Part shown: one piece after another, positions 1-64,000 of the stretch | How the letters are laid out: each line of letters begins with the position of its first letter | Position numbering within the stretch: the first letter of the stretch is position 1 | Assembly (NCBI RefSeq): GCF_000331225.1 | Contig: NZ_ANFY01000003.1 | Location: forward strand, 124,001 to 188,000 | Reading direction: 5' to 3' | Source: Sandarakinorhabdus sp. AAP62 | Lineage (GTDB): Bacteria; Pseudomonadota; Alphaproteobacteria; Sphingomonadales; Sphingomonadaceae | DNA length: 64,000 bases | Program-made: the position numbers and the translations under genes | Notes under the pieces: generated by a model | What the model was told of the DNA's origin: nothing | The model's input: only the letters and a program-made list of their open reading frames with translations | The model's database searches: none

Positions 1-583
1 CACCCTGGGCGCTGGCGGGGAGCATTTCGTCCAGTTCGATCAGGCTGCCCACCGTCTGGCCCAACCGGTCAAGACCAGCCGCCGCCAGCAGCGTGGCATC
101 GATCACACCCGTTTCCACCCTGGAAAGCCGCGTCGCCACATTGCCGCGCAGAATTTCGGTGACGAGATCCGGCCGCTTTGCCTTCAACTGGGCCGCGCGG
201 CGCGGAGACGAGGTGCCCACCTTCGCGCCCTGCGGCAGCGCGGCAATGCTTGTGGCGCCAATCAACCGTTCGCGCACATCGGCGCGCGGCAGCATGGCGG
301 CGAGCGATATGCCGTCCTTCAGCAGCGTTTCAACGTCCTTCATCGAATGCACGCCGATATCGATGCGGCCATCCATCAGGGCGGCGTCCAACTCCTTGGT
401 CCACAGCGCCTTGCCGCCGATTTCGGCGAGCGCGCGATCCTGCACCTTGTCGCCGGTGGTGTGGATGACGATGATTTCCACATCGGCGTCGCCCCAGCCA
501 TGCGCGGCTCTCAGCGCATCAGCCGTCATGTTGGCCTGCGCCAGTGCAAGCGGGGAACCGCGGGTGCCGATCTTGAAGCTCAT
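1..583 (-). CDS. hemC: Hydroxymethylbilane synthase (porphobilinogen deaminase), 3' part missing
   Basis: Polymerises four porphobilinogen molecules into hydroxymethylbilane in tetrapyrrole synthesis, in the cytoplasm. The reverse strand reads MSFKIGTRGSPLALAQA, the family's N-terminal GTRxSxLAxxQ motif, followed by VHSMKDVE and GTSSPRRAAQ, which line the active site. About 194 of roughly 310 residues are visible; the C-terminal part with the dipyrromethane-cofactor cysteine lies beyond the left edge. Start is the ATG at 583; a second ATG at 594 is out of frame. It is divergent from tsaD with a 56-bp gap that must hold both promoters. Confidence 0.95.
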   Translation of the reverse strand, partial: MSFKIGTRGSPLALAQANMTADALRAAHGWGDADVEIIVIHTTGDKVQDRALAEIGGKALWTKELDAALMDGRIDIGVHSMKDVETLLKDGISLAAMLPRADVRERLIGATSIAALPQGAKVGTSSPRRAAQLKAKRPDLVTEILRGNVATRLSRVETGVIDATLLAAAGLDRLGQTVGSLIELDEMLPASAQG

Positions 584-639
584 GCGCCTGCCATGGCGCG
601 ACGGTTGCGGATTGGCAAGACTGGCCCTAGGTCAACCGC

Positions 640-1689
640 GTGAACAATCCGATCGTTCTTGGCATCGAATCCAGCTGCGATGAAACCGCGGTGGCGCTGG
701 TGCGCGGCGATCGCACGATCCTGGCCCAACGCATCGCCAGCCAGAACGAAGCGCACGAACGCTTCGGCGGGGTGGTGCCGGAACTCGCCGCCCGCGCCCA
801 TGCCGATCGGCTGGCGCCGATGGTGGAAACCGTGTTGGCCGAAGCTGGCGTTTCGTTGGCAGACGTCGACGCCATCGCCGGCACCGCCGGGCCGGGCCTG
901 ATCGGCGGCGTGATGATCGGCCTGGTCACGGCGAAAGCGCTGGCCTTTGCCGCGGGCAAGCCGCTGATCGCGGTCAACCATCTCGAAGGCCATGCGCTCA
1001 GCCCGCGCCTTGCTGATGCCTCGTTGCAGTTCCCCTATCTGCTGCTGCTGGTGTCCGGCGGCCATTGCCAGCTGCTCGGCGTCGAAGGCGTTGGGCGCTA
1101 TCGCCGGCTGGCCACCACCATCGACGATGCGGTGGGCGAAGCCTTCGACAAGTCGGCCAAGGTGCTGGGCCTGGGCTTTCCGGGCGGCCCGGCGCTGGAA
1201 CGGGCGGCCAGGAGTGGCACGCCGCGTTTCCCGCTGCCACGCCCCCTGGTGGGCAGCGACGAGCCGCATTTCTCCTTCGCCGGCCTCAAATCCGCCGTGC
1301 TGCGCGCCCGCGCCGCCCTTGCGGAGCCGACCGCTCAGGACATCGCCGATCTCGCCGCCAGCTTCCAGCAGGCCGCCTGCGATTGCCTTACCGACCGCAC
1401 TGGGCGGGCCATCGCGGCGTTCCCTGAAGCCACCGCGCTGGTGGTGGCGGGGGGCGTCGCCGCCAATCAGGCCATTCGCAGCGCATTGGCCGATCTGGCC
1501 GCGGCACAGGGCCTGCCCTTTGTCGCACCGCCGATGTGGCTGTGCACCGACAATGGCGCCATGATCGCCTGGGCCGGGCTGGAACGGTTTCAGGCCGGCG
1601 ACATCGACGATCTCCACGCCCCCGCCCGCCCACGCTGGCCACTCGATCCCGCCGCCGAGGCCGTGCGCGGCGCCGGGGTGAAGGCGTGA
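640..1689 (+). CDS. tsaD: tRNA N6-adenosine threonylcarbamoyltransferase
   Basis: Transfers threonylcarbamoyl from TC-AMP to A37 of ANN-decoding tRNAs, together with TsaB and TsaE. The 349-residue protein has the ASKHA fold signatures: N-terminal [14 protein letters not shown], the metal-binding histidine motif NHLEGHAL near residue 115, and [13 protein letters not shown] and [10 protein letters not shown] towards the C-terminus. It starts with GTG, fitting the divergent arrangement with hemC that is common in alphaproteobacteria. gpsA follows on the same strand 73 bp later. Length and motifs are complete. Confidence 0.96.
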
Positions 1690-1718
1690 TGCACTCCCGC
1701 CCCAATACCCAAACCCGC

Positions 1719-1743
1719 TCATGCCGAGCTTGTCGAGGCACGC
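1719..1743. repeat. Short palindromic intergenic repeat of sphingomonad type
   Basis: The tsaD-gpsA spacer contains ATGCCGAGCTTGTCGAGGCA, a TGCC/GGCA stem around GAGCTTGTCGA. From memory this matches a small repeat scattered through sphingomonad genomes. It explains the spurious in-frame N-terminal extension (MPSLSRHA) that could otherwise be attached to GpsA. Confidence 0.5.
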
Positions 1744-1762
1744 ACCGCGCGTGGAGCAAGGC

Positions 1763-2731
1763 ATGACGACCTTCGGCGTCATCGGTGCCGGTGCCTGGGG
1801 CACGGCATTGGCCAGCACGCTTGCCGGCAATGGCCCGGTTACGCTGTGGGCGCGCGAAGCCGATGTCGTCTCCGCGATCAACATGTCCCGCGAGAATCCA
1901 GTCTTCCTGCCCGGCATCATGCTGCCGGCAGGCATCACCGCGACGACCAACCTGGCAGACATGGCCGGCTGCGACATCATCCTTCTCGTCGTCCCCGCCC
2001 AGCATCTGCGTGCGGTGCTGGCCAGCGCCGCCATTCCCTCCACCACGCCGCTGGTGTTGTGCGCCAAAGGCATTGAAGCCGGCAGCCATGAACTCATGGT
2101 GGAGGTGGCACGCAGCCTCGTGCCCAACCCGATCGCCATCCTCTCCGGCCCCAGTTTTGCCGCCGAAGTCGCGCGCGGTCTGCCCTGCGCCATCACGCTC
2201 GCCTGTTTCGACACGGCGCTCGGCGAACGGCTGGTCGCCGCCATGGCCCGGCCAACATTCCGGCTCTACCAGTCCGACGATGTGGTGGGGGCCGAGATTG
2301 GCGGCGCGGTGAAGAACGTGCTGGCCATCGCCTGCGGCGTGGTCGAAGGGGCCGGGCTTGGCCTCAACGCCCGCGCGGCGCTGATTGCGCGCGGCTTTGC
2401 GGAAATGACCCGCTTTGGCATCGCCCGCGGCGCCCGCGCCGAAACATTGGCCGGCCTCAGTGGCCTGGGCGATCTCGTGCTCACCTGCTCATCGGAAAAC
2501 AGCCGCAATTTCCGGCTTGGCGTCGGCCTTGGCCGAGGCCGCGCCATCGCCGAACTGCTTGCCGGCCCGGCAGTGGCCGAAGGGGCCGCCACCGCGCCTG
2601 TGTTGGTAGAAGCTGCCCACGCCGCCAACGTCGAAATGCCGATCTGCGTTGGCGTGGCCGCCCTGCTGGCCGGTGCGCCGGTCAGGGAAACCATCGGCGC
2701 GCTGCTCGCACGGCCACTTAAGGCGGAATAG
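1763..2731 (+). CDS. gpsA: Glycerol-3-phosphate dehydrogenase [NAD(P)+]
   Basis: Reduces dihydroxyacetone phosphate to sn-glycerol 3-phosphate for phospholipid synthesis. The 322-residue protein opens with the Rossmann motif [28 protein letters not shown] and [16 protein letters not shown], with the catalytic lysine, follow in the usual places, then GLGDLVLTC. The ATG at 1763 is preferred over an upstream in-frame ATG at 1721 because it has a GGAG Shine-Dalgarno 7 nt upstream and because the extra 14 residues are encoded by an intergenic repeat. It follows tsaD and may be co-transcribed. Confidence 0.95.
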
Positions 2732-2737
2732 GCCTAC

Positions 2738-3124
2738 TTACAAATTCTGCGGCAGGCCGTCGGCGATCTCGTAATAATCACCTTTGCTGCCAACGAAGAT
2801 GTGTTTTCCGATGTGTGTGTCGGTCGGCGTGTCGAACGCGCCCAGCGCTATGGCAAGCTTGCTGCGGCCTGGCCCATCCCACAGCAGGAAGCTGCCACAG
2901 CTGTGGCAGAAGCCGCGCCGGACCTTCTCCGAAGATTGATACCAGGTCAGCGCTTCTTCGCCGCTGATCGTCACCGCGTCGCGCGGGACATCGGTTGAGG
3001 CCCAATAATGTCCGCTCTGACGGCGGCACTGGCTGCAGTGGCAGGCGTCGCCCGGCGGCAGCGGGCCATCGACACGGATGTGCACTGCGCCGCACAGGCA
3101 ACGGGCGTGATGCACCTCTCCCAT
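2738..3124 (-). CDS. GFA/CENP-V family zinc protein (glutathione-dependent formaldehyde-activating enzyme-like)
   Basis: A 128-residue protein of the GFA (Mss4-like) fold. Zinc-binding cysteines are visible as RCLCGAV near the N-terminus, CHCSQCRRQSG around residues 28-38 and FCHSCGS around 72-78. Family members are annotated as S-(hydroxymethyl)glutathione synthases, but most, including this one, have no proven substrate, and no formaldehyde-pathway gene is nearby. Its ATG overlaps the TGA of the upstream sdhAF4 gene (ATGA), so the two are translationally coupled. It converges on gpsA with a 6-bp gap. Confidence 0.85.
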   Translation of the reverse strand: MGEVHHARCLCGAVHIRVDGPLPPGDACHCSQCRRQSGHYWASTDVPRDAVTISGEEALTWYQSSEKVRRGFCHSCGSFLLWDGPGRSKLAIALGAFDTPTDTHIGKHIFVGSKGDYYEIADGLPQNL

Positions 3125-3279
3125 CAGAAATCGACCGCGATGCCGCCCTTTTCCCAGTCGCCATAGCGCACCGGGTCGGGGCCCTTGCGACCGCCCACTT
3201 CCTTGTCGGTGGGCGGCGGCGGCGGCGCTTCCGGGGCCTTGTCGCGCGGGTCAGGTGTCGAGGGCTTGTCCTTGTCCAT
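3124..3279 (-). CDS. DUF1674 protein, succinate dehydrogenase assembly factor 4 homologue
   Basis: A 51-residue protein: a disordered proline-rich N-terminus followed by the conserved DUF1674 C-terminus GPDPVRYGDWEKGGIAVDF. In mitochondria the SdhAF4 family binds FAD-loaded succinate dehydrogenase flavoprotein and shields it before complex II assembly; the same role here is inferred. Start is the ATG at 3279, since no other start fits the short family length. In many alphaproteobacteria this gene lies next to rsmB; here an inserted SDR separates them. It overlaps the GFA-like gene by 4 bp. Confidence 0.85.
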   Translation of the reverse strand: MDKDKPSTPDPRDKAPEAPPPPPTDKEVGGRKGPDPVRYGDWEKGGIAVDF

Positions 3280-3343
3280 AAACCAGTGTTGCCACTGCCG
3301 CCCGCCTGTTAGCAATGGGGCGAAGTGAAGCCGGGGGAGCCGT

Positions 3344-4171
3344 ATGTTCGACAACAAGGTAATCGCCATCACGGGCGCCGGCAGCGGCATTGGGCGGGCA
3401 CTGGCGCTGAACCTGGCGGGGCGCGGCGCTATGCTGGCGCTGGCCGACAAGGATGCAGATGGGCTGGCGGAAACCAAACGCCTGCTCGGCAACCGGCCGG
3501 CAAGCATCACCACGCTGGATGTGACCGATACGGCGGCGCTCAACGCTTGGGTAAACGGTGCAGCAACAGAGTTCGGCCGGCTCGACGGCATCGTCAACAA
3601 CGCCGGCCTGACGGTGGTGGCGCCCTTTGCCGATTGCCCGCGCGAGGATTTCGACCGGGTGATGGCCGTGAATTTCACCGGCGTGGTGGAGGGCTGCCGC
3701 GCCGCGCTGCCGCATGTCCGCGCGGCCGCAGCCAGGGATGGCGTGGGCTGGATCGTCAATATTTCCAGCGTGTTCGGCATGATGGGTTACCCCACCCAAA
3801 GCGCCTACAACGCCAGCAAATATGCCGTGCGCGGACTGACCGAAGCGATGGCGATGGAGATGGCGCTGACCGATCCCAATGTCTGCGTGATCCGTGTCCA
3901 CCCCGGCGGCATCAAGACCAACGTGGCCAGGAATTCAAAGCGCATCGCGCTGCTGCCCGGCCAAGACCCCAACACCGATTTCGCTGCCGAGTTCGAGAAG
4001 AATGCGCCGACCACACCCGAACAGGCCGCCGAAACCATCATCACCGGCATGGCCCGCCGGCAGCATCGCGTGCTGATCGGATCGGATGCAAGGTTCATCG
4101 ACTGGATGGTGCGGCTGTTCCCGGTGTCGTACTTCAAGGTGATCGGCAATTTCCTCGGAAGACGGAAATAG
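3344..4171 (+). CDS. Short-chain dehydrogenase/reductase
   Basis: A 275-residue classical SDR. Visible are the cofactor motif TGAGSGIG (residues 10-17), NNAG (around 86), the catalytic serine in NISSVFG, and YNASK with the catalytic Tyr and Lys near residue 152. The acidic residue after the second strand (ALADKDADG) suggests NAD(H) preference. The extended C-terminus with a hydrophobic end (MVRLFPVSYFKVIGNFLG) is typical of SDRs that attach to membranes. A GGGGGAG Shine-Dalgarno precedes the ATG. Substrate unknown. Confidence 0.9.
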   Translation: MFDNKVIAITGAGSGIGRALALNLAGRGAMLALADKDADGLAETKRLLGNRPASITTLDVTDTAALNAWVNGAATEFGRLDGIVNNAGLTVVAPFADCPREDFDRVMAVNFTGVVEGCRAALPHVRAAAARDGVGWIVNISSVFGMMGYPTQSAYNASKYAVRGLTEAMAMEMALTDPNVCVIRVHPGGIKTNVARNSKRIALLPGQDPNTDFAAEFEKNAPTTPEQAAETIITGMARRQHRVLIGSDARFIDWMVRLFPVSYFKVIGNFLGRRK

Positions 4172-4208
4172 GTGGGAAAGCGCCCGCGTTTGCGGCAAGG
4201 GGCGGGCG

Positions 4209-5507
4209 ATGAACAATCCCCGAAAGCCGGAGCGCTCTGGCCGCCCCACCACCAACCGCGATGATACCGGCGTCGCCGCCCGCCGCGCCGCGCTGAAGAT
4301 CGTGCAGGCCGTGCTCGATCGCGGCGCGCCGTTCGATGCCGCGACCAGCCATGCCGACGAACTGCCGCTGCCACAGGATCGCGGGCTGGCACGGCTGCTG
4401 GCACTGACCGTGCTGCGCTGGTTGCCGGAACTGGACGCCCTGATCGACAGCGCCACGCCGCGCCCGCTGCCCGGTGATGCCCGCGCCCGCCACGCCCTGC
4501 GGGTCGCGCTGGCAGGCTGGCTGAAGCTGGACACGCCGCCGCACGCCGTGGTGGCGACCGCACTGCCGCTGGTGGAAGGCGGGCCGCGCCGGCTGGTGCA
4601 TGGCGTCTTGGGCAGTCTCATCCGCCGCCCGGCGACGCTGCCGGCAAGTCCGCGTCTGCCCGCCCCGTTCGATGTTTTCTGGGCGCGCGATTGGGGCGTG
4701 GCCGTGGCCGAAGCCGCCAGCGCCGCCCTGGCCGAAGAGCCGGCGACCGATCTGACACTGAAAGACCCGTCGCAAACCGATCATTGGGCGCAGGCGCTGG
4801 ACGGGATCAGCCTCGCCCCCGGCCATGTCCGCACCGCGCGCAAAGGCAGCATCACCGAATGGCCCGGTTTTGCCGAAGGCGCCTGGTGGGTGCAGGATCT
4901 CGCCGCCAGCCTGCCGGCGCGGCTGCTGCCGGCCAAGGCGGGTGACCATGTGCTCGATCTGTGCGCCGCACCGGGCGGCAAGACGCTGCAACTGGCAGCG
5001 CGCGGCTGCAAGGTGACGGCCCTCGATGTGTCGGATCACCGGTTGGAGCGCGTGCGTGAGAATCTGGCCCGCACCGGGCTCACCGCCGATCTGGTCGCCG
5101 CCGATGCCCTGCGCTGGCAGCCCGAGGCGCTGTTCGATCATATCCTGATCGATGCGCCCTGTTCGGCCACCGGCATCTTCCGCCGCCATCCCGATGTGCT
5201 GCATCTGAAGGGCACCACCGATCTGGCGCCGGTCACGCTGCTGCAGGCGGCCTTGTTGCGGCGGGCCGCCGGATGGTTGAAGCCGGGCGGGCGGCTGGTC
5301 TACGCCACTTGCAGCCTGTTCCCGCAGGAGGGCGAGCGCATCGCCGAACGCGTGATCGCCGGCCTGCCGCGTGAGGCGATCGCCGCCGATGAACTGCCGG
5401 CCGGGCTCAAGCCCGCTGCCGATGGCTGGGTACGCACCCTGCCCGGCCAGGTGGAAGGCGGCATTGATGGCTTCTTCGTCGCTCGCTTTCGGAAACTTGC
5501 GGACTGA
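4209..5507 (+). CDS. rsmB: 16S rRNA (cytosine-967-C5)-methyltransferase family protein
   Basis: A 432-residue m5C RNA methyltransferase. Residues about 20-150 form the NusB-like RNA-binding domain; the SAM-binding motif DLCAAPGGKTLQLA follows near residue 255. DAPCSATG and YATCSLFPQEGE carry the two cysteines of the NOL1/NOP2/Sun family, one acting as nucleophile and one in product release. The product probably methylates C967 of 16S rRNA, although Sun-family paralogues with other targets exist. It starts 37 bp after the SDR and ends just before a strong hairpin terminator. Confidence 0.92.
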   Translation: MNNPRKPERSGRPTTNRDDTGVAARRAALKIVQAVLDRGAPFDAATSHADELPLPQDRGLARLLALTVLRWLPELDALIDSATPRPLPGDARARHALRVALAGWLKLDTPPHAVVATALPLVEGGPRRLVHGVLGSLIRRPATLPASPRLPAPFDVFWARDWGVAVAEAASAALAEEPATDLTLKDPSQTDHWAQALDGISLAPGHVRTARKGSITEWPGFAEGAWWVQDLAASLPARLLPAKAGDHVLDLCAAPGGKTLQLAARGCKVTALDVSDHRLERVRENLARTGLTADLVAADALRWQPEALFDHILIDAPCSATGIFRRHPDVLHLKGTTDLAPVTLLQAALLRRAAGWLKPGGRLVYATCSLFPQEGERIAERVIAGLPREAIAADELPAGLKPAADGWVRTLPGQVEGGIDGFFVARFRKLAD

Positions 5508-5515
5508 ACGCGAAA

Positions 5516-5547
5516 GGGGCGCTGCCGGGCATCCCCGGCAGCGCCCC
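5516..5547. terminator. Bidirectional hairpin terminator between rsmB and the SWIB gene
   Basis: A perfect 14-bp stem (GGGGCGCTGCCGGG and its complement) with a 4-nt loop lies between the convergent stop codons of rsmB and the SWIB gene. There is no long T run, only CTTC, so strength is inferred from the stem. Confidence 0.75.
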
Positions 5548-5568
5548 CTTCAATACGGTCCGAAGTGC

Positions 5569-5838
5569 TTACTTCAGATATTGGGCGATGAACTTGTTCA
5601 TTTCGAACATGGTGCATTCGTCCTTGCCGAAGACAGCCTTCAGCTTGGCATCGGCCAGGATCACGCGCTTGTCGGTCGGCTTCTGCAGATTGTTGGCACG
5701 GATATAATCCCACACCTTGGCAACGACCTGACCGCGCGGCAGCGGGCTGGCGCCCACGATGGCGGCGAGCGGGCCTTGCGGCGTCAGCGGCTTCATCAGC
5801 GCCGAGGTATTGCGTCCGCTCTTGGCTTCAGTGGCCAT
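5569..5838 (-). CDS. SWIB/MDM2 domain protein
   Basis: An 89-residue protein made almost entirely of one SWIB domain: ALMKPLTPQGPLAAIVGASPLPRGQVVAKVWDYI, then NNLQKPTDKR and a C-terminal DECTMFEMNKFIAQYLK. In eukaryotes SWIB domains occur in chromatin remodellers; in bacteria they occur as small DNA-associated proteins or fused to topoisomerase I. The stand-alone form is common in alphaproteobacteria and chlamydiae, function unproven. The ATG at 5838 follows a clear AAGGGGA ribosome-binding site, so the longer in-frame start at 5877 is rejected. Confidence 0.88.
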   Translation of the reverse strand: MATEAKSGRNTSALMKPLTPQGPLAAIVGASPLPRGQVVAKVWDYIRANNLQKPTDKRVILADAKLKAVFGKDECTMFEMNKFIAQYLK

Positions 5839-5905
5839 AAATTCCCCTTCTCGTGAAACACGCCCCTCGGGGGGCACCTTGCATCAGTTTTCCCCTGATG
5901 AATGG

Positions 5906-5935
5906 CTTAAAGCGGGGATGCCCCCCACGGTGCAA
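5906..5935 (-). promoter_or_regulatory. Possible promoter of the SWIB gene
   Basis: On the reverse strand TTGCAC (5930-5935) is followed after 18 bp by TTTAAG (5906-5911), a plausible -35/-10 pair upstream of the SWIB start. The predicted 5' leader contains a small CATCAG/CTGATG hairpin (5882-5900). The rest of 5839-6010 shows no gene. Confidence 0.35.
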
Positions 5936-6010
5936 GCGGAATTTTGTCATGGCACGGCAATATAACCGCAAAAGACGGCAATTCGTGGCAATCGTGCCAC
6001 TTTGGGCCTT

Positions 6011-8116
6011 CTAGAACCGGCGCCGGAACCGGATTTGCCACCAGCGTGGCGGGTTCAGCGTGGGCAGCCCGGCCACCGCACCATCGGTAAGGGTCTGATC
6101 GAGGCAATTCTCGCACTCCAGACTCATCAACCAGCCGCCATCGGGAATTTCCATCTGCAGCGCCGCAGCCACCTGCCAGCCGCCGGGCGAAACCCCGTCA
6201 GCCAGGCCCAGCACCGGGCCGCCGGCCACCGCCATGGCGCTGCGCCAGCGCGCTGCGACGCGCGGGATCAGCACCGATCCGGTACCCACCAGCGGCTGCC
6301 GCCACGCCGCCGACAGGCTGGCCGTGGTGTCGGGCGCGTAGAGTGGCCGGCCGGGCGCACCGGCCGGCACCGCGCCAGTCCAGCGCGCCTGCTGCCAGCC
6401 CAGGGTCGCGGCCAGGTCAAGCTGGTCCACCGGCCGCGCGTGCGCCACCACATCAAGGCCGTGATTGGTCATGTCCTGGCGCTGGGACGCCGCCCCCACC
6501 CCTGCCAGCGCCAGCGGATCAATGCCGAGCAGCGGCGAGACCAGCCCGCGCGTGCGCGCGACAAAGCCGCTGGCATCCAGCCGCAGCCGCCCTTGCCACA
6601 GATCAGCCTTCACGCCGGCCTGGTGGTGCCAGCCGGTTTCGGCCGGCAGCAGCTGCAATTCGGGCGTGGAACGGGCCAGCAGGTTCCAGCCCGGCAGCCG
6701 GGCACTGCGCGCGCTGCGGGCAAAGATCAGCCATTGTGGGGACGCCCGCCACGAAGCAGCAAATTCGGGCGTGACCAGTGTTTCGACCTGCCGGGCCGGG
6801 CCGGCCAGTGCCAGGCACGGCGCACAGCCGGCGCGGCGGTCGCTTGCAGCGAGGTTCAGCGTCTGCCGGTCGACGCGCAGGCCGGCTTCCAGCGCGAGGC
6901 CATGGCCCGGTTCCAGCCGCGCTTGCGCAAAGCCATGGTTGCTGTCGCGATCCTGCACGATACGGCGATCGGCGAGCACACTGCCGGCCAGCGTATCAGC
7001 CTGATTGCGGTGGTTGCTGCCCGAGCTGATGCCGACACCGCCGCGCAGGGTGAGCATGCCCAGATCGGCTTCGCCGGTCAGTTCGATTGCGCGCGTTTCG
7101 TCCACCGTGCGGGCGATCAGGCCATAGCCGCCGCTGGCCAGACCGGCGGGAACCGCCAGTGCCGCCAGGTGCCGGCCATCGGCCAGATCAAGGCCCAGAT
7201 CGCCGGTCTGCCGTACCCAGCTGCCGGACAGTTCCACCCGCAACCGCTCCCCTTGCTGCACGATGCGCAGCGCGTTCTGGACCAGTGCCGTGCGCTGGCC
7301 CAGCGGCTGCGCAGCAAGGTCCACCGAAATCGGGCCCCAGCTGGCACGCGGGGCCTGGCCGCGCTGGCCGGTGCTGGCAAAGCGGCCATCGCAATTGGCC
7401 GGCGCATTCGGATCACAGGCAAAGCCGGGCAGATTGCCGGCCTTGCTGCGCGCATAGAGGCTGGTCAGCGCCACCGAAAGCGTCGGCCCGAGATCGATAT
7501 CGAGCGTGCCGGCCACGCCGGAGCGCAAGCCGCGATTGAGCTGTTCACCGGTGGTCGTATTGCGCAGCCAGCCAAGATCATGCTGGATATGGCCGGCAAG
7601 GCCGAGCCGGACACCCTTGCTGACCGGTACATCCAGGCGAGCAAGGCCGCGCCGGCTGCCGAACGCACCGGCGGCAAATTCGCCCAGCCCGGCGAGTTTC
7701 TCAGCCGGCCGGCGCAGGGAAAGGCTGATATCCCCGGCCGCACTGCCCAGCCCGCCGGGCGGCCCCACCAGCAGCAGATCGGCATCGAACAGGCCAGCCA
7801 GCAGCGGCGAGACCCCGGGCAGCAGGCCGCCACCCACCTGAAGGCCAGGCTGGCTGCGGCCATGGCGCACGATCAGCGCGGCGCTGCCATTGCCGGGTGC
7901 GGGCGTGAAGATCAGGCCGGGTACGGCCGCCAGCGCCTCCGCCAGCGTGTCGGCGCCGCTGGTATCCCGCTCGTCAGGGCCAGCCCACCACAGTCCCGCC
8001 GGCGCATCCTGGGCGGCAAGGCTCAGCCAGCGTTCTTCAAGCCGGGGTTGAGGTGCAGGATCGGCGGCCCGCGCCGGCGCTGCAAGTAACCCGACCAAGA
8101 TCGCGGCACGGCGCAC
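6011..8116 (-). CDS. TonB-dependent outer-membrane receptor
   Basis: A roughly 701-residue beta-barrel receptor. The N-terminus (RRAAILVGLLAAPARAADP) is a Sec signal peptide. A plug-like stretch follows (TLAEALAAVPGLIF, then LIVRHGRSQPGLQVGG), then a long barrel with alternating aromatic strands that ends in an arginine-rich segment closing with Phe, the expected outer-membrane insertion signal. No classical TonB box is obvious after the signal. Start is GTG at 8116, chosen because it gives the signal peptide and lies 16 bp after the bamE stop; the frame stays open further upstream into bamE but cannot be the real start. Substrate unknown. Confidence 0.82.
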   Translation of the reverse strand: MRRAAILVGLLAAPARAADPAPQPRLEERWLSLAAQDAPAGLWWAGPDERDTSGADTLAEALAAVPGLIFTPAPGNGSAALIVRHGRSQPGLQVGGGLLPGVSPLLAGLFDADLLLVGPPGGLGSAAGDISLSLRRPAEKLAGLGEFAAGAFGSRRGLARLDVPVSKGVRLGLAGHIQHDLGWLRNTTTGEQLNRGLRSGVAGTLDIDLGPTLSVALTSLYARSKAGNLPGFACDPNAPANCDGRFASTGQRGQAPRASWGPISVDLAAQPLGQRTALVQNALRIVQQGERLRVELSGSWVRQTGDLGLDLADGRHLAALAVPAGLASGGYGLIARTVDETRAIELTGEADLGMLTLRGGVGISSGSNHRNQADTLAGSVLADRRIVQDRDSNHGFAQARLEPGHGLALEAGLRVDRQTLNLAASDRRAGCAPCLALAGPARQVETLVTPEFAASWRASPQWLIFARSARSARLPGWNLLARSTPELQLLPAETGWHHQAGVKADLWQGRLRLDASGFVARTRGLVSPLLGIDPLALAGVGAASQRQDMTNHGLDVVAHARPVDQLDLAATLGWQQARWTGAVPAGAPGRPLYAPDTTASLSAAWRQPLVGTGSVLIPRVAARWRSAMAVAGGPVLGLADGVSPGGWQVAAALQMEIPDGGWLMSLECENCLDQTLTDGAVAGLPTLNPPRWWQIRFRRRF

Positions 8117-8132
8117 GGCGTCAGCCCTGCAC

Positions 8133-8612
8133 TCAGCGTGGGCCGTCGCGTCCTGTCGGCTGGCCGCCCAGTGGTCCGTTGCCGGCGCCGACCTGGCCCA
8201 CGTTGCCAAACAATTCCTGGAAGAAGCTTTCCGACTTGCCGAGCGTGGGCGTCTTGTCGTCCACCGGATTGATGCGGGCGATCTTTTCCATGCCGCGACG
8301 TTCCACCTTCGACACGTTGCCGGTCGCATCAAAGCTGACAATCAGGATCTGCTGCTGCAGCGTCTTGGGCGCGACAAAGGCATATTGGCCGGTGAGGCGG
8401 CTGACATAATACCAGCTGCCGGTATCGAACTGGGCGGCAAAGGTCGGGCGGCCCAGCGTGCGCGACACGGATTCGCGATTGTCCACGCCGGGCAGTATCG
8501 ACGTGAACAAGGTCTCGTCGATCAGATAGCCCTGCTGCGCCTTGATTCGCGAGCAGCCGCTGGTGACAAGGGCGGCGGCGATCAGGGCAATGGTGGCAAA
8601 ACCGGTCTTCAT
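8133..8612 (-). CDS. bamE: Outer-membrane protein assembly factor BamE (SmpA/OmlA) lipoprotein
   Basis: A 159-residue lipoprotein with the lipobox LVTSGC (lipidated Cys20). After it comes the BamE core: GYLIDETLFTSILPGVDNRESVSRTLGRPTF, then WYYVSR and the last strand, QQQILIVSFDATGNVSKVE. It is a non-essential partner of BamA/BamD in outer-membrane beta-barrel insertion. The C-terminus carries about 50 extra polar residues ending in a Gly/Pro-rich tail. It is divergent from the bc1 chaperone gene and is followed on its own strand by the TonB receptor, itself a BAM client. Confidence 0.9.
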   Translation of the reverse strand: MKTGFATIALIAAALVTSGCSRIKAQQGYLIDETLFTSILPGVDNRESVSRTLGRPTFAAQFDTGSWYYVSRLTGQYAFVAPKTLQQQILIVSFDATGNVSKVERRGMEKIARINPVDDKTPTLGKSESFFQELFGNVGQVGAGNGPLGGQPTGRDGPR

Positions 8613-8705
8613 CTCACACTCCAGCGTCGTGGCGCCCCCGCTGCGACATCTCTGTTCGGCAAGTTCATTATGTCAGCCGGGACGATTATGCTAGCCGCTC
8701 GTCGC

Positions 8706-9254
8706 ATGGGATTGCTCTCCAGCCTCAGGCGCCTGCTCTGGCGCACAGCGCCGTCACCGGTCGAGCCGCTGTATGCCGCGGTGGTGAACGAGGCGCGGCA
8801 GCCGGGCTATTATGTGGAAGGCGGCGTGCCCGACACACTGGATGGCCGATTCGACATGGTGGTGCTGGTGCTGTCGCTGCTGCTGTTGCGGCTGGAGCAG
8901 TTGTCGGAGGGCAACGGCCGGCATCCGGCCGCGCAGCTGTCGGCCGATCTGGGAGATCGCTTCCTGGCCGACATGGAAGGCAATCTGCGCCAGGACGGGA
9001 TCGGCGATCAGGTGATCCCGAAGCATATGGGCCGCATGATGGCGGCATTGGGCGGCCGGCTGGGGGCCTATCGCGAGGCCGGTGCCGATCGCAGCGCGCT
9101 GGCCGAAGCGTTGCGGCGCAATCTCTATCGCGGCGAAGCGGTGGCCGACCCGGCCGTCGATTTCGTCGCCACCGCCGTGCTGCGCCTGCAGCAGCAACTG
9201 GCAGCCACCAGCGCCGAAGCGTTGCTGGCCGGACAATGGGGAGCCACCGCATGA
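8706..9254 (+). CDS. Ubiquinol-cytochrome c chaperone (Cbp3/UQCC1 family)
   Basis: A 182-residue protein with family features: PLYAAVVNEARQPGYYVEGGVPDTLDGRFDMVVL, then VIPKHMGRMMAALGGRLGAYREA and ALRRNLYRG. Mitochondrial Cbp3/UQCC1 helps synthesis and assembly of cytochrome b in the bc1 complex; the bacterial protein is presumed to do the same at the inner membrane. The start is uncertain: in-frame ATGs at 8670 and 8688 also exist, the latter with a GGGA 5 nt upstream, while 8706 gives the usual family N-terminus. Its TGA overlaps the next ATG. Confidence 0.82.
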   Translation: MGLLSSLRRLLWRTAPSPVEPLYAAVVNEARQPGYYVEGGVPDTLDGRFDMVVLVLSLLLLRLEQLSEGNGRHPAAQLSADLGDRFLADMEGNLRQDGIGDQVIPKHMGRMMAALGGRLGAYREAGADRSALAEALRRNLYRGEAVADPAVDFVATAVLRLQQQLAATSAEALLAGQWGATA

Positions 9255-9751
9255 GCGCCACACCCGAATATAGCCACATCCTGCGCGCCCACGAGATTGG
9301 CGGCGTGACCAAACGCCTGATGCTGGAAGCCAATGACAGCGAGCGTGCGGCGCTGGCGGGGCGTTTCAATCTGCTCAGCCTTGACCGGCTGACGGCGGCG
9401 CTGGAAGTGAAGCGCGAGGCCGCCGGCATCCGCATCACCGGCCAGGTGCACGGCGCCGGCAGCCAGCCCTGCGTGGCCAGCGCCGATCCGGTGCCGTTTC
9501 TGGTGACGGAACCCATCGCCCTGCTGCTCACGCCGGAAACGCCGGATGGCGGCGACATTGAACTGTCGAGCGATGATCTCGAAGTCGAACCACTGGCCGG
9601 TGACATTGTCGATCTGGGCGAGATCGCCGCCCAGGCCTTTGCGCTCGGCCTCGATCCCTATCCGCGCCTGCCCGTCAGCGTGGCCGGCGTGATCAGCGAA
9701 GAGGAAGCCATTGCCCGGCGCAGCCCGTTTGCGGTGCTGAAGAAGGATTGA
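9251..9751 (+). CDS. DUF177 (YceD) family protein
   Basis: A 166-residue DUF177 protein. Plant and bacterial family members are linked to 23S rRNA accumulation and usually sit next to rpmF or plsX; a role in large-subunit biogenesis is therefore inferred. Recognisable parts are the early FNLLSLDRLTAALEV segment, the single central cysteine (GSQPCVAS, where most members have two) and the conserved acidic DLGEIAAQAFALGLDPYPRLP. Translationally coupled to the upstream chaperone by a 4-bp overlap. It converges on ssb with a 20-bp gap. Confidence 0.85.
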   Translation: MSATPEYSHILRAHEIGGVTKRLMLEANDSERAALAGRFNLLSLDRLTAALEVKREAAGIRITGQVHGAGSQPCVASADPVPFLVTEPIALLLTPETPDGGDIELSSDDLEVEPLAGDIVDLGEIAAQAFALGLDPYPRLPVSVAGVISEEEAIARRSPFAVLKKD

Positions 9752-9771
9752 GCCGGGCCGGAATGGCTTGA

Positions 9772-10287
9772 TCAGAACGGCACGTCGTCATCCAGATCAT
9801 CGTCGAACGCGCCCGGACGCTTGCCGCCGCCGGCCGGCGCACCGCCAAAGCCGCCGCCACCTGCGGGTGCGCCGCCGCCATAGCCGCCACCGCCGAAATC
9901 GTCGCCCCGGCCGCTGCTGCTGCCGCCACCGCCGCCATCACGGCCACCGATCAGCGCCAGTTCGCCCTTGAACGGACCGATGACGATCTCGGTGATGTAA
10001 CGTTCAGCGCCGCTCTGATCGGTATATTTGCGGGTCGCGATCGACCCTTCGATATAGACCTCGCTGCCCTTGCGCAGATATTGGGTGGCAACCCGGCCGA
10101 TATTCTCGTTGCGGATCACGATGTTGTGCCACTCGGTCTTTTCCTTGCGTTCGCCGGTGGCCTTGTCGCGCCAGTTTTCCGAGGTGGCCATGGTGAACTG
10201 CACCACCGTGCCGCCGTTGGCGAAGGTCTTGGATTCCGGGTCCTTGCCCAGACGCCCGACCAAAATCACCTTGTTCACGCCCGCCAT
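9772..10287 (-). CDS. ssb: Single-stranded DNA-binding protein
   Basis: A 171-residue SSB. The OB fold covers residues 1-110 ([18 protein letters not shown], then [21 protein letters not shown] and [11 protein letters not shown]). A disordered Gly-rich linker follows, and the acidic tip [10 protein letters not shown] is the docking peptide for RecO, RecG, PriA and other partners. Two consecutive ATGs exist at 10290 and 10287; the second is preferred because of its spacing from GGGAG. It is a stand-alone gene here, divergent from the DUF3667 gene. Confidence 0.95.
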
Positions 10288-10421
10288 CATGCTCTCCCTG
10301 ATCTGATGTTCGACCGTAGCGCCGGCCCGGCAGCGACGCAACGTGGTGGCGGCTTGCCCACTTGCCTTTGCTGTGGATTTCGGCCCAAGCAGCAAGGCAA
10401 CCAACGGCAGACGGGGGCCTG

Positions 10422-11507
10422 ATGTCTGACCAGATCGAAGCAGCCGGAGCGCTGGTGACAGCCGGTATGGCAGCACATGCGCTCGATCAGCCGGCACCAG
10501 GCCACAGCCAGGGCGGCGCCTGTGCCAACTGCGGCACGATGCTCACCGGGCCTTTCTGCGGCCAGTGCGGCCAGCGTGCCCATCTGCACCGCAGCGTGGG
10601 CGCGGTGTTCCACGAATTCCTGCACGGCATCACCCATTTCGATGGCAAGGCCTGGACCACGCTGCCCATGCTGGTCTTCCGTCCCGGCCGGCTTACCCGC
10701 AGTTACATCGAAGGCCAGCGCGCCCGTTACATCGCGCCGGTGCCGTTGTTCCTGCTGGTGGTGTTCCTGATGTTCTTCGTGCTGTCTTTCGCCAGCTTGC
10801 CGGATGATGCCGTGAAGGTGGGCGGCGATGCCGCGCCGGCCGAGCGGGCCGCAGAAGCCCGGAAGGCCTTGGCCGACATCGATGCCGAACTGGCGGCCGC
10901 TCGAGCCGCCGGCAACAAGCCCCGGATTGTCGAGTTGCAAGCGGCCCGCACTGGCATGGCGGCGCTGGCGAAGCGCGCTGGCGACCCTGACGCCAGCGCC
11001 TCTGATGTCGTGTCCGACATCGGCCGCGGCATCGTTCAGGCCAGCCAGAACGGCGAACTGACGATCATCGGCGGGTTCCCTGAACTGAACGCCAAGGCCA
11101 AGGAAGCCCTGAAGAATCCGAGCCTGGTGCTCTACAAGCTGCAGACCAAGGCCTACAAGCTGAGCTTCCTGCTGGTCCCATTGTCACTGCCGTGGCTGTG
11201 GCTGGCGTTTTTCTGGCGTCGCGGAATCGGCCTTTATGATCACGCCATCTTCGCGCTCTATTCGATCAGCTTCATGAGCCTGTTGTTCATCACCGCCAGC
11301 CTGGGGCTGACCGCTGGCATCAGCAACAGCCTGTTCTGGCTGCCGGTGGTGCTGGCACCGGCAGTGCACATGTTCGTGCAATTGCGCGGCGCCTATGCCC
11401 TTGGCTGGTTCGGCGCGACCTGGCGCACGCTGTACCTCAGCATTGCCGCCGTCATCACGCTCGGTCTCTATCTGCTGATCCTGGTCGTGCTCGGCGTGCT
11501 GGACTGA
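10422..11507 (+). CDS. DUF3667 membrane protein with N-terminal zinc ribbon
   Basis: A 361-residue membrane protein. Residues about 34-50 form a four-cysteine zinc ribbon ([19 protein letters not shown]), followed by the DUF3667 block [42 protein letters not shown]. One membrane helix lies near 105-125; a soluble alanine-rich coiled region (about 130-225) and three to four C-terminal helices follow. The domain is widespread in Bacteroidetes and Sphingomonadales with no known function. GGGGG precedes the ATG. Its stop abuts the stop of rmuC with no gap. Confidence 0.85.
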
Positions 11508-12809
11508 TCATTCGGCCGCCGGCGGCAACAGGAGCTCGCTGGCCTGTTCGCTGCGCGGCTGGGCTTCGACGGCGGCCAGCTGCGGCACCGGCTTCTTGCC
11601 GGGATCCACCCCCATATCGGCAAAGCGCCGCGCCTTGGGCAGCACGTTGCGTTCCAGCGAGCCAACGAAATCATTGTAATTGCTGACCGTTTCACCCAGG
11701 TTGCGGCGCATTTTCACCAGATGCTCGGCCATCACCGCAATCGCGCTGTAGATGTCGGCGCCCAGCTTGCCGATCTCGCGGGCTTCATCGGCCAACTTGT
11801 CCTGTCGCCAGTTCAAGGCCACCGTCTTGGCGATGGCGAGCAGGTTGATCGGCCCGGCCAGCAGGATGCGCTGTTCGAATGCCCAGCTCAGCAGCGCCAG
11901 ATCATGCTCCATCGCGGCGGACAGGAAATTCTCGCCGGGGATGAACATGATGACGAAATCGGCGGCAGCGCCAAACTCCGTCCAATAGGCTTTTTCCGAA
12001 AGGCCGCGGGCATGGGTGCGCACGGCCGCGGCGTGGCGCTTCATGGCCAGCAGCCGATCGGCGTCGCTGCCCGCCTCCAGCGCGGCCAGATAATCGTTCA
12101 GGCTGCACTTGGAATCGACGATCAACTGGCGGCCGCCGGGAAGGTTGATGATGGCATCGGGCCGCCGGCCGCCACTGTCGGTCGCCGTGTGGGTTTGCAG
12201 GGTGAAATCCACGCCGGCGCGCAGGCCCGCCATTTCCAGCGTGTTGGCCAGTTGCTGTTCGCCCCAGCTGCCGCTGGTCTTGCCGCTGCTGCGCAGGGCC
12301 GTCACCAGCCGCGCCGCTTCGTCCGACACGCGCAGCTGGCCCTGCGTCACCTGCTCCAGCGCCTGGCTGAGCGCGCCATAGCTTTCGGCGCGAGCCTTCT
12401 CCACCTCGCCCAGCCGGTTCTCATATTTGGCCAGCGTTTCGGCAACCGGCGCCAGCACCGCCTTCAAACTGGCCTGGTTCTTGGTCTCTGCTTCGGCAAA
12501 GCGCTGTTCGGCGCGGGTGATCAGCTGGCCCTGTGCCTGCTCCAGCACGCGCCCGGCCACCGCCTCGAACCTTGTGCCCAGCTCCTCCAGCTGGCGGGCA
12601 TGGGCGGCATCGCGCTCGGTCCGCTCGGTCTGCAGCGCCCTGATCTCCACGGCCGTCTCCGCCAGCTTCGTCCGCCGCTCGTCGGCCTCGCGCCTGGCCG
12701 CATCGCGTTCGGCTTTCAGGGTCGCCACCGGGCGGCTCGCCAGCCACCAGCCGGCAACCAGGCCAAGCAGCAGGGCAATGATGGCAATCGCAGCTTCGGT
12801 CACGGGCAT
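11508..12809 (-). CDS. rmuC: DNA recombination protein RmuC
   Basis: A 433-residue protein: an N-terminal membrane anchor (AAIAIIALLLGLVAGWWLA), a coiled coil (about residues 35-150), then the RmuC nuclease-like domain. SSGKTSGSWGEQQLANTLE, RRPDAIINLPGGRQLIVDSKCSLNDY (a PD-(D/E)XK-type core with D, DSK) and FIPGENFLSAA are characteristic. RmuC limits inversions at short inverted repeats, which are frequent in this window. The ATG at 12809 is chosen so that the anchor begins the protein; an upstream in-frame ATG at 12878 would overlap the divergent peptidase gene region. Confidence 0.92.
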   Translation of the reverse strand: MPVTEAAIAIIALLLGLVAGWWLASRPVATLKAERDAARREADERRTKLAETAVEIRALQTERTERDAAHARQLEELGTRFEAVAGRVLEQAQGQLITRAEQRFAEAETKNQASLKAVLAPVAETLAKYENRLGEVEKARAESYGALSQALEQVTQGQLRVSDEAARLVTALRSSGKTSGSWGEQQLANTLEMAGLRAGVDFTLQTHTATDSGGRRPDAIINLPGGRQLIVDSKCSLNDYLAALEAGSDADRLLAMKRHAAAVRTHARGLSEKAYWTEFGAAADFVIMFIPGENFLSAAMEHDLALLSWAFEQRILLAGPINLLAIAKTVALNWRQDKLADEAREIGKLGADIYSAIAVMAEHLVKMRRNLGETVSNYNDFVGSLERNVLPKARRFADMGVDPGKKPVPQLAAVEAQPRSEQASELLLPPAAE

Positions 12810-12905
12810 ATCCGGTAGAAATGGGAACGAGCCATGAACATAGCCGCAGCTGCGCCATCCCGCCAGCGCTTGCGACACTGGCCCGTTGCGCCCATGGTGC
12901 CAGCC

Positions 12906-14486
12906 ATGCGCACCCTCTTCCTGTCCGCCCTGCTGATCGCCACGCCGGTTGCAGCCGAACCCTTCCGTTTCTCTGCCGTCCGCATCGGCGACGACGTGAA
13001 GGCGCTGGCATCAGACGCCTTTGCCGGGCGCGGACCGGGCGAAGTGGGCGAGGCGCAGACCCTGGCGTTTCTGGCGGCGCGCTTTCAGGCCGCCGGGCTG
13101 GAGCCGGCCGGGCCAAACGGCAGCTGGCTGCAGCCGGTGCCGTTGATCCGTCTGGACCGTGGGCCCGGCGCGACGCTTGTCGTGCAGGTGAACGGCGCGG
13201 CGCTGCCGGTGACGCTGGGCCAGAATGCGACACTGGCGCTGCGCTTGCCGGGTGACACGAATATCGCCAGCGCGCCGATGGTCTTTGCCGGGTTCGGTGT
13301 GGTGGCGGGCGGCCATGATCCCTATGCCGGCGTTGATGTGGCGGGAAAAGTGGTGCTGCTGCTGGCCGGTGATCCCGATGGCGAAGCCGGGGCCGATCTG
13401 GGCTTCGAGGGCCGACGGCTGACCTATGGCGGCCGCGTTGGCGTGAAGATGGCGGCGGCCGCCAAGGCCGGCGCGGTGGGGGCCATCGTGCTGCACGAGG
13501 ATTTCGCCGCCTCCTACCCGCTGGCGCAGTTGGTTGGCACCGAACTTGTGCCGCAGATGGTGCCGGGCACGACCCAGTTTGGCGGCGGGTTCCGCTTTGC
13601 CAGCTGGATCGAGGGTGGGCTGGGCCAGCGGTTGCTGGCGGCGGCGGGGCTGGATCTGGCCAAGGCCAAGGCTGCCGCCCGCCGCACCGATTTCCGCGCC
13701 TTGCCCTTGCCGGCCCGCGCCAGCGCATCGGGCCAGCTGATCGCCACGCCGTTCACCAGTTACAATGTCGTTGGCAGGCTGCCCGGCACGACGCAGGCCG
13801 GCGAGACCGTGCTGTTCGGCGCGCACTGGGATGCCAATGGCGCGGGCGTGGCTGACGCAAGGGGCGACGCCATCCGCAATGGCGCCATCGACAATGCCAC
13901 CGGCACCGCCGAACTGATCGAGGTCGCCCGCGCCTTTGTCGCCGGCCCGCGCCCGGCCCGCACCCTGGTATTTGCGGCGTGGACAGCGGAGGAGAAGGGC
14001 CTGCTCGGCGCCGAACATTATGCGGCCAATCCGCTGTTTCCGTTGGCCACCACCGTGGCGGTGATCAACCTTGATCCGCACGTGCAACTGCCCCGCACCC
14101 GCAGTCTGGAACTGATTGGCGGCGGCCGCACCACGCTGGAAACCGATCTGGGCGATGCGGCGAACGCCATGGGGCTGGTGGTGGTGCCCGAACCCAATCC
14201 GGAGGCCGGCTGGTATTTCCGGTCCGATCATTTCCCGTTTGCGCGCAATGGCGTGCCGGCGCTGGCCTTCCGCGCCGGGCGCGACCTGGTGGCGGGTGAC
14301 ACCGCGGCCGGGCAGGCGATGATCGATGATTTCAATCAGCGCTGCTATCACCAGCCGTGTGACGAGGTCGCCGCCAGCTTCACCTTCGAAGCGGCTGCGC
14401 AGGAAGCCGAGGCCGCGTGGCGCGTGGGGCTGACCGTGGCCAACCGATGGCAGAAGCCGGGCTGGACCGCCGAGCCGAAATTCTAG
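12906..14486 (+). CDS. Secreted M28-family metallopeptidase with PA domain
   Basis: A 526-residue exported zinc aminopeptidase. The signal peptide is MRTLFLSALLIATPVAAEP. A PA (protease-associated) domain is inserted at roughly residues 100-230. The M28 catalytic core shows the zinc ligands and base: GAHWDANG (His, Asp), IDNATGTAELIE (Asp), WTAEEKGLLGAEHY (Glu-Glu), INLDPH (Asp) and YFRSDHFPFARNGVPAL (His). Substrate is probably N-terminal residues of peptides in the periplasm or outside. In-frame ATGs at 12834 and 12894 precede the chosen start; 12906 is preferred because it begins the signal peptide directly. Confidence 0.88.
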   Translation: MRTLFLSALLIATPVAAEPFRFSAVRIGDDVKALASDAFAGRGPGEVGEAQTLAFLAARFQAAGLEPAGPNGSWLQPVPLIRLDRGPGATLVVQVNGAALPVTLGQNATLALRLPGDTNIASAPMVFAGFGVVAGGHDPYAGVDVAGKVVLLLAGDPDGEAGADLGFEGRRLTYGGRVGVKMAAAAKAGAVGAIVLHEDFAASYPLAQLVGTELVPQMVPGTTQFGGGFRFASWIEGGLGQRLLAAAGLDLAKAKAAARRTDFRALPLPARASASGQLIATPFTSYNVVGRLPGTTQAGETVLFGAHWDANGAGVADARGDAIRNGAIDNATGTAELIEVARAFVAGPRPARTLVFAAWTAEEKGLLGAEHYAANPLFPLATTVAVINLDPHVQLPRTRSLELIGGGRTTLETDLGDAANAMGLVVVPEPNPEAGWYFRSDHFPFARNGVPALAFRAGRDLVAGDTAAGQAMIDDFNQRCYHQPCDEVAASFTFEAAAQEAEAAWRVGLTVANRWQKPGWTAEPKF

Positions 14487-14498
14487 GCCCCTGAAAAG

Positions 14499-15389
14499 TC
14501 AGGCTCGCGACGGCAGGCGCGCGATCAACAGGGCGGCCACTACCAGCGCTGCGCCAAGCAGCTCGAGCGGGCCGGGCACTTCGCCAAAGCGCAGGGCGCC
14601 GATGAGGGCGCTGATCGCGGGCTGCACCAGCAAGGTGAGACCAACCACCAGCGGCGACAGGTGGCGCACGGCATAGACGATCAGCCCCTGGCCCACGACC
14701 TGGCTGCCAAGGGCGAGGCCCAGCACCGGCGTCCAGTCCTGCGGCCAGAACAGGCCGGTGGCGGCCAGCGGCGCCAGCGCCAGGGCCGAAGCCAGCGTCG
14801 CCAGCGCCAGCGCCGGCATCGCGTCAAGCGTGCCGCGCACCTTTTCAATGGCAATCAGATAGATGGTATAGAATACCGCCGCCGCCAGGCACAGGAGATC
14901 GCCGGCGAAGTGCCGCGCCGAGACCTCTGCACTGCGGCCGAGCAGCAGCCCCACACCCACGGCAGCGACCGCCAGCGCCCACCATTGCGGGCGCGTCAGG
15001 CGCTGACCCAGCACGACGAGGCCATAGAGCGGCAGCAGGAACGTGGCGGCATTGGCCAGGAGCGTCGCATTGGCCAGCGTGGTGCGCATGATGCCCAGGT
15101 GCCAGACCGCCAGATCGCCGGCAAAGGCCAATCCGGCCAGCGCCGCCAAGGCGATCAATCCCGGCGTGCTGCCGGCAAAGCCGGATTTCGGCTGCCGCCG
15201 GCCCAGCACCATCGCCAGTGCAAACAGGAACGGCACGGCCAGTGCCTGCCGCCAGAAGGCCGAAGCCAGTGGGCCGACATCGGCCAGCCGCACCAGCCAT
15301 GGCCCAAAGGCCAGGCAGGCCGAACCGGTGACCATCGCCGGAAAGGCGAAGCGGCCTGAAGTTGGCGCCGTGCTCATGTTGATGCCCAT
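14499..15389 (-). CDS. EamA/DMT-family transporter
   Basis: A 296-residue inner-membrane protein with ten predicted helices formed by two EamA repeats (first repeat about residues 15-145, second about 160-290). Typical features are an early charged loop after helix 2, the AVWHLGIMRTTLANATLLANAATFLLPLYG stretch in the first repeat, and FGEVPGPLELLGAALVVAALL at the end. Family members export amino acids or other metabolites; the substrate is not readable. Two starts are possible, 15389 and 15377 (MSTAPTS). Confidence 0.85.
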   Translation of the reverse strand: MGINMSTAPTSGRFAFPAMVTGSACLAFGPWLVRLADVGPLASAFWRQALAVPFLFALAMVLGRRQPKSGFAGSTPGLIALAALAGLAFAGDLAVWHLGIMRTTLANATLLANAATFLLPLYGLVVLGQRLTRPQWWALAVAAVGVGLLLGRSAEVSARHFAGDLLCLAAAVFYTIYLIAIEKVRGTLDAMPALALATLASALALAPLAATGLFWPQDWTPVLGLALGSQVVGQGLIVYAVRHLSPLVVGLTLLVQPAISALIGALRFGEVPGPLELLGAALVVAALLIARLPSRA

Positions 15390-15466
15390 CGCCTGCGCTT
15401 AGGGGCTTTGCGCGCCAGCGCAAGCCTCCACGCGCCCGCGATTTGTCGGAATTCTACAATCGTGCG

Positions 15467-15573
15467 CGGCCTGAATGGCCTATGCAGAAACTGCGACCCG
15501 TGGAGTTTCGGCCTTGCCGGAGCTCCCGAACTTGACCGGCCCGGATGGCATCCCCATCCGGGCCGTTTTTTTT
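15467..15573 (+). ncRNA. Candidate small RNA ending in a strong intrinsic terminator
   Basis: There is no coding gene on this strand between the M28 peptidase (ends 14486) and the AraC gene (starts 15680), yet 15537-15573 is an ideal intrinsic terminator. Upstream, TACAAT (15455-15460) could be a -10 box, giving an RNA of about 107 nt. The RNA would contain small stems GGCC/GGCC (15468-15480), GCAG/CTGC (15484-15494) and GGAG/CTCC (15502-15526). No good -35 is visible. It could instead be an attenuated leader of the AraC gene. Confidence 0.45.
15537..15573 (+). terminator. Rho-independent terminator with eight-T tail
   Basis: A perfect 12-bp stem (CGGCCCGGATGG with its complement at 15554-15565), a 5-nt loop, then eight T residues at 15566-15573. 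It is the most canonical terminator in the window and is directional for the + strand. Confidence 0.85.
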
Positions 15574-15679
15574 GGAGTTTTGCCAAAATGGTGGAAATCT
15601 GCCATGTTCAGCATTCAGGGCAATCGGGGTTGGCAGGTGCAGCTGCCGACATGGCATGACCAGCCGGGGAGGGCAGGCC

Positions 15680-16528
15680 ATGATTTCGATACGGTATTTC
15701 GAGCCGCCAGCGGCGTTGCGGCAGCACGTCTCGTCGCTCTATTGGTTCGAAACGGCGGCACCGGGCTTTGCCGATCTGATGCGAGCCGAACTGGGTCAGA
15801 TCCGCCTGTTGATCGATGGTGTCGGTCGCACGCAGTACAAGTCGGGCCGGCAATGGGCCAGCGGCGGCGCCATCCTGCAGGGACCGACCACAGCCCCCAC
15901 CCACTATACCGCCGATACGCGGCTGCGCCTGTTCGGCATCGGGCTGTTGCCGTTGGGCTGGGCCGAATTGATCGGCCTGTCGGCTGACGAGCTGGCCGAC
16001 AATGCGGTGGGGCTGGACAGTGTGCTGCCGCCCGCCATCGTCGCTTCGCTGATGGATGCGCTGGCCAGTGCGGTCGATGATCAGAGCCGCTTCGACGTGA
16101 TCATCAACTTCCTGACCACCCAGCTGGCGGCCAACCGCCACCCGGCCTGCTGGTTCACGCGGCTGGCTGATGAATGGCTTACGGCCAGCCCCAATCCGCA
16201 GGTGGATGCACTGGTGGCCGCGGCCGGCATGTCGTCGCGCTCGGTCGAACGGCTCACCCACCGCCTTTATGGCGCATCGCCCAAGCTGCTGGCCCGCAAA
16301 TATCGGGCGCTGGGCGCCGCCGTCCGGCTGGGCCTGGGCGAGGCGACCACCTGGTCGGAAGCGGCTGGTGATGCCTTTTACGATCAGGCGCATTTCATTC
16401 GGGAATTCCGGGCCTTTACCGGCCTCACGCCGGCAAAGTTCCAGGCCCAGGCGGCGCCGCTGACCAGCATCACCATGACCCAGCGCCGGCAGCTGCCGGG
16501 ATTACCCAATCTGGTGCGCATCGCCTGA
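15680..16528 (+). CDS. AraC-family transcriptional regulator
   Basis: A 282-residue regulator. Residues 1-170 form a sensor region resembling DUF6597-type N-terminal domains of AraC proteins (MISIRYFEPPAALRQHVSSLYWFE). Residues about 175-265 carry the HTH_18 DNA-binding domain: VAAAGMSSRSVERLTHRLYGASPKLLARKYRALGAA, then DAFYDQAHFIREFRAFTGLTPAKFQ, the conserved second helix-turn-helix signature. GGGGAGGG lies just upstream of the ATG. No target is obvious; the preceding 106 bp separate it from a strong terminator, which may be part of its leader. Confidence 0.9.
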   Translation: MISIRYFEPPAALRQHVSSLYWFETAAPGFADLMRAELGQIRLLIDGVGRTQYKSGRQWASGGAILQGPTTAPTHYTADTRLRLFGIGLLPLGWAELIGLSADELADNAVGLDSVLPPAIVASLMDALASAVDDQSRFDVIINFLTTQLAANRHPACWFTRLADEWLTASPNPQVDALVAAAGMSSRSVERLTHRLYGASPKLLARKYRALGAAVRLGLGEATTWSEAAGDAFYDQAHFIREFRAFTGLTPAKFQAQAAPLTSITMTQRRQLPGLPNLVRIA

Positions 16529-16536
16529 GCCCCCCA

Positions 16537-16657
16537 GCCGGCGCTTGCGCCGGCGTCCACCTCTACAACGGCCGGCGCTTGCGCCGGCGTCCACCTCTAC
16601 AACGGCCGGCGCTTGCGCCGGCGTCGACCTCTATAACGGTCGGCTCTGGCGCCGGCG
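16537..16657. repeat. Tandem array of a 34-bp hairpin repeat, four copies
   Basis: Copies begin at 16537, 16571, 16605 and 16639, exactly 34 bp apart. Each has an 18-bp palindrome, GCCGGCGCTTGCGCCGGC, followed by a constant 16-bp spacer (GTCCACCTCTACAACG). The first three are nearly identical; the fourth has decayed palindrome arms. The array lies between the AraC stop and the promoter of the SUF operon, so it may terminate or insulate transcription. Confidence 0.9.
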
Positions 16658-16685
16658 TTCGCCTTCCCGGCACCCAGCGGAAAAC

Positions 16686-16714
16686 TTGACAGCGACAACC
16701 CTCGACCGCATAAG
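16686..16714 (+). promoter_or_regulatory. Promoter of the SUF operon
   Basis: TTGACA (16686-16691), a 17-bp spacer and CATAAG (16709-16714) make a sigma70-type promoter, with a start expected near 16721, 38 nt before the regulator gene. Confidence 0.65.
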
Positions 16715-16726
16715 ACGACCAGATTT

Positions 16727-16741
16727 GTCCACTTTGCGGAC
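16727..16741 (+). promoter_or_regulatory. Possible Rrf2 operator downstream of the SUF promoter
   Basis: GTCC-ACTTTGC-GGAC is an inverted repeat located just after the predicted transcription start and before the Rrf2 gene. Binding there would block transcription, giving autoregulation as known for IscR-type regulators. The assignment is inferred from position only. Confidence 0.35.
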
Positions 16742-16758
16742 GTCGCGGGAACCGACGC

Positions 16759-17211
16759 TTGATTCGTCTCACCAATCTTGCCGATTATGCCGTCGTCGTG
16801 ATGGCGGCGGCGGCGCGTGAGCCGGCCGCAAAGCTGTCGGCGGCGCGGGTGGCGGAATTGACGGCGATCCCGGCGCCCACGGTGGCCAAGCTGATGGGCA
16901 CGCTGGCCCGCGGCGGGCTGTTGCTGGCGTCGCGCGGGGTGGCCGGCGGCTTCACCCTCTCTCGCGATCCGGCAGACATCAGCGTTGCCGAAGTGGTGGA
17001 AGCCGTGGACGGCCCGATCGCGCTGACCAGCTGTGCCGGCAATGATGTGAATGACTGTGCGATGGAAGGCCATTGCGCGATCCGGGGCCATTGGGCCCCG
17101 ATCAACCAGGCCGTGCGCGGCGCGCTTGCCGCCGTGACACTGGCCGATCTGGTGCGGCCGGCGGCAGCGGCAGCTCCAATGGCAGCGCCCGCCCCGGCGC
17201 TGGCTGACTGA
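16759..17211 (+). CDS. Rrf2-family SUF operon regulator (IscR-like, Fe-S binding)
   Basis: A 150-residue Rrf2 regulator. The winged helix covers about residues 1-80 (IRLTNLADYAVVVM, then ELTAIPAPTVAKLMGTLARGG and GVAGGFTLSRDP). Cys92, Cys100 and Cys106 match the three cysteines that hold the [2Fe-2S] cluster in IscR. It therefore probably senses Fe-S status and represses the suf genes it leads. The start is TTG at 16759, which gives the usual N-terminus MxRLTxLADYA. The C-terminus is an Ala/Pro-rich tail. Confidence 0.9.
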   Translation: MIRLTNLADYAVVVMAAAAREPAAKLSAARVAELTAIPAPTVAKLMGTLARGGLLLASRGVAGGFTLSRDPADISVAEVVEAVDGPIALTSCAGNDVNDCAMEGHCAIRGHWAPINQAVRGALAAVTLADLVRPAAAAAPMAAPAPALAD

Positions 17212-17232
17212 ACGACGGAAAAGAGACGAGTG

Positions 17233-18753
17233 ATGTCTGAAGACGTGGCTGCCACTGCCGTGGACAATGAACCTGTTCAGGAGACTCCCATCCAGGACGC
17301 GGAAGCGCGTGCAGCGGTCGCCGATCTCGCCACCTACAAATGGGGTTTTTCCACCGACGTTGAATCGGAAATGGCGCCCAAGGGGCTGACCACCGATACC
17401 GTCCGCTACATCTCTGCCAAGAAGGGTGAACCGGAATGGCTGCTCGATTGGCGGCTGAAGGCCTTTGCCAAGTGGGAAAAGATGGAAAGCCCGAATTGGG
17501 CGAAGCTTGATGTGGTGCCGATCGATTACCAGGACGCCTATTACTACGCCGCGCCCAAGGCCAAGCCGACTCTGGCCTCGCTGGATGAGCTCGATCCCGA
17601 AATCCGCCGCACCTATGAAAAGCTCGGCATTCCGATCGAGGAGCAGAAGATGCTCGCCGGCGTCGAGGGCTCGCGCCGGATTGCCGTTGATGCCGTGTTC
17701 GACAGCGTCTCCGTCGCCACCACCTTCCGTGCCGAACTGGAAAAGGCCGGCGTCATTTTCCGCTCGATCAGCGAGGCGGTGAAGGAATATCCCGATCTGG
17801 TGAAAAAGTGGCTGGGCAGCGTCGTACCGGTCACCGACAATTATTTTGCCTGCCTGAACTGCGCCGTCTTTTCCGATGGCACCTTCGTCTACATCCCGCC
17901 GGGCGTGCGCTGCCCGATGGAGCTGAGTACCTATTTCCGCATCAACGCCGCCAACACCGGGCAGTTCGAGCGCACGCTGATCATCGCCGACAAGGGCTCT
18001 TACGTCTCCTATCTGGAAGGCTGCACCGCCCCGATGCGCGATGAAAACCAGCTGCATGCGGCCGTGGTCGAGCTGGTCGCGCTCGATGATGCCGAGATCA
18101 AATATTCGACCGTGCAGAACTGGTATCCCGGCGATGCCGAGGGCAAGGGCGGCATCTACAATTTCGTGACGAAGCGCGCCAACTGCCTTGGCAAGAACAG
18201 CAAGGTGAGCTGGACGCAGGTTGAAACCGGCAGCGCCATCACCTGGAAATACCCCAGCTGCGTGCTGTCCGGCGACGGCAGCGTCGGCGAATTCTATTCG
18301 GTCGCCGTCACCAACAATCGCCAGCAGGCCGATACCGGTACCAAGATGATCCATCTCGGCAAGAACACGACCTCCACCATCGTGTCGAAGGGCATCAGCG
18401 CCGGCCGGTCGAGCGGCACCTATCGGGGCCTGGTGCGCGTGGCCGCAACGGCCGAAGGCGCGCGCAACCACACCCAGTGCGACAGCCTGTTGCTCGGCAG
18501 CCAGTGCGGCGCCCACACAGTGCCCTATATCGAGGTGCGCAACCCCAGCGCCACCATCGAACATGAGGCCACCACCTCGAAGATCAGCGACGATCAGCTG
18601 TTCTATGCCCAGTCGCGCGGGCTGGATGCGGAAGCCGCCGTCAGCCTGATCGTCAACGGCTTCTGCCGCGAGGTATTGCAACAACTCCCTATGGAATTCG
18701 CCGTCGAAGCGCAGAAACTTCTGGGCATCAGCCTGGAAGGGAGTGTGGGATGA
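17233..18753 (+). CDS. sufB: Fe-S cluster assembly scaffold SufB
   Basis: A 506-residue SufB, core of the SufBC2D scaffold on which clusters are built. Conserved blocks include [18 protein letters not shown], then [42 protein letters not shown], and [21 protein letters not shown], which carries the cysteine that accepts persulfide sulfur. It ends with the usual [26 protein letters not shown]. The ATG at 17233 is preferred to the GTG immediately before it. It lies 21 bp after the regulator and overlaps the next gene by 4 bp. Confidence 0.97.
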
Positions 18754-19148
18754 TGACTTCGATTCGATTCATGGTTCCGGCCACTGCGATGCTGCTGCTG
18801 GCCGCCTGCAATGCGCCGGCGCCGCGGCAGGACCCGAAGGGCCAGCAACTGCGCGCCGAACTGGACAAGATGACCGCCGATTACGGCACCTGTGTCGACA
18901 AGGCCGTGGCCGCCGCAGACGTGTCCAAGGATCCGGCCGGCAGCATCGCGGTTGAAGCGGTGAAAAGCTGCCGCCCGATCCGCAACGCGCTGCGCCTGAA
19001 GGTCGCCTCCTTCGATCGCTTCGGCCACCCGAACCGCACACCCCAGCAGGCCGAGGCCGTCGCCGAAGCCAGCGTGGGCGTCATTGAAAAAGAACTGCGC
19101 GAAAAGGCGGTGGTCGACATCGTCAAGCGCCAGAACCAGACCCGTTAA
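18750..19148 (+). CDS. Small lipoprotein inside the SUF operon
   Basis: A 132-residue protein with a lipoprotein signal ([13 protein letters not shown]; lipidated cysteine at residue 20). The mature part is helical and charged, with one further pair of cysteines (YGTCVDK and VKSCRPI) that could form a disulfide. I do not recognise a family. It is coupled to sufB by an ATGA overlap and followed 15 bp later by sufC, so it is an operon member, although a periplasm-facing lipoprotein has no known place in cytoplasmic Fe-S assembly. Confidence 0.82.
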
Positions 19149-19163
19149 GGACTGCCCCCCATT

Positions 19164-19900
<737 letters not shown>

Positions 19901-19904
<4 letters not shown>

Positions 19905-20629
19905 GCGCGCTTCCCACCCGAAAGGACGAGGCCTGGCGCTACAGCGACCTCAAGGCCGTCGCTCGCCACTGGCCGGTCGCTGTCGAGCCCGTCGTGGTGC
20001 CGGCCGGCGATTCCCAAGCCGACATCATCCGGGCCACGGAAGAAGGCATCCGCCACCTTGCCATCAGCATCGGTGCGGGCGGGGCCTATCGGATGACCAT
20101 CCTCGATGCCGGCCGCGCCTATGGCCGCATCGCGCTCGACGTGACTTGCCATGACGGCGCCGATTTCCAGCTGGGCGCGATCCTGATCGGGCGCGGTGAA
20201 CAGACCATCGAGCTGGTCACCACCGTGCGCCATGTCGGCCCCAATGCCACCAGCCGCCAGATCGTGCGCGCGGTGGCCGGCGGCACGGCGACGACCAGTT
20301 ACCTTGGCCAGGTCGCCGTGGCGCGCGAAGGCCAGAAGACCGACGCCAGCCAGTCGTTCAAGGCGATCCTGCTCAACCGTGGCGCCACCGCCAACGCCAA
20401 GCCGGAACTGGAAATCTTCGCCGACGATGTGAAATGCGCCCACGGCGCCGCCATCGGTGAGATTGATAAGAACGCGCTCTTCTACATGACCAGCCGCGGT
20501 GTGCCGCCGGCCCAGGCCCGCGCCCTGCTCACCCGCGCCTTCCTGTCGGATGCGCTGGAGGGCCTGGATGAAGCGACCACCGAAGCGCTCGACGCCGAGA
20601 TTACTGCCCTGCTGGAGACGACGGCGTGA
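19901..20629 (+). CDS. sufD: SufD-family Fe-S assembly protein, short form
   Basis: At 242 residues this is little more than half of the E. coli SufD length; the N-terminal helical part is mostly missing. What remains is the start TRKDEAWRYSDLKAV, a beta-helical core, and the C-terminal AHGAAIGEIDKNALFYMTSRGVPPAQARALLTRAFLSD, which includes the conserved histidine for cluster assembly and the SufC-binding helix. Short SufD proteins are found in related alphaproteobacteria. GTG start at 19901, 4-bp overlaps on both sides. No frameshift is seen. Confidence 0.9.
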
Positions 20630-21843
20630 CCGTGGCGACCGCGCCAGCCTTGCTCGATCTGAAGGGTGATTTCCCCGGGTTGGCCGGTGATTGGGCCTAT
20701 CTCGACACCGCCGCCACCTCGCAGAAGCCGCAGGCGGTGATCGACGCCATCGCCCGCGTTTATGGCCCGGATTATGCCACCGTGCATCGCGGGGTGTACG
20801 AACGCTCCGCCACCATGACGCTGCGCTTCGAGGAAGCCCGCGCCACCGTTGCCCGCTTCATTGGCGCAGCCAGCCCCGATGAAGTCGTGTTCGTGCGCGG
20901 TGCCACCGAAGGCATCAACTTGGTCGCCCAAAGCTGGGGCCAACGTCTCAAGGCGGGCGACCGCATCCTGATCTCGGCGCTGGAACACCACAGCAATATC
21001 GTGCCGTGGCAGATGCTGTGCGAACGCAGCGGTGCCGTGCTCGACGTCGCGCCGCTGACCGACGATGCCCGCATCGACGAAGATGCGCTGATCGCCATGA
21101 TCCGCCCGGAAACGAAGCTGGTCAGCATCGCCCATGTTTCGAACGTGCTCGGCGGCGTCGCCGATGTGCGCCGCATCGCCGATGCTGCCCATGCGGCCGG
21201 CGCGCTGCTGATGGTCGATGGCTGCCAGGCCGCGCCGCGGCTTGCGCTCGACATGGCGGCGCTGGATTGCGATTTCTATGTGCTGTCGGGCCACAAACTT
21301 TATGGCCCGACCGGCATCGGCGTGCTGTGGGCGCGCGCCGACATCCTCGCCTCCATGCCGCCGTGGCAGGGCGGCGGCGCCATGATCGAAACGGTGACGT
21401 TCGAGAAGACGACCTACGCCCCGCCGCCCGGCCGTTTCGAAGCCGGCACCCCGCATATCGAAGGCGTGATCGGCTTGGCCGCCGCCATCGATTATGTGGA
21501 AAGCATCGGCCTCGATCGCATCCACGCCCACGAGGCGGCGCTGGTGTGCCAGGCCCGCGAGGCGCTGTCTGGCCTCAACTCCATTCGCCTGTGGGGGCCG
21601 GAGGATTCGGCCGGCATCCTCAGTTTCACCATGCAGGGGGTGCATCCGCACGACATCGGCACCATATTGGATGAAGCGGGCGTGGCCATCCGCGCCGGGC
21701 ATCATTGCGCCCAGCCGCTGATGAACCTGCTCGGCGTGCCGGCCACCGCCCGTGCCAGTTTCGGCCTGTACAGCAGCCCGCGCGATGTCGAGCGACTGGT
21801 GGACGGCCTTGCCCGTGTTTCCCGTATTTTTGGGGTGAAGTGA
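20626..21843 (+). CDS. sufS: Cysteine desulfurase SufS
   Basis: A 405-residue group II cysteine desulfurase that releases sulfur from cysteine for cluster building. The PLP lysine is Lys224 in SGHKLYGPTGIGVLW; the persulfide cysteine is Cys361 in RAGHHCAQP, the typical group II motif. The N-terminal LDTAATSQKPQ and HRGVYERS segments are also conserved. GTG start overlapping the sufD stop. No sufE or sufU is found in the operon, so its sulfur acceptor may be SufB directly or be encoded elsewhere. Confidence 0.96.
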   Translation: MTVATAPALLDLKGDFPGLAGDWAYLDTAATSQKPQAVIDAIARVYGPDYATVHRGVYERSATMTLRFEEARATVARFIGAASPDEVVFVRGATEGINLVAQSWGQRLKAGDRILISALEHHSNIVPWQMLCERSGAVLDVAPLTDDARIDEDALIAMIRPETKLVSIAHVSNVLGGVADVRRIADAAHAAGALLMVDGCQAAPRLALDMAALDCDFYVLSGHKLYGPTGIGVLWARADILASMPPWQGGGAMIETVTFEKTTYAPPPGRFEAGTPHIEGVIGLAAAIDYVESIGLDRIHAHEAALVCQAREALSGLNSIRLWGPEDSAGILSFTMQGVHPHDIGTILDEAGVAIRAGHHCAQPLMNLLGVPATARASFGLYSSPRDVERLVDGLARVSRIFGVK

Positions 21844-22316
21844 TGACAGATCGCGCCTTCGAAGTGGAAGAAGTGAACGAAGCCACGCCGGTGCCGAAAG
21901 CGCCGCCGCTGCGCGCGCTCGCCGAAGCGCAGGCTGCCGCTGCATCCGGCGACCACAAGCCCGATTATCTTGACGGCTTCCTCAAGCAGAAGCCCGAACC
22001 GGTGGCCGACGCCAGCAGCGACATCGTCGATGAAGTGGTTGCCGCCCTTCGGCAGATCCACGATCCGGAAATCCCGGTGAACATCTATGATCTGGGCCTG
22101 ATCTATGGCGTCGAGGTCGACAATGGCCACGCCACCATCACCATGACGCTGACCACCCCGCACTGCCCGGTGGCCGAATCCATGCCCGGCGAAGTCGAAA
22201 TCCGCGTCTGTGCCGTGCCCGGCATCCAGTCTGCCGACGTCAACCTGGTGTGGGACCCGGCCTGGGACCCGGGCAAGATGAGCGACGAGGCCCGGCTGGA
22301 AATGGGGATGTTGTGA
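21843..22316 (+). CDS. sufT: SufT/MIP18-family (DUF59) Fe-S maturation protein
   Basis: A 157-residue protein. Residues about 1-60 form a variable, disordered extension; the DUF59 domain follows (DIVDEVVAALRQIHDPEIPVNIYDLGLIYGVEV, then TLTTPHCPVAESMPGEVE with the conserved cysteine). DUF59 proteins act in Fe-S cluster delivery or maturation, and in SUF operons the gene is called sufT. ATG at 21843 overlaps the sufS stop by one base. The alternative upstream frame into sufS is not used. Confidence 0.9.
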   Translation: MTDRAFEVEEVNEATPVPKAPPLRALAEAQAAAASGDHKPDYLDGFLKQKPEPVADASSDIVDEVVAALRQIHDPEIPVNIYDLGLIYGVEVDNGHATITMTLTTPHCPVAESMPGEVEIRVCAVPGIQSADVNLVWDPAWDPGKMSDEARLEMGML

Positions 22317-22678
22317 TGGAACAGACGACAACGCTGCGCCGTCCGCGCCCCGCCCCGCTGATCGTGACGGAAGGTGCTTCGAACCGCATCGCCACCATCC
22401 TGGCTGCTGCGCCGGCCGACGCGGTGGGCGTGCGCCTTTCAACCCCGCGCCGCGGCTGTTCGGGCCTCGCCTATGATCTGGCCTATGTCACCGCCGCCAA
22501 GCCCGGCGACGAGCGCATCGACACGCCGGGCGGCACGCTGTTCGTCGATGGCGGCAGCCTGATGTATCTGATTGGCAGCACAATGGACTGGCGCGAGGAT
22601 GATTTCTCCGCCGGCTTCGTATTCAACAACCCCAACGCCAAGGGCAGCTGCGGCTGCGGGGAAAGCTTCACGGTCTGA
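22316..22678 (+). CDS. sufA: A-type Fe-S carrier protein (SufA/IscA family)
   Basis: A 120-residue A-type carrier that receives clusters from SufBCD and passes them to apoproteins. The three invariant cysteines are present: Cys48 in PRRGCSGLAYDL, and Cys112 and Cys114 in GSCGCGESF. FVFNNPNAKGSCGCG is the family's C-terminal signature. Its ATG overlaps the sufT stop by one base. It is the last gene in the block with a known Fe-S role. Confidence 0.95.
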   Translation: MEQTTTLRRPRPAPLIVTEGASNRIATILAAAPADAVGVRLSTPRRGCSGLAYDLAYVTAAKPGDERIDTPGGTLFVDGGSLMYLIGSTMDWREDDFSAGFVFNNPNAKGSCGCGESFTV

Positions 22679-22681
22679 ACC

Positions 22682-23344
22682 GTGCTGGCGCCGCCCAGCC
22701 ATGCCGAACTGAAGGCCCGCCACCGCGCTGAGCGGGACGGCTGGGCCAGCCGCGACCTGTCGATCCGCATCCACCGCGCACTGAGCTGGCTCGGCCGCTC
22801 CGACAGCGAAACCGACGACGAGGATGTGCGCTTCCTGCTGCTGTGGGTGGCGTTCAACGCTGCCTATGCCGGGCCGATCACCAATGAAAGCGTGTCGGAA
22901 CGCGAGGCCTTTCGCCGCTATTTCAGCCTGCTGCTGATCTGCGATCGCCATCGCCGGATCGCCGATGCCATCCACCAGCGTTTCAGCAACGAAATCCGCG
23001 TGCTGCTGGCCAATCCCTATGTCTATGCCCCGTTCTGGCAACACCAGGCCGGCGAGGGTGGTCACGAGGAATGGCAACTGTGGCTGGAGCGGGACAACCG
23101 CGCCGCGCAGACCGCCCTGCTGAGCGGCGAGACGGATCGGGTGCTGTCCATCATCTTTGGCCGGCTCTATGTGCTGCGCAACCAGCTGGTGCACGGCGGC
23201 GCCACCTGGAACAGCGCCATCAACCGCAACCAGGTCCGCGACGGCGTGCGCATCCTTTCATGGCTGCTGCCGATCTTCATCGACCTGATGATGGATGCGC
23301 CCGACGCTGATTGGGGCGGCCTGCATTACCCCGTGGTGGATTGA
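22682..23344 (+). CDS. HEPN-like protein of unknown function
   Basis: A 220-residue, mainly helical protein starting with GTG only 3 bp after sufA, so probably co-transcribed with it. The motif LRNQLVHGG near residue 170 (Arg, then His five residues later) fits the R-x4-6-H motif of HEPN domains, which are often RNases, and the preceding FLLLWVAFNAAY block is typical of HEPN-like proteins that act on host or foreign RNA. No partner nucleotidyltransferase or antitoxin is adjacent. Function is not established. Confidence 0.75.
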   Translation: MLAPPSHAELKARHRAERDGWASRDLSIRIHRALSWLGRSDSETDDEDVRFLLLWVAFNAAYAGPITNESVSEREAFRRYFSLLLICDRHRRIADAIHQRFSNEIRVLLANPYVYAPFWQHQAGEGGHEEWQLWLERDNRAAQTALLSGETDRVLSIIFGRLYVLRNQLVHGGATWNSAINRNQVRDGVRILSWLLPIFIDLMMDAPDADWGGLHYPVVD

Positions 23345-23398
23345 CCGCGACACCAGCGCCGCTGCCCGCCGCCGGGCAAGCCGGCTATCCCGCCACCC

Positions 23399-24607
23399 AT
23401 GCGCTTCCCCCTCACCCGCGACGATGCTCTCACGCGCCTCTACGACTTCGTCCCCTTGGCGGGCCGCGCCTATGCCGCGCGGCGCAATCATGACGGCGGA
23501 CCGGAGGGCAAGGCGACCACCTCGCTGCTCTCCCCCGCCATCCGTCGCCGGCTGGTGAGCGAGGCCGAAGTCGCCGCCGCCGCGGTCGCTGCCCAAGGCT
23601 ATACCGGTGCGGAAAAGTTCGTGCAGGAAGTGTGCTGGCGTACCTACTGGGTCGGCTGGCTGCAGCAGCGCCCCGAAATCTGGATGCGCTGGCAGGCCGA
23701 TGTGATGCGCATGGAAGCGATGCTGGCCGAGGATGGCAAGTGGCAGCGCCGCTATGAACTGGCGCTCGCAGGCACCACCGGCATCGACTGTTTCGATGCC
23801 TGGGTGCACGAACTCATCAAAACCGGCTGGCTGCACAATCATGTGCGGATGAGCTTTGCCAGCATCTGGTGCTTCACCCTGCGCCTGCCCTGGCAGCTGG
23901 GGGCGGCGTTCTTCTACAAGCATCTGCTCGACGCCTGCCCGGCCAGCAACACGCTGGGCTGGCGCTGGGTGGTGGGACTGCAGACGGCGGGCAAGACCTA
24001 TCTGGCGCGCGCCGATCTGATCCGCGACCTGTCGGGCGGGCGCTTCATGGTGGATGCGCCGCTGGCCCGCGAAGCGGCGCCGTGGCCGGCCGACATCATC
24101 CCGCCGCCGATTCCGCCCGCACCGGTGATGCGCGCTGATCCCACGGCGCGCACCGGTCTGTTCGTCACCACCGAAGACACCAGCCTTGAAACCCTGGCCC
24201 TGCCCGGCGCCATCGTGGCGCTGGCCGCCACGCCCGATATCGGCGGCACCCCGGCGCCGCTGAAGCATCAGGTCGCCATGGCCATGCTGGCCGACGGGCT
24301 GGACCGCGCCGCGACGCGGCTGGGGCTGGAGCCCGAACGCGTGGACGCCACCTTTGGCGTGGACGCCATGCGCGACTGGGCGGCCCGCCACCGCCTCACC
24401 CAGATCATCACCGCCGATGCCCCGATCGGCCCGGTGAAGGACCGGCTGGACGTGCTGGCCCCGGCGCTGGCGGCCGATGGTGTGCAACTGGTGCGCCTGC
24501 GCCGCGCGTGGGATGATCTGGCCTGGCCGCGCGCCACCAAGGGCTTCTTCCCGTTCAAGGCCGCCATCCCTCAGCTGCTGGCGCTGCCGAAAAACGCACT
24601 GGCCTGA
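23399..24607 (+). CDS. Photolyase/cryptochrome-like FAD-binding protein with apparent domain order swap
   Basis: A 402-residue protein. Residues about 40-215 match the helical FAD-binding domain of photolyases: TSLLSP (41-46), EKFVQEVCWRTYW (72-84), TGIDCFDAWVHEL, GWLHNHVRM (143-151), and LLDACPASNTLGWRWVVGLQTAGKTYLA (176-203). The antenna-binding alpha/beta domain that should precede it is absent; instead residues about 250-400 form an alpha/beta-like region ending KGFFPFKAAIP, which resembles the end of that domain (xVFTPFxxA). The order therefore looks permuted. Similar FAD proteins are known from Rhodobacterales, uncharacterised. No clear ribosome-binding site. DNA repair or blue-light sensing is possible. 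Confidence 0.8.
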   Translation: MRFPLTRDDALTRLYDFVPLAGRAYAARRNHDGGPEGKATTSLLSPAIRRRLVSEAEVAAAAVAAQGYTGAEKFVQEVCWRTYWVGWLQQRPEIWMRWQADVMRMEAMLAEDGKWQRRYELALAGTTGIDCFDAWVHELIKTGWLHNHVRMSFASIWCFTLRLPWQLGAAFFYKHLLDACPASNTLGWRWVVGLQTAGKTYLARADLIRDLSGGRFMVDAPLAREAAPWPADIIPPPIPPAPVMRADPTARTGLFVTTEDTSLETLALPGAIVALAATPDIGGTPAPLKHQVAMAMLADGLDRAATRLGLEPERVDATFGVDAMRDWAARHRLTQIITADAPIGPVKDRLDVLAPALAADGVQLVRLRRAWDDLAWPRATKGFFPFKAAIPQLLALPKNALA

Positions 24608-24652
24608 CGCGCCTTCATCCAAGAGTCAGCAAGGCGCTGCTATGGGTCGCCC

Positions 24653-24880
24653 ATGTTGTTGCGCTCGTTGCTTCTGCTTTCCCTGCCCCTGCTGCTCGGC
24701 GGCTGCCTGGCGAGTGCGGCCAAGACCATCATCACCGCGCCGATCAAGGCGACCGGCGCGGTCATCGATGCCACCACCACCAGCCAGGACGAAGCCGACC
24801 GCAACCGCGGCCGTGCCGCACGCAAGGCCGAGGAGCAGGCCGAGAAGGACCGGCGCGAAGCTCAGGGTGAACCGAGGTAG
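24653..24880 (+). CDS. Small lipoprotein
   Basis: A 75-residue lipoprotein. The signal MLLRSLLLLSLPLLLGGC ends in the lipobox LGGC (Cys18). The mature part, AAKTIITAPIKATGAVIDATTTSQDEADRNRGR, is followed by a charged Glu/Lys/Arg tail. Similar short lipoproteins occur in other sphingomonads; role unknown. Its 3' end overlaps the 3' end of the convergent serine hydrolase gene by 19 bp. Confidence 0.75.
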   Translation: MLLRSLLLLSLPLLLGGCLASAAKTIITAPIKATGAVIDATTTSQDEADRNRGRAARKAEEQAEKDRREAQGEPR

Positions 24881-25983
24881 ATCGTCGCCACGTCGTCGAT
24901 GAAACGCTGCGGATTGGCGGCCGCCAGATTGGGGAGCACGACAATCGACAGGCCGTGATCCGGATAGATGAAGAAGGCCGATCGCGCGCCGCCAATGCCG
25001 GCCACGATGCGACGGCCGCGGCTTTCCAGCACCGGCCAGCCCATCGCCCATTCACCGGGCTTGCCGTCGTTCAACTTGTCCCGCTGCCACATGCGGGTGC
25101 GGGTTTCGGGCTTCATCAGCCTGCCCTGTTCCAGCGCCACCAGCCAATTGGCCAAGTCTGTCGCCGTGGTGACGATGCCGGCGCCGGCACGCATGAACGG
25201 CGGGAATTCGTCGCGCCAATGGCCGAGCACGCTGCCCTTCACGTCGGCCCCCGGCTTGCCCCCGATGCCGCGAATGTGACGATAGAAACTGTAACTGGGC
25301 GCCCGGCCGGGGATGATATCGTCGCTGTCGCCGAACAGGGTGCGGCGCATGCCGGCCGGCGCAAACTGGCGCTGCTGGAAAACATCGGCAAAACCCATCC
25401 CGGCTTGCTGGCTGATGATGCGGCCAAGCAGGGCATAGTTGGTCTGGTTATAGGCAAAGCGGGCGCCATCGGCGGCTTCGACCGGCCGGGCCTTCACCGC
25501 CGCCCAAGCCTCCGCCTCGCTGCCGCCGATCACGCCATCATCGTCCACGATGTCGGGCAGGCCCGATTGGTGCGAAAGCAGATGCCGGACCGGGATTGCG
25601 GCCCATGCCGCCGGCAGATCGGTGAGATAGCGGCCGATCGGCGCGTCAAGATCCAGCGTGCCAGCCTCCACCAACTGCATCGCGGCGACTCCAGTGATGC
25701 TCTTGGTCGCCGAATTGATGGAGAAGCGGGTTTCGGGCGTGACCTTGATGCCCTGTTCCAGATTGGCCATGCCCAGCGCTTCATTCAGCAGGATTCGCCC
25801 GTCTTGCACCACGGCGATCTGCAGGCCGGGGATCTGGTCCCTGGCCATGCGCGCCTGCAGGAAGGCCAGCACCGCTGCGCGCCGCTCAGCCTCCGGCAGG
25901 GGAGCAGCGGCGGCAACAGCAGGCGCGCCGGGAGCGGCCAAAGATGCCGCGGCCATCAGCAGGGCGATCAGGGCAAGGCGCAT
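24862..25983 (-). CDS. Secreted serine hydrolase, class C beta-lactamase-like
   Basis: A 373-residue exported protein of the beta-lactamase/transpeptidase-like family. The signal peptide is MRLALIALLMAAASLAAPGAPAVAAAAP. The catalytic SxxK is NSATKS (about residue 89) and the second motif is YNQTNY, a typical Y-x-N. A GIGGAR near the C-terminus stands where the third motif (HxG) is expected. Members hydrolyse esters, D-amino-acid peptides or beta-lactams; resistance is not implied. ATG at 25983 begins the signal peptide. Confidence 0.85.
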   Translation of the reverse strand: MRLALIALLMAAASLAAPGAPAVAAAAPLPEAERRAAVLAFLQARMARDQIPGLQIAVVQDGRILLNEALGMANLEQGIKVTPETRFSINSATKSITGVAAMQLVEAGTLDLDAPIGRYLTDLPAAWAAIPVRHLLSHQSGLPDIVDDDGVIGGSEAEAWAAVKARPVEAADGARFAYNQTNYALLGRIISQQAGMGFADVFQQRQFAPAGMRRTLFGDSDDIIPGRAPSYSFYRHIRGIGGKPGADVKGSVLGHWRDEFPPFMRAGAGIVTTATDLANWLVALEQGRLMKPETRTRMWQRDKLNDGKPGEWAMGWPVLESRGRRIVAGIGGARSAFFIYPDHGLSIVVLPNLAAANPQRFIDDVATIYLGSP

Positions 25984-26080
25984 GTCTGACTCCAATTCTG
26001 GTGCCGCAATGTGTTGACTACACCCGTAATCGTCAAGCCTGCCCTTGCACCTTGGCTGCCGGCCCGCCACGGTGCCTGCC

Positions 26081-27412
26081 ATGGGGCAACAGCGTGAATT
26101 CGTCAAAGATTGGGCCGGGCATCCGGCTGGGCTGACCGTGGTCACCGTCGCCGAAGGACTGCAGGCCGCCGGCGTCTATGGTGTGCAGGCGCTGCTGATC
26201 CTCTACATGGCGAATTTCCTGTTCACGCCCGATCAGTTGGCCAGCGTTGGCGGCTTCGTCGCATGGCGTGGCCTGCTGGAAAACCTGTTCGGGCCGATGA
26301 GCCTGCAGGCGCTCGCCACCCAGACGATGGGGCTTTATCTTGGCCTGTTCTTCCTCACCCCGCTGCTCGGCGGCTGGCTGGGAGATCGCCACTGGGGCCC
26401 GCGCCTTACCAGCATCCTGGGCGCGGTGCTGGCCACGGCCGGCATGGTGATGGTGATCTTGCCGGCCACCTTCCTCCCCGGCCTGCTGGTTTCAGCCTTT
26501 GGCGCAGGCGCCCTGCGCTGCAATCTGAATGCACAGACGGGCCATCTCTATGCCCGCGACGATGGCCGCCGCGATGCGGCCTTCTCCATCCTCGCCGCCG
26601 GCCTCAACGTGGGCGCCTTCCTGGGGCCGCTGCTGATCGGCGCGCTGGGCGAGCGGGTGAACTGGCAATGGGGCTTTGCCGCGGCCTGCGGCTGCATGGC
26701 GCTGGCGGCAATCACGCTCCTGTTGGGCAACGGCCTGATGCCGGCCGATACCCCGCCCGAAACCCGCCGCAGCGCTCGCCTGCAGCCCGGCGACGGGCGC
26801 ACCATCGCGGCGCTGCTCGGCGTCATGCTGCTCACCAGCCTGTTCTGGCTGGCGCAAAGCCAGGTGTGGAACGTCTATTCGCTGTGGGGCCGCGACCATC
26901 TCGATCGCATCGTACTGGGCTTCGACGTGCCGGTGACCTGGCTGCAGGCGTTCGACAGTCTGGCGCCCATCCTGGCCGTGCCGCCGGTGCTGGCGCTGTG
27001 GCGCTGGCAGGCGGTGCGCGGCCGCGAGCCCAGGGAGCTTGGCAAGATCGGCGTCGGCCTCGCCCTGATGGGCGGCGCCTTCCTGTGGCTGGCGGCTGGC
27101 AGCGGCGCGGCGCAAACGCCGATCCTGTGGGCAGTGGTGTTCCACCTTGTGCTCAATACGGGCTGGCTGTTCATGGTCCCCACGGTCAACGCGCTGTTCT
27201 CGCGCACGGCACCGATGGCGATCACCGGTGTGATGCTGGGCGGCGTGCAGTTCGGCGTGTTCATTGGCAGCACCGTTTCGGGCTGGCTTGGCCGCTTTTA
27301 CGAAACCATGGATGTGCAGGCCTTCTGGCTGATGCACGCCGCTTTCCCGCTGGCAGGGGCGGCCATCATGTGGGCCGTCCGCGGGCGGTTGGGGCGGGTG
27401 CTGAAGCTCTAG
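26081..27412 (+). CDS. POT-family (proton-dependent oligopeptide) transporter
   Basis: A 443-residue inner-membrane protein with about 12 helices. POT/PTR2 features are EGLQAAGVYGVQALLILYM in helix 1 (the family usually has ERFxxYG), then LTPLLGGWLGDRHWGPR, the MFS loop motif, and a LNVGAFLGPLLIGALGERVNWQWGF segment like PTR2 signature 2. Likely imports di- and tripeptides with protons, although the altered ExxERFxYG motif makes substrate and coupling uncertain. ATG at 26081 is preferred over 26045. Its stop and the stop of the convergent sixA share the palindrome CTAG. Confidence 0.85.
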   Translation: MGQQREFVKDWAGHPAGLTVVTVAEGLQAAGVYGVQALLILYMANFLFTPDQLASVGGFVAWRGLLENLFGPMSLQALATQTMGLYLGLFFLTPLLGGWLGDRHWGPRLTSILGAVLATAGMVMVILPATFLPGLLVSAFGAGALRCNLNAQTGHLYARDDGRRDAAFSILAAGLNVGAFLGPLLIGALGERVNWQWGFAAACGCMALAAITLLLGNGLMPADTPPETRRSARLQPGDGRTIAALLGVMLLTSLFWLAQSQVWNVYSLWGRDHLDRIVLGFDVPVTWLQAFDSLAPILAVPPVLALWRWQAVRGREPRELGKIGVGLALMGGAFLWLAAGSGAAQTPILWAVVFHLVLNTGWLFMVPTVNALFSRTAPMAITGVMLGGVQFGVFIGSTVSGWLGRFYETMDVQAFWLMHAAFPLAGAAIMWAVRGRLGRVLKL

Positions 27413-27957
27413 TCGTCCGGCCCCAGGCTCGGATCGAGGTCACGCGGCCGCACGAACCGCGTCAGTTCGGCCCGGCCGCCATCGATCTGCGCCCAGCGGT
27501 CAATAGCGATATCCAGCCGCGCCAGCGTGGCGGTCGGGTATTTCAGCTCCGCCTCGGCCCGCAGTTTCCCGCCTGGCGGCACGAGTTCCAGCAGCAGATC
27601 TTCCAGCCCCGGATTGTGGCCCACCAGCATGGCGTCACTGAATTCGTCGGAAAAACCGGCGCACAATTCGATCAATGTGGCCGACGAGGAGAGATAGATG
27701 CGCTGCTCATAGACCGGCGCCAGCGGGCGGTTCATGCCGGCCTCCAGGCCTTCGATCGTCTGGCGCACCCGCACGGCGGGCGAGGCGAACACCAGCGCGA
27801 AATCCGGCATGTCGCCCCGCCTGATCGCAGCGCCCAGCCATTGCCCCACCTTCATCGCCGCGCGCCGGCCGCGATCATTGAGCGGCCGATCGAAATCCCG
27901 CAGCAGCGGATCATCATAGCCGGACTTGGCGTGGCGCAGGAGCGTGAGCGTCTTCAT
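27409..27957 (-). CDS. sixA: SixA-type histidine phosphatase
   Basis: A 182-residue protein of the histidine phosphatase (phosphoglycerate mutase-like) superfamily. It opens with LTLLRHAKSG, the RHG/RHA catalytic motif with the phospho-accepting His, followed by RPLNDRGRRAA and SPAVRVRQTIE, and has the second catalytic histidine in VGHNPGLEDLLLEL. The layout matches SixA, which removes phosphate from histidine phosphotransfer domains. It is coupled to the helicase gene upstream by a 4-bp overlap. Confidence 0.85.
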   Translation of the reverse strand: MKTLTLLRHAKSGYDDPLLRDFDRPLNDRGRRAAMKVGQWLGAAIRRGDMPDFALVFASPAVRVRQTIEGLEAGMNRPLAPVYEQRIYLSSSATLIELCAGFSDEFSDAMLVGHNPGLEDLLLELVPPGGKLRAEAELKYPTATLARLDIAIDRWAQIDGGRAELTRFVRPRDLDPSLGPDD

Positions 27958-30710
27958 GAGTGGTCAAGGCTTGGCACATCACTGGCGGCGTTTCCAGAGG
28001 CCGAAACGCCGGCCTTCACCAAACGCACCGCCTCCTCCAGCGAGACCCGCTCGATCGGCACACCGGGCGGGAAGGCGCCGAGCAGCCGGCTCGGCACCGC
28101 TGGCCCCAGCAGCACGAAATGGCCGTGATCATCAGCGCGCCGGATCAGCCGCCCGAACGCCTGCGCCAGCCGGCCCATCACCACCCGGTCATCAAAGCCG
28201 TTGCCGCCACCCGCCAGCCGCCTTGCTGCGTGCAGCACGGTGCGGCGCGGCCACGGCACGCCTTCCATGATCACCTGGCGCAGCGATGTGCCCGGCACGT
28301 CCACCCCGTCGCGCAACGCATCGGTGCCGAGCAGGCTGGCGCCGGGTTCGGCCCGGAAGATATCCACCAGCGTGGCCGTATCGATGGGATCGACATGCTG
28401 GGCATAGAGCGGCAAGCCGGCGCGCGCCAACGGGTCGGCCAGCCGGGCATGGACGGCGCGCAGCCGGGCGATGGCAGTGAACAGGCCCAGTGTGCCGCCA
28501 CCCGCCGCCTCGATCAGCGCGCGATAGGCGTGGGCGAGCGCGGCGATGTCGCGGGGTTTCACATCGGTCACGATCAGCACGCGGGCCTGCGCCGCATAAT
28601 CGAACGGGCTGCTGGCGGCGAAATGCCGGGCCGGGCGCGGCAGCCGAGCGGCGCCGGTGCGTTGTTCGGCATCGCGCCAATCATCGGCTAGCGCATCGGG
28701 GCGGGAGCGCAGCGTCGCCGACGTCACCAGCACGCCGTGCGCCGGTTCCAGCACCGCCCCGGCAAAGGGCCGCATCGGATCGAGCCAGCGCCGCTGGATG
28801 CCGACATCAAGCAGCCGCCCTTCGGCGCGCGCCAGTTCCAGCCAGTCGATGAAATCCGGGTCCGCCGGCCCGCCCAGCCGGCCGAGCAATTCAGCCCAAG
28901 CGCCCAGCAGTTGCGCCCGCAGCGTCAGCCCGGCGCGCGCACTTTCCACCCGGGCCCGCGCGCCGCCATCGAGCCAGTCGGGCGGATCATCGAGCAGCAG
29001 CGCCAGTCGGGCTTCCAGCTGCGCCATCGGCGTCACCAGCGCGCCGAGCGCCGCACTGGCAGCCGCCGCCGCTTCCACCAGCCGCGGCAGCACTTCGGCG
29101 ACTTCGGTTTCGAGGCCATAGCCATGATCGGCCTCTTCGGCGCGGGCCAGCACTTGCGCGCGCACGGCGGCGAACAGGCCTTCGAGTGGCCCTTCTGCTT
29201 CATCCATGCCGACCCGGCCGAGCCAGCCTTCACCGGGCAGATGGCGCGCGGCGGCGGCGATGCGCTCCACCGCCTGCGCCGCCTCGTCATCATAGCTGAT
29301 CGCATCGGCCAGCCGCGCCGCCAGTCCCCGCCGCCGCCCCCGCCCGGCCGCACGTTCAGGGCCAAGCAGCCAGTTCTTCAACTCCACCGCCTCACGGCCG
29401 GTCAGTGCTACCGCGAACGTTGCATCAGCCGCATCAAACAGGTGATGGCCTTCGTCGAACACCAGCCGATTAAGCCCCGCCCCTTCCGCCCGCCCGCGTG
29501 CGCCGTTGATCATCACCAGCGCGTGGTTGGCGATCACCAGATCGGCCTGCGCCGATGCCCTTGTCGCCCGCTCGATGAAACAGCTGCGATAATGTGGGCA
29601 GGCGGCATAGATGCACTCGCCACGCCGATCAGTGAGCCCGGCAAAGCTGGTGCGGCCAAACAGCGGCGGCAGCCAGCCAGGCAGATCGCCGCCCACCATG
29701 TCGCCATCGCGCGTATATTCGGCCCAGCGTTCGGCCAGCCGGGCAAACACCGCCGCGCGCCCGCCAAAACCGCCCTGCACTGCATCTTCCAGATTGAGCA
29801 GGCACAGATAATTCTCGCGGCCCTTGCGCACCACCACCTTGGCGCGGCGCTCGGCCGGATCGGGCCACACCCGCGCGGTTTCGGCATCCAATTGGCGTTG
29901 CAGCGCCTTGGTGAAGGTCGCCACCCACACCGTGCCCTGCGCCTCGCGTGCCCACAGGCTGGCTGGCGCCAGATAACCGAGCGTCTTGCCGATGCCCGTC
30001 CCGGCTTCGGCCAGCACCATTTGTGGACTTGCGGTGGCATCGCGCGGCGCGAAGGCGGCGGCTGCAGCCTTGGCATAGTCCCGCTGGCCATCGCGCTGTT
30101 CGGCGCCACTGCCCACCAGCCGTGCCAGCTCCGCCGCCACCGCGCCTTCATTCAGCGCCACCACCCGCGGCGTGGGGCGCGGCGGCGCTTCCTCCCACTT
30201 GGGCAAAAGCTGGAACACATGGCGTTCGGGCGCGCGCGGCTTCTCGATCAGCTTTGCCAGATGCGGCGCCCAGGCCCAGCGCTGGCGGCTGAGGCTTTGC
30301 AATGACGTCCACGCGCCGTGGCGCTCCGGCCAATCGGGCTGCGTCGCCACCGCCAGCAATGCCCCGGCCGCACGCTGCAGGAAGCCGGCGTCAGTCTCGC
30401 CCTTGGGCGATGCGATGCCCAGCGCCACCGCCAGCCCATGCGCCGTCGGCACCGCAAAGCGCGCCGGATGCAGGAAGGCGAACAATTCCAGCAGATCAAG
30501 ACCGGACAATTCGCCAATGCCCAGCCGGCTCGCCGTCACTGGCGCATTCAGCAGCAGATGCGGCGAATCTCCGGCGCGGGCCATTGCCTCACCGCGCCCC
30601 ACGCCGCGCACGCTGCCATCCGGCGCTGCAATCCACACGCCGGCGTGGCTGGCCACCAGCGCCGGGATCGCCAGCGGAGGCGCTGCGTCGCGGGATTCAG
30701 TTGCACTCAT
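27954..30710 (-). CDS. DinG-type ATP-dependent DNA helicase with Fe-S cluster
   Basis: A 918-residue superfamily 2 helicase of the XPD/DinG group. Walker A is AEAGTGIGKT (234-243). Four cysteines that hold the [4Fe-4S] cluster are Cys303, Cys366, Cys371 and Cys377. The DEAH box is FDEGHHL (418-424). Motif VI is AFGRLIRRADDHG near the C-terminus. About 230 residues precede Walker A, much more than in E. coli DinG; alphaproteobacterial relatives often share this. It probably unwinds DNA with 5'-3' polarity and resolves unusual structures or R-loops. ATG at 30710; upstream in-frame starts run into lysK's promoter. Confidence 0.9.
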   Translation of the reverse strand: MSATESRDAAPPLAIPALVASHAGVWIAAPDGSVRGVGRGEAMARAGDSPHLLLNAPVTASRLGIGELSGLDLLELFAFLHPARFAVPTAHGLAVALGIASPKGETDAGFLQRAAGALLAVATQPDWPERHGAWTSLQSLSRQRWAWAPHLAKLIEKPRAPERHVFQLLPKWEEAPPRPTPRVVALNEGAVAAELARLVGSGAEQRDGQRDYAKAAAAAFAPRDATASPQMVLAEAGTGIGKTLGYLAPASLWAREAQGTVWVATFTKALQRQLDAETARVWPDPAERRAKVVVRKGRENYLCLLNLEDAVQGGFGGRAAVFARLAERWAEYTRDGDMVGGDLPGWLPPLFGRTSFAGLTDRRGECIYAACPHYRSCFIERATRASAQADLVIANHALVMINGARGRAEGAGLNRLVFDEGHHLFDAADATFAVALTGREAVELKNWLLGPERAAGRGRRRGLAARLADAISYDDEAAQAVERIAAAARHLPGEGWLGRVGMDEAEGPLEGLFAAVRAQVLARAEEADHGYGLETEVAEVLPRLVEAAAAASAALGALVTPMAQLEARLALLLDDPPDWLDGGARARVESARAGLTLRAQLLGAWAELLGRLGGPADPDFIDWLELARAEGRLLDVGIQRRWLDPMRPFAGAVLEPAHGVLVTSATLRSRPDALADDWRDAEQRTGAARLPRPARHFAASSPFDYAAQARVLIVTDVKPRDIAALAHAYRALIEAAGGGTLGLFTAIARLRAVHARLADPLARAGLPLYAQHVDPIDTATLVDIFRAEPGASLLGTDALRDGVDVPGTSLRQVIMEGVPWPRRTVLHAARRLAGGGNGFDDRVVMGRLAQAFGRLIRRADDHGHFVLLGPAVPSRLLGAFPPGVPIERVSLEEAVRLVKAGVSASGNAASDVPSLDHS

Positions 30711-30759
30711 GAAGTTCAGTCGCCAGAGGAAGGCCGAACCCATTCGATAGCCAAAAGCC

Positions 30760-32352
30760 ATGACCATCACCACCGAAACCCTGCAAGCCGCCGCTCTTGA
30801 GAACAAGGCATGGCCTTTTGAGGAAGCCCGCAAGGTTCTGGCGCGCTATCCCGGCGGCGTGCCGGCCGGCCATGCGGTGATCTTCGAGACCGGATACGGC
30901 CCATCGGGCCTGCCGCACATCGGCACCTTTGGCGAAGTGGTGCGCACCACCATGGTCCGCCGCGCCTTCGAAGCCATGGCGCCGGGCGTGAAGACCCGCC
31001 TGATCGCCTTTTCCGACGATATGGACGGGCTGCGAAAGGTGCCCGACGGCATCCCCAACCCAGACATGCTGCGCGAAGACCTCGGCAAGCCGCTGACCCA
31101 GGTGCGCGACCCGTTCGGCACGCACAGCAGCTTTGGCGCGCACAACAACGCCCGCCTGCGCGCCTTCCTCGATTCGTTCGGCTTCGACTATGAATTCATG
31201 TCGTCCACCGAATGCTACGCCAGCGGCATGTTCGATGCGACGCTGCTGAAGATTTTGGCGCATTATGACGATGTGATGGGCATCATCCTGCCCACGCTCG
31301 GCCCGGAACGCCGCGCCACCTACTCGCCGTTTCTGCCGGTCGATCCGGTTTCCGGCCATGTGCTGCAGGTGCCCATCGTGGCGCGCGACGTGGCGGCCGG
31401 CACCGTCTCCTACATTCGCCCCGGCACCGGGGAGACGGTCACTGTCCCCGTCACTGGCGGCCATTGCAAGCTGCAGTGGAAGGTGGATTGGGCGATGCGC
31501 TGGCTGGCGCTGGGCGTCGATTATGAAATGGCCGGCAAGGATCTGATCGATTCGGTCATGCTTTCCGGCAAGATCGTGCGCGCGCTGGGCGGCAACCCGC
31601 CCGCCGGCTTCAATTACGAGCTGTTTCTGGATGGCGAAGGCGCCAAGATTTCCAAGTCCAAGGGCAACGGCCTGACCATCGAACAATGGCTGGATTACGG
31701 CCCGCCCGAGAGTCTCGCGCTCTACATGTTCCAGAGCCCGCGCAAGGCCAAGCGCCTGCATTACGACGTGATCCCGCGCGCCATCGAGGATTATGCCGAC
31801 TTCCTCAGCCGCTACCCGGAACAGCCGCTGGAACAGCAACTCGGCAACCCGGTGCACCATATCCACGAAGGCAAGCCGCCCGCCCACGCGCTGCCGGTGA
31901 GCTTCTCGCTGCTGCTCAACCTCGCCTCCGTCGCCGCCACCGACGATCCGGCGCGGCTGTGGGGCTTCGTGAAGCGCTATGCGCCCGGTTCCTCGCCGGA
32001 AACCCACCCGATGCTCGACCGGCTGGTGCATCACGCCGCCGCATACGCGCGCGATTTCGTCGTCCCCGGCCTCAACCGCCGCGCACCGACTGAAACCGAA
32101 GCCGCCGCCCTGCGCGACCTCGACGCGCGTCTGGCGGCCGTGGGCGAAGAGGCCGACGCCGAAGCCTACCAGTTTGAAGTCTACGAAGCCGGCAAGGCCG
32201 CCGGCTACGAAAACCTGCGCGACTGGTTCAAGGCGCTCTACGAAATCCTCATCGGCAGCCAGAACGGCCCCCGCATGGGCAGCTTCATTGCGCTCTATGG
32301 GCTCGCTCAAAGCCGCGCGCTGATCGCGGATGCGTTGGCCACCCGCGACTGA
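30760..32352 (+). CDS. lysK: Lysyl-tRNA synthetase, class I
   Basis: A 530-residue class I LysRS, the form found in archaea and many alphaproteobacteria rather than the class II LysS of most bacteria. The HIGH-like motif is [15 protein letters not shown] (residues 45-59) and the KMSKS-like motif is KISKSKG (about residue 293). The C-terminal anticodon-binding alpha-helical cage follows. It charges tRNA-Lys in the cytoplasm. It is divergent from the helicase gene with a 49-bp gap; ATG at 30760. No class II enzyme is seen in the window. Confidence 0.96.
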
Positions 32353-32369
32353 CAGCCTCATCGCCGAAA

Positions 32370-32393
32370 TTGGTTGCACTTGAACGCAACCAA
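32370..32393 (+). promoter_or_regulatory. Inverted-repeat operator candidate before the cupin/TetR operon
   Basis: TTGGTTGC-N8-GCAACCAA is a perfect 8-bp inverted repeat. It overlaps a possible promoter (TTGCAC at 32374-32379, TATATC at 32395-32400, spacing 15) upstream of the cupin and TetR genes, which suggests autoregulation by that TetR protein. Confidence 0.5.
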
Positions 32394-32443
32394 GTATATC
32401 CATGTTTCGCTGCATTACCGTGCATCGAAATGGGGAGGCCGTC

Positions 32444-32869
32444 ATGCCGCAAATCGAACCCACTGCCACCGACGACGCCTATGTCGTGCTGGGCGAAACG
32501 CTGCGTCCGATGCTCACCAATGCCATGGGCTCGGCAATCGAGATTTTCGATACCACCGGGACGCCGGGCGGTGGCCCGCCACCACACACCCACAAGTGGG
32601 AAGAAGTCTATATCGTGCTGTCGGGCGAGATGGACGTGCATGTCGATGGCGCGACACGGCGGCTGCATCCGGGTGATTACGCCCATGTCCCCGCCAACAC
32701 GCCGCACGGTTACACGACCATCGATGAAACGCGCTTCCTCACCATTGTCACCAGGGGCAATGCCGCCCGTTTCTTCAAGCAGGTATCGAGCGAAGTCGAA
32801 ATGAACCCGCCCGATATCCCCGGTGTCGTGCGGGTTGGGGCCGAAAACGGGATCAACTTTCTGCCGTGA
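32444..32869 (+). CDS. Cupin-domain protein
   Basis: A 141-residue single-domain cupin. Motif 1 is PPHTHKWEEVYIVLSGEMDVHVDG (His, His, Glu metal ligands) and motif 2 is HPGDYAHVPANTPHGYT with the last histidine. Such proteins bind a divalent metal and act as small dioxygenases, isomerases or sensors; substrate unknown. GGGGAGG precedes the ATG at 32444. It is coupled to the TetR gene by a 4-bp overlap (GTGA), so both probably respond to the same ligand. Confidence 0.87.
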   Translation: MPQIEPTATDDAYVVLGETLRPMLTNAMGSAIEIFDTTGTPGGGPPPHTHKWEEVYIVLSGEMDVHVDGATRRLHPGDYAHVPANTPHGYTTIDETRFLTIVTRGNAARFFKQVSSEVEMNPPDIPGVVRVGAENGINFLP

Positions 32870-33453
32870 CCACCCGCCCCTATGTCAGCGCGAAGCGCGA
32901 AGAAAAGGCGCAGGCCACCCGCGCCGCCATTCTGACGGCCTTTGCCGAGCAATTGTCGGAAGGCAATGACCGGCTGTCCCCCAGCGCGGCGGCGGCACGC
33001 GCCGGTGTTTCGCTGCGCACGGTGCATGTGCATTTCCCCAACGAGGAAAGCCAGATTGCGGCCCTGGCCGAGTGGCTGGACCACCAGCTGTACCCCGAAG
33101 GCGTGGTGCTGTGCGCGGGGCCAGACGATCTTGTCCGCTATTTCCGCGATATTCACCGGCAGGCGCTGAAACATCCGATTACCCGATCGCTGGCATTCGG
33201 CCGGGGTGCCTGGCGAACCGTGCGCGACCGTCGGCGGGTCGATCGGCTGGCGGCGATCCGCCAGTCTGTCGAAGCGATCGGCGCACCGGCCGAGGCAACC
33301 CGGCAGGCAACCGCGATGCTGCTCAGCCTTTCCGGCGCCGATGCCTCATATCGGCTTCTCGATCACGGTCTGCCGCTGGAACAGGCACCCGATGTCATCG
33401 CCAACATGGTGACGCTGATCGTCGGCCAGTTGCGCGCGCAAATGGCGAACTGA
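32866..33453 (+). CDS. TetR/AcrR-family regulator
   Basis: A 195-residue regulator. The N-terminal helix-turn-helix is EKAQATRAAILTAFAEQL then SPSAAAARAGVSLRTVHVHFPNEESQIAAL, with recognition helix around residues 44-53. The C-terminal ligand domain is variable. GTG start overlapping the cupin stop. It is 3 bp from the convergent bdcA-like gene. The inverted repeat at 32370-32393 is its likely operator. Confidence 0.88.
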   Translation: MTTRPYVSAKREEKAQATRAAILTAFAEQLSEGNDRLSPSAAAARAGVSLRTVHVHFPNEESQIAALAEWLDHQLYPEGVVLCAGPDDLVRYFRDIHRQALKHPITRSLAFGRGAWRTVRDRRRVDRLAAIRQSVEAIGAPAEATRQATAMLLSLSGADASYRLLDHGLPLEQAPDVIANMVTLIVGQLRAQMAN

Positions 33454-33456
33454 GCC

Positions 33457-34170
33457 TTAAATCCCGATTCCGCCATCAATCGTCTGCGTCGTTCCCGTGA
33501 TCATCGCCGCCGCCGGGCTGGCGAGGTAAAGCACCAGCGCCGCCACTTCATCGGCGTGGGCGTGCCGTTTGATGGCCATCATGGAGTGCATCAGCGGTGC
33601 CAGTGGGCCGGCGACCGGGTTCATGTCGGTATCGACCGGGCCGGGCTGCACCACGTTCACCGTGATGCCACGCGCACCGAAATCGCGGGCCAAACCACGC
33701 CCGATGCCCTGCACGGCGGATTTGGACAGGGCATAGGCGGTAGTGCCCGGCATCTGCACCCGATCACCGTTCACCGAACCGATGATGATGATGCGGCCAT
33801 TGTCGTGCATCCGCCGGCCGGCCTCGACCCCCGCGAAATACACCGCGCGCACGTTGATATCGATCAGGCGGTCCACCGCATCAGGATCCATCACCAGCGG
33901 ATCGCCCATGATGGCGACGCCGGCGTTGATCACCATGATGTCGAGCGTGCCGGCGGCCGCCACCGCCGCGATCAGTTCATCGCGGTTGGCGCTGTCGGCC
34001 TTCACGGCGCTCGCGCCGGTTTCGGCCGCCACGGCCGCCGCCGCATCGGGCGAGCCGGAATAGCTGAAGATCACCTTCGCGCCTGCGCCTGCGAACTGGC
34101 GAACAATTGCGGCGCCGATGCCGCGACTGCCACCAAGGACCATGACCGATTTTCCGGTAAATTCGCTCAT
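33457..34170 (-). CDS. bdcA: SDR related to BdcA (YjgI), cyclic-di-GMP-linked biofilm dispersal protein
   Basis: A 237-residue SDR. The cofactor motif is LGGSRGIGAAIVRQF, followed by INAGV and the catalytic YALSK. GSVNGDRVQMPG, VVQPGPVDTDMNPVAGPLAPLMHSMMAIKRH and the closing TIDGGIGI follow E. coli BdcA closely (compared from memory). BdcA binds c-di-GMP and promotes biofilm dispersal; that role here is inferred from similarity. In E. coli a TetR gene (bdcR) neighbours it, and a TetR gene is adjacent here, though convergent. ATG at 34170 is used rather than the in-frame TTG at 34179. Confidence 0.72.
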   Translation of the reverse strand: MSEFTGKSVMVLGGSRGIGAAIVRQFAGAGAKVIFSYSGSPDAAAAVAAETGASAVKADSANRDELIAAVAAAGTLDIMVINAGVAIMGDPLVMDPDAVDRLIDINVRAVYFAGVEAGRRMHDNGRIIIIGSVNGDRVQMPGTTAYALSKSAVQGIGRGLARDFGARGITVNVVQPGPVDTDMNPVAGPLAPLMHSMMAIKRHAHADEVAALVLYLASPAAAMITGTTQTIDGGIGI

Positions 34171-34259
34171 CTGCGTCAACTCCGCGGGCTGGGATTCATC
34201 TGCCGTTCTGGCAAGGTGAGTATTGCCGACATCCTCACCCTCTCCAAGCGAGAAACAGC

Positions 34260-35015
34260 ATGACCAAGACCCTCACCGCCCTGATGCTGCTGCTGGCCAG
34301 CCCGGCCAGTGCGGCCGCCGTCGACGAGTTCCGCGCTGGCAACTGGGCCGCTGCCATCCGCGACGGCCGGGCCGAGAACAGCGTCGACAGCCTGGTGCTC
34401 GCCGGCCGGGCGCAACTGTCGATCGCCGGCTATCAGACCGACAGCAAAGATCGCGCCCTGGCACTGGTGGCTGCGGCCGAGAAGGATTTCGACATGGCGC
34501 TGTCCCGCGCGCCCACCAATGTGGAGGCCCAGTTGCAGAAGGCCATCGCCATCGCCTATCGCGCCCAGCTTACCCGCGGCATCGGCCTCGCCAAGGAAAC
34601 CCGCCGCCGCTTCGAAGCCATCCGCGCCGCCCACCCGGACAACAGCCTGGTGTGGGGCGCACTCGGCGGCTGGCACGGTGGCGCCGTCGCCACTGTGGGC
34701 AGCTTCCTGGCCGGCACGGCATTGGGCGCAAAGAAATCCGAAATGGAACGCTGCTACGCTCAGGCGCTGAAGCTGGCGCCGGGCCTGCCCTCCACCCGCG
34801 TGTTCTTTGCCATCACCCTGCTTGATCTCGATGCCGGCAACAGCGCCCGCGCCGCCGGGCTGCTGAAGGGGCTGGATGCACTGCCCGCACAGGACGGGTT
34901 TGAAGCCATGCTGAAACGCCAGGGGCTGGAACTGGCCGCCGTGCTGGCCAAGGGCGACAAGGCAGTAGCGCAGGCAACGGCGCGGCGACTGAAGGCATTC
35001 GCGCGGATTGCGTAG
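34260..35015 (+). CDS. Exported TPR-like protein of unknown function
   Basis: A 251-residue protein with a Sec signal (MTKTLTALMLLLASPASAAA). The mature part is entirely helical with repeated Ala-rich helix pairs that read like degenerate TPRs (for example AAEKDFDMALSRAPTNVEAQLQKAIAIA and ERCYAQALKLAPGLPSTRVFFAITLLDLD). A hydrophobic Gly-rich stretch (ALGGWHGGAVATVGSFLAGTALG) lies mid-protein. A periplasmic scaffold role is possible. It is divergent from bdcA. The 97 bp after it hold no gene. Confidence 0.7.
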   Translation: MTKTLTALMLLLASPASAAAVDEFRAGNWAAAIRDGRAENSVDSLVLAGRAQLSIAGYQTDSKDRALALVAAAEKDFDMALSRAPTNVEAQLQKAIAIAYRAQLTRGIGLAKETRRRFEAIRAAHPDNSLVWGALGGWHGGAVATVGSFLAGTALGAKKSEMERCYAQALKLAPGLPSTRVFFAITLLDLDAGNSARAAGLLKGLDALPAQDGFEAMLKRQGLELAAVLAKGDKAVAQATARRLKAFARIA

Positions 35016-35112
35016 AAAGTGCCGTCGCTCCGGATGAAGTCCGGGGTGAAATGGGCAGGGGCTGAGCTCCCGCATCCACTATTGCTGATCGGTTGATCGA
35101 GGCGCTTGGCCT

Positions 35113-36228
35113 TCAGGACGGATAGCCGAGCCTGGCTTCGCCCCGGCTCAGCCCTTCCACCTGGCCCTTGGACAGCCAGTCCACCGTGGCCCTGAACAGC
35201 AGGTGGCGGTTCTTTTCCCACATGGCCTGATGGCCGGAGCAGCCGAGATCGACGAAGACGCTGGGGCCCGCCATGTCTTCGTGCAGCTCCTTTACCGCGA
35301 TCGCCGGCACCTGCTTGTCGAATGGGCCGACGATCATCAGGGTGGGCGTGGTCAGCATTGTCGCTTCCCGGCGGGTAAAGTCGTTGAGATAATCCAGGAA
35401 CGGGGCGCGGCGGGCCGGGGGATTGAGACGGGCGCCCTCCGGATCGGTCGCGATCAACGCGGTCCAGGCCGCTTCGGCGGCGCGCGGATCGCGTTGGTCT
35501 GGGCAGCCGACCTGGCCGCCCCAGCCACCCAGGAATTCCGCACGGTTCTGGGTGCCGTAGGCGCGGGGTTCCATTTGAGGGCCGTTGGCACCACGACTGG
35601 CGGCGCCGTTGCGGCGATAGGCCGGTGCCAGCAGCACGAGGCGCGAGACCTTGTCCGGATGGCGGGCGGCGAACACGCCGGCGCGCGGACCGCCCAATGA
35701 CCAGCCGACCAGCGCCACGGGCTGGCCCTTGTTGCGGCTGCGCAGCGTGTCGACGACGAAGTTGAGATCCTCGACATCGGACGCCAGCGTGGTGGCCGGC
35801 GGCTTTGGCGGGTTGGGGCAGGCTGCGGGATCGGGTTGTTGCGATCGAGCAAGATTGCAGGGGTCGCTCATGATGGCGGGGCGGGTGGAGCCGCCATAGC
35901 CGACGAAATCGATGGAATAAGTATCGAAGCCGGCGGCGGCGACACTGGCCATCCAGCTGTAATCCGCGTGGGCAAGATCGAACGATACGGTGCCGGGTGT
36001 GCCGCCACCGTGCACGAACAGCACGGTGCCCTTGCGGGGCTGCACCCCGGCGATGGTGACCCGGTGCAGCAGGATGCGCACATCGCTGCCGGCAAGACCC
36101 GGGCCGACGGATTTGTGGGTCAGATAGGTGTCGCTGCGGATGACTTGCTGCCCCGAAGCGGCTGTCGCCATCAGCGTGATGGCGAGGCTTGCCGCGAAGC
36201 CCGCGGCGCGCCGAATTTGTCTGGCCAT
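35113..36228 (-). CDS. Exported alpha/beta hydrolase
   Basis: A 371-residue hydrolase with a Sec signal (MARQIRRAAGFAASLAITLMATAASG). The oxyanion region is LFVHGGGTPG and the nucleophile elbow is VGWSLGG (Ser around residue 172). The acid is probably the Asp in MIVGPFDKQVP and the base the His in GCSGHQAMWE. Two cysteine pairs could form disulfides. Substrate unknown; secreted members of this kind are esterases or lipases. ATG at 36228 preceded by GGGGGACA. Confidence 0.83.
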   Translation of the reverse strand: MARQIRRAAGFAASLAITLMATAASGQQVIRSDTYLTHKSVGPGLAGSDVRILLHRVTIAGVQPRKGTVLFVHGGGTPGTVSFDLAHADYSWMASVAAAGFDTYSIDFVGYGGSTRPAIMSDPCNLARSQQPDPAACPNPPKPPATTLASDVEDLNFVVDTLRSRNKGQPVALVGWSLGGPRAGVFAARHPDKVSRLVLLAPAYRRNGAASRGANGPQMEPRAYGTQNRAEFLGGWGGQVGCPDQRDPRAAEAAWTALIATDPEGARLNPPARRAPFLDYLNDFTRREATMLTTPTLMIVGPFDKQVPAIAVKELHEDMAGPSVFVDLGCSGHQAMWEKNRHLLFRATVDWLSKGQVEGLSRGEARLGYPS

Positions 36229-36298
36229 CACTTGTCCCCCGCAATTTCCGCCGAGCAGTGTAGGGGTACAGGGGCAGGAAGCAAGTCGCCCCTACGCA

Positions 36299-36334
36299 CC
36301 GGTGCAGGGTCTGCGACCCTGCCCGCCGGAGGCC
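36299..36334 (+). repeat. Copy A of a dispersed palindromic repeat (CCGCCGGAGGC family)
   Basis: Reads GGTGCAGGGTCTGCGACCCT then GCCCGCCGGAGGC: a short GCAGGGTC/GACCCTGC stem followed by a conserved GC-rich tail. Four further copies occur in the window (46181, 46384, 48257, 48347). It lies between the hydrolase start and the stop of the membrane protein. Confidence 0.8.
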
Positions 36335-36346
36335 GCTTCTTCCTCT

Positions 36347-36862
36347 TCACCCCTTGGGCAGAGCTTTCAGCGTCCGCCACAGGCCGATCACCGCCAGCAC
36401 GAACAGGATATGCACCGCCACCAGTGGCGGCCAGCCGAACAGGAAGATGATGTTGTTGGCGGTGATGTCGCCGGGGAAGGGGCCGCCGTTCCAGGCCAGG
36501 CCGCGGGTGCCGGCCAGGGCGTTGAACCAGGCCGGCACGGTGAACAGCCAGGCCGTGATCAGCGCGCTCCAGAAGAAAACCCGGTGCTGGCGCGGGGAGA
36601 GGCGCAGCCAGGGGCCGCCGGCGGCCCACGCCATCAGCAGCAGGCCGTGGGTGATTGCCTCCATATGCACCATGCGCCAGGCGCGGGCATCGCCGGGGAT
36701 GTGCATTTCGATGGGCGGGATCAAGGGCCACGCCACCAATGCGCCCAACAGCGCGATGAACCATTGCCAGCCGACGAACAGGGCGAACACGAACAGCAGT
36801 GCGCCGTTCAGGAACAGGAGCACGCGGGTGCGTTCCGGCATGGGGGCGGGCAGCACGCTCAT
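36347..36862 (-). CDS. Styrene-oxide-isomerase-like membrane protein
   Basis: A 171-residue inner-membrane protein with four helices. Compared from memory with Pseudomonas StyC, it aligns without gaps over the middle: HIPGDARAWRMVHMEAITHG (residues 54-73) against HVPGSPEGWARAHSGPALNG, and RGLAW...PFPGDI near 120-133 against RGLTF...FGPGDI. His66 falls on the heme-binding His58 of StyC, but the catalytic Tyr103, Asn64 and Asp95 are replaced (Ala111, His72, Thr103). It may be a heme protein of this fold with another activity. It is coupled by a 4-bp overlap to the diiron protein upstream. Confidence 0.6.
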   Translation of the reverse strand: MSVLPAPMPERTRVLLFLNGALLFVFALFVGWQWFIALLGALVAWPLIPPIEMHIPGDARAWRMVHMEAITHGLLLMAWAAGGPWLRLSPRQHRVFFWSALITAWLFTVPAWFNALAGTRGLAWNGGPFPGDITANNIIFLFGWPPLVAVHILFVLAVIGLWRTLKALPKG

Positions 36863-37749
36863 GCGGCGGCTCCGGCGACGGGTTCGGCTTCGTGCAGGCG
36901 GGCGAGGTCAAGTTCGGCCATGCCCTTTTCGCCGTCGCCGAACTTGCGCCACCAGGCCATCGCCCAGGCCGGATCGGCAACGCTGCGCGGATCATAGCCG
37001 GGTTTGAGGATGCGCAGGAAACGCGGGGTGAGGCGGCGGAAGATGCGCAGCAGCAGGCGATACATGGCCAGCCGCGATCGCCAGTCGTGCCACAGCCCGT
37101 CCTCCGCCAGCATCCCGCCATAACCCTGCCGCGTACGCGCCATGATGTGCGCGGTGGCATAGAACAGACCGAAGACGCGCCAGTGGTAGCGGCCATCCAG
37201 CGCCTTGAAGATGTCGTAGGTGGCGCACTTGTGCTCGATCTCTTCCACGAAGTGCCACAGGATGAGCGAGGCAACCGCCGGCTCACCATCGCGGAACAGA
37301 TAATCGCGATCCTCGATCAGCATGTGGCCTATGGCCAGCGCCATGGCTTCGAAACCTTCGGCATAGGCGAGGTTGAAGGTGAAGCTGCGTTCCTTGCCGA
37401 AACGCTGGTAATCCGCCTTCAGCACGGCCTCCATCTTCGGCACCGTGGCATAGCCCAGATCGGCGAGCCGCCTGTTGAACTGCTGGTGCTGGCGGTAATG
37501 CGCGGCTTCCTGGCCAACATAGAGATCGATGTCGGCAATCAGGCGCGGATCGGTCAGCTTCGCGCGGGCCTGGCGCATCGTGTCGATCAGATAGGGCTCA
37601 AGATAGGGCATGCCCAGCGAGGCGGCGTTGACGATGTGGCTGAACTGCGGGCGCTGGCGGTTCCACAGGCCGCCCAGCCGTTCCGGAAAGCGGAAGTTGA
37701 TACGACGCACCGTCATGCGCTCTGGCTGGATCACGTCCGTCGCGTTCAT
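36859..37749 (-). CDS. PF10118-type 'metal-dependent hydrolase', predicted diiron helical-bundle protein
   Basis: A 296-residue protein of the PF10118 family, annotated as metal-dependent hydrolase without proof. The spacing of ligands is that of a ferritin-like diiron site: Glu51, Glu81-x-x-His84 (in GQEAAHYRQH), Glu131 (AYAEGFE), and Glu170-x-x-His173 (VEEIEHK). Diiron proteins with such ligands are often oxygenases or aldehyde/epoxide-forming enzymes, so hydrolase may be a misnomer. It is first in an operon with the isomerase-like gene, behind a promoter with two operators and a divergent TetR gene. GGGGG lies 6 nt before the ATG. Confidence 0.75.
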   Translation of the reverse strand: MNATDVIQPERMTVRRINFRFPERLGGLWNRQRPQFSHIVNAASLGMPYLEPYLIDTMRQARAKLTDPRLIADIDLYVGQEAAHYRQHQQFNRRLADLGYATVPKMEAVLKADYQRFGKERSFTFNLAYAEGFEAMALAIGHMLIEDRDYLFRDGEPAVASLILWHFVEEIEHKCATYDIFKALDGRYHWRVFGLFYATAHIMARTRQGYGGMLAEDGLWHDWRSRLAMYRLLLRIFRRLTPRFLRILKPGYDPRSVADPAWAMAWWRKFGDGEKGMAELDLARLHEAEPVAGAAA

Positions 37750-37761
37750 GGTGCGCCCCCT

Positions 37762-37805
37762 TATTGATAGAACACACAATAACCTTATTGTGGAACTTGT
37801 CAATA
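37762..37805 (-). promoter_or_regulatory. Promoter with two tandem TetR operators
   Basis: Two 20-bp palindromes, TATTGATAGAACACACAATA (37762-37781) and TATTGTGGAACTTGTCAATA (37786-37805), share TATTG-N10-CAATA and are 4 bp apart. On the reverse strand TTGACA (37798-37803) and TATTGT (37776-37781), spaced 16 bp, form a promoter for the diiron/isomerase-like operon that lies inside these palindromes. The divergent TetR gene starts 22 bp away. Confidence 0.75.
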
Positions 37806-37827
37806 GGAACCGCTAAGCTTGCCCACG

Positions 37828-38448
37828 ATGACGAAGCGACCTGCCCGCACCCGCCTGCTGCCCGCCGATCGCCGTGCCCAACTGGTGGCCTGCGCCGTCG
37901 CCTGTTTCGCCGATCATGGCATCGCGCGGGCCACCCAGGCGCAGGTGGCGGAGCGGGCCGGCGTATCGGTTTCGGCGGTCTATTCCTATTTCCGCACCCG
38001 CGCCGATCTGGTGACGGCGGTGCTGGATGCGGTGGCGGCGGCGATTGTCGCCATGGTGGAGGAGGCCGACGTGCCCGCCGCCCCGCTCCGCTCCGCCCTG
38101 TCCACCCTGGCCCACCACACTGCCGACATGGCGGTGGAGCAACCCGATACGGTGCGCGTGTGGCTGGACTGGAGCACCGGCGTGCGCGCCGATGTGTGGC
38201 CGCGTTACCTGCTGCTGCAGGGCCAGTTGCAGGCGCACGTGCGCGCGATCCTGGCCCGAGAAGCGCCCGCCAGCCCGGCGCTCAATTCGGCGGCGCGGCT
38301 GTTCGTTGGCGGGGCGCACACGTTGGCGCTGATGCGGTTTGAGCAGGTGAGCGCCGCCGAACTGGCGCTGTTCATCGATCAGATGGTGGGTGGCACGCTG
38401 GCGGCGCTCAGGCCAGATTCGTCAGGAATGCCGCTGCCTGTGCCCTGA
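37828..38448 (+). CDS. TetR-family regulator of the divergent diiron/isomerase-like operon
   Basis: A 206-residue TetR protein: ADRRAQLVACAVACFADHGIARATQAQVAERAGVSVSAVYSYFRTRADLV is a typical helix-turn-helix with recognition helix VSVSAVYSYF. The ligand domain is Trp- and Ala-rich and resembles fatty-acyl or aromatic-compound sensors only in outline. It is divergent from the diiron/isomerase-like operon, with two palindromic operators between, so it probably represses both directions. Its last 41 bp overlap the convergent cryptochrome gene. ATG at 37828 is used. Confidence 0.88.
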   Translation: MTKRPARTRLLPADRRAQLVACAVACFADHGIARATQAQVAERAGVSVSAVYSYFRTRADLVTAVLDAVAAAIVAMVEEADVPAAPLRSALSTLAHHTADMAVEQPDTVRVWLDWSTGVRADVWPRYLLLQGQLQAHVRAILAREAPASPALNSAARLFVGGAHTLALMRFEQVSAAELALFIDQMVGGTLAALRPDSSGMPLPVP

Positions 38449-39931
38449 TCCGCGCTTGCTCTTCGGGCGCGAAGCGTCGCCAGCCGTCGTACATGCGCCA
38501 GAGGCGTTGGTTGCTGCTGAGCAAGGCCTCATGGCGGGCGAGGAAGTCCCAGTAGAGGGCGTTCAGCGGGCAGGCGTTGGGGCCGGTGCGTTGTTTGACG
38601 TCGTAGCGGCAGTGTTTGCAGTGGTCGCTCATGCCGTTCACGTAGGCGCCGCCGGCGGCGTAGGGCTTGGTGGCCATCAGGCCGCCGTCGGCGAACTGGC
38701 TCATGCCGATGACGTTGGGGGCTTCGACCCATTCGATGGCGTCGGCATAGACGGCGAGATACCAGCGGTGGACTTCGCGCGGGTCGGTGCCGACCAGCAT
38801 GGCGAAATTGCCCAGGATCATCAGGCGCTGGATATGGTGGGCCATGGCGTTGCGGCTTGTGGCGTCCACGGCTTCGCTGAGGCATTTCAGGTCGGTGGGT
38901 GCGCCCCAGAACAGGGCGGGCAGGGGGCGGGTGGCGGCGAGGTGGTTACGGGCGGTGTAGTCTGGCCCGGCAAACCAGTAGAGGCCGCGCACATATTCGC
39001 GCCAGCCGAGGATCTGGCGGATGAAGCCTTCCACCGCGTTCAGTGGCGCGTGGCCGGCGTGGAAGGCGGCTTCGGCGGCCTGGCAGATTTCCAATGGCGA
39101 GAGCAGGCCGAGGTTGAGGGCGGGGGCGAGCAGGCTGTGGTTGAGCACGTCTTCGCCGGTGACCATCGCGTCCTGGTAGTCGCCGAAGCCGGGCAGGCGG
39201 TGGGTGATGAAGTCTTTCAGCGCCGTCAGCGCCTCGGCGCGGGTGACCGGCCAGGCGAAGCTGTCGAGGCTGCCGAAGTGGTTGTGGAAACGGGCTTGCA
39301 CCAGCGCCAGCACATCCAGCGTGATGGCATCGGGGGCGAACCGCAGCGGGGGTGTGAAGCGGTGGCCTTTCGGCACGGATTTGCGGTTTTCCTGATCGTA
39401 ATTCCACTGGCCGCCCACCGGCTGATCACCGTCCATCAACAGGCCGGTTTGCCGGCGCATGATGCGGTAGAAATCCTCCATGATCATGCGTTTGCGGCCC
39501 TTCGCCCAGGCGGCGAACTGTTCAATGGGGCAGAGGAAGCGGTCATCATCCAGGATGGTCAGCAGCAGGCGGGCGCGTTCGGCCCATGCGCGCTGGCTTT
39601 CCACCACGCGCCATTCGCCGCCCGCAACCGTGACGATGCGGGTGGCGTTGTGGCGGGCAGCGGCACGGGCCACTTCGCCGGCGAAATCACCCGTGTTGTG
39701 CGCGTCGTCCAGCGTCACATAATCCACTGTCCAGCCCTGTTCGCGCAACTCCTTGGCGAAGTGGCGCATGGCGCTGAAGAACAGCGCGATTTTCTGCGGG
39801 TGGTGGGGGACGTAGGTGGCTTCCTCCGCCACCTCCATCATCAGCACCACCGCGCTGGCCGGGGTGACGGCGCGCAGGCTGGCGAGATTGTGGGAGAGTT
39901 GATCGCCCAACAAGGGCACAAGGATGGTCAT
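38408..39931 (-). CDS. FeS bacterial cryptochrome/(6-4) photolyase (PhrB/CryB type)
   Basis: A 507-residue protein of the FeS-BCP family. It starts with VPLLGDQLSHNL and has the ribolumazine/FAD-type domains in usual order. Cys350, Cys438, Cys441 and Cys454 fall on exactly the same residue numbers as the [4Fe-4S] ligands of Agrobacterium PhrB. Other family traits are EGFIRQILGWREYVRG and VIGMSQFADGG. PhrB repairs (6-4) photoproducts, while CryB in Rhodobacter acts in light signalling; either is possible here. Its 3' end overlaps the TetR gene. It would depend on the SUF system for its cluster. Confidence 0.93.
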   Translation of the reverse strand: MTILVPLLGDQLSHNLASLRAVTPASAVVLMMEVAEEATYVPHHPQKIALFFSAMRHFAKELREQGWTVDYVTLDDAHNTGDFAGEVARAAARHNATRIVTVAGGEWRVVESQRAWAERARLLLTILDDDRFLCPIEQFAAWAKGRKRMIMEDFYRIMRRQTGLLMDGDQPVGGQWNYDQENRKSVPKGHRFTPPLRFAPDAITLDVLALVQARFHNHFGSLDSFAWPVTRAEALTALKDFITHRLPGFGDYQDAMVTGEDVLNHSLLAPALNLGLLSPLEICQAAEAAFHAGHAPLNAVEGFIRQILGWREYVRGLYWFAGPDYTARNHLAATRPLPALFWGAPTDLKCLSEAVDATSRNAMAHHIQRLMILGNFAMLVGTDPREVHRWYLAVYADAIEWVEAPNVIGMSQFADGGLMATKPYAAGGAYVNGMSDHCKHCRYDVKQRTGPNACPLNALYWDFLARHEALLSSNQRLWRMYDGWRRFAPEEQARIRAQAAAFLTNLA

Positions 39932-40079
39932 AGGGTGGGTGTGGCCGGGGTGAGTGTTGGCTTCAACACGGCGCGGTGTCGCGCGGCACCCCTCACCCGC
40001 AACGGGAGAGGTGATAGGTTGCGGGCCTTCGCCTCCCGAGTAAGCTCCTCGCAGAAAAACCGCCGGGGAGGCCACAGCC

Positions 40080-41315
40080 ATGTCGATCGATTTCGAGATT
40101 CCAGCCGAAGCCAAGGCCGTTCGCGAACGGGTTCGCCAATGGGTGAATGATGAATGCCGGCCGGCGGAACAGGCGCTGAAGGACGGCGCGGATTACAGGA
40201 CGGTGCTGGCCGAACTGCGCGCCAAGGCCCGCGCGCAAGGGCTGTGGCTGCCGTTCATTCCCAAGGAGCATGGCGGCATGGGCCTCGGCCCGCTCGCCAA
40301 CGCGCTGGTGCAGATGGAACTGGGGCAAAGCCACCTGGGCGCGCTGTCGATGAACAGCCAGGGGCCGGATGATGCGACCATGCTCACCCTGCTGGCGCAT
40401 GGCACGGAGTTTCAGAAGGAGAAGTTCCTCAAACCGCTGCTCAATGGCGAAAAGCGCGTCTGCTATTCGATGACCGAGAAGGCCGCCGGCGCCGATGCGA
40501 CGGGGATGCGCACCACCGCGGTGAAGGACGGCAACAGCAATTACATCATGAACGGCGAGAAGTGGTTCTCGTCCGCCGCCAGCGCCGCCGATATCGCCGT
40601 GGTGATGGCGCGCACCGATCCGGATGCGCCGCGGCACCGGCAATTTTCCACCTTCATCGTGGAACTGCCCAACCCCGGCTACATCATCAAGCGCGACATC
40701 AAGACGATGGCGATCGAGGGGCCATTGAGCCAGGTGATGGGCGGCGGCCACAGCGAGATCGAGATCAGGGATCTGGTGGTGCCGGCGGAAAATCTGCTCG
40801 GCGGCGAAGGCAATGGTTTCAACATGGGGCAGCACCGGCTGGCCTATGGCCGGCTGCGGCACGGCATGCACAATGTGGCGATGGCGCAGCGCGCGCTCGA
40901 TCTGGCGACGGCGCATGTGACGCAGCGCGAGACGTTCGGGAAGCGACTGAGCGAGCGGCAGGGCGTGCAGTTCATGCTCGCCGAGTGCGCCAGCGAACTC
41001 TACATGGCGCGGCTGATGCTGCTGCACATCGCCTACAAGGCGGAAAAGGGCATGGACCTGCGGCAGGAAAACAGCATCGCCAAGGTGTTCCTGGCCCACA
41101 TGGTGCACAAGGTGGTGGATACCGCCATCCAGCTGCACGGCGCGTTGGGCTACAGCCAGGATACGCCGCTGGCGAGCTGGTACACGCATATCCGCTCGCA
41201 GCGGCTGGTGGACGGGCCGGACGAAGTGCACCGCTGGACGGTGGGGCGCAATGTGATCAAGGCGTATCAGGCGCATGGCACCACGGCGTCGGCGGCGGGT
41301 GGCGATTTGATTTAA
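40080..41315 (+). CDS. Acyl-CoA dehydrogenase (ACAD10/11-like)
   Basis: A 411-residue flavoenzyme that introduces the alpha-beta double bond in acyl-CoA. The N-terminal domain (MSIDFEIPAEAKAVRERVRQWVNDEC), the FAD/substrate segment CYSMTEKAAGADATGMRT, a beta domain, and a C-terminal helical domain with RETFGKRLSERQGVQFMLA are complete. The end, RLVDGPDEVHRWTVGRNV, is the ACAD10/11-type replacement for the EGTNEI motif. Chain-length preference is not readable. It is monocistronic; the 148 bp upstream contain only a short palindrome, and no partner ETF genes are seen. Confidence 0.92.
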   Translation: MSIDFEIPAEAKAVRERVRQWVNDECRPAEQALKDGADYRTVLAELRAKARAQGLWLPFIPKEHGGMGLGPLANALVQMELGQSHLGALSMNSQGPDDATMLTLLAHGTEFQKEKFLKPLLNGEKRVCYSMTEKAAGADATGMRTTAVKDGNSNYIMNGEKWFSSAASAADIAVVMARTDPDAPRHRQFSTFIVELPNPGYIIKRDIKTMAIEGPLSQVMGGGHSEIEIRDLVVPAENLLGGEGNGFNMGQHRLAYGRLRHGMHNVAMAQRALDLATAHVTQRETFGKRLSERQGVQFMLAECASELYMARLMLLHIAYKAEKGMDLRQENSIAKVFLAHMVHKVVDTAIQLHGALGYSQDTPLASWYTHIRSQRLVDGPDEVHRWTVGRNVIKAYQAHGTTASAAGGDLI

Positions 41316-41463
41316 GCTTCAGGTGCCTATCAACGCCGCAGCCGGCTTTGCAGCGCTGCAACTGCTTGGTATGACCGCGCCCGTGATGCTGCAGGGCCAC
41401 GGGGGCGATTGATGCGAATTTCTGCCACTTGGCGGCAGGCCGGTGCTGCAACAGGGTCGGCAC

Positions 41464-43356
41464 ATGCCTGATATTTTTCTGTCCTACAGTCGCACCGATC
41501 TGGCCATCGCCGGCCAGTTGGCCGGCGTGTTGCAGGCCGCCGGCCACGACGTGTGGTGGGATCAGGCGCTGAAGGCCGGCGAGGTGTATGATCGGGTGAC
41601 GGAAGCCGCGCTGCGCGAGGCGCGGGTGGTAGTGGTGCTGTGGTCGAAGGCGGCGGTGGCGTCGGACTGGGTGCGATCCGAAGCCACCGTGGCGATGCAG
41701 CGCGGCGCGCTGATGCCGGTGATGATCGAGGATTGTCAGCGCCCGGTGATGTTCGAACTGCGCCAATCGGCCGATCTGATCGGCTGGAAGGGCAATGCGA
41801 AAGACCTGCGCCTGGCTGCGTTTGTTGCGGATGTGACGCGGCAGCTGGCGGGACCGGTGACGGCTGCTCCTGTGGCTCAGGCCGCTGCGGCAGCTGCCGG
41901 CCCCAGCCGCCGGGGGCTGATCGGTGGTGCGGTGGGCGCGGTGGCGCTGGCGGCGGGCGGGTTTGGTGCTTGGAAGTTCATGGGCGGCAAGGTTCCGGAC
42001 AAGGGCACCGCCAGCATCGCGGTTATGCCTTTTGCCAATCTGTCGGGCGATCCGGCGCAGGCCTATTTCTCGGATGGCATTGCCGAAGAACTGCGCTCTG
42101 CGCTCGCGACCATCGCCGGGTTGAAGGTGGCCGCGCGCACTTCTTCCGAATTGATGCGCGACACCGATATAAAGGAGGCGGCGACCAAGCTGGGCGTGGC
42201 CCATGTGCTCACGGGAAGCGTGCGCCGCGGCGGCGGCAAGATCAGGGTGACGGCGCAGCTCCTTGATGGAGAGACGGGGCTGGAAAGCTGGAGCCAGGCC
42301 TATGACCGGCCAGCCGGCGACGTGCTGGAAGTACAAACCGGGATTGCCGGAAGTGTCGCCACGGCGCTCAGTTTGCAGTTTGGCAAGGCGGCAGCGCTGG
42401 TGGGCGGCACCAGGAACCCGACTGCCTATGACGCCTATTTGCGATCAACGGCGAACCAGCTGGGCGGCGATGCGGGCTACCGGGCTGCGCTTGCAGATAT
42501 CGATGCGGCGGTTGCCGCTGATCCCGAATTTGCTCTCGCCCACGGGTTCCGTGCGCTGGTGATGGTCAACATGGCCAACAACGCGGCGCAAGGCGAAGCC
42601 GGCTCAGTCACGCTGGATGACTCGATCGCGGCTGCCAATCGGGCCATCGCGTTGAAACCGGATTTGCGGGTCGCCCATTCGGTTATCGGCCGGGCCCGAC
42701 AATTGAAGCTGGATTTCAAGGGCGCCGAAACAGCGTTTGCCAAGGCGGCAACCCTGCCGTTCGGCACTGGACGCGGCATCATCCTTGAAAGCCTGTTTCA
42801 ATCGGAAATGGGACGCAGTGCGGCAGCATTGGCGATTGCCGACAGGGCGGTCGCATTTGACCCGTTGAGCCGTGTGCCAATGCGCAATCGACTGCGAATC
42901 TTGATGGACGACCGCAAGGGGGAAGCTGCGCTTTCCGCTTATGAGGCCTGGAACAGGGCGAACCCTGACAACCTGATTGCGACCAGTTATCACATACGCG
43001 CCCTATTGCTGTTGAAGCGACCTCGGGAAGCGCTGGTTGTGGCGCGACGCTATGAAGATGAGGTGGGAAAGCTGAGCTTGGTCGCACGGGCCGAGGCCAT
43101 GCTGGGCAATCGGACAGCATCCGATGCGGCGCTGCGCGGCTTGCAGGCAATTCGTGGCCGCGCCACGCCCTTCCGGATTGCCGGCATCCGCGCTCTGCAA
43201 GGCGAAATGGAGTTGGCCTTTGCAGAGCTTGAGCGCGCAGTGGATGAACGTGATCTGCAACTGACGCGACTGCGGGTTGATGATGCGTTTGACAGCCTGC
43301 GGGGCAACCCGCGTTACGCGGCGTTGGAAAAGCGGTTGGGCTTTCCGACGCTCTGA
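41464..43356 (+). CDS. TIR-domain membrane protein with FlgO-like and TPR regions
   Basis: A 630-residue protein. Residues 1-115 are a TIR domain (MPDIFLSYSRTD, then DQALKAGE, and ASDWVRSEA, where Glu73 sits at the position of the catalytic Glu of NAD-cleaving TIRs). A membrane helix lies at about 150-173. A FlgO/TolB N-domain-like segment follows (IAVMPFANLSGDPAQAYFSDGIAEELRSAL), and from about 330 to the end the chain is TPR-like. This layout recurs in sphingomonads and is usually taken as a signalling protein; a defence role is possible but no partner genes are present. ATG at 41464. Confidence 0.85.
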   Translation: MPDIFLSYSRTDLAIAGQLAGVLQAAGHDVWWDQALKAGEVYDRVTEAALREARVVVVLWSKAAVASDWVRSEATVAMQRGALMPVMIEDCQRPVMFELRQSADLIGWKGNAKDLRLAAFVADVTRQLAGPVTAAPVAQAAAAAAGPSRRGLIGGAVGAVALAAGGFGAWKFMGGKVPDKGTASIAVMPFANLSGDPAQAYFSDGIAEELRSALATIAGLKVAARTSSELMRDTDIKEAATKLGVAHVLTGSVRRGGGKIRVTAQLLDGETGLESWSQAYDRPAGDVLEVQTGIAGSVATALSLQFGKAAALVGGTRNPTAYDAYLRSTANQLGGDAGYRAALADIDAAVAADPEFALAHGFRALVMVNMANNAAQGEAGSVTLDDSIAAANRAIALKPDLRVAHSVIGRARQLKLDFKGAETAFAKAATLPFGTGRGIILESLFQSEMGRSAAALAIADRAVAFDPLSRVPMRNRLRILMDDRKGEAALSAYEAWNRANPDNLIATSYHIRALLLLKRPREALVVARRYEDEVGKLSLVARAEAMLGNRTASDAALRGLQAIRGRATPFRIAGIRALQGEMELAFAELERAVDERDLQLTRLRVDDAFDSLRGNPRYAALEKRLGFPTL

Positions 43357-43384
43357 ACCAGCCATTTGGTGCGGCGGTCCAAGG

Positions 43385-43411
43385 AAAAAGGCCAGGCATC
43401 GCTGCCCGGCC
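43385..43411 (-). terminator. Intrinsic terminator of the acyl-CoA dehydrogenase pair
   Basis: On the reverse strand a GGCCGGGCA / TGCCTGGCC stem with a 4-nt loop (43390-43411) is followed by five T residues (43385-43389), just after the dehydrogenase stop at 43437. It could also work weakly for the TIR gene on the other strand. Confidence 0.7.
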
Positions 43412-43436
43412 CTCTCGTTTGCGATGCGGCCGAGGC

Positions 43437-44552
43437 TTACGCCGCCAGCGCGATGCCTTCGTAGCGCGACAGGTGGAAATCCACGCTGCCGAACTGGTTT
43501 TCGATCAGCGTGGCGCGCTTGAAATAATGGCCTACGGCCAGTTCCTGGGTGATGCCGATGCCGCCGTGGATCTGCACGGCGTTCTGGCCGACGAACTTGG
43601 CGGCCTTGCCCACCTTGGCCTTGGCCATCGAAACCGCGGCGCTGCGTTCGGCGGTGTCGAGCTTCAGTGTGGCCATCATCGTCATGGAAACGGCCTGTTC
43701 GACCTCCATGAACATGTCCACCAGGCGGTGCTGGATCACCTGGAAATCACCGATCGCCTTGCCGAACTGCTTGCGCTGCTTGGCGTAATCCAGCGTGGTG
43801 GCGTGCAGCACCTTCAGCACGCCGCAGGCTTCGGCGCACAGGGCGGCAGTGGCTTCGTCCACCACGGCTTCGATCAGCGGCAGCGCTTCTTCGCGCAGCA
43901 CATGCTCGGCGCCCACCGCGACATTTTCGAAATAGACTTCGGAAGCCGAAGTGCCGTGCACGGTGAGATAATCGCGGCGGGTGATGCCCTTGGCGTCTGC
44001 CGGGATCAGCAGCAGCGCCACGCCGCCAGCATCACGCTGGCCGCCGGCGGTGCGCGCCGTCACCAGCAGATGCGTGGCATGCGCCGCGCCTTCCACCACC
44101 GCCTTGTGGCCGTTCAACTGGCCGCCCTTCAGCGTGGTGGTGAGATCGTTGAGATAGAAACGGCCCTGCGGTTCATAGGCGGCAAAGGCGATGCGGGTGG
44201 TGCCGGCGATGATCGACGGGATCACGGCATCAGCGATCGCGCCGCCGACATGCTTGAGCGCACCGCCGCCGATCACGACGGTGGAGAGATAGGGCTCCAG
44301 CACGATGGCGCGGCCCATTTCTTCCATCAGCACCATGTTCTCGATCGCGCCGCCGCCCAGGCCGCCGTGGGCTTCGCTGAACGAGGCGCCCAGGATGCCG
44401 AGTTCTTCGGCAAAGGCTTGCCATACGGCCGGGTTCCAGCCCTTGCCGCCGTGCACCACCTTCTGGCGGGCATCGAAATTATAGGTATCGGCCAGGTAGC
44501 GCGAGAGCATGTCGCGCAGCATGGTCTGTTCTTCAGTGAAATTGAAATCCAT
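43437..44552 (-). CDS. Acyl-CoA dehydrogenase, second subunit of a pair
   Basis: A 371-residue acyl-CoA dehydrogenase. It starts MDFNFTEEQTMLRDMLSRYL, with DYAKQRKQFGKAIGDFQVIQHRLVDMFME and AVQIHGGIGITQELAVGHYFKR towards the C-terminus; no EGTxxI glutamate motif is present. The neighbouring upstream gene is a different acyl-CoA dehydrogenase beginning MDLNFSAED. Adjacent pairs of this kind form alpha2-beta2 enzymes in steroid and other side-chain degradation, where only one subunit may hold full catalytic residues. It follows its partner by 58 bp containing a strong hairpin. Confidence 0.9.
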   Translation of the reverse strand: MDFNFTEEQTMLRDMLSRYLADTYNFDARQKVVHGGKGWNPAVWQAFAEELGILGASFSEAHGGLGGGAIENMVLMEEMGRAIVLEPYLSTVVIGGGALKHVGGAIADAVIPSIIAGTTRIAFAAYEPQGRFYLNDLTTTLKGGQLNGHKAVVEGAAHATHLLVTARTAGGQRDAGGVALLLIPADAKGITRRDYLTVHGTSASEVYFENVAVGAEHVLREEALPLIEAVVDEATAALCAEACGVLKVLHATTLDYAKQRKQFGKAIGDFQVIQHRLVDMFMEVEQAVSMTMMATLKLDTAERSAAVSMAKAKVGKAAKFVGQNAVQIHGGIGITQELAVGHYFKRATLIENQFGSVDFHLSRYEGIALAA

Positions 44553-44572
44553 CGTCGTTCCCCAAGGCAGTG

Positions 44573-44602
44573 ACGCCGCCCCGGCTCAGGCCGGGGCGGC
44601 GT
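44573..44602. repeat. Perfect hairpin between the paired acyl-CoA dehydrogenase genes
   Basis: A 13-bp perfect stem (ACGCCGCCCCGGC and complement) with TCAG loop sits in the 58-bp gap between the two co-directional genes. No T run follows, so it may stabilise or attenuate the mRNA rather than end it. Confidence 0.8.
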
Positions 44603-44610
44603 TCAATCGT

Positions 44611-45819
44611 TCAAAGGCCCAGCACCATCTTGGCGATGATGTTGCGCTGGATCTCGTTGGACCCGCCATAGATGCTGGTCTTGCGCATGTTGAAATACAC
44701 CGGCGCGGTGCGGCGGGCGCTGTCCGGGCCGACGGCGAAGCTGTTGTCGCCTTCGCCCATCGAGCGGAAGTACGGCGCGCCATAGGTGCCGGCGGCTTCC
44801 AGCGCCAGCTCGGTCAGCCGCTGCTGGATTTCGGTGCCCTTGATCTTGAGCAGGCTCGATTCCGGGCCCGGGCCCTTGCCGCTGCTTTCGCCAGCCAGCG
44901 TGCGCAGTTCGGTATATTCCAGCGCCGCCAGATCGACTTCCAGCTCGGCAACCTTGCGCTTGAAGAAGGGGTTGGCCAGCAGGGCGTCCCCACCATCGGC
45001 GGTATTGCGCGCCACCTGCTTGATGCGCTCGACGTTGCGCTTCGAGGCGGCGACGCCGGCAATGCCGGTGCGTTCGTGGGCCAGCAGGAACTTGGCGCAG
45101 GTCCAGCCCTTGTTTTCGTGGAACACGCGGTTTTCCACCGGCACGATCACGTCTTCCAGCCAGACTTCGTTGACCTCGTGCTCACCGCCCAGGGTGATGA
45201 TCGGGCGCACGGTGATGCCGGGCGTCTTCATGTCGATCAGCAGGAACGAAATGCCTTCCTGCATCTTGGCAGCCGGATCGGTGCGGACGAGGAAGAAGCC
45301 CCAATCGGCATGCTGCGCCATCGTCGTCCAGGTCTTTTGGCCGTTGACGCGGTAATATTCCTTGCCATCGTCGCCCGTGAAACGCTCGGCGCGGGTGCGC
45401 AGCGAGGCGAGATCGGAACCCGAACCCGGCTCCGAATAACCCTGGCACCACCAATCCTCACCAGACCGGATGCGCGGCAGGAACTTGGCCTTCTGCTCCG
45501 GCGTGCCAAAGGTGTAGATCACCGGGCCAACCATCGACAGGCCAAACGGCATCAGCCGAACGCAATCGGCGCGGGCGGTCTCTTCCGACCAGATATAACG
45601 CTGCGTCGCGGTCCAGCCGGTGCCGCCATATTCCACGGGCCAGGCCGGCGAAATCCAGCCCTTTTCATGCAGCACCTTGTGCCAGGCGAGGAAATCTTCC
45701 TTCGCCATCTCCTCACCCTCGTCGATCTTCTCGTTCAGATAGGCAGGATAATGATCGCGGATGAAGGCGCGCACTTCCTCGCGAAAGGCAACATCTTCGG
45801 CGCTGAAATTCAGGTCCAT
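44611..45819 (-). CDS. Acyl-CoA dehydrogenase, first subunit of a pair
   Basis: A 402-residue acyl-CoA dehydrogenase of the FadE type. Visible are GWISPAWPVEYGGTGWTATQRYIW, then QGYSEPGSGSDLASLRTRAE and the Trp-containing VNGQKTWTTMAQHADW at the FAD site, and KTSIYGGSNEIQRNIIAKMVLGL at the end, the GGSNEI form of the C-terminal motif. LLAHERTGIAG carries a Glu where some families keep the base. It is first in an operon with the other dehydrogenase. A palindromic operator lies 24 bp before its ATG. Confidence 0.92.
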   Translation of the reverse strand: MDLNFSAEDVAFREEVRAFIRDHYPAYLNEKIDEGEEMAKEDFLAWHKVLHEKGWISPAWPVEYGGTGWTATQRYIWSEETARADCVRLMPFGLSMVGPVIYTFGTPEQKAKFLPRIRSGEDWWCQGYSEPGSGSDLASLRTRAERFTGDDGKEYYRVNGQKTWTTMAQHADWGFFLVRTDPAAKMQEGISFLLIDMKTPGITVRPIITLGGEHEVNEVWLEDVIVPVENRVFHENKGWTCAKFLLAHERTGIAGVAASKRNVERIKQVARNTADGGDALLANPFFKRKVAELEVDLAALEYTELRTLAGESSGKGPGPESSLLKIKGTEIQQRLTELALEAAGTYGAPYFRSMGEGDNSFAVGPDSARRTAPVYFNMRKTSIYGGSNEIQRNIIAKMVLGL

Positions 45820-45842
45820 GGCTTCACTCCCCAGCTTGCAGG

Positions 45843-45859
45843 TTGACGTTTACGTAAAC
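45843..45859 (-). promoter_or_regulatory. Palindromic operator upstream of the acyl-CoA dehydrogenase pair
   Basis: GTTTACGTAAACGTCAA (reverse strand) contains the perfect 12-bp palindrome GTTTACGTAAAC. From memory it resembles sites of MerR-family LiuR-type regulators of branched-chain and fatty acid catabolism. No such regulator is in the window. Confidence 0.5.
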
Positions 45860-45940
45860 CCGAATCGGAAGCGCGGCAACCCTGTGAATAATGTCGCTGC
45901 GGCGTATTGCGCCGGGGCGGATGGTCCCCACATTCGAACC

Positions 45941-46162
45941 ATGCTGAACATCGTCTCGCTCCTGATCGGCTTGGTCGCGCTGGGCCTCGCCATCTTCGCC
46001 TTCCTGCCCTTCCTCGGCTGGGCCAACTGGGCGATCATCCCGCTCGCCATGGTCGGGCTGGGGCTGGGCTTCCTGTCGGGCAAGGACGCGGGGCGAAACC
46101 TCAACCTGATCGTGATCGTGGTCGGCGCCTTCCGCCTGTTCATGGGCGGCGGGGTGTTGTGA
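45941..46162 (+). CDS. Small membrane protein, two to three helices
   Basis: A 73-residue hydrophobic protein: MLNIVSLLIGLVALGLAIFAFLPFLGW, NWAIIPLAMVGLGLGFLSG, then NLNLIVIVVGAFRLFMGGGVL. Similar short proteins without function occur in relatives. The ATG at 45941 is chosen to give a full membrane helix. The frame is open further upstream, across the operator, but that stretch is not protein-like. Confidence 0.65.
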   Translation: MLNIVSLLIGLVALGLAIFAFLPFLGWANWAIIPLAMVGLGLGFLSGKDAGRNLNLIVIVVGAFRLFMGGGVL

Positions 46163-46180
46163 GGTTGCTGTCGAAGAAGA

Positions 46181-46418
46181 GGCCTCCGGCGGGCAGGGAC
46201 GCAGTCCCTGCACCCGATTTTGTTGGATGTAGCTTTCAATCCGGGAAATCAGTCATGCTGGCGTAAGCCAGCATCCATTGTAGGACAGGCACCCATCATC
46301 CCACAGCCCGGTCAGCGATGCAGTGGATGCTGGCCTGCGCCAGCATGACATGCGCTTGTGGTGCTGGAGCGCCCGAAAACAACCGGGTGCAGGGTCTGCG
46401 ACCCTGCCCGCCGGAGGC
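46181..46418. repeat. Nested inverted cluster of two repeat families
   Basis: Outer pair: copies B (46181-46215, reverse) and C (46384-46418, forward) of the CCGCCGGAGGC repeat. Inner pair: a repeat with core ATGCTGGCG...GCCAGCATCC at 46251-46280 and its inverted copy at 46321-46350, 26 of 30 bases alike. The four elements are arranged B-R1-R2-C and fill the 264 bp between two genes; no gene is visible inside. Confidence 0.85.
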
Positions 46419-46426
46419 ACTTCTGC

Positions 46427-47128
46427 CTACTTCGCTTTTGCTTCCTCTTCCCGTTCCCGGTGGAAGATGTGCGTTGCCATCATCGCGCCCATCATCGGGG
46501 CGACGAGGTTGAGGACGGGCAGGGCGAACAGGCCGGCGGTCAAAAACCCGATGCCCCATGAATCCCATTTGTGCTGCCCCGGCCAGGCGCGGGATTCACC
46601 CAACGCCACGTGGCGGGCGGCGACGGCTTCGAGATATTCGCGGCCCAGCGCCCAGCCGTTGGCGATGATGAACAGGATCAGCGGTCCGATGCCGGTGACG
46701 AGGAGGAGCAGGTAGGCCGGCAGCAGCAGGGCGTTGATCAGGGCGACGCGGATGGCCGCACGGCCGCCCATGGCGAGTTCGACGCCGAGGCCGAGCGCGT
46801 GGCCTTTGGCCTGCGGGTAATAGCGGGTTTCGACGGCGACGATGATCTCGTCCTGCCACATGGACATCACGGCGGTGGCGATGCTGGTGAAGCCGAGCCA
46901 GGTGAGCAGCATGGAGAGCAGGAAGGCCGCGGCGTCGCCGGCGCCGTTGGTCCAGAATGTTTGCAGCCATTGCGGCCAGCCATTGGTTTCGATCATTGTG
47001 ATGCCCTTGAACACCGCCCAGCTGAGCCCGGCGAACAGGATCAGCGTGAGGAGCAGCGCGCGCAGCAGGATGCGGCGGATGGCCGGGTCCCACAATTGTG
47101 CGAAGCTGAGGATGAAGGCGGCGGGCAT
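46427..47128 (-). CDS. EI24-domain (CysZ-like) membrane protein
   Basis: A 233-residue inner-membrane protein with about five helices; the EI24 domain spans most of it (FAQLWDPAIRRILLRALLLTLILFAGLSW, VTGIGPLILFIIANGWALGREYLEAVAARH, and LNLVAPMMGAMMATHIFHR at the end). EI24 includes CysZ, a sulfate transporter, but also uncharacterised proteins; no cysteine-synthesis gene is near. It is divergent from the adenosine kinase gene by 73 bp. Confidence 0.87.
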   Translation of the reverse strand: MPAAFILSFAQLWDPAIRRILLRALLLTLILFAGLSWAVFKGITMIETNGWPQWLQTFWTNGAGDAAAFLLSMLLTWLGFTSIATAVMSMWQDEIIVAVETRYYPQAKGHALGLGVELAMGGRAAIRVALINALLLPAYLLLLVTGIGPLILFIIANGWALGREYLEAVAARHVALGESRAWPGQHKWDSWGIGFLTAGLFALPVLNLVAPMMGAMMATHIFHREREEEAKAK

Positions 47129-47201
47129 GGCGGTTCACGCTAGGGTCTGTGCAGGGGCGGGGCAAGCGGCTATGGCACGGCCTCTATTCTAGGAGCCTCG
47201 C

Positions 47202-48188
47202 ATGCCGCAGTATGACATTCTCGCCATGGGCAACGCCATCGTTGACGTGATCAGCAGCGAGACCCCGGATTTCCTTTCGAGCCGCGGGATTGAGCACGGC
47301 TGCATGCGGCTGATCGATGCCGGTGAGGCCGAGGCGCTTTATGCCGCGATGGGGCCGGGGCGGGAGATCAGCGGCGGTTCGGCGGCCAATTCGGTGGTGG
47401 GTGCGGCAGCCTTGGGTGCGCGCACGGCGTTTGTGGGCCGGGTGGCGGGTGATCAACTGGGCGAGGTGTTCACCCATGATATCCGCGCCGCCGGTGTGGC
47501 GTTCGATACCGCTGCTGTCACTGGTGGCCGCCCGACCGGTCGCTGCCTGATCGTGGTGACGCCGGATGGCGAGCGCACGATGAACACCTATCTGGGTGCC
47601 TGCCAGGAACTGGATGCCAGCGATCTGGATGCCGAATTGGTGGCGAAATCGGGCATTCTCTATCTGGAGGGCTATCTGTGGGACCCGGCGGCGCCGCGGG
47701 CGGCGATGCAGGCGGCGATCAAGGTGGCGCGCGAGGCGGGGAACAAGGTGGCCTTCACCTTGAGCGACGTGTTCTGCGTGGAGGGCCATCGCGCCGATTT
47801 TCGCAGCCTGCTTGAAAGCCATGTCGATATCATGTTCGGCAACGAGAATGAGGTGAAGGCGCTCTATCAGACGGACGATATCGATGCGGCGATGGCGGAG
47901 CTGGCGAAGCATAGCTGCATCACCGTGGTGACCCGCAGCGAGAAGGGCGCGGTCGTGCTGGGCGGTGGGCATCGGTACGAGGTGGGCGGTGAGCGCGTGG
48001 CCAAGGTGGTGGATACCACGGGTGCGGGCGATCTGTTTGCCGGCGGTTTCATGGCGGCGCTGGTGCAGGGGCGCAGCCTGCCCGATTGCGCGCGGATTGG
48101 CTGCATTTCGGCGGCGGAAGTGATCAGCCACTTCGGCGCGCGGCCGGAGGCGGATTTGCGGGCGCTGGTGGCGAGCAAGCTGGGCTGA
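47202..48188 (+). CDS. Adenosine kinase / PfkB-family carbohydrate kinase
   Basis: A 328-residue PfkB-type kinase. It begins YDILAMGNAIVDVIS, and carries GGSAANSVVGAAALGARTAFVGRVAGDQLGE near residue 60 and the catalytic DTTGAGDLFAGGFMAAL with the base Asp near residue 273. The layout is that of bacterial adenosine kinases (phosphorylation of adenosine to AMP), although ribokinase-like substrates cannot be excluded. AGGAG lies just before the ATG. Confidence 0.87.
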   Translation: MPQYDILAMGNAIVDVISSETPDFLSSRGIEHGCMRLIDAGEAEALYAAMGPGREISGGSAANSVVGAAALGARTAFVGRVAGDQLGEVFTHDIRAAGVAFDTAAVTGGRPTGRCLIVVTPDGERTMNTYLGACQELDASDLDAELVAKSGILYLEGYLWDPAAPRAAMQAAIKVAREAGNKVAFTLSDVFCVEGHRADFRSLLESHVDIMFGNENEVKALYQTDDIDAAMAELAKHSCITVVTRSEKGAVVLGGGHRYEVGGERVAKVVDTTGAGDLFAGGFMAALVQGRSLPDCARIGCISAAEVISHFGARPEADLRALVASKLG

Positions 48189-48256
48189 TTCCAGGTCCCA
48201 GCGGCGTTCACCTTCAGGAGATTTCGATTGGCGCGGTTGGAAGTCCCAAGAAAATT

Positions 48257-48290
48257 GGCCTCCGGCGGGCAGGCCTGAGGCCTGCACCCA
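48257..48290 (-). repeat. Copy D of the CCGCCGGAGGC palindromic repeat
   Basis: Reverse-strand copy with stem AGGCCTGAGGCCT in place of the GCAGGGTC stem, then the same GCCCGCCGGAGGC tail. With copy E it forms an inverted pair 56 bp apart. The 302-bp gap 48189-48490 holds both copies plus a terminator and no gene. Confidence 0.8.
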
Positions 48291-48346
48291 TTTGTTTGTC
48301 CGCCCTTCATGCCCAATTTCCGCGCCTGGCGCACGCCAACGAAAGT

Positions 48347-48381
48347 GGGTCCAGGGGCTCAGCCCCTGGCCGCCGGAGGCC
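48347..48381 (+). repeat. Copy E of the CCGCCGGAGGC palindromic repeat
   Basis: Forward-strand copy with stem CCAGGGGCTCAGCCCCTGG followed by CCGCCGGAGGCC. The stem sequence differs from copies A-D but both arms changed together, so pairing is preserved. Confidence 0.8.
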
Positions 48382-48442
48382 AACTACTTGAACCCTTCCT
48401 GCCAAGGCGGGGCTGGGGATTGTTCACTGATTCCAAAACAAG

Positions 48443-48468
48443 AAGGGCGGCCCTCGCAGGCCGCCCTT
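48443..48468. terminator. Bidirectional terminator after the APC permease gene
   Basis: AAGGGCGGCC, a 6-nt loop and GGCCGCCCTT form a perfect 10-bp stem. TTTTCG follows on the + strand and TCTTGTTTT on the reverse strand. It lies 22 bp beyond the permease stop. Confidence 0.75.
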
Positions 48469-48490
48469 TTCGTTTGCGCTGTGCGGCGCG

Positions 48491-50056
48491 TTACGCGTCT
48501 TTCCCGCCCGGCGTGTGGATGCCCGGCAGCGGCGGCACGCCTTGCGGCGGTACGCCCGGATCAAGCTCACCCACCACCGTGATGCCGCGCGCCACGTTGG
48601 AACGGCTGCGGCCATAGATGAAGTAGAACACCAGGCCGATCGCGGCCCAGCCGAAGAACACCATCTGCGCCACGAAGCTGAGGAAACCAAACAGCAGCAG
48701 GCAGCCGGCGGCGGCCAGCGGTGCCACGATCCACACCGCCGGGGTGCGGAACACGCGGCGGCGATCGGGATCGGTGCGGCGCAGCGTCATGATGGCAAGC
48801 GACACGAAGAAGAAGGCGCACAGCGTGCCGCCGTTTGACACCGATGCCAGCTGGCCCACCGGGAAGAAGGCCGCCGAGATGGCCACACCCAGGCCCGTGA
48901 TGATCGTCACCACGTGCGGGGTGCCATATTTCGGGTGCACCTTTGAAAGCATGCCGGGCAGCAGGCCATCGCGGCTCATCACGAAGAACACGCGGGTTTG
49001 CGCGAACATCATCATCAGCACGACCGACGGCAGCGCGAAACCGGCCGCCAGGCCGAGCACGTTGCCGATGCCGGGGTAGCCAATCGAGCGCAGCACATGG
49101 GCCAGCGCTTCGTTGGAGCAGACGACCGGCATCTTCAGGCCATCATCGATGATCGATTTGCACTGGGCCACGAGCTCTGGCGAACCGGGCTGCAGCGCTT
49201 CACCGCCCGCGCCGAACACCGGCTGTGCGCCATAGCTGCCAATCACGCCGGCACCCACCAGCATGTAGAATACGGTGCAGATGGCGAGGCTGGCGATCAG
49301 CCCGATCGGGATGTTGCGCTGCGGATCCTTGGTTTCTTCGGCTGCGGTGGAAACCGCATCGAAGCCGACGAAGGCAAAGAAGATGATCGAGGCAGCGCCA
49401 ATGGCACCGGTGGCACCCAGCGGCAGGAAGGGCGTGAACTTGTCCGCCGTGGCGGCCGGAACCGCCAGGAAGATGAATGCCGCCAGCGCCGCCACCTTCA
49501 CCGTGACCAGCACGGAGTTGACCGTGGCGCTTTCCTTGGTGCCGATCACCAGCAGCCAGGTGACCGCCAGCGCGATGACCACGGCCGGCAGGTTGATGAT
49601 GCCGCCGGCGTATGGCCCTGTCACCAGTTCGGCCGGCAGCTTGATGCCGGCAAAATTGTCAAGCACACCAACCATGTAGCCGGACCAGCCGACAGCAACG
49701 GCCGAAGCCGCCACCGCATATTCCAGCACCAGCGCCCAGCCGACGATCCAGGCCAGCACTTCGCCGAATGTGGCATAGCTGTAGGTGTAGGCGCTGCCCG
49801 ACACCGGCACCATCGCGGCCAGTTCGGCATAGCACAGCGCGGCAAGTCCGCAGACGAGGGCGGACAGCACAAAGCTGATCAGCATGCCCGGCCCGGCCAG
49901 CTGCGCGGCTTCGGCGGTGAGCACGAAGATACCGGTGCCGATGATGCCGCCAATACCCAGCATGGTGAGCTGGAACGCCCCCAGCGAGCGGGTGAGCGAT
50001 TTCTTCTCAGCAGTCGCCAGGATCGAATCCAGCGACTTGACGCGCCATTTGTTCAA
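48491..50056 (-). CDS. APC-family amino-acid permease (cationic amino acid transporter-like)
   Basis: A 521-residue inner-membrane transporter with about 12 helices. The N-terminal region LGAFQLTMLGIGGIIGTGIFVLTA is the substrate-binding helix 1 of APC proteins (GxG around IGGIIGTGIF), and IIFFAFVGFDAVSTAAEETKDPQRNIPIGL is helix 6 and its loop, as in CAT-type and YfnA-like members. Cationic amino acids are a reasonable guess because the divergent neighbour is the arginine-degrading ast cluster. The start is probably TTG at 50056, 6 nt after AAGGGGA; no ATG fits. Confidence 0.87.
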   Translation of the reverse strand: MNKWRVKSLDSILATAEKKSLTRSLGAFQLTMLGIGGIIGTGIFVLTAEAAQLAGPGMLISFVLSALVCGLAALCYAELAAMVPVSGSAYTYSYATFGEVLAWIVGWALVLEYAVAASAVAVGWSGYMVGVLDNFAGIKLPAELVTGPYAGGIINLPAVVIALAVTWLLVIGTKESATVNSVLVTVKVAALAAFIFLAVPAATADKFTPFLPLGATGAIGAASIIFFAFVGFDAVSTAAEETKDPQRNIPIGLIASLAICTVFYMLVGAGVIGSYGAQPVFGAGGEALQPGSPELVAQCKSIIDDGLKMPVVCSNEALAHVLRSIGYPGIGNVLGLAAGFALPSVVLMMMFAQTRVFFVMSRDGLLPGMLSKVHPKYGTPHVVTIITGLGVAISAAFFPVGQLASVSNGGTLCAFFFVSLAIMTLRRTDPDRRRVFRTPAVWIVAPLAAAGCLLLFGFLSFVAQMVFFGWAAIGLVFYFIYGRSRSNVARGITVVGELDPGVPPQGVPPLPGIHTPGGKDA

Positions 50057-50185
50057 GCAATTTCCCCTTGCGAAACGTTTGGCGCCGCACTCCACCCCAT
50101 GGAGCCAACGCCGTGTCATGCCACCGTCATGCCCAGCAATGGTGGGCGCGGTCAAGGTGGCAGAGAAGCGAAGAGCGCAGCGAAG

Positions 50186-50205
50186 TTTGTGACATGAATC
50201 ACAAA
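50186..50205 (+). promoter_or_regulatory. CRP/FNR-family binding site before the ast cluster
   Basis: TTTGTGACATGAATCACAAA is a perfect palindrome with the CRP core TGTGA-N6-TCACA. It lies 41 bp before the M20 hydrolase start and 130 bp from the divergent permease start. The identity of the regulator is not in the window. Confidence 0.75.
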
Positions 50206-50246
50206 AATGGCTAGCGGTTGTAGAAATCACAGATTATGGTGGCGGG

Positions 50247-51464
50247 ATGACCAGCCTGTCGCCCGCCGAAGCCCACGCGCTGGCCCGTATCGACGGGCTG
50301 CGGCCGGCGATGCTGGCCGAGATCGAGGCGTGGGCCGCGATCAACACCGGCAGCCGCAATCTGGCCGGGCTGGCGCAGATGATCGACGTGCTGGACACGG
50401 CCTTTGCCCCGCTGGGCGGCACGGCGACACGGGTGGCGGCGGCCCCGGCCAGCCAGATCGACGCCGCTGGCGCTGAACGGGCGCTGCTGCACGGCGACAA
50501 TCTTCATGTCGTGAAGCGCCCTGACGCGCCGGTGCGCGTGCTGCTGACCGGCCATATGGATACGGTGTTCCCCGCTGATCATGGTTTTCAGGCCTGCCGC
50601 TGGCTGGATGCGGACACGCTGAACGGCCCTGGCGTGGCCGACATGAAGGGCGGCATCGCCGTCATCAAGACGGCGCTGACGGTGCTGGAAGCCAGCCCGT
50701 TTGCCGACAGCATCGGCTGGGAAGTGATCCTGAACAGCGATGAGGAAGTCTCCTCCCCCGGTTCTGCCCCTTTGCTGGCGGAGGCCGCCCGACGCTGCCA
50801 TCTGGGCCTCACGTTCGAACCGGCGCTGCCCGATGGCACGCTGGCCGGGGCACGCGCCGGATCGGGCAATTTTTCCGCCGCCGTGCATGGCCGCGCTGCC
50901 CACGCCGGGCGCAACCCGCGCGATGGCCGCAACGCGCTGCTGGCAGCTGCGGATCTGGCGCTGCGGCTGGCCGCACTGGCCGGCGATGATCTGTCGGTGA
51001 ACCCGGCGAAGATCGACGGCGGCGGGCCGAACAATGTCGTGCCGGATGGGGCCGTGCTGCGCTGGAACATGCGGCCGCACAGTGCCGCCGCCCAGCTGCG
51101 CGCCGAAGCCGGCATCAACGAAATCGTGGCGGCAGTGGCGAGCGACCATGACGTCCACATCCACGTGCACGGCAGCTTTGCCCGCCCGCCCAAGCCCCTG
51201 GATGCCAACCAGCAGCGGCTGTTTGACCTGGTGAAAAGCTGCGGCGCCTCGCTGGGTTTGCCGATCAGTTGGCGCGACACTGGCGGCGTGTGTGACGGCA
51301 ATAATCTGGCCGCCACCGGCCTGGCCGTCGTCGACACCATGGGGCCGCGCGGCGGTGCCATCCACAGCGCGGATGAGTTTCTGTGCACCGATTCGCTGGA
51401 GGAACGGGCCCGGCTGGCGGCGCTCGTGCTGATGCGTGTGGCGCAACACGGGTGGCAGCGATGA
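50247..51464 (+). CDS. M20-family amidohydrolase, first gene of the ast cluster
   Basis: A 405-residue M20 zinc hydrolase. Metal ligands are visible in LTGHMDTVFP (His, Asp near residue 102), LNGPGVADMKGG (Asp), LNSDEEVSSPG (catalytic Glu and ligand Glu), and the late GAIHSADEF (His). It resembles DapE/ArgE and glutamate carboxypeptidases (M20A/CPG2 type). It overlaps astA by 4 bp, so it acts in arginine degradation. No AstE is present; hydrolysis of N-succinylglutamate would fit an M20 enzyme. That role is inferred. Confidence 0.88.
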   Translation: MTSLSPAEAHALARIDGLRPAMLAEIEAWAAINTGSRNLAGLAQMIDVLDTAFAPLGGTATRVAAAPASQIDAAGAERALLHGDNLHVVKRPDAPVRVLLTGHMDTVFPADHGFQACRWLDADTLNGPGVADMKGGIAVIKTALTVLEASPFADSIGWEVILNSDEEVSSPGSAPLLAEAARRCHLGLTFEPALPDGTLAGARAGSGNFSAAVHGRAAHAGRNPRDGRNALLAAADLALRLAALAGDDLSVNPAKIDGGGPNNVVPDGAVLRWNMRPHSAAAQLRAEAGINEIVAAVASDHDVHIHVHGSFARPPKPLDANQQRLFDLVKSCGASLGLPISWRDTGGVCDGNNLAATGLAVVDTMGPRGGAIHSADEFLCTDSLEERARLAALVLMRVAQHGWQR

Positions 51465-52483
51465 TCGCCCCCGGTGAATGGCGCGTGCGCCCGGCGCGAG
51501 CCGCCGATCTGCCGGCCGTGCTGGAACTGGCGAAGCTTACGGGCGGCGGTTTCACCAACCTGCCGCAGGACGAAGGTGCACTCGCCCGCCGGCTGGCCTG
51601 GTCCGACGCCAGCTTTGCGCGCAGCGATGCCGCGCCGGAAAACGAGCTTTACCTGCTGCTGCTGGAGGAAGTCGCCACTGGGCGCATCGGCGGCACTGGC
51701 ATGGTGTTCAGCCGCGTCGGCGCCGAATGGCCGTTCTACAGCTACAAGATTTCCACGTTGACCCAGACCAGCAAGGAACTCGATCGCACGCTGCGCATCC
51801 AGTTCCTGTCGCTCACCAGTGATTTCGACGGCGCATCGGAAGTGGGCGGGCTGTTCCTGCATCCCGATCTGCGCACCGGCGGGCTAGGGCGCTTGCTGGC
51901 TCGCGCCCGCTATCTGTTCATCGCCCGGCACCGGGCGCGCTTTGGTGACCGCGTGATTGCCGAACTGCGCGGCGTGATGGATGCTCAGGGCAACTCGCCG
52001 TTCTGGGATGCGCTGGGCGCCAAATTCTTCGGCATCAGTTTCCCCGAGGCGGACAGGTTCAACGCCGTGCATGGCAACCAGTTCATCGCCGATCTGATGC
52101 CGCGACACCCGATCTATACCGATCTGTTGTCGGACGAGGCTCGTGCCGCCATCGGCCAGCCGCACGCCACTGGCCGCGCTGCGCTGGCGATGCTGCTGGC
52201 GGAGGGGTTCGCCTTCGACAATTATGTCGACATCTTCGACGGCGGACCGACCGTGAGCGCCCGCATCGACGATCTGAAGACCGTGCGCGGCGCCCGCGAG
52301 GCCGAGATTGCGGCGCTGGCCGATGCCGTGGAGGCCGCCCCGCAATTGGTGGCAACGGGCACTTGCCAAGAATTCCAGGCCTTCCTGTCGCCGCTGGCCG
52401 ATGCGGGCCGCACCCTGCCGGCCGCAATCGCCCAGCCGCTGGGCATCACCCCGGGCACCAGGATCTGCCATGTCGACTGCTGA
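51461..52483 (+). CDS. astA: Arginine N-succinyltransferase
   Basis: A 340-residue acyltransferase, first enzyme of the arginine succinyltransferase pathway: succinyl-CoA plus arginine gives N2-succinylarginine. Typical AstA blocks are WRVRPARAADLPAVLELAKLTGGGFTNLP, YSYKISTLTQTSKELD, EVGGLFLHPDLRTGGLGRLLARARYLFIA, and AELRGVMDAQGNSPFWDALGAKFFGISFPEADR. ATG at 51461 overlaps the M20 stop. It overlaps astD by 14 bp. Confidence 0.95.
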   Translation: MIAPGEWRVRPARAADLPAVLELAKLTGGGFTNLPQDEGALARRLAWSDASFARSDAAPENELYLLLLEEVATGRIGGTGMVFSRVGAEWPFYSYKISTLTQTSKELDRTLRIQFLSLTSDFDGASEVGGLFLHPDLRTGGLGRLLARARYLFIARHRARFGDRVIAELRGVMDAQGNSPFWDALGAKFFGISFPEADRFNAVHGNQFIADLMPRHPIYTDLLSDEARAAIGQPHATGRAALAMLLAEGFAFDNYVDIFDGGPTVSARIDDLKTVRGAREAEIAALADAVEAAPQLVATGTCQEFQAFLSPLADAGRTLPAAIAQPLGITPGTRICHVDC

Positions 52484-53870
52484 ACTCGTCTCAACCGACC
52501 CTTGCACCGCCGAAGCCATCTGGGCCGGCCCGGTGGGCGGCGTGGCGGCGGCGGTGGCAAGGGCGCGGGCTGCCGCCTCTGGCTGGGCGCATACGCCGCT
52601 GGGCCAGCGCATCGCCATCGCGCGCGCTTTCAAGGCGGCGGTGGAGGCGGAGGCTGACGGCTTTGCCCGGCTGATCGCGGCTGAAACGGGCAAGCCGCTG
52701 TGGGAAACCCGCACCGAAGTCGCCAGCGTGGCGGCCAAGGTGGAGATTTCCATCACCGCGCAGGCCGAACGCGCCGGAGAAAAGGGCAGTGAGGCCGGCG
52801 GCGTGAAGCAGATGCTGCGCCACAAGCCGCACGGCGTGCTGGCCGTGCTGGGGCCGTATAATTTCCCGGCGCACCTGCCCAATGGCCATATCGTGCCGGC
52901 GCTGCTGGCCGGCAACTCGATCGTGTTCAAGCCATCCGAACAGACCCCGGCCGTGGCCGAACTGATGGCCAGCCTGTGGGCGCAGGCCGGGTTGCCCGAC
53001 GGTGTGCTGAACCTCGTGCACGGCGGCGGCGATGTTGGCCGGGAACTGGCCGGCGCGGAGATTGATGGCCTGTTGTTCACCGGTTCGGCGCATGTTGGCG
53101 CGGCGCTGGCGCGGCAATTCGCCGAGACGCCGCACCGCATATTGGCGCTGGAAATGGGCGGCAACAATCCGCTGGTGGCGTGGGATGTGACCGATATCGA
53201 CGCGGCGGCCGCAACCGTGGTGCAATCGGCGTTCCTGTCGGCCGGGCAGCGCTGCACCAACGCGCGGCGGCTGATCCTGAAAGATGGCGACGACCGGTTG
53301 GTGGATGCGGTGCTGGCCTTGGCCGAGCGGTTGATTGTCGGCGCGCCGTTCGATGAGCCGCAGCCGTTCATGGGCCCGGTGATTTCCAATGCTGCTGCCG
53401 ATGGGCTGGAGCGCGGCTGGGCCGGCTTGCAGGCCGCGGGTGGGCGCGTGCTGCGCCCGCTCGTTCGCGCCCGGGCTGACCGGCCGTTCCTGTCCCCCGC
53501 CGTCATCGACATGACTGGCCATGCGCCCTCTGACGACGAATTGTTCGGCCCCGTCCTCCAGATCATTCGCGTGCCCAATTGGGATGCGGCCATTGCGGCG
53601 GCCAACGCCACGCGCTTTGGTCTGGCGGCGGGCCTGATCGGCGGCGATGCGGCGCGCTTCGATGATTTCTGGGGCCGCAGCCGGGCCGGGATCGTCAACT
53701 GGAACCGGCCGACCAATGGTGCCTCGTCGGCGGCGCCGTTTGGTGGCATCGGGGCGAGCGGCAATCACCGCCCCTCAGCCTATTACGCCGCCGATTATTG
53801 CGCTTTCCCGGTGGCGACCCTTGCCGCCGAAACGCTGGCGGCCAGCATCACCACGGGCCTTCGTCCATGA
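52470..53870 (+). CDS. astD: Succinylglutamate-semialdehyde dehydrogenase
   Basis: A 466-residue NAD-dependent aldehyde dehydrogenase that oxidises succinylglutamate semialdehyde to succinylglutamate. The general base Glu is in ALEMGGNNPLVAWDV and the nucleophile Cys in FLSAGQRCTNARRL; the PYNFPAHLPNGHIVPALLAGNSIVFKPSEQTP segment is AstD-typical. Start is the ATG at 52470, since the frame upstream lies inside astA. It overlaps astB by 4 bp. astC, which would make its substrate, is not in this cluster. Confidence 0.95.
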   Translation: MSTAELVSTDPCTAEAIWAGPVGGVAAAVARARAAASGWAHTPLGQRIAIARAFKAAVEAEADGFARLIAAETGKPLWETRTEVASVAAKVEISITAQAERAGEKGSEAGGVKQMLRHKPHGVLAVLGPYNFPAHLPNGHIVPALLAGNSIVFKPSEQTPAVAELMASLWAQAGLPDGVLNLVHGGGDVGRELAGAEIDGLLFTGSAHVGAALARQFAETPHRILALEMGGNNPLVAWDVTDIDAAAATVVQSAFLSAGQRCTNARRLILKDGDDRLVDAVLALAERLIVGAPFDEPQPFMGPVISNAAADGLERGWAGLQAAGGRVLRPLVRARADRPFLSPAVIDMTGHAPSDDELFGPVLQIIRVPNWDAAIAAANATRFGLAAGLIGGDAARFDDFWGRSRAGIVNWNRPTNGASSAAPFGGIGASGNHRPSAYYAADYCAFPVATLAAETLAASITTGLRP

Positions 53871-55129
53871 TCCGCGAAATCAATTTCGACGGCCTGATCG
53901 GGCCGAGTCACAATTATGCGGCGCTCTCGCTCGGCAACCTGGCCAGTGCCCGCCACGGCGGCGCCACTAGCCGCCCGCGCGCGGCGGCGTTGCAGGGCTT
54001 TGCCAAGATGCGCTTCGTGATGGGGCTGGGACTGACCCAGGGCTTCCTGCTGCCGCTCGATCGGCCCAATGTGGGCTTCCTGCGCCAGATGGGCTTTGTC
54101 GGGACGGACGAGCAGGTGATTGCCCGCGCCGCCGCGGAGGACCCGCGCCTGTTCGCCACCGCGGCCTCCGCCAGTTCGATGTGGACGGCCAACGCCGCCA
54201 CTGTCTCGCCTGCGCCCGACACCGAAGACGGCCGCTGCCACATCAGCTCCGCCAATTTGTCGCGCATGGCCCATCGCAGCATCGAACATCCGGAGACGCA
54301 CGCGCAACTGGCCATCGCTTTTGCTGATCCGGCGTTCGCGGTGCACGAAGCGTTGCCAGCCGCGTTTGGCGATGAAGGTGCCGCCAATTTCATGCGCCTG
54401 TGCGGCGCCCACGATGCGCCCGGCCTCGAAATCTTCGTGTTCGGCGAGGAAGGCGGCCGCTTCCCGGCCCGGCAGAACCGCCGCGCCAGCGAAGCCATCG
54501 CCCGCCGCCACGGCGTTTCAAACGCGCTGTTTGTGGCGCAGAGCCAGGCCGCCATTGATGCCGGCGCGTTCCACAATGATGTGGTGGCCGTGGCCAACGG
54601 TAATGTGCTGTTTGCCCATGAACACGCCTTTGCCGATGCGGCCGGCCTGAAGGCGGACATCGCCCGGCGGATGCCCGAGGCGATCTATGTCGAGGTGCCG
54701 GCCAGCGCGGTCAGTCTTGAGGATGCCATCAAGTCCTATCTGTTCAACAGCCAGCTGCTTACCCTGCCCGATGGCAGCATGGCCCTGGTGTTGCCGAAAG
54801 AGGCCGAGGAAACGCCGAGCGTGAAGGCGTATCTGGCGGCGCTGGTCGCCGGCAACGGCCCCATCCGCGCCGCGCATTTCGTCGATGTGCGCGAATCCAT
54901 GCAGAATGGTGGCGGCCCGGCTTGCCTGCGCCTGCGCGTGGTGGCCGATCCGGCCCGCGTCGATGCGCGCTTCCTGCTGGATGCGGCCAAGGCCGACCGG
55001 CTGGAACGGCTGGTGGAACGCTGGTGGCCCGAGGCGATCGGCCCAGCGGACATGACCAACCCGGATTTGTGGCGTGACGTGAAGGCCGCTCGGGCGGCGC
55101 TGCTGGCGGAGCTGGGGCTCAACCTCTAA
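53867..55129 (+). CDS. astB: N-succinylarginine dihydrolase
   Basis: A 420-residue enzyme of the amidinotransferase fold that hydrolyses succinylarginine to succinylornithine, ammonia and CO2. It begins REINFDGLIGPSHNYAALSLGNLASARHGG, has the catalytic histidine in AGAFHNDVVAVANGNVL, and the nucleophile cysteine in MQNGGGPACLRLRV near the C-terminus. ATG at 53867 overlaps astD. It is the last gene of the cluster; a hairpin follows. Confidence 0.96.
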   Translation: MIREINFDGLIGPSHNYAALSLGNLASARHGGATSRPRAAALQGFAKMRFVMGLGLTQGFLLPLDRPNVGFLRQMGFVGTDEQVIARAAAEDPRLFATAASASSMWTANAATVSPAPDTEDGRCHISSANLSRMAHRSIEHPETHAQLAIAFADPAFAVHEALPAAFGDEGAANFMRLCGAHDAPGLEIFVFGEEGGRFPARQNRRASEAIARRHGVSNALFVAQSQAAIDAGAFHNDVVAVANGNVLFAHEHAFADAAGLKADIARRMPEAIYVEVPASAVSLEDAIKSYLFNSQLLTLPDGSMALVLPKEAEETPSVKAYLAALVAGNGPIRAAHFVDVRESMQNGGGPACLRLRVVADPARVDARFLLDAAKADRLERLVERWWPEAIGPADMTNPDLWRDVKAARAALLAELGLNL

Positions 55130-55137
55130 CCCCAGTC

Positions 55138-55163
55138 GTCACCCCGGCGCCCCCGGGGTTGAC
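55138..55163. terminator. Hairpin between astB and the convergent amn gene
   Basis: GTCA-CCCCGG, a 5-nt loop and CCGGGG-T-TGAC form a stem of 6 plus 4 bp with one bulge, in the 36-bp gap between the stop codons of astB and amn. No T run. Confidence 0.5.
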
Positions 55164-55165
55164 GG

Positions 55166-56605
55166 TCATCTAAAGGGCGGCTCGTCAAACGCGCGCAGTT
55201 TGCGCGAATGCAGTGCCGGGCCTTCATCGCGCAGGATCATCATCGCTTCGATGCCCACCTGCAGATGCTCCGAAATCGCGCCCTCATAGAAACGGTTGGC
55301 CTGGCCGGGCAGCTTGATCTCGCCGTGCAGCGGCTTGTCCGAAACACACAGGAACGTGCCGTAGGGGACGCGGAAGCGGTAGCCTTGGGCGGCGATGGTG
55401 GCGGATTCCATGTCGATGGCGACCGCGCGGCTCTGGTTGAAGCGCAGGGATGACTGCGAATAACGCAGTTCCCAGTTGCGATCGTCCGTCGTCACCACCG
55501 TGCCGGTGCGCAGGCGGGGCTTCAGCGCGTCGCCGGTCATGCCGGTGACTTTTTCGGTGGCGAGCTGCAGCGCCTTCTGAACTTCCGAAAGCGCCGGGAT
55601 CGGGATCTCGGCGGGCAGCACGTCGTCGAGCACGTGATCGTCGCGCAGATAGGCGTGGGCCAGCACATAATCGCCGATGGCCTGGCTGGGGCGCAGGCCG
55701 CCGCAGTGGCCGATCATCAGCCAGGCTTCCGGGCGCAGCACGGCGAGGTGATCGCAGATCGTCTTGGCGTTGGCGGGGCCGACACCGATGTTGACCAGCG
55801 TGATGCCGCTGCCATTGGGGCCGATCAGATGCCAGGCCGGCATCTGGTTCTTGCGCCAGGCGAAATCGGCGGCGGCGCGGTCCGCATCGGGATCATCGGC
55901 GGTGATGTCCAGCCCGCCGGGGCAGGCGAGGCGGTCGTAACCGTTCCCCAGCTGCCGGCAGGCCCAGCGCACGAATTCATCGACATAACGATGATAGTTG
56001 GTGAGCAGGATATAATGCTGGAAATCCTCCGGCGCGGTGCCGGTGTAATGTTTCAGCCGGGCGAGGCTGAAATCGGTGCGCGGGCCGTCGAACAGGGCCA
56101 ATGGGCGTTCATCGGCCAGGCTTTCATCCCACAGGCCGTCGGCCAGTTCGTCGCCGATCTGCTGCAATTCGGTGGTGGGGAAGTGCCGGGCCAGTTCGGC
56201 GGCCGCCACGCCTTCCAGATTGAGATCGGCGGCGCCATCGAGCACATAGGGGTACGGAATCTCGACTTCGGAGCGGCCGACCGAGACCACCACGTCATAA
56301 TCGGCCATCAGCAGGCCCAGCTGCTCTTCGAGATAGGCGCGGAACATCGCCGGGCGGGTGACGGTCGTGGTGTAACTGCCGGGGCGATTGAGCCGGGCAA
56401 AGGCGCGGATCGGGCGCAGGGCGCGGCGCTCACCGGAAAATTCCAGGCGCAACTCCGGATAGGCCCAATCGCCGCGCACACGCTGGCTGCCATCGGGGGC
56501 GACGCCGTTGTCGATATAATCCTTGAGCGCATCGCGCAGGGCGGCGACGGACTGGGTGTGGATGTCGATCAGCTGATCGACGATGGTTGAAGGCGCAAGA
56601 TTCAT
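55166..56605 (-). CDS. amn: AMP nucleosidase
   Basis: A 479-residue enzyme that splits AMP into adenine and ribose 5-phosphate. The N-terminal AMN domain (ELRLEFSGERRALRPIRAFARLNRPGSYTTTVTRPAMFRAYLEEQL) is followed by a phosphorylase-like catalytic domain with LVNIGVGPANAKTICDHLAVLRPEAWLMIGHCGGLRPSQAIGDYVLAHAYLRDD and the VAIDMESATIAAQGYRF loop. Closes with RAFDEPPFR. It is divergent from an acyl-CoA dehydrogenase, with 55 bp between. Confidence 0.95.
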   Translation of the reverse strand: MNLAPSTIVDQLIDIHTQSVAALRDALKDYIDNGVAPDGSQRVRGDWAYPELRLEFSGERRALRPIRAFARLNRPGSYTTTVTRPAMFRAYLEEQLGLLMADYDVVVSVGRSEVEIPYPYVLDGAADLNLEGVAAAELARHFPTTELQQIGDELADGLWDESLADERPLALFDGPRTDFSLARLKHYTGTAPEDFQHYILLTNYHRYVDEFVRWACRQLGNGYDRLACPGGLDITADDPDADRAAADFAWRKNQMPAWHLIGPNGSGITLVNIGVGPANAKTICDHLAVLRPEAWLMIGHCGGLRPSQAIGDYVLAHAYLRDDHVLDDVLPAEIPIPALSEVQKALQLATEKVTGMTGDALKPRLRTGTVVTTDDRNWELRYSQSSLRFNQSRAVAIDMESATIAAQGYRFRVPYGTFLCVSDKPLHGEIKLPGQANRFYEGAISEHLQVGIEAMMILRDEGPALHSRKLRAFDEPPFR

Positions 56606-56660
56606 CCTGCGCCAATGCCACGAATTGCGCCGCCGTTACCAGCCCCGTATGGAAGGCGGC

Positions 56661-57809
56661 ATGAGCCAATTTGATCTGACCGACGACCAGAAGGCCATCC
56701 AGGAGGTCGCCCGCCGTTTCACGGCCGAGGCGATCACCCCGCACGCCGCGCGCTGGGACGAGACGCATCATTATCCCAAGGACGTGGTGCAAGCCGCCGC
56801 GGCGCTGGGGTTTGGCTCCATCTATGTCAGCGAGGCCGGCGGCGGCATCGGGCTGGGCCGGCTGGAAGCGGCGTTGATCATGGAGGCGATGGCCTATGGC
56901 TGCCCGTCGACCAGCGCCTTCATCTCGATCCACAACATGGCGGCGTGGATGATCGACTGTTTCGGCAGTGAGGCGGTGAAGGCGAAGTATCTGCCTTCAT
57001 TGGTGACGATGGACCGGATCGCCAGCTATTGCCTCACCGAGCCGGGTTCGGGATCGGATGCAGCGGCGCTGAAGACGCGCGCCGTGCGGGATGGCGATCA
57101 TTATGTGGTGAGCGGTTCCAAGGCGTTCATTTCCGGCGCCGGGGTCAACGATGTGTATGTGACGATGGTGCGCACCGGGGTGGATGGGCCAAAGGGCATT
57201 TCCTGCCTGGTGATCGAACGCGACATGCCGGGCGTGAGCTTTGGCGCGCCGGAGCGCAAGATGGGCTGGCGGTCGCAACCCACCGCGCAGGTGAATTTCG
57301 ACGAGGTGCGGGTGCCGGTGGAAAATCTGGTCGGCGCCGAAGGCCAGGGCTTCAGCATCGCCATGGCCGGTCTGGATGGCGGGCGGCTCAACATCGGCGC
57401 GTGCAGTCTGGGCGGCGGCCAGCGCGCGCTGGATGAAGCCATGGCTTATACGCGCCAGCGCCAGCAGTTCGGCAAGGCCATCGCCGATTTCCAGGCGACG
57501 CAATTCACCCTGGCCGATATGGCGACCGAACTCTCGGCAGCGCGCGCGCTGCTCTATCAGGCGGCGGTGAAGGTGAGCGAGGGCGCGCCTGACAAGACGC
57601 AATTTGCCGCCATGGCCAAGCGTTTTGCCACCGATACCGGCATGGCGGTCGCCGATCGCGCGCTGCAGCTGCACGGCGGCTATGGCTATCTGATGGATTA
57701 TCCGGTGGAGCGCATTTTCCGCGACCTGCGCGTGCACCAGATCCTGGAAGGCACCAATCAGATCATGCGCATGATCACCGCGCGCGAGATGATGCGGCAC
57801 AGCAATTGA
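56661..57809 (+). CDS. Acyl-CoA dehydrogenase, isobutyryl-CoA dehydrogenase-like
   Basis: A 382-residue acyl-CoA dehydrogenase. YCLTEPGSGSDAAALKTRA and SGSKAFISGAGVNDVYVTMVRTG form the FAD/substrate site; RQRQQFGKAIADFQATQFTLADMATEL precedes the closing LQLHGGYGYLMDYPVERIFRDLRVHQILEGTNQIMRMITAREM with the catalytic Glu in LEGTNQI. The overall pattern is that of isobutyryl-CoA (ACAD8) dehydrogenases of valine degradation. ATG at 56661 is preferred over 56583. Confidence 0.92.
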   Translation: MSQFDLTDDQKAIQEVARRFTAEAITPHAARWDETHHYPKDVVQAAAALGFGSIYVSEAGGGIGLGRLEAALIMEAMAYGCPSTSAFISIHNMAAWMIDCFGSEAVKAKYLPSLVTMDRIASYCLTEPGSGSDAAALKTRAVRDGDHYVVSGSKAFISGAGVNDVYVTMVRTGVDGPKGISCLVIERDMPGVSFGAPERKMGWRSQPTAQVNFDEVRVPVENLVGAEGQGFSIAMAGLDGGRLNIGACSLGGGQRALDEAMAYTRQRQQFGKAIADFQATQFTLADMATELSAARALLYQAAVKVSEGAPDKTQFAAMAKRFATDTGMAVADRALQLHGGYGYLMDYPVERIFRDLRVHQILEGTNQIMRMITAREMMRHSN

Positions 57810-57849
57810 GGGCTTTTCAAGTGACGTTCACAGCTTCAGTCTGCCCGGC

Positions 57850-58248
57850 ATGAGCGAGCCCACTCCACCCGCCCGCCCGCGTTACCTGCCGGCCTTTGCC
57901 TGCCTGAATGCGCTGATCGCGCTGGCGTTCGGCACGTTCGCGGCGCACGGCATCGATGATCCCCAGGCGAAAGACTGGATCATGACCGGGGTGACCTTTC
58001 AGCTGCCGCATGTGGCCGCCGTGTTTGGCCTGCTGGCGTGGCGCAATTCGCCGTTCGTGCACTCGGGCGCGTGGGCGGTGCTGGGCGGCGCGTTCGTGTT
58101 CGCGATGGATTTGAACCTGCTGGCGATGGGCGCACCCAAATGGGTGGCGGCGCTCGCCCCCGCGGGCGGCACCGCCATGATGTTCGGCTGGCTGTGGCTC
58201 GCCATCATCGCCTTTGCCGGCGATGCGCTGAACCGCTTCGAAAGCTGA
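57850..58248 (+). CDS. DUF423 membrane protein
   Basis: A 132-residue protein with four helices. The conserved N-terminal portion, LNALIALAFGTFAAHGIDDPQAKDWIMTGVTFQLPHVAAVFGLLAW, corresponds to the DUF423/YgdD signature (AFGAH, then the Tyr/Phe-H pair). Function unknown. It ends 3 bp from the convergent aldolase gene. Confidence 0.83.
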   Translation: MSEPTPPARPRYLPAFACLNALIALAFGTFAAHGIDDPQAKDWIMTGVTFQLPHVAAVFGLLAWRNSPFVHSGAWAVLGGAFVFAMDLNLLAMGAPKWVAALAPAGGTAMMFGWLWLAIIAFAGDALNRFES

Positions 58249-58251
58249 CGC

Positions 58252-59028
58252 TCAGTCCCGGAACGATGGGTCGATCCGGTCCAGCTTGCGCAGCAATGCC
58301 GGCCAGGCCAGCATGTTGCCCACCATTTTCAGCCCGGCGCGGCCCTGATCGGCGGCCTTTTCGGGCGTGCCCTGCGGCGGGTGGTTGATCAGATCCTGGC
58401 CGCCAGCGAGCGCATGGATTTGCGCTTCGCAGGCGCGTTCAAGGAAATACATCTTGATGAAGGCTTCGGCCACGGTTTCACCCACGGTGAGCGTGCCGTG
58501 ATTGCGCAGGATCATCGCCGTCTTGGTGCTGCCCAGATCTTCCACCAGCCGTTCGCGCTCATCGAGGTCCGTCGCGACCCCTTCATAGTGGTGATAGGTC
58601 AGCTCGTCGCGGATCAGCATGGCCGTCTGGGTGAGCGGCATCAGCCCTTCGGCCTGCGCCGAAACAGCCTGGCCGTGCGGCGTGTGCAGGTGGATGACGG
58701 CGTGGGCGTCCTCGCGCGACATGTGGATGGCCGAATGGATGGTGAAGCCGGCGGCGTTGGTGATGTAGGGCGTCTCCATCACCGGGTGGCCTTCGACGTC
58801 GATCTTGACGAGGCTGGATGCGGTGATTTCCTCGAACATCAGATTATAGGGGTTGATCAGGAAATGATGCTCCGGCCCCGGCACGCGCACGCTGAGGTGG
58901 GTGAAGATCAGATCGTCCCAGCCATAATGCGCCACAAGGCGGTAGGCGGCGGCGAGATCGACGCGCAGCGCCCACTCCTCGGCCGAAACCTGATCCTTCA
59001 CACTCGGCGTTTTCAACTGCGTGGCCAT
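58252..59028 (-). CDS. Class II aldolase/adducin-family protein
   Basis: A 258-residue protein of the class II aldolase fold. Zinc histidines are in VIHLHTPHGQAVSA and ILRNHGTLTVGETVAEAF; the substrate loop THLSVRVPGPEHHFLINPYN is also typical. Members act on fuculose/ribulose phosphates or methylthioribulose 1-phosphate; this long form (258 residues) belongs to a widespread group without known substrate. GGGAGGAATCAC precedes ATG 59028. It is followed by no partner enzyme. Confidence 0.88.
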   Translation of the reverse strand: MATQLKTPSVKDQVSAEEWALRVDLAAAYRLVAHYGWDDLIFTHLSVRVPGPEHHFLINPYNLMFEEITASSLVKIDVEGHPVMETPYITNAAGFTIHSAIHMSREDAHAVIHLHTPHGQAVSAQAEGLMPLTQTAMLIRDELTYHHYEGVATDLDERERLVEDLGSTKTAMILRNHGTLTVGETVAEAFIKMYFLERACEAQIHALAGGQDLINHPPQGTPEKAADQGRAGLKMVGNMLAWPALLRKLDRIDPSFRD

Positions 59029-59051
59029 GTGATTCCTCCCCGAAAATTGCG

Positions 59052-59222
59052 TCATTCTGTCGTGCCGGCGCGCGCCCGTCCATAGGCACCGCTGCGGCAG
59101 GCGTCGGAACAGTATCGCACATTCTCCCAATCGCGCGCCCATTTCTTCCGCCAGCTGAACGGGCGGCCGCAGGCGGCGCATTCCTTGGTGGGCAGATCGG
59201 CCTTCTGGCGCATTTTCGCCAT
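59052..59222 (-). CDS. DUF2256 zinc-finger protein
   Basis: A 56-residue protein: [36 protein letters not shown]. The four cysteines (two CxxC/CxxxC pairs) and the WRKKW core define DUF2256, a small zinc ribbon often encoded near cryptochrome/photolyase genes in other genomes, function unknown. Its nearest photolyase-like genes here are about 19 kb and 35 kb away. It lies 23 bp before the aldolase gene and is probably co-transcribed with it. It is divergent from phoD. Confidence 0.85.
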
Positions 59223-59241
59223 GGCGGCAGGCTCCCTCGAA

Positions 59242-59252
59242 ATTGTCACAAT
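59242..59252. promoter_or_regulatory. Palindrome ATTGTCACAAT between DUF2256 and phoD genes
   Basis: The 70-bp divergent region contains a perfect ATTGT-C-ACAAT palindrome. TTGTCAC also matches one half of an alphaproteobacterial Pho box, but the second half (TCCGGTT) is poor, so PhoB control is only a suggestion. Confidence 0.3.
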
Positions 59253-59292
59253 ATCCGGTTTAATGGCGCCAATGTCTAAAGGGGAATCAGCC

Positions 59293-60903
59293 ATGCGTCC
59301 TGCCATTGATCGTCGCGCCTTCCTGACCGCCACTGCCGCCGGCCTGATCCTGCCGGTGCGCCCGGCGCTGGCCCGGCTGTGGCCGATCAGCGGCTTCACC
59401 CATGGCGTCGCATCGGGCCATCCCGGCCCCGGCGCTGTCACGCTGTGGACGCGCTATGCCAGCGTGACGGGTGCTGCGACCGTGCTGAAGCTGGAAGTGG
59501 CGGAAGACGAAGCCATGAGCCGGGTGATCGCCCGCGCCGAAGCCGTGGCCGGCGCGGAAAGCTGGGGCACCGCCCAGGCGCGCGTGTCGGGCCTGCCGGA
59601 AGGCAAGTGGCTGTGGTACCGCTTCACCGCACCCGATGGCACGATGTCCATGGTGGGACGCACCAAGACGTTGCCGACCGGCAAGCTGGATGCACTGAAG
59701 CTGGGCGTCTTCTCCTGCTCCAACCGGCCGTTCGGGCATTTCAACGCCTATGCCCATGGTGCCATGCGTGATGATCTGGATGCGGTGATCCACCTTGGCG
59801 ATTATATCTATGAATATCAGATGGGTTCGTATCCTGAACAGGTGATGCCCGGCCGCGAGATCCTGCCCGTCGATGAAATCCTGATGATCGACGATTATCG
59901 CCAGCGTTATGCCAGCTATCGCACCGATCCCGGCCTGCAGGCGATCCACGCGCGCTTCCCGATGATCGCCATCTGGGATGATCATGAATTTGCCAACGAT
60001 ACGTGGAAAGGTGGCGCGCAGAACCACCAGGCCGATGAAGGCGTGTGGAATATGCGCCGCGATGCCGCGCTGAAGGCGCATCGCGAATGGCTGATGAGCC
60101 CGGAAGTGCCGTGGCATCGCTATGATTTCGGCAATCTGGTGTCGGTGATGACTCTGGATACCCGCATGTCGGGCCGCGACAAGCAGCTGGATCTCAATGC
60201 CGCGCTGCGGGCCGGGCCGGAGGGCATCAAGGCCTTTGCCAGCGGCGAATGGCAGTCGCCGGCGCGGACGCTGCTGGGCGCCGAGCAGGAAGCCTGGTTC
60301 GCCCGCGAAATCGCCGCCAGCGTGAAGGCCGGCCAGCGCTGGCAGCTGATCGCGCAGCAGGTGGTGATGGGTGACATCATGACGCCGAAGAACGCGCTGG
60401 AGTTCCTGGCCCCCAATGCCGATGCCCGCGCCCAAGGCTATGTGAAGGGCGGCATTGCGGCGGCACAGGCCGGCATCCCGGGCGCGCAGGACATGTGGTC
60501 AGGCTACCCGCAGGCGCGCCGCCGACTGCTGAAGGCAATGGCCGATGCCGGTGCCGATCCCATCGTGATCGCCGGCGACAGCCACAATGCCTGGGCCTTC
60601 AACCACAGCCTGGACGGCAAGGCGGTGGCGGCCGAATTCGGCGTCCACTCTGTCACTTCGCCCGGTTACGAATCGGCGTTGGCGGCGGATCCGGCGGTGA
60701 TCCGGGCGGCGCTGGTGCAAAGCTCAGCCGGAATGCAGTGGTGCGACACCAGCCGGCGCGGCTATCTCACCCTGTCGTTCAATGCCGGCGAAACCCGCTG
60801 TGACTGGGTGTTCATGGACACGATCAAGGCCGTTTCGATGGCCACCAGCGCGCCGCAGGCGGCCGTGGTGAAGCATGGCAAGCGGAAGATGACGCTGGCC
60901 TGA
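59293..60903 (+). CDS. phoD: Alkaline phosphatase D, Tat-exported
   Basis: A 536-residue PhoD-type phosphatase/phosphodiesterase. The N-terminus [17 protein letters not shown] is a Tat signal (RR-x-F). Metal-site motifs are [12 protein letters not shown], then [16 protein letters not shown] and [13 protein letters not shown]. PhoD releases phosphate from phosphodi- and monoesters in the periplasm using Fe and Ca. ATG at 59293 begins just before the Tat motif; upstream in-frame ATGs would add a stretch overlapping the divergent DUF2256 gene. Confidence 0.93.
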
Positions 60904-60923
60904 CAAGTGGTTAGGGTGGGCGC

Positions 60924-61862
60924 GTGAAAGCCGCGCTCACCTGCCTTGCCCTGACTGTCGCAGCGCCGTCATTGGCTGCGCCCGTGCAATGCGATGCGGT
61001 GTGGCGCGACGGGCCGCGCGGCCGTGATGTGCCGGTGCGGATCGATCTGCCTGTTGGCAAGACCAAGGTGCCGGCGGTGATCTGGTCGCCCGGCCTGGGC
61101 GGCACGCGCGGCAATGCTTCGCGCTGGGTGGCGGCGTGGACGGCGGCGGGGCTTGCCGTGATCCGGCTGGAACATCCCGGCAGCGATGCCAGCGTCTATC
61201 GCGGCCCCGCCACACCGGAAGAACGGCAGGCCAAGGTGCGCGCCGGCATCGCGCCCGAACAGCTGATTGCGCGTATCGCCGATGTGGGTTTCGTTGCCGA
61301 CGAACTGGCGCGGCGGCCACGCGAAGGGGCGTGTGACCTTGCCCGCATTGACAGCGATCATCTGGCGCTGGCCGGGCACAGCATGGGGGCCTGGGTGGTG
61401 CAGGCGATGGCCGGACAGCGCCCGGATGGTGAACAGGCGCCGCTGATCGACCGCCGTTTCCGTGCCTTCATCGCCATGAGCACGACCGGCCCGGCTGATC
61501 CCGCCGCTGCCAAGGCCCAGTTCGGCGGCATCGGTCGGCCGCTGCTGGTGATCACCGGCAGCATGGACGGTGTGTCTGCCAAGGCCGCGCCTGACGTGGC
61601 GGCCAGCGAACGGGCCAGGCGGGCCAGTCTGTTCACCGGTGCGCCGGCCGACGGCCGCAAGGCGCTCGCCTTCATCGAAGGTGCCGGGCATATGCTGTTT
61701 GCCGGCGACACCATCAAAACGCCCGCCCCAGCTGATATGCAGGCGCGGGTGGCGCGGCTGACCACCCTGTGGTGGCGGCACTGGCTGCGGGGCGAAACAC
61801 GGGCGGGAAAGGCGCTGTCCAATCCGCCGCTGGGCAAGGCGGACCAGTGGCAGCGCAAATAG
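60924..61862 (+). CDS. Exported alpha/beta hydrolase (PAF-acetylhydrolase/dienelactone hydrolase-like)
   Basis: A 312-residue hydrolase with a Sec signal (MKAALTCLALTVAAPSLAAP). PAVIWSPGLGGTRGN is the oxyanion-loop region, ALAGHSMGAWVVQAM the nucleophile elbow, and AGHMLFAG holds the catalytic His. Close in layout to predicted dienelactone hydrolases of Pfam clan AB_hydrolase; the substrate is unknown. GTG start, 20 bp after phoD, so probably in the same operon. It ends 7 bp from the convergent ATPase gene. Confidence 0.85.
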   Translation: MKAALTCLALTVAAPSLAAPVQCDAVWRDGPRGRDVPVRIDLPVGKTKVPAVIWSPGLGGTRGNASRWVAAWTAAGLAVIRLEHPGSDASVYRGPATPEERQAKVRAGIAPEQLIARIADVGFVADELARRPREGACDLARIDSDHLALAGHSMGAWVVQAMAGQRPDGEQAPLIDRRFRAFIAMSTTGPADPAAAKAQFGGIGRPLLVITGSMDGVSAKAAPDVAASERARRASLFTGAPADGRKALAFIEGAGHMLFAGDTIKTPAPADMQARVARLTTLWWRHWLRGETRAGKALSNPPLGKADQWQRK

Positions 61863-61869
61863 CGCCCCG

Positions 61870-64000
61870 TTAGCGGGCAGCCATCACCCCTTTCAGCATT
61901 TGCAGCAGGACGATGGCCAGAACGCCGCCGCCGCCGATGGCCAGCGCCAGCGCCGGCGTTGCCGGCGCGAAGCGCAGCAGGGCGGTGAGCGGCGGCACGA
62001 ACTGGGTGGCAGCGAGCAGGCCGAGGACGGCGGTGAGCACCAGCGCCAGCACGCGCCCCGCACCGCCAATCAGCGTGGCGAGGCCGTTGCCCAGCCGGCG
62101 GTTGACCAGCATCAGCACCAGCAGGCCCGTGACAAGGGCGAGGAAGGCGGCGGAGCGGACAGCGGCTTCAGGCAGTCCGGCGTACCACAAGGCCAGTGAG
62201 AAGCCGGCGACGAGGGCCAGCACGACGGCGCCTTCCAGCAGCGCGGCGGCCAGCTGGGCCGGGGCGAGCAGCGGCGCATCGGGTGCGCGCGGCGGGCGGG
62301 TCATCGCGTCGGATTCGGCTTCCTCTGCTTCGAACGCCAGCGCGCTGACCGGATCGATGATCATTTCCAGCAAGGCGATATGGACCGGACCCAGCAGCAG
62401 CGGCAGGCCAAACAGCAGAGGCAGCAGCGCCAGCCCGGCGATGGGGATGTGGACGGCGACGATGAAGCCCATCGCCTTTTTCAGATTGTCGTGGATGCGT
62501 CGGCCCAGCCGCATGGCGGTGACGATGGCGCCGAAATCATCGTCGAGCAGCACGATGGCCGATGCTTCGCGCGCCACATCGGTGCCGCGGCCGCCCATGG
62601 CGACGCCGATGTGCGCGGCCTTCAGCGCCGGCGCGTCGTTCACCCCGTCGCCGGTCATCGCCACCACCGCGCCGCCAGCTTTCAGCGCTTCGACGATGCG
62701 CAGTTTCTGGCGCGGCTGGATGCGGGCGCAGACGCCGATGCCGGCCAGCCGGTGGCTGAGTGCGGCGTCGTCGAGCGTATCGAGTTCGGCGCCGGTGAGG
62801 GTTGCCAGCGGCACGATGCCGGCCTGGGCGGCGATGGCGCGGGCGGTCTCGGGATAATCGCCGGTGATCATCATCACCCGCACGCCGGCCGCCCGGCAGG
62901 CGCGCACGGCATCCGGCACATCGGTGCGCAAGGGATCGGCGATGCCCACCAGAGCGCGGAATTCCAGCGGCAGGTCGGCCAGTGCATCGGGCAGCGGGCC
63001 ATCGGGCGATGCACATTCGGCCAAGGCCAGCACGCGCAGGCCCTGCGCGGCCATCGCGCCGGCGGCAACCTCCATCCCGGCGAGCGCGGCGGCATCGAGC
63101 CGGCACAGCCGCGCCACGGCTTCGGGCGCGCCCTTGGCCGCAACCGTACCGCTGCCCCAGGCCTGCGCCATCACCGGCTGGCCGGGGGCGAGCGGGTAGA
63201 GGTGCAGCACCTCGCTGGTGGCCGCTGCCGCACCCAGATCGGCAGCGAGCGTGTGGAAGGCGATGTCCATCGGATCAGTGGCATGGGGCGGGCTGGCCAG
63301 CCGGCCCAGCGCGGCGAGATCGCGGTGTACGGCACGATCAGGCGCGGCGGCCTGTGGGTCATCGGGCCGCCACAGCGCCACCACCGCCATGCGGTTCTGG
63401 GTGAGCGTGCCGGTCTTGTCGCTGCACAGCACGGTGGCAGCGCCCAGCGATTCGATGGCGGCAGCGCGGCGCACCAGGACGCGCTGGCGAGACAGCCGCA
63501 TCGCCCCCATCGCCATGAACACGGTGAGCACCACCGGAAATTCCTCGGGCAGCATCGCCATGCCCAGCGCGATGCCGGCCAGCACCGCCTGCAGCCAGCC
63601 ACCGCGCAGCAAGCCATGGAGCAGCACCGCCGCCAAGCTGGCCACCAGCCCAAACGCGGCAAACCACAGCACCAGCCGGCGTGTTTGCAGCGTCAGGCGC
63701 GGGACTTCAGCATCAACCGTGGCCAGCATGATGCCGATCTGGCCCATGTGGGTGGCAGCGCCGGTGGCCGTGACCTGCGCCAACCCGGCGCCGCGCACCA
63801 CCAACGTGCCGGCGTGCAGGTGCGGCAGGCCATCACCGCCCGGCGCTGCGGGCGGCGGCGCGACATCAACAGCCAGCTTGCCGACCGGCAGCGATTCGCC
63901 GGTGAGCAGCGATTCATCGACAAGCAGGCCATCGCCCTGCAGCAGCCAGCCATCAGCGGGCACCCGATCGCCCTCGCCCAGCACCAGCACGTCGCCCACC
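61870..64000 (-). CDS. Cation-transporting P-type ATPase, 5' end missing
   Basis: About 710 residues of a P-type ATPase are visible; the N-terminal helices and first part of the actuator domain lie beyond the right edge. LLTGESLPVGK is the actuator motif (TGES), PEEFPVVL is the ion-binding PEEFP/PEGLP helix 4, DKTGTLTQNRM has the phosphorylated Asp, and TGDGVNDAPALKAA is the hinge. Six C-terminal helices follow. PEEFP and the overall pattern fit type II (Ca/Mg or Na/K-like) pumps rather than heavy-metal pumps; the ion is undetermined. Confidence 0.92.
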   Translation of the reverse strand, partial: VGDVLVLGEGDRVPADGWLLQGDGLLVDESLLTGESLPVGKLAVDVAPPPAAPGGDGLPHLHAGTLVVRGAGLAQVTATGAATHMGQIGIMLATVDAEVPRLTLQTRRLVLWFAAFGLVASLAAVLLHGLLRGGWLQAVLAGIALGMAMLPEEFPVVLTVFMAMGAMRLSRQRVLVRRAAAIESLGAATVLCSDKTGTLTQNRMAVVALWRPDDPQAAAPDRAVHRDLAALGRLASPPHATDPMDIAFHTLAADLGAAAATSEVLHLYPLAPGQPVMAQAWGSGTVAAKGAPEAVARLCRLDAAALAGMEVAAGAMAAQGLRVLALAECASPDGPLPDALADLPLEFRALVGIADPLRTDVPDAVRACRAAGVRVMMITGDYPETARAIAAQAGIVPLATLTGAELDTLDDAALSHRLAGIGVCARIQPRQKLRIVEALKAGGAVVAMTGDGVNDAPALKAAHIGVAMGGRGTDVAREASAIVLLDDDFGAIVTAMRLGRRIHDNLKKAMGFIVAVHIPIAGLALLPLLFGLPLLLGPVHIALLEMIIDPVSALAFEAEEAESDAMTRPPRAPDAPLLAPAQLAAALLEGAVVLALVAGFSLALWYAGLPEAAVRSAAFLALVTGLLVLMLVNRRLGNGLATLIGGAGRVLALVLTAVLGLLAATQFVPPLTALLRFAPATPALALAIGGGGVLAIVLLQMLKGVMAAR

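What the first reader, a model, noticed from the sequence alone, without database searches (positions are those of the whole stretch)
23399..24607. Photolyase-like protein with domains in reversed order
The helical FAD domain of photolyases (residues about 40-215, including the GWLHNHVRM and ASNTLGWRWVVGLQT blocks) is at the N-terminus. The alpha/beta antenna domain expected before it is missing there, but residues 250-400 look alpha/beta and end in KGFFPFKAAIP, resembling the end of that antenna domain. This suggests circular permutation. Relatives seem to exist in Rhodobacterales but I know of no functional description.
Basis: partly seen in the sequence, partly recalled or inferred. Interest (0 to 1): 0.6.

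Follow-up and report, generated by a model that had tools for sequence, protein, structure and literature searches.

The report
Light-driven DNA repair enzyme, domains swapped
This gene very likely makes a light-powered DNA repair enzyme whose two parts sit in the reverse of the usual order; enzymes of this kind are already in the literature, so it is a further example of a known kind rather than a discovery.

Summary
ORF 23399-24607 (+), 402 aa, has the photolyase FAD domain at its N-terminus (PF03441 E 3.7e-20; model residues 1-231 on photolyase FAD domains, best Z 15.3). Residues 249-402, modelled within 241-402 alone (pLDDT 90.4), match the N-terminal antenna domain of photolyases and cryptochromes (best Z 10.8; 46 of 50 listed entries). 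Profile comparison agrees (score 31.2; 0 of 300 shuffles reach it). A bridging family, antenna-like genes directly behind lone FAD-domain genes, links both (P 4.6e-10 and 2e-5). So the order is reversed and the second domain is an antenna homologue. But it is not new: it fits the NewPHL/SPL photolyases ('inverted domain topology', PMC13274461, passages; Phr7 = FAD + C-terminal Z-domain, CPD repair in single-stranded DNA, PMC9426592, passages). CPD-type active-site residues are kept. Activity is inferred. Secondary: 21 of 21 sampled alphaproteobacterial genomes with a full-length relative also carry a PF04244-type (6-4) photolyase, against 63 of 268 others; here it lies 14 kb away.

The parts
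23399..24607 (+). CDS, 402 aa, NewPHL-type photolyase with reversed domain order
23399..24091 (+). N-terminal FAD (catalytic) domain, residues 1-231; last part of the canonical FAD profile not matched
   Evidence: PF03441 E 3.7e-20; VIA-align rows cover model residues 1-231, best 1iqr Z 15.3, rmsd 2.5, 210 aligned
23825..23851 (+). GWLHNHVRM block, residues 143-151; N147 and M151 align to N349 and M353 of the A. nidulans photolyase chain
23942..23968 (+). ASNTLGWRW block, residues 182-190; N184, W188, W190 align to N386, W390, W392
24092..24142 (+). proline-rich linker between the two domains, residues 232-248
   Evidence: no helix or strand in the model
24143..24604 (+). C-terminal alpha/beta 'Z' domain, residues 249-402, homologue of the photolyase antenna domain
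24539..24571 (+). KGFFPFKAAIP, residues 381-391, end of the antenna-like domain
   Evidence: G382 and F384 the same in 33 of 33 rows; inside the antenna match
38408..40021 (-). PF04244-type prokaryotic (6-4) photolyase (FeS-BCP family), possible functional partner, 14 kb away; start codon not settled
   Evidence: PF04244 E 5.6e-84

Best explanation
The gene encodes a NewPHL-type CPD photolyase. The N-terminal helical domain binds FAD and the lesion; blue light excites reduced FAD, an electron passes to the cyclobutane pyrimidine dimer, the dimer splits and the electron returns. The C-terminal alpha/beta domain is a reduced antenna-domain homologue that in this class follows instead of precedes the catalytic domain and probably closes off the FAD site, standing in for the missing last part of the canonical FAD domain. 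Expected substrate: CPDs in single-stranded DNA. SHOWN here: the two predicted folds, their order, the homology of the second domain to the antenna domain, conservation, and active-site residues. INFERRED: FAD binding, repair, single-strand preference, and the sealing role (the last recalled from the abstract of Emmerich et al. 2020, which is not held).
For: Architecture and folds. Antenna homology: Z profile (29 sequences) against an antenna profile (30 sequences) score 31.2, P 2.2e-4, Prob 45%, with 0 of 300 column shuffles reaching it (best 21.2) and 14.1 for the reversed profile; bridge by Phr5-like genes, P 4.6e-10 to antenna and 2e-5 to Z, shuffle maxima 22.9 and 17.8 of 120. Residues aligned to the A. 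nidulans chain: E77=E283, W80=W286, N147=N349, M151=M353, N184=N386, W165=W367, W188=W390, each in 33 of 33 rows; W190=W392 in 32 of 33; their roles in CPD photolyases are recalled. Published class with this order and ssDNA CPD repair: PMC9426592 and PMC13274461 (passages). No FeS cysteines: the four Cys (79, 131, 158, 180) all lie in the FAD part, as stated for Phr7. The genome has a separate canonical photolyase and a PF04244-type (6-4) photolyase. The 33 rows form one group against canonical and SPL rows, support 100/100.
Against: No characterised NewPHL sequence was at hand, so membership rests on architecture, residues and named relatives. The distal Trp of the triad (W115=W314) is Trp in only 3 of 33 rows, the three of the window's own clade, so electron supply to FAD is not the canonical chain in most of the family. 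Position 180 is Cys here instead of the Asp in 30 of 33 rows; it lies in a stretch near FAD in photolyases (recalled), so FAD binding might be altered. Z against antenna alone is modest (Prob 45%); the universal stress protein 7ji4 scores within 1 Z of the best photolyases (Z 9.9, 113 aligned), and four listed FeS-type (6-4) rows reach only segment residue 131-134. No Foldseek match of the second domain alone passes E 0.001.
Confidence: 0.82

Rival explanations
1. The C-terminal domain is not an antenna homologue but a separately acquired alpha/beta domain of the wider HUP/universal-stress-protein type, so this is a domain replacement, not a reversed order.
For: Universal stress proteins appear among the fold matches (7ji4 Z 9.9 rmsd 2.9 over 113; 5cb0_A 8.9; 2pfs 8.7; 5ahw_D at rank 2 in Foldseek), and no Foldseek match for the domain alone passes E 0.001. 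Plain HMM comparison of Z and antenna found nothing.
Against: Photolyases, cryptochromes included, fill 46 of 50 entries and most of these rows reach the last segment residues 155-162 (about 145 aligned), where the three USPs stop at 129-137; but four FeS-type (6-4) rows also stop at 131-134. Profile similarity to the antenna is far above shuffles, and the Phr5-like bridge links Z to antenna.
Confidence: 0.1
2. It is a blue-light sensor (cryptochrome-like) rather than a repair enzyme.
For: Trp triad incomplete in the family; Cys for Asp at position 180 in this clade; the genome already has two other photolyases.
Against: The CPD-contact residues E77, W80, N147, M151 are the same in 33 of 33 rows and W190 in 32 of 33; two members of the published class are reported to repair CPDs (PMC9426592, passage); nothing follows the Z domain.
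Confidence: 0.1
3. A decaying or misassembled photolyase gene whose antenna part was lost, followed by fortuitous coding sequence.
For: The last part of the FAD profile is unmatched.
Against: 32 full-length relatives from several phyla align end to end, dN/dS well below 1 in both halves, confident fold for the second half.
Confidence: 0.01

Closest known systems
NewPHL photolyases (Emmerich et al. 2020, Nucleic Acids Res 48:12845; paper not held, known here through passages of PMC9426592 and PMC13274461)
   Same: N-terminal FAD domain, C-terminal Z-domain, no N-terminal antenna, no FeS cysteines; a sphingomonad, Erythrobacter litoralis, is already listed with one (PMC13274461; its order recalled)
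   Different: Cys at position 180 where 30 of 33 rows have Asp; the nine close orthologues L003-L011 share the Cys
Phr4/Phr5/Phr6 of marine Synechococcus and Cyanobium (PMC9426592, passages); SPL proteins (Xu et al. 2021, not held)
   Same: FAD domain first, antenna-like domain second, as two adjacent genes or one
   Different: separate group in the tree; the second domain is closer to the canonical antenna; FeS cysteines are reported in Phr4 and Phr6, though several of the SPL-type rows found here lack them
Canonical photolyase of the own genome (G000:C4:246920-248272)
   Same: FAD-domain fold
   Different: antenna domain first, FAD profile matched over 2-202 of 203
PF04244-type prokaryotic (6-4) photolyase, window 38408-40021 (-)
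   Same: photolyase superfamily (named in PMC9178010 and PMC9426592); found in 21 of 21 sampled genomes with a full-length relative
   Different: N-terminal DPRP domain

Membership tests
NewPHL | Photolyase FAD domain at the N-terminus, no antenna domain before it | tested here: met
   PF03441 at 74-199; model 1-231 on photolyase FAD domains; open frame only 420 codons
NewPHL | Short C-terminal alpha/beta Z-domain | tested here: met
   residues 249-402, pLDDT 90.4 for 241-402 alone; antenna-like fold and profile. That this equals the published Z-domain rests on the description in PMC9426592
NewPHL | No FeS-cluster cysteines (as stated for Phr7 in PMC9426592) | tested here: met
   Cys only at 79, 131, 158, 180
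NewPHL | CPD-type lesion-contact residues | tested here: met
   E77, W80, N147, M151 in 33 of 33 rows; W190 in 32 of 33; roles recalled
NewPHL | Groups with the characterised D. shibae and M. mesophilicum proteins | not testable with these tools
   their sequences were not at hand; nearest named stand-in Ruegeria sp. TM1040 (Rhodobacterales) lies in the same supported group
NewPHL | Light-dependent CPD repair in single-stranded DNA; FAD photoreduction | not testable with these tools
   needs protein
Class I / canonical photolyase | Antenna domain N-terminal to a complete FAD domain | tested here: not met
FeS SPL (Phr4/Phr6) | FeS cysteines after the FAD domain, place in the SPL group | tested here: not met
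   no Cys after residue 180; falls outside the SPL rows
Cryptochrome DASH | TIGR02765 above its curated cut-off | tested here: not met
   47.5 bits against a cut-off of 317.05

The most novel reading that the evidence does not exclude
Reversed-order photolyases arose by a change of gene order, passing through a two-gene stage (FAD gene first, antenna gene second, still found in alphaproteobacteria) and later fusing; the NewPHL Z-domain is the end point, an antenna turned into a lid. In the sampled alphaproteobacteria the reversed-order forms occur only beside a PF04244-type (6-4) photolyase (29 of 29 genomes, counting the eight lone FAD forms examined), suggesting that they work as a set.
Probability: 0.35. 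Interest if true: 0.42.

Novelty: new member of a known kind. Interest (0 to 1): 0.22.

Why it matters
The gene itself adds one more NewPHL, in Sandarakinorhabdus. The useful by-products are evidence that the Z-domain is a true antenna homologue, a possible series of evolutionary intermediates (split, fused, reduced), and a strong co-occurrence with the PF04244-type (6-4) photolyase. These bear on whether photolyases began without an antenna domain or lost and moved it: published proposals place SPL-type proteins near the root (PMC9498864 and PMC9649867, passages).

Tried and rejected
Rejected: gene decay; unrelated second domain; DASH membership. A conserved operon was considered because UbiB/AarF kinase and/or DUF3429 genes sit near the relative on all four plasmids looked at; but in the 21 sampled genomes every PF11911 and PF03109 match is on another contig or about 39 kb or more away, so it was dropped. 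'NewPHL as a substitute for DASH' (recalled from the 2020 abstract) could not be tested inside this class: 0 of 289 genomes pass the TIGR02765 cut-off. Plain HMM comparison of Z and antenna found nothing (best E 0.08), nor did Z against the single L058 C-terminus (Prob 5%); among the sequence comparisons only profile against profile worked. The phage records gave only partial matches, 0 of 10 covering 80%. Domain packing could not be checked: the box held no model coordinates. One search read minus-strand loci on the wrong strand and was redone. Two short frames that might have been further lone FAD genes, one of them (G060) in a genome without PF04244, were looked at on checking: both are canonical photolyase pieces cut by a contig end.

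Rows left out: of 17 full-length genome-contig loci 9 are in A1 (near-copies dropped), and the partial L019, L020 and the other-family L022, L023 are not; of 20 non-own full-length loci (L035 dropped as a near-copy of L033); of 8 plasmid records covering at least 80% of the query, 4 were fetched and used. The structure alignments A2 and A3 have 29 rows (no plasmid rows). The tree used 16 of 30 canonical rows; the program flagged ten rows for odd composition and a long-branch join of canonical rows and relatives. The Phr5 profile used 7 of 8 lone-FAD loci plus the Deinococcus C-terminus; two of the seven (L046, L050) alone reach only E 0.49 and 0.24 against the antenna HMM; the eighth (L048) also has such a gene, seen only on checking.

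Full report
The ORF and its two halves. Window 23399-24607 (+) encodes 402 aa. The window lies in a 3.1 Mb genome whose closest named relatives of this gene are in Sandarakinorhabdus (85-92% identity for the three named species). Pfam finds only FAD_binding_7, residues 74-199, profile positions 1-124 of 203; NCBIfam gives photolyase and cryptochrome hits far below their cut-offs. In the PDB by sequence the best match is the photolyase 4u63 (E 7e-16, query 9-200, chain 229-415), that is, the second half of a normal photolyase aligned with the first half of this protein.

Structure. AlphaFold2 on a 29-row alignment gave pLDDT 92.1, pTM 0.91. Foldseek and VIA-align place model residues 1-231 on photolyase and cryptochrome FAD domains, best 1iqr Z 15.3, rmsd 2.5 over 210 residues. 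Residues 241-402 were modelled alone (pLDDT 90.4, pTM 0.85). Foldseek ranks cryptochrome 6k8k_G first but only with E 2.9e-3, no match passes 0.001, and universal stress proteins, methylglyoxal synthases and others are mixed in. VIA-align lists photolyases or cryptochromes in 46 of 50 entries, mostly aligned to chain residues about 2-165 (the N-terminal antenna domain), Z up to 10.8, about 145 residues, rmsd about 4; four FeS-type (6-4) entries (6dd6, 3zxs_A, 9hnk, 9q8f) align over 113-117 residues only. The other four entries are three universal stress proteins and a trypanosome mitoribosome factor that also matches the FAD part. The USP 7ji4 ties in Z (9.9) over 113 residues, so the fold alone does not exclude a USP origin.

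Homology of the second domain. A Z profile (29 sequences) against an antenna profile built from 30 alphaproteobacterial photolyases aligns collinearly over 96 columns, score 31.2, P 2.2e-4, Prob 45%. 300 column shuffles reached at most 21.2; the reversed profile scored 14.1. Among the 30 loci taken, eight carry a lone reversed-type FAD gene (L045-L050, L052, L053). In seven a same-strand frame overlaps the end of the FAD gene and resembles the antenna; on checking, the eighth (L048) has one too. Those seven, with the C-terminus of a fused Deinococcus plasmid protein (L058; PF00875 E 7e-4, below the Pfam cut-off), form a profile that matches the antenna with P 4.6e-10 and the Z-domain with P 2e-5; 120 shuffles reached at most 22.9 and 17.8 against 64.9 and 36.6.

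Active site. Taking the HMMER alignment and the A. nidulans chain numbering, E77=E283, W80=W286, N147=N349, M151=M353, N184=N386, W165=W367, W188=W390, W190=W392. All are the same in 33 of 33 rows except W190 (32 of 33). N and M at 147 and 151 are the CPD-type pair where (6-4) photolyases have histidines (recalled). The distal Trp W115 is Trp in only 3 of 33 rows, those of the window's clade; W135 and W157 are invariant and could serve instead (inference). C180 replaces an Asp seen in 30 of 33 rows; the nine close orthologues share the Cys.

What is known. [quoted passage not shown] 2020. The same paper reports Phr4/Phr5 and Phr6 with reversed domain order. PMC13274461 (passages) speaks of NewPHLs or SPLs with inverted domain topology and lists Erythrobacter litoralis among their sources. 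The Emmerich and Xu papers are not held; what I know of their abstracts is recalled. The word NewPHL occurs in 4 held papers; I read passages of one of them. I saw no statement on the co-occurrence below in the passages read, which is not a claim that none is in print.

Distribution. In 289 alphaproteobacterial genomes 21, the own one included, have a full-length relative at E 3.1e-59 or better; the next match is at 1.5e-29 and is a lone FAD form. All 21 also have PF04244, the domain of the prokaryotic (6-4) photolyases, against 63 of 268 others (Fisher P 7e-13; within the 170 genomes with any match, 21 of 21 against 60 of 149, P 4e-8). With the eight lone-FAD genomes it is 29 of 29, against 55 of 260. 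The lone forms were taken from the 30 best loci only, so more may exist. Genomes are related, so these P values overstate independence; I did not correct for phylogeny, and FeS cysteines of the PF04244 proteins were not checked one by one. In the window the partner is at 38408-40021 (-), PF04244 E 5.6e-84. The genome also has one canonical photolyase.

Tree. With 59 FAD-domain rows, the 33 full-length rows, 16 canonical photolyases and 10 SPL-type rows each form one side of a branch (support 100/100, 100/100, 80/61); the program warns of long branches between the canonical rows and the relatives.

Verdict. A genuine reversed-order photolyase, correctly spotted, most likely a single-strand CPD photolyase of the NewPHL class; a new member of a known kind. 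Its biochemical activity, chromophore content and domain packing remain untested.

Noticed in passing
window 38408-40021 (-): PF04244-type prokaryotic (6-4) photolyase 14 kb from the NewPHL gene in the same window; a cysteine cluster of CxxC type is visible near its C-terminus.
   Followed up: partly
289 alphaproteobacterial genomes: Every genome with a full-length relative (21 of 21) or one of the eight examined lone reversed-type FAD genes (8 of 8) also has a PF04244-type (6-4) photolyase, against 55 of the remaining 260.
   Followed up: partly
L045-L050, L052, L053: Phr4/Phr5-like gene pairs in alphaproteobacteria: a lone FAD-domain gene followed on the same strand by a small overlapping antenna-like gene, 8 of 8 loci.
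   Followed up: partly
window 23936-23938 (residue 180): Cys in place of the Asp found in 30 of 33 rows, in the DxDxASN stretch; shared by the nine close orthologues.
   Followed up: partly
window 22682-23344 (+): 220-aa ORF without a Pfam match (E up to 0.01) between iron-sulphur assembly genes and the photolyase gene.
   Followed up: no
PDB 7pub_Ff / 7pua_Ff: A chain of a trypanosome mitoribosomal small-subunit assembly intermediate matches both the FAD part and the antenna part of this photolyase.
   Followed up: no
NZ_CP097153.1: Deinococcus sp. QL22 matches the fused reversed-order protein of another Deinococcus across two annotated genes.
   Followed up: no
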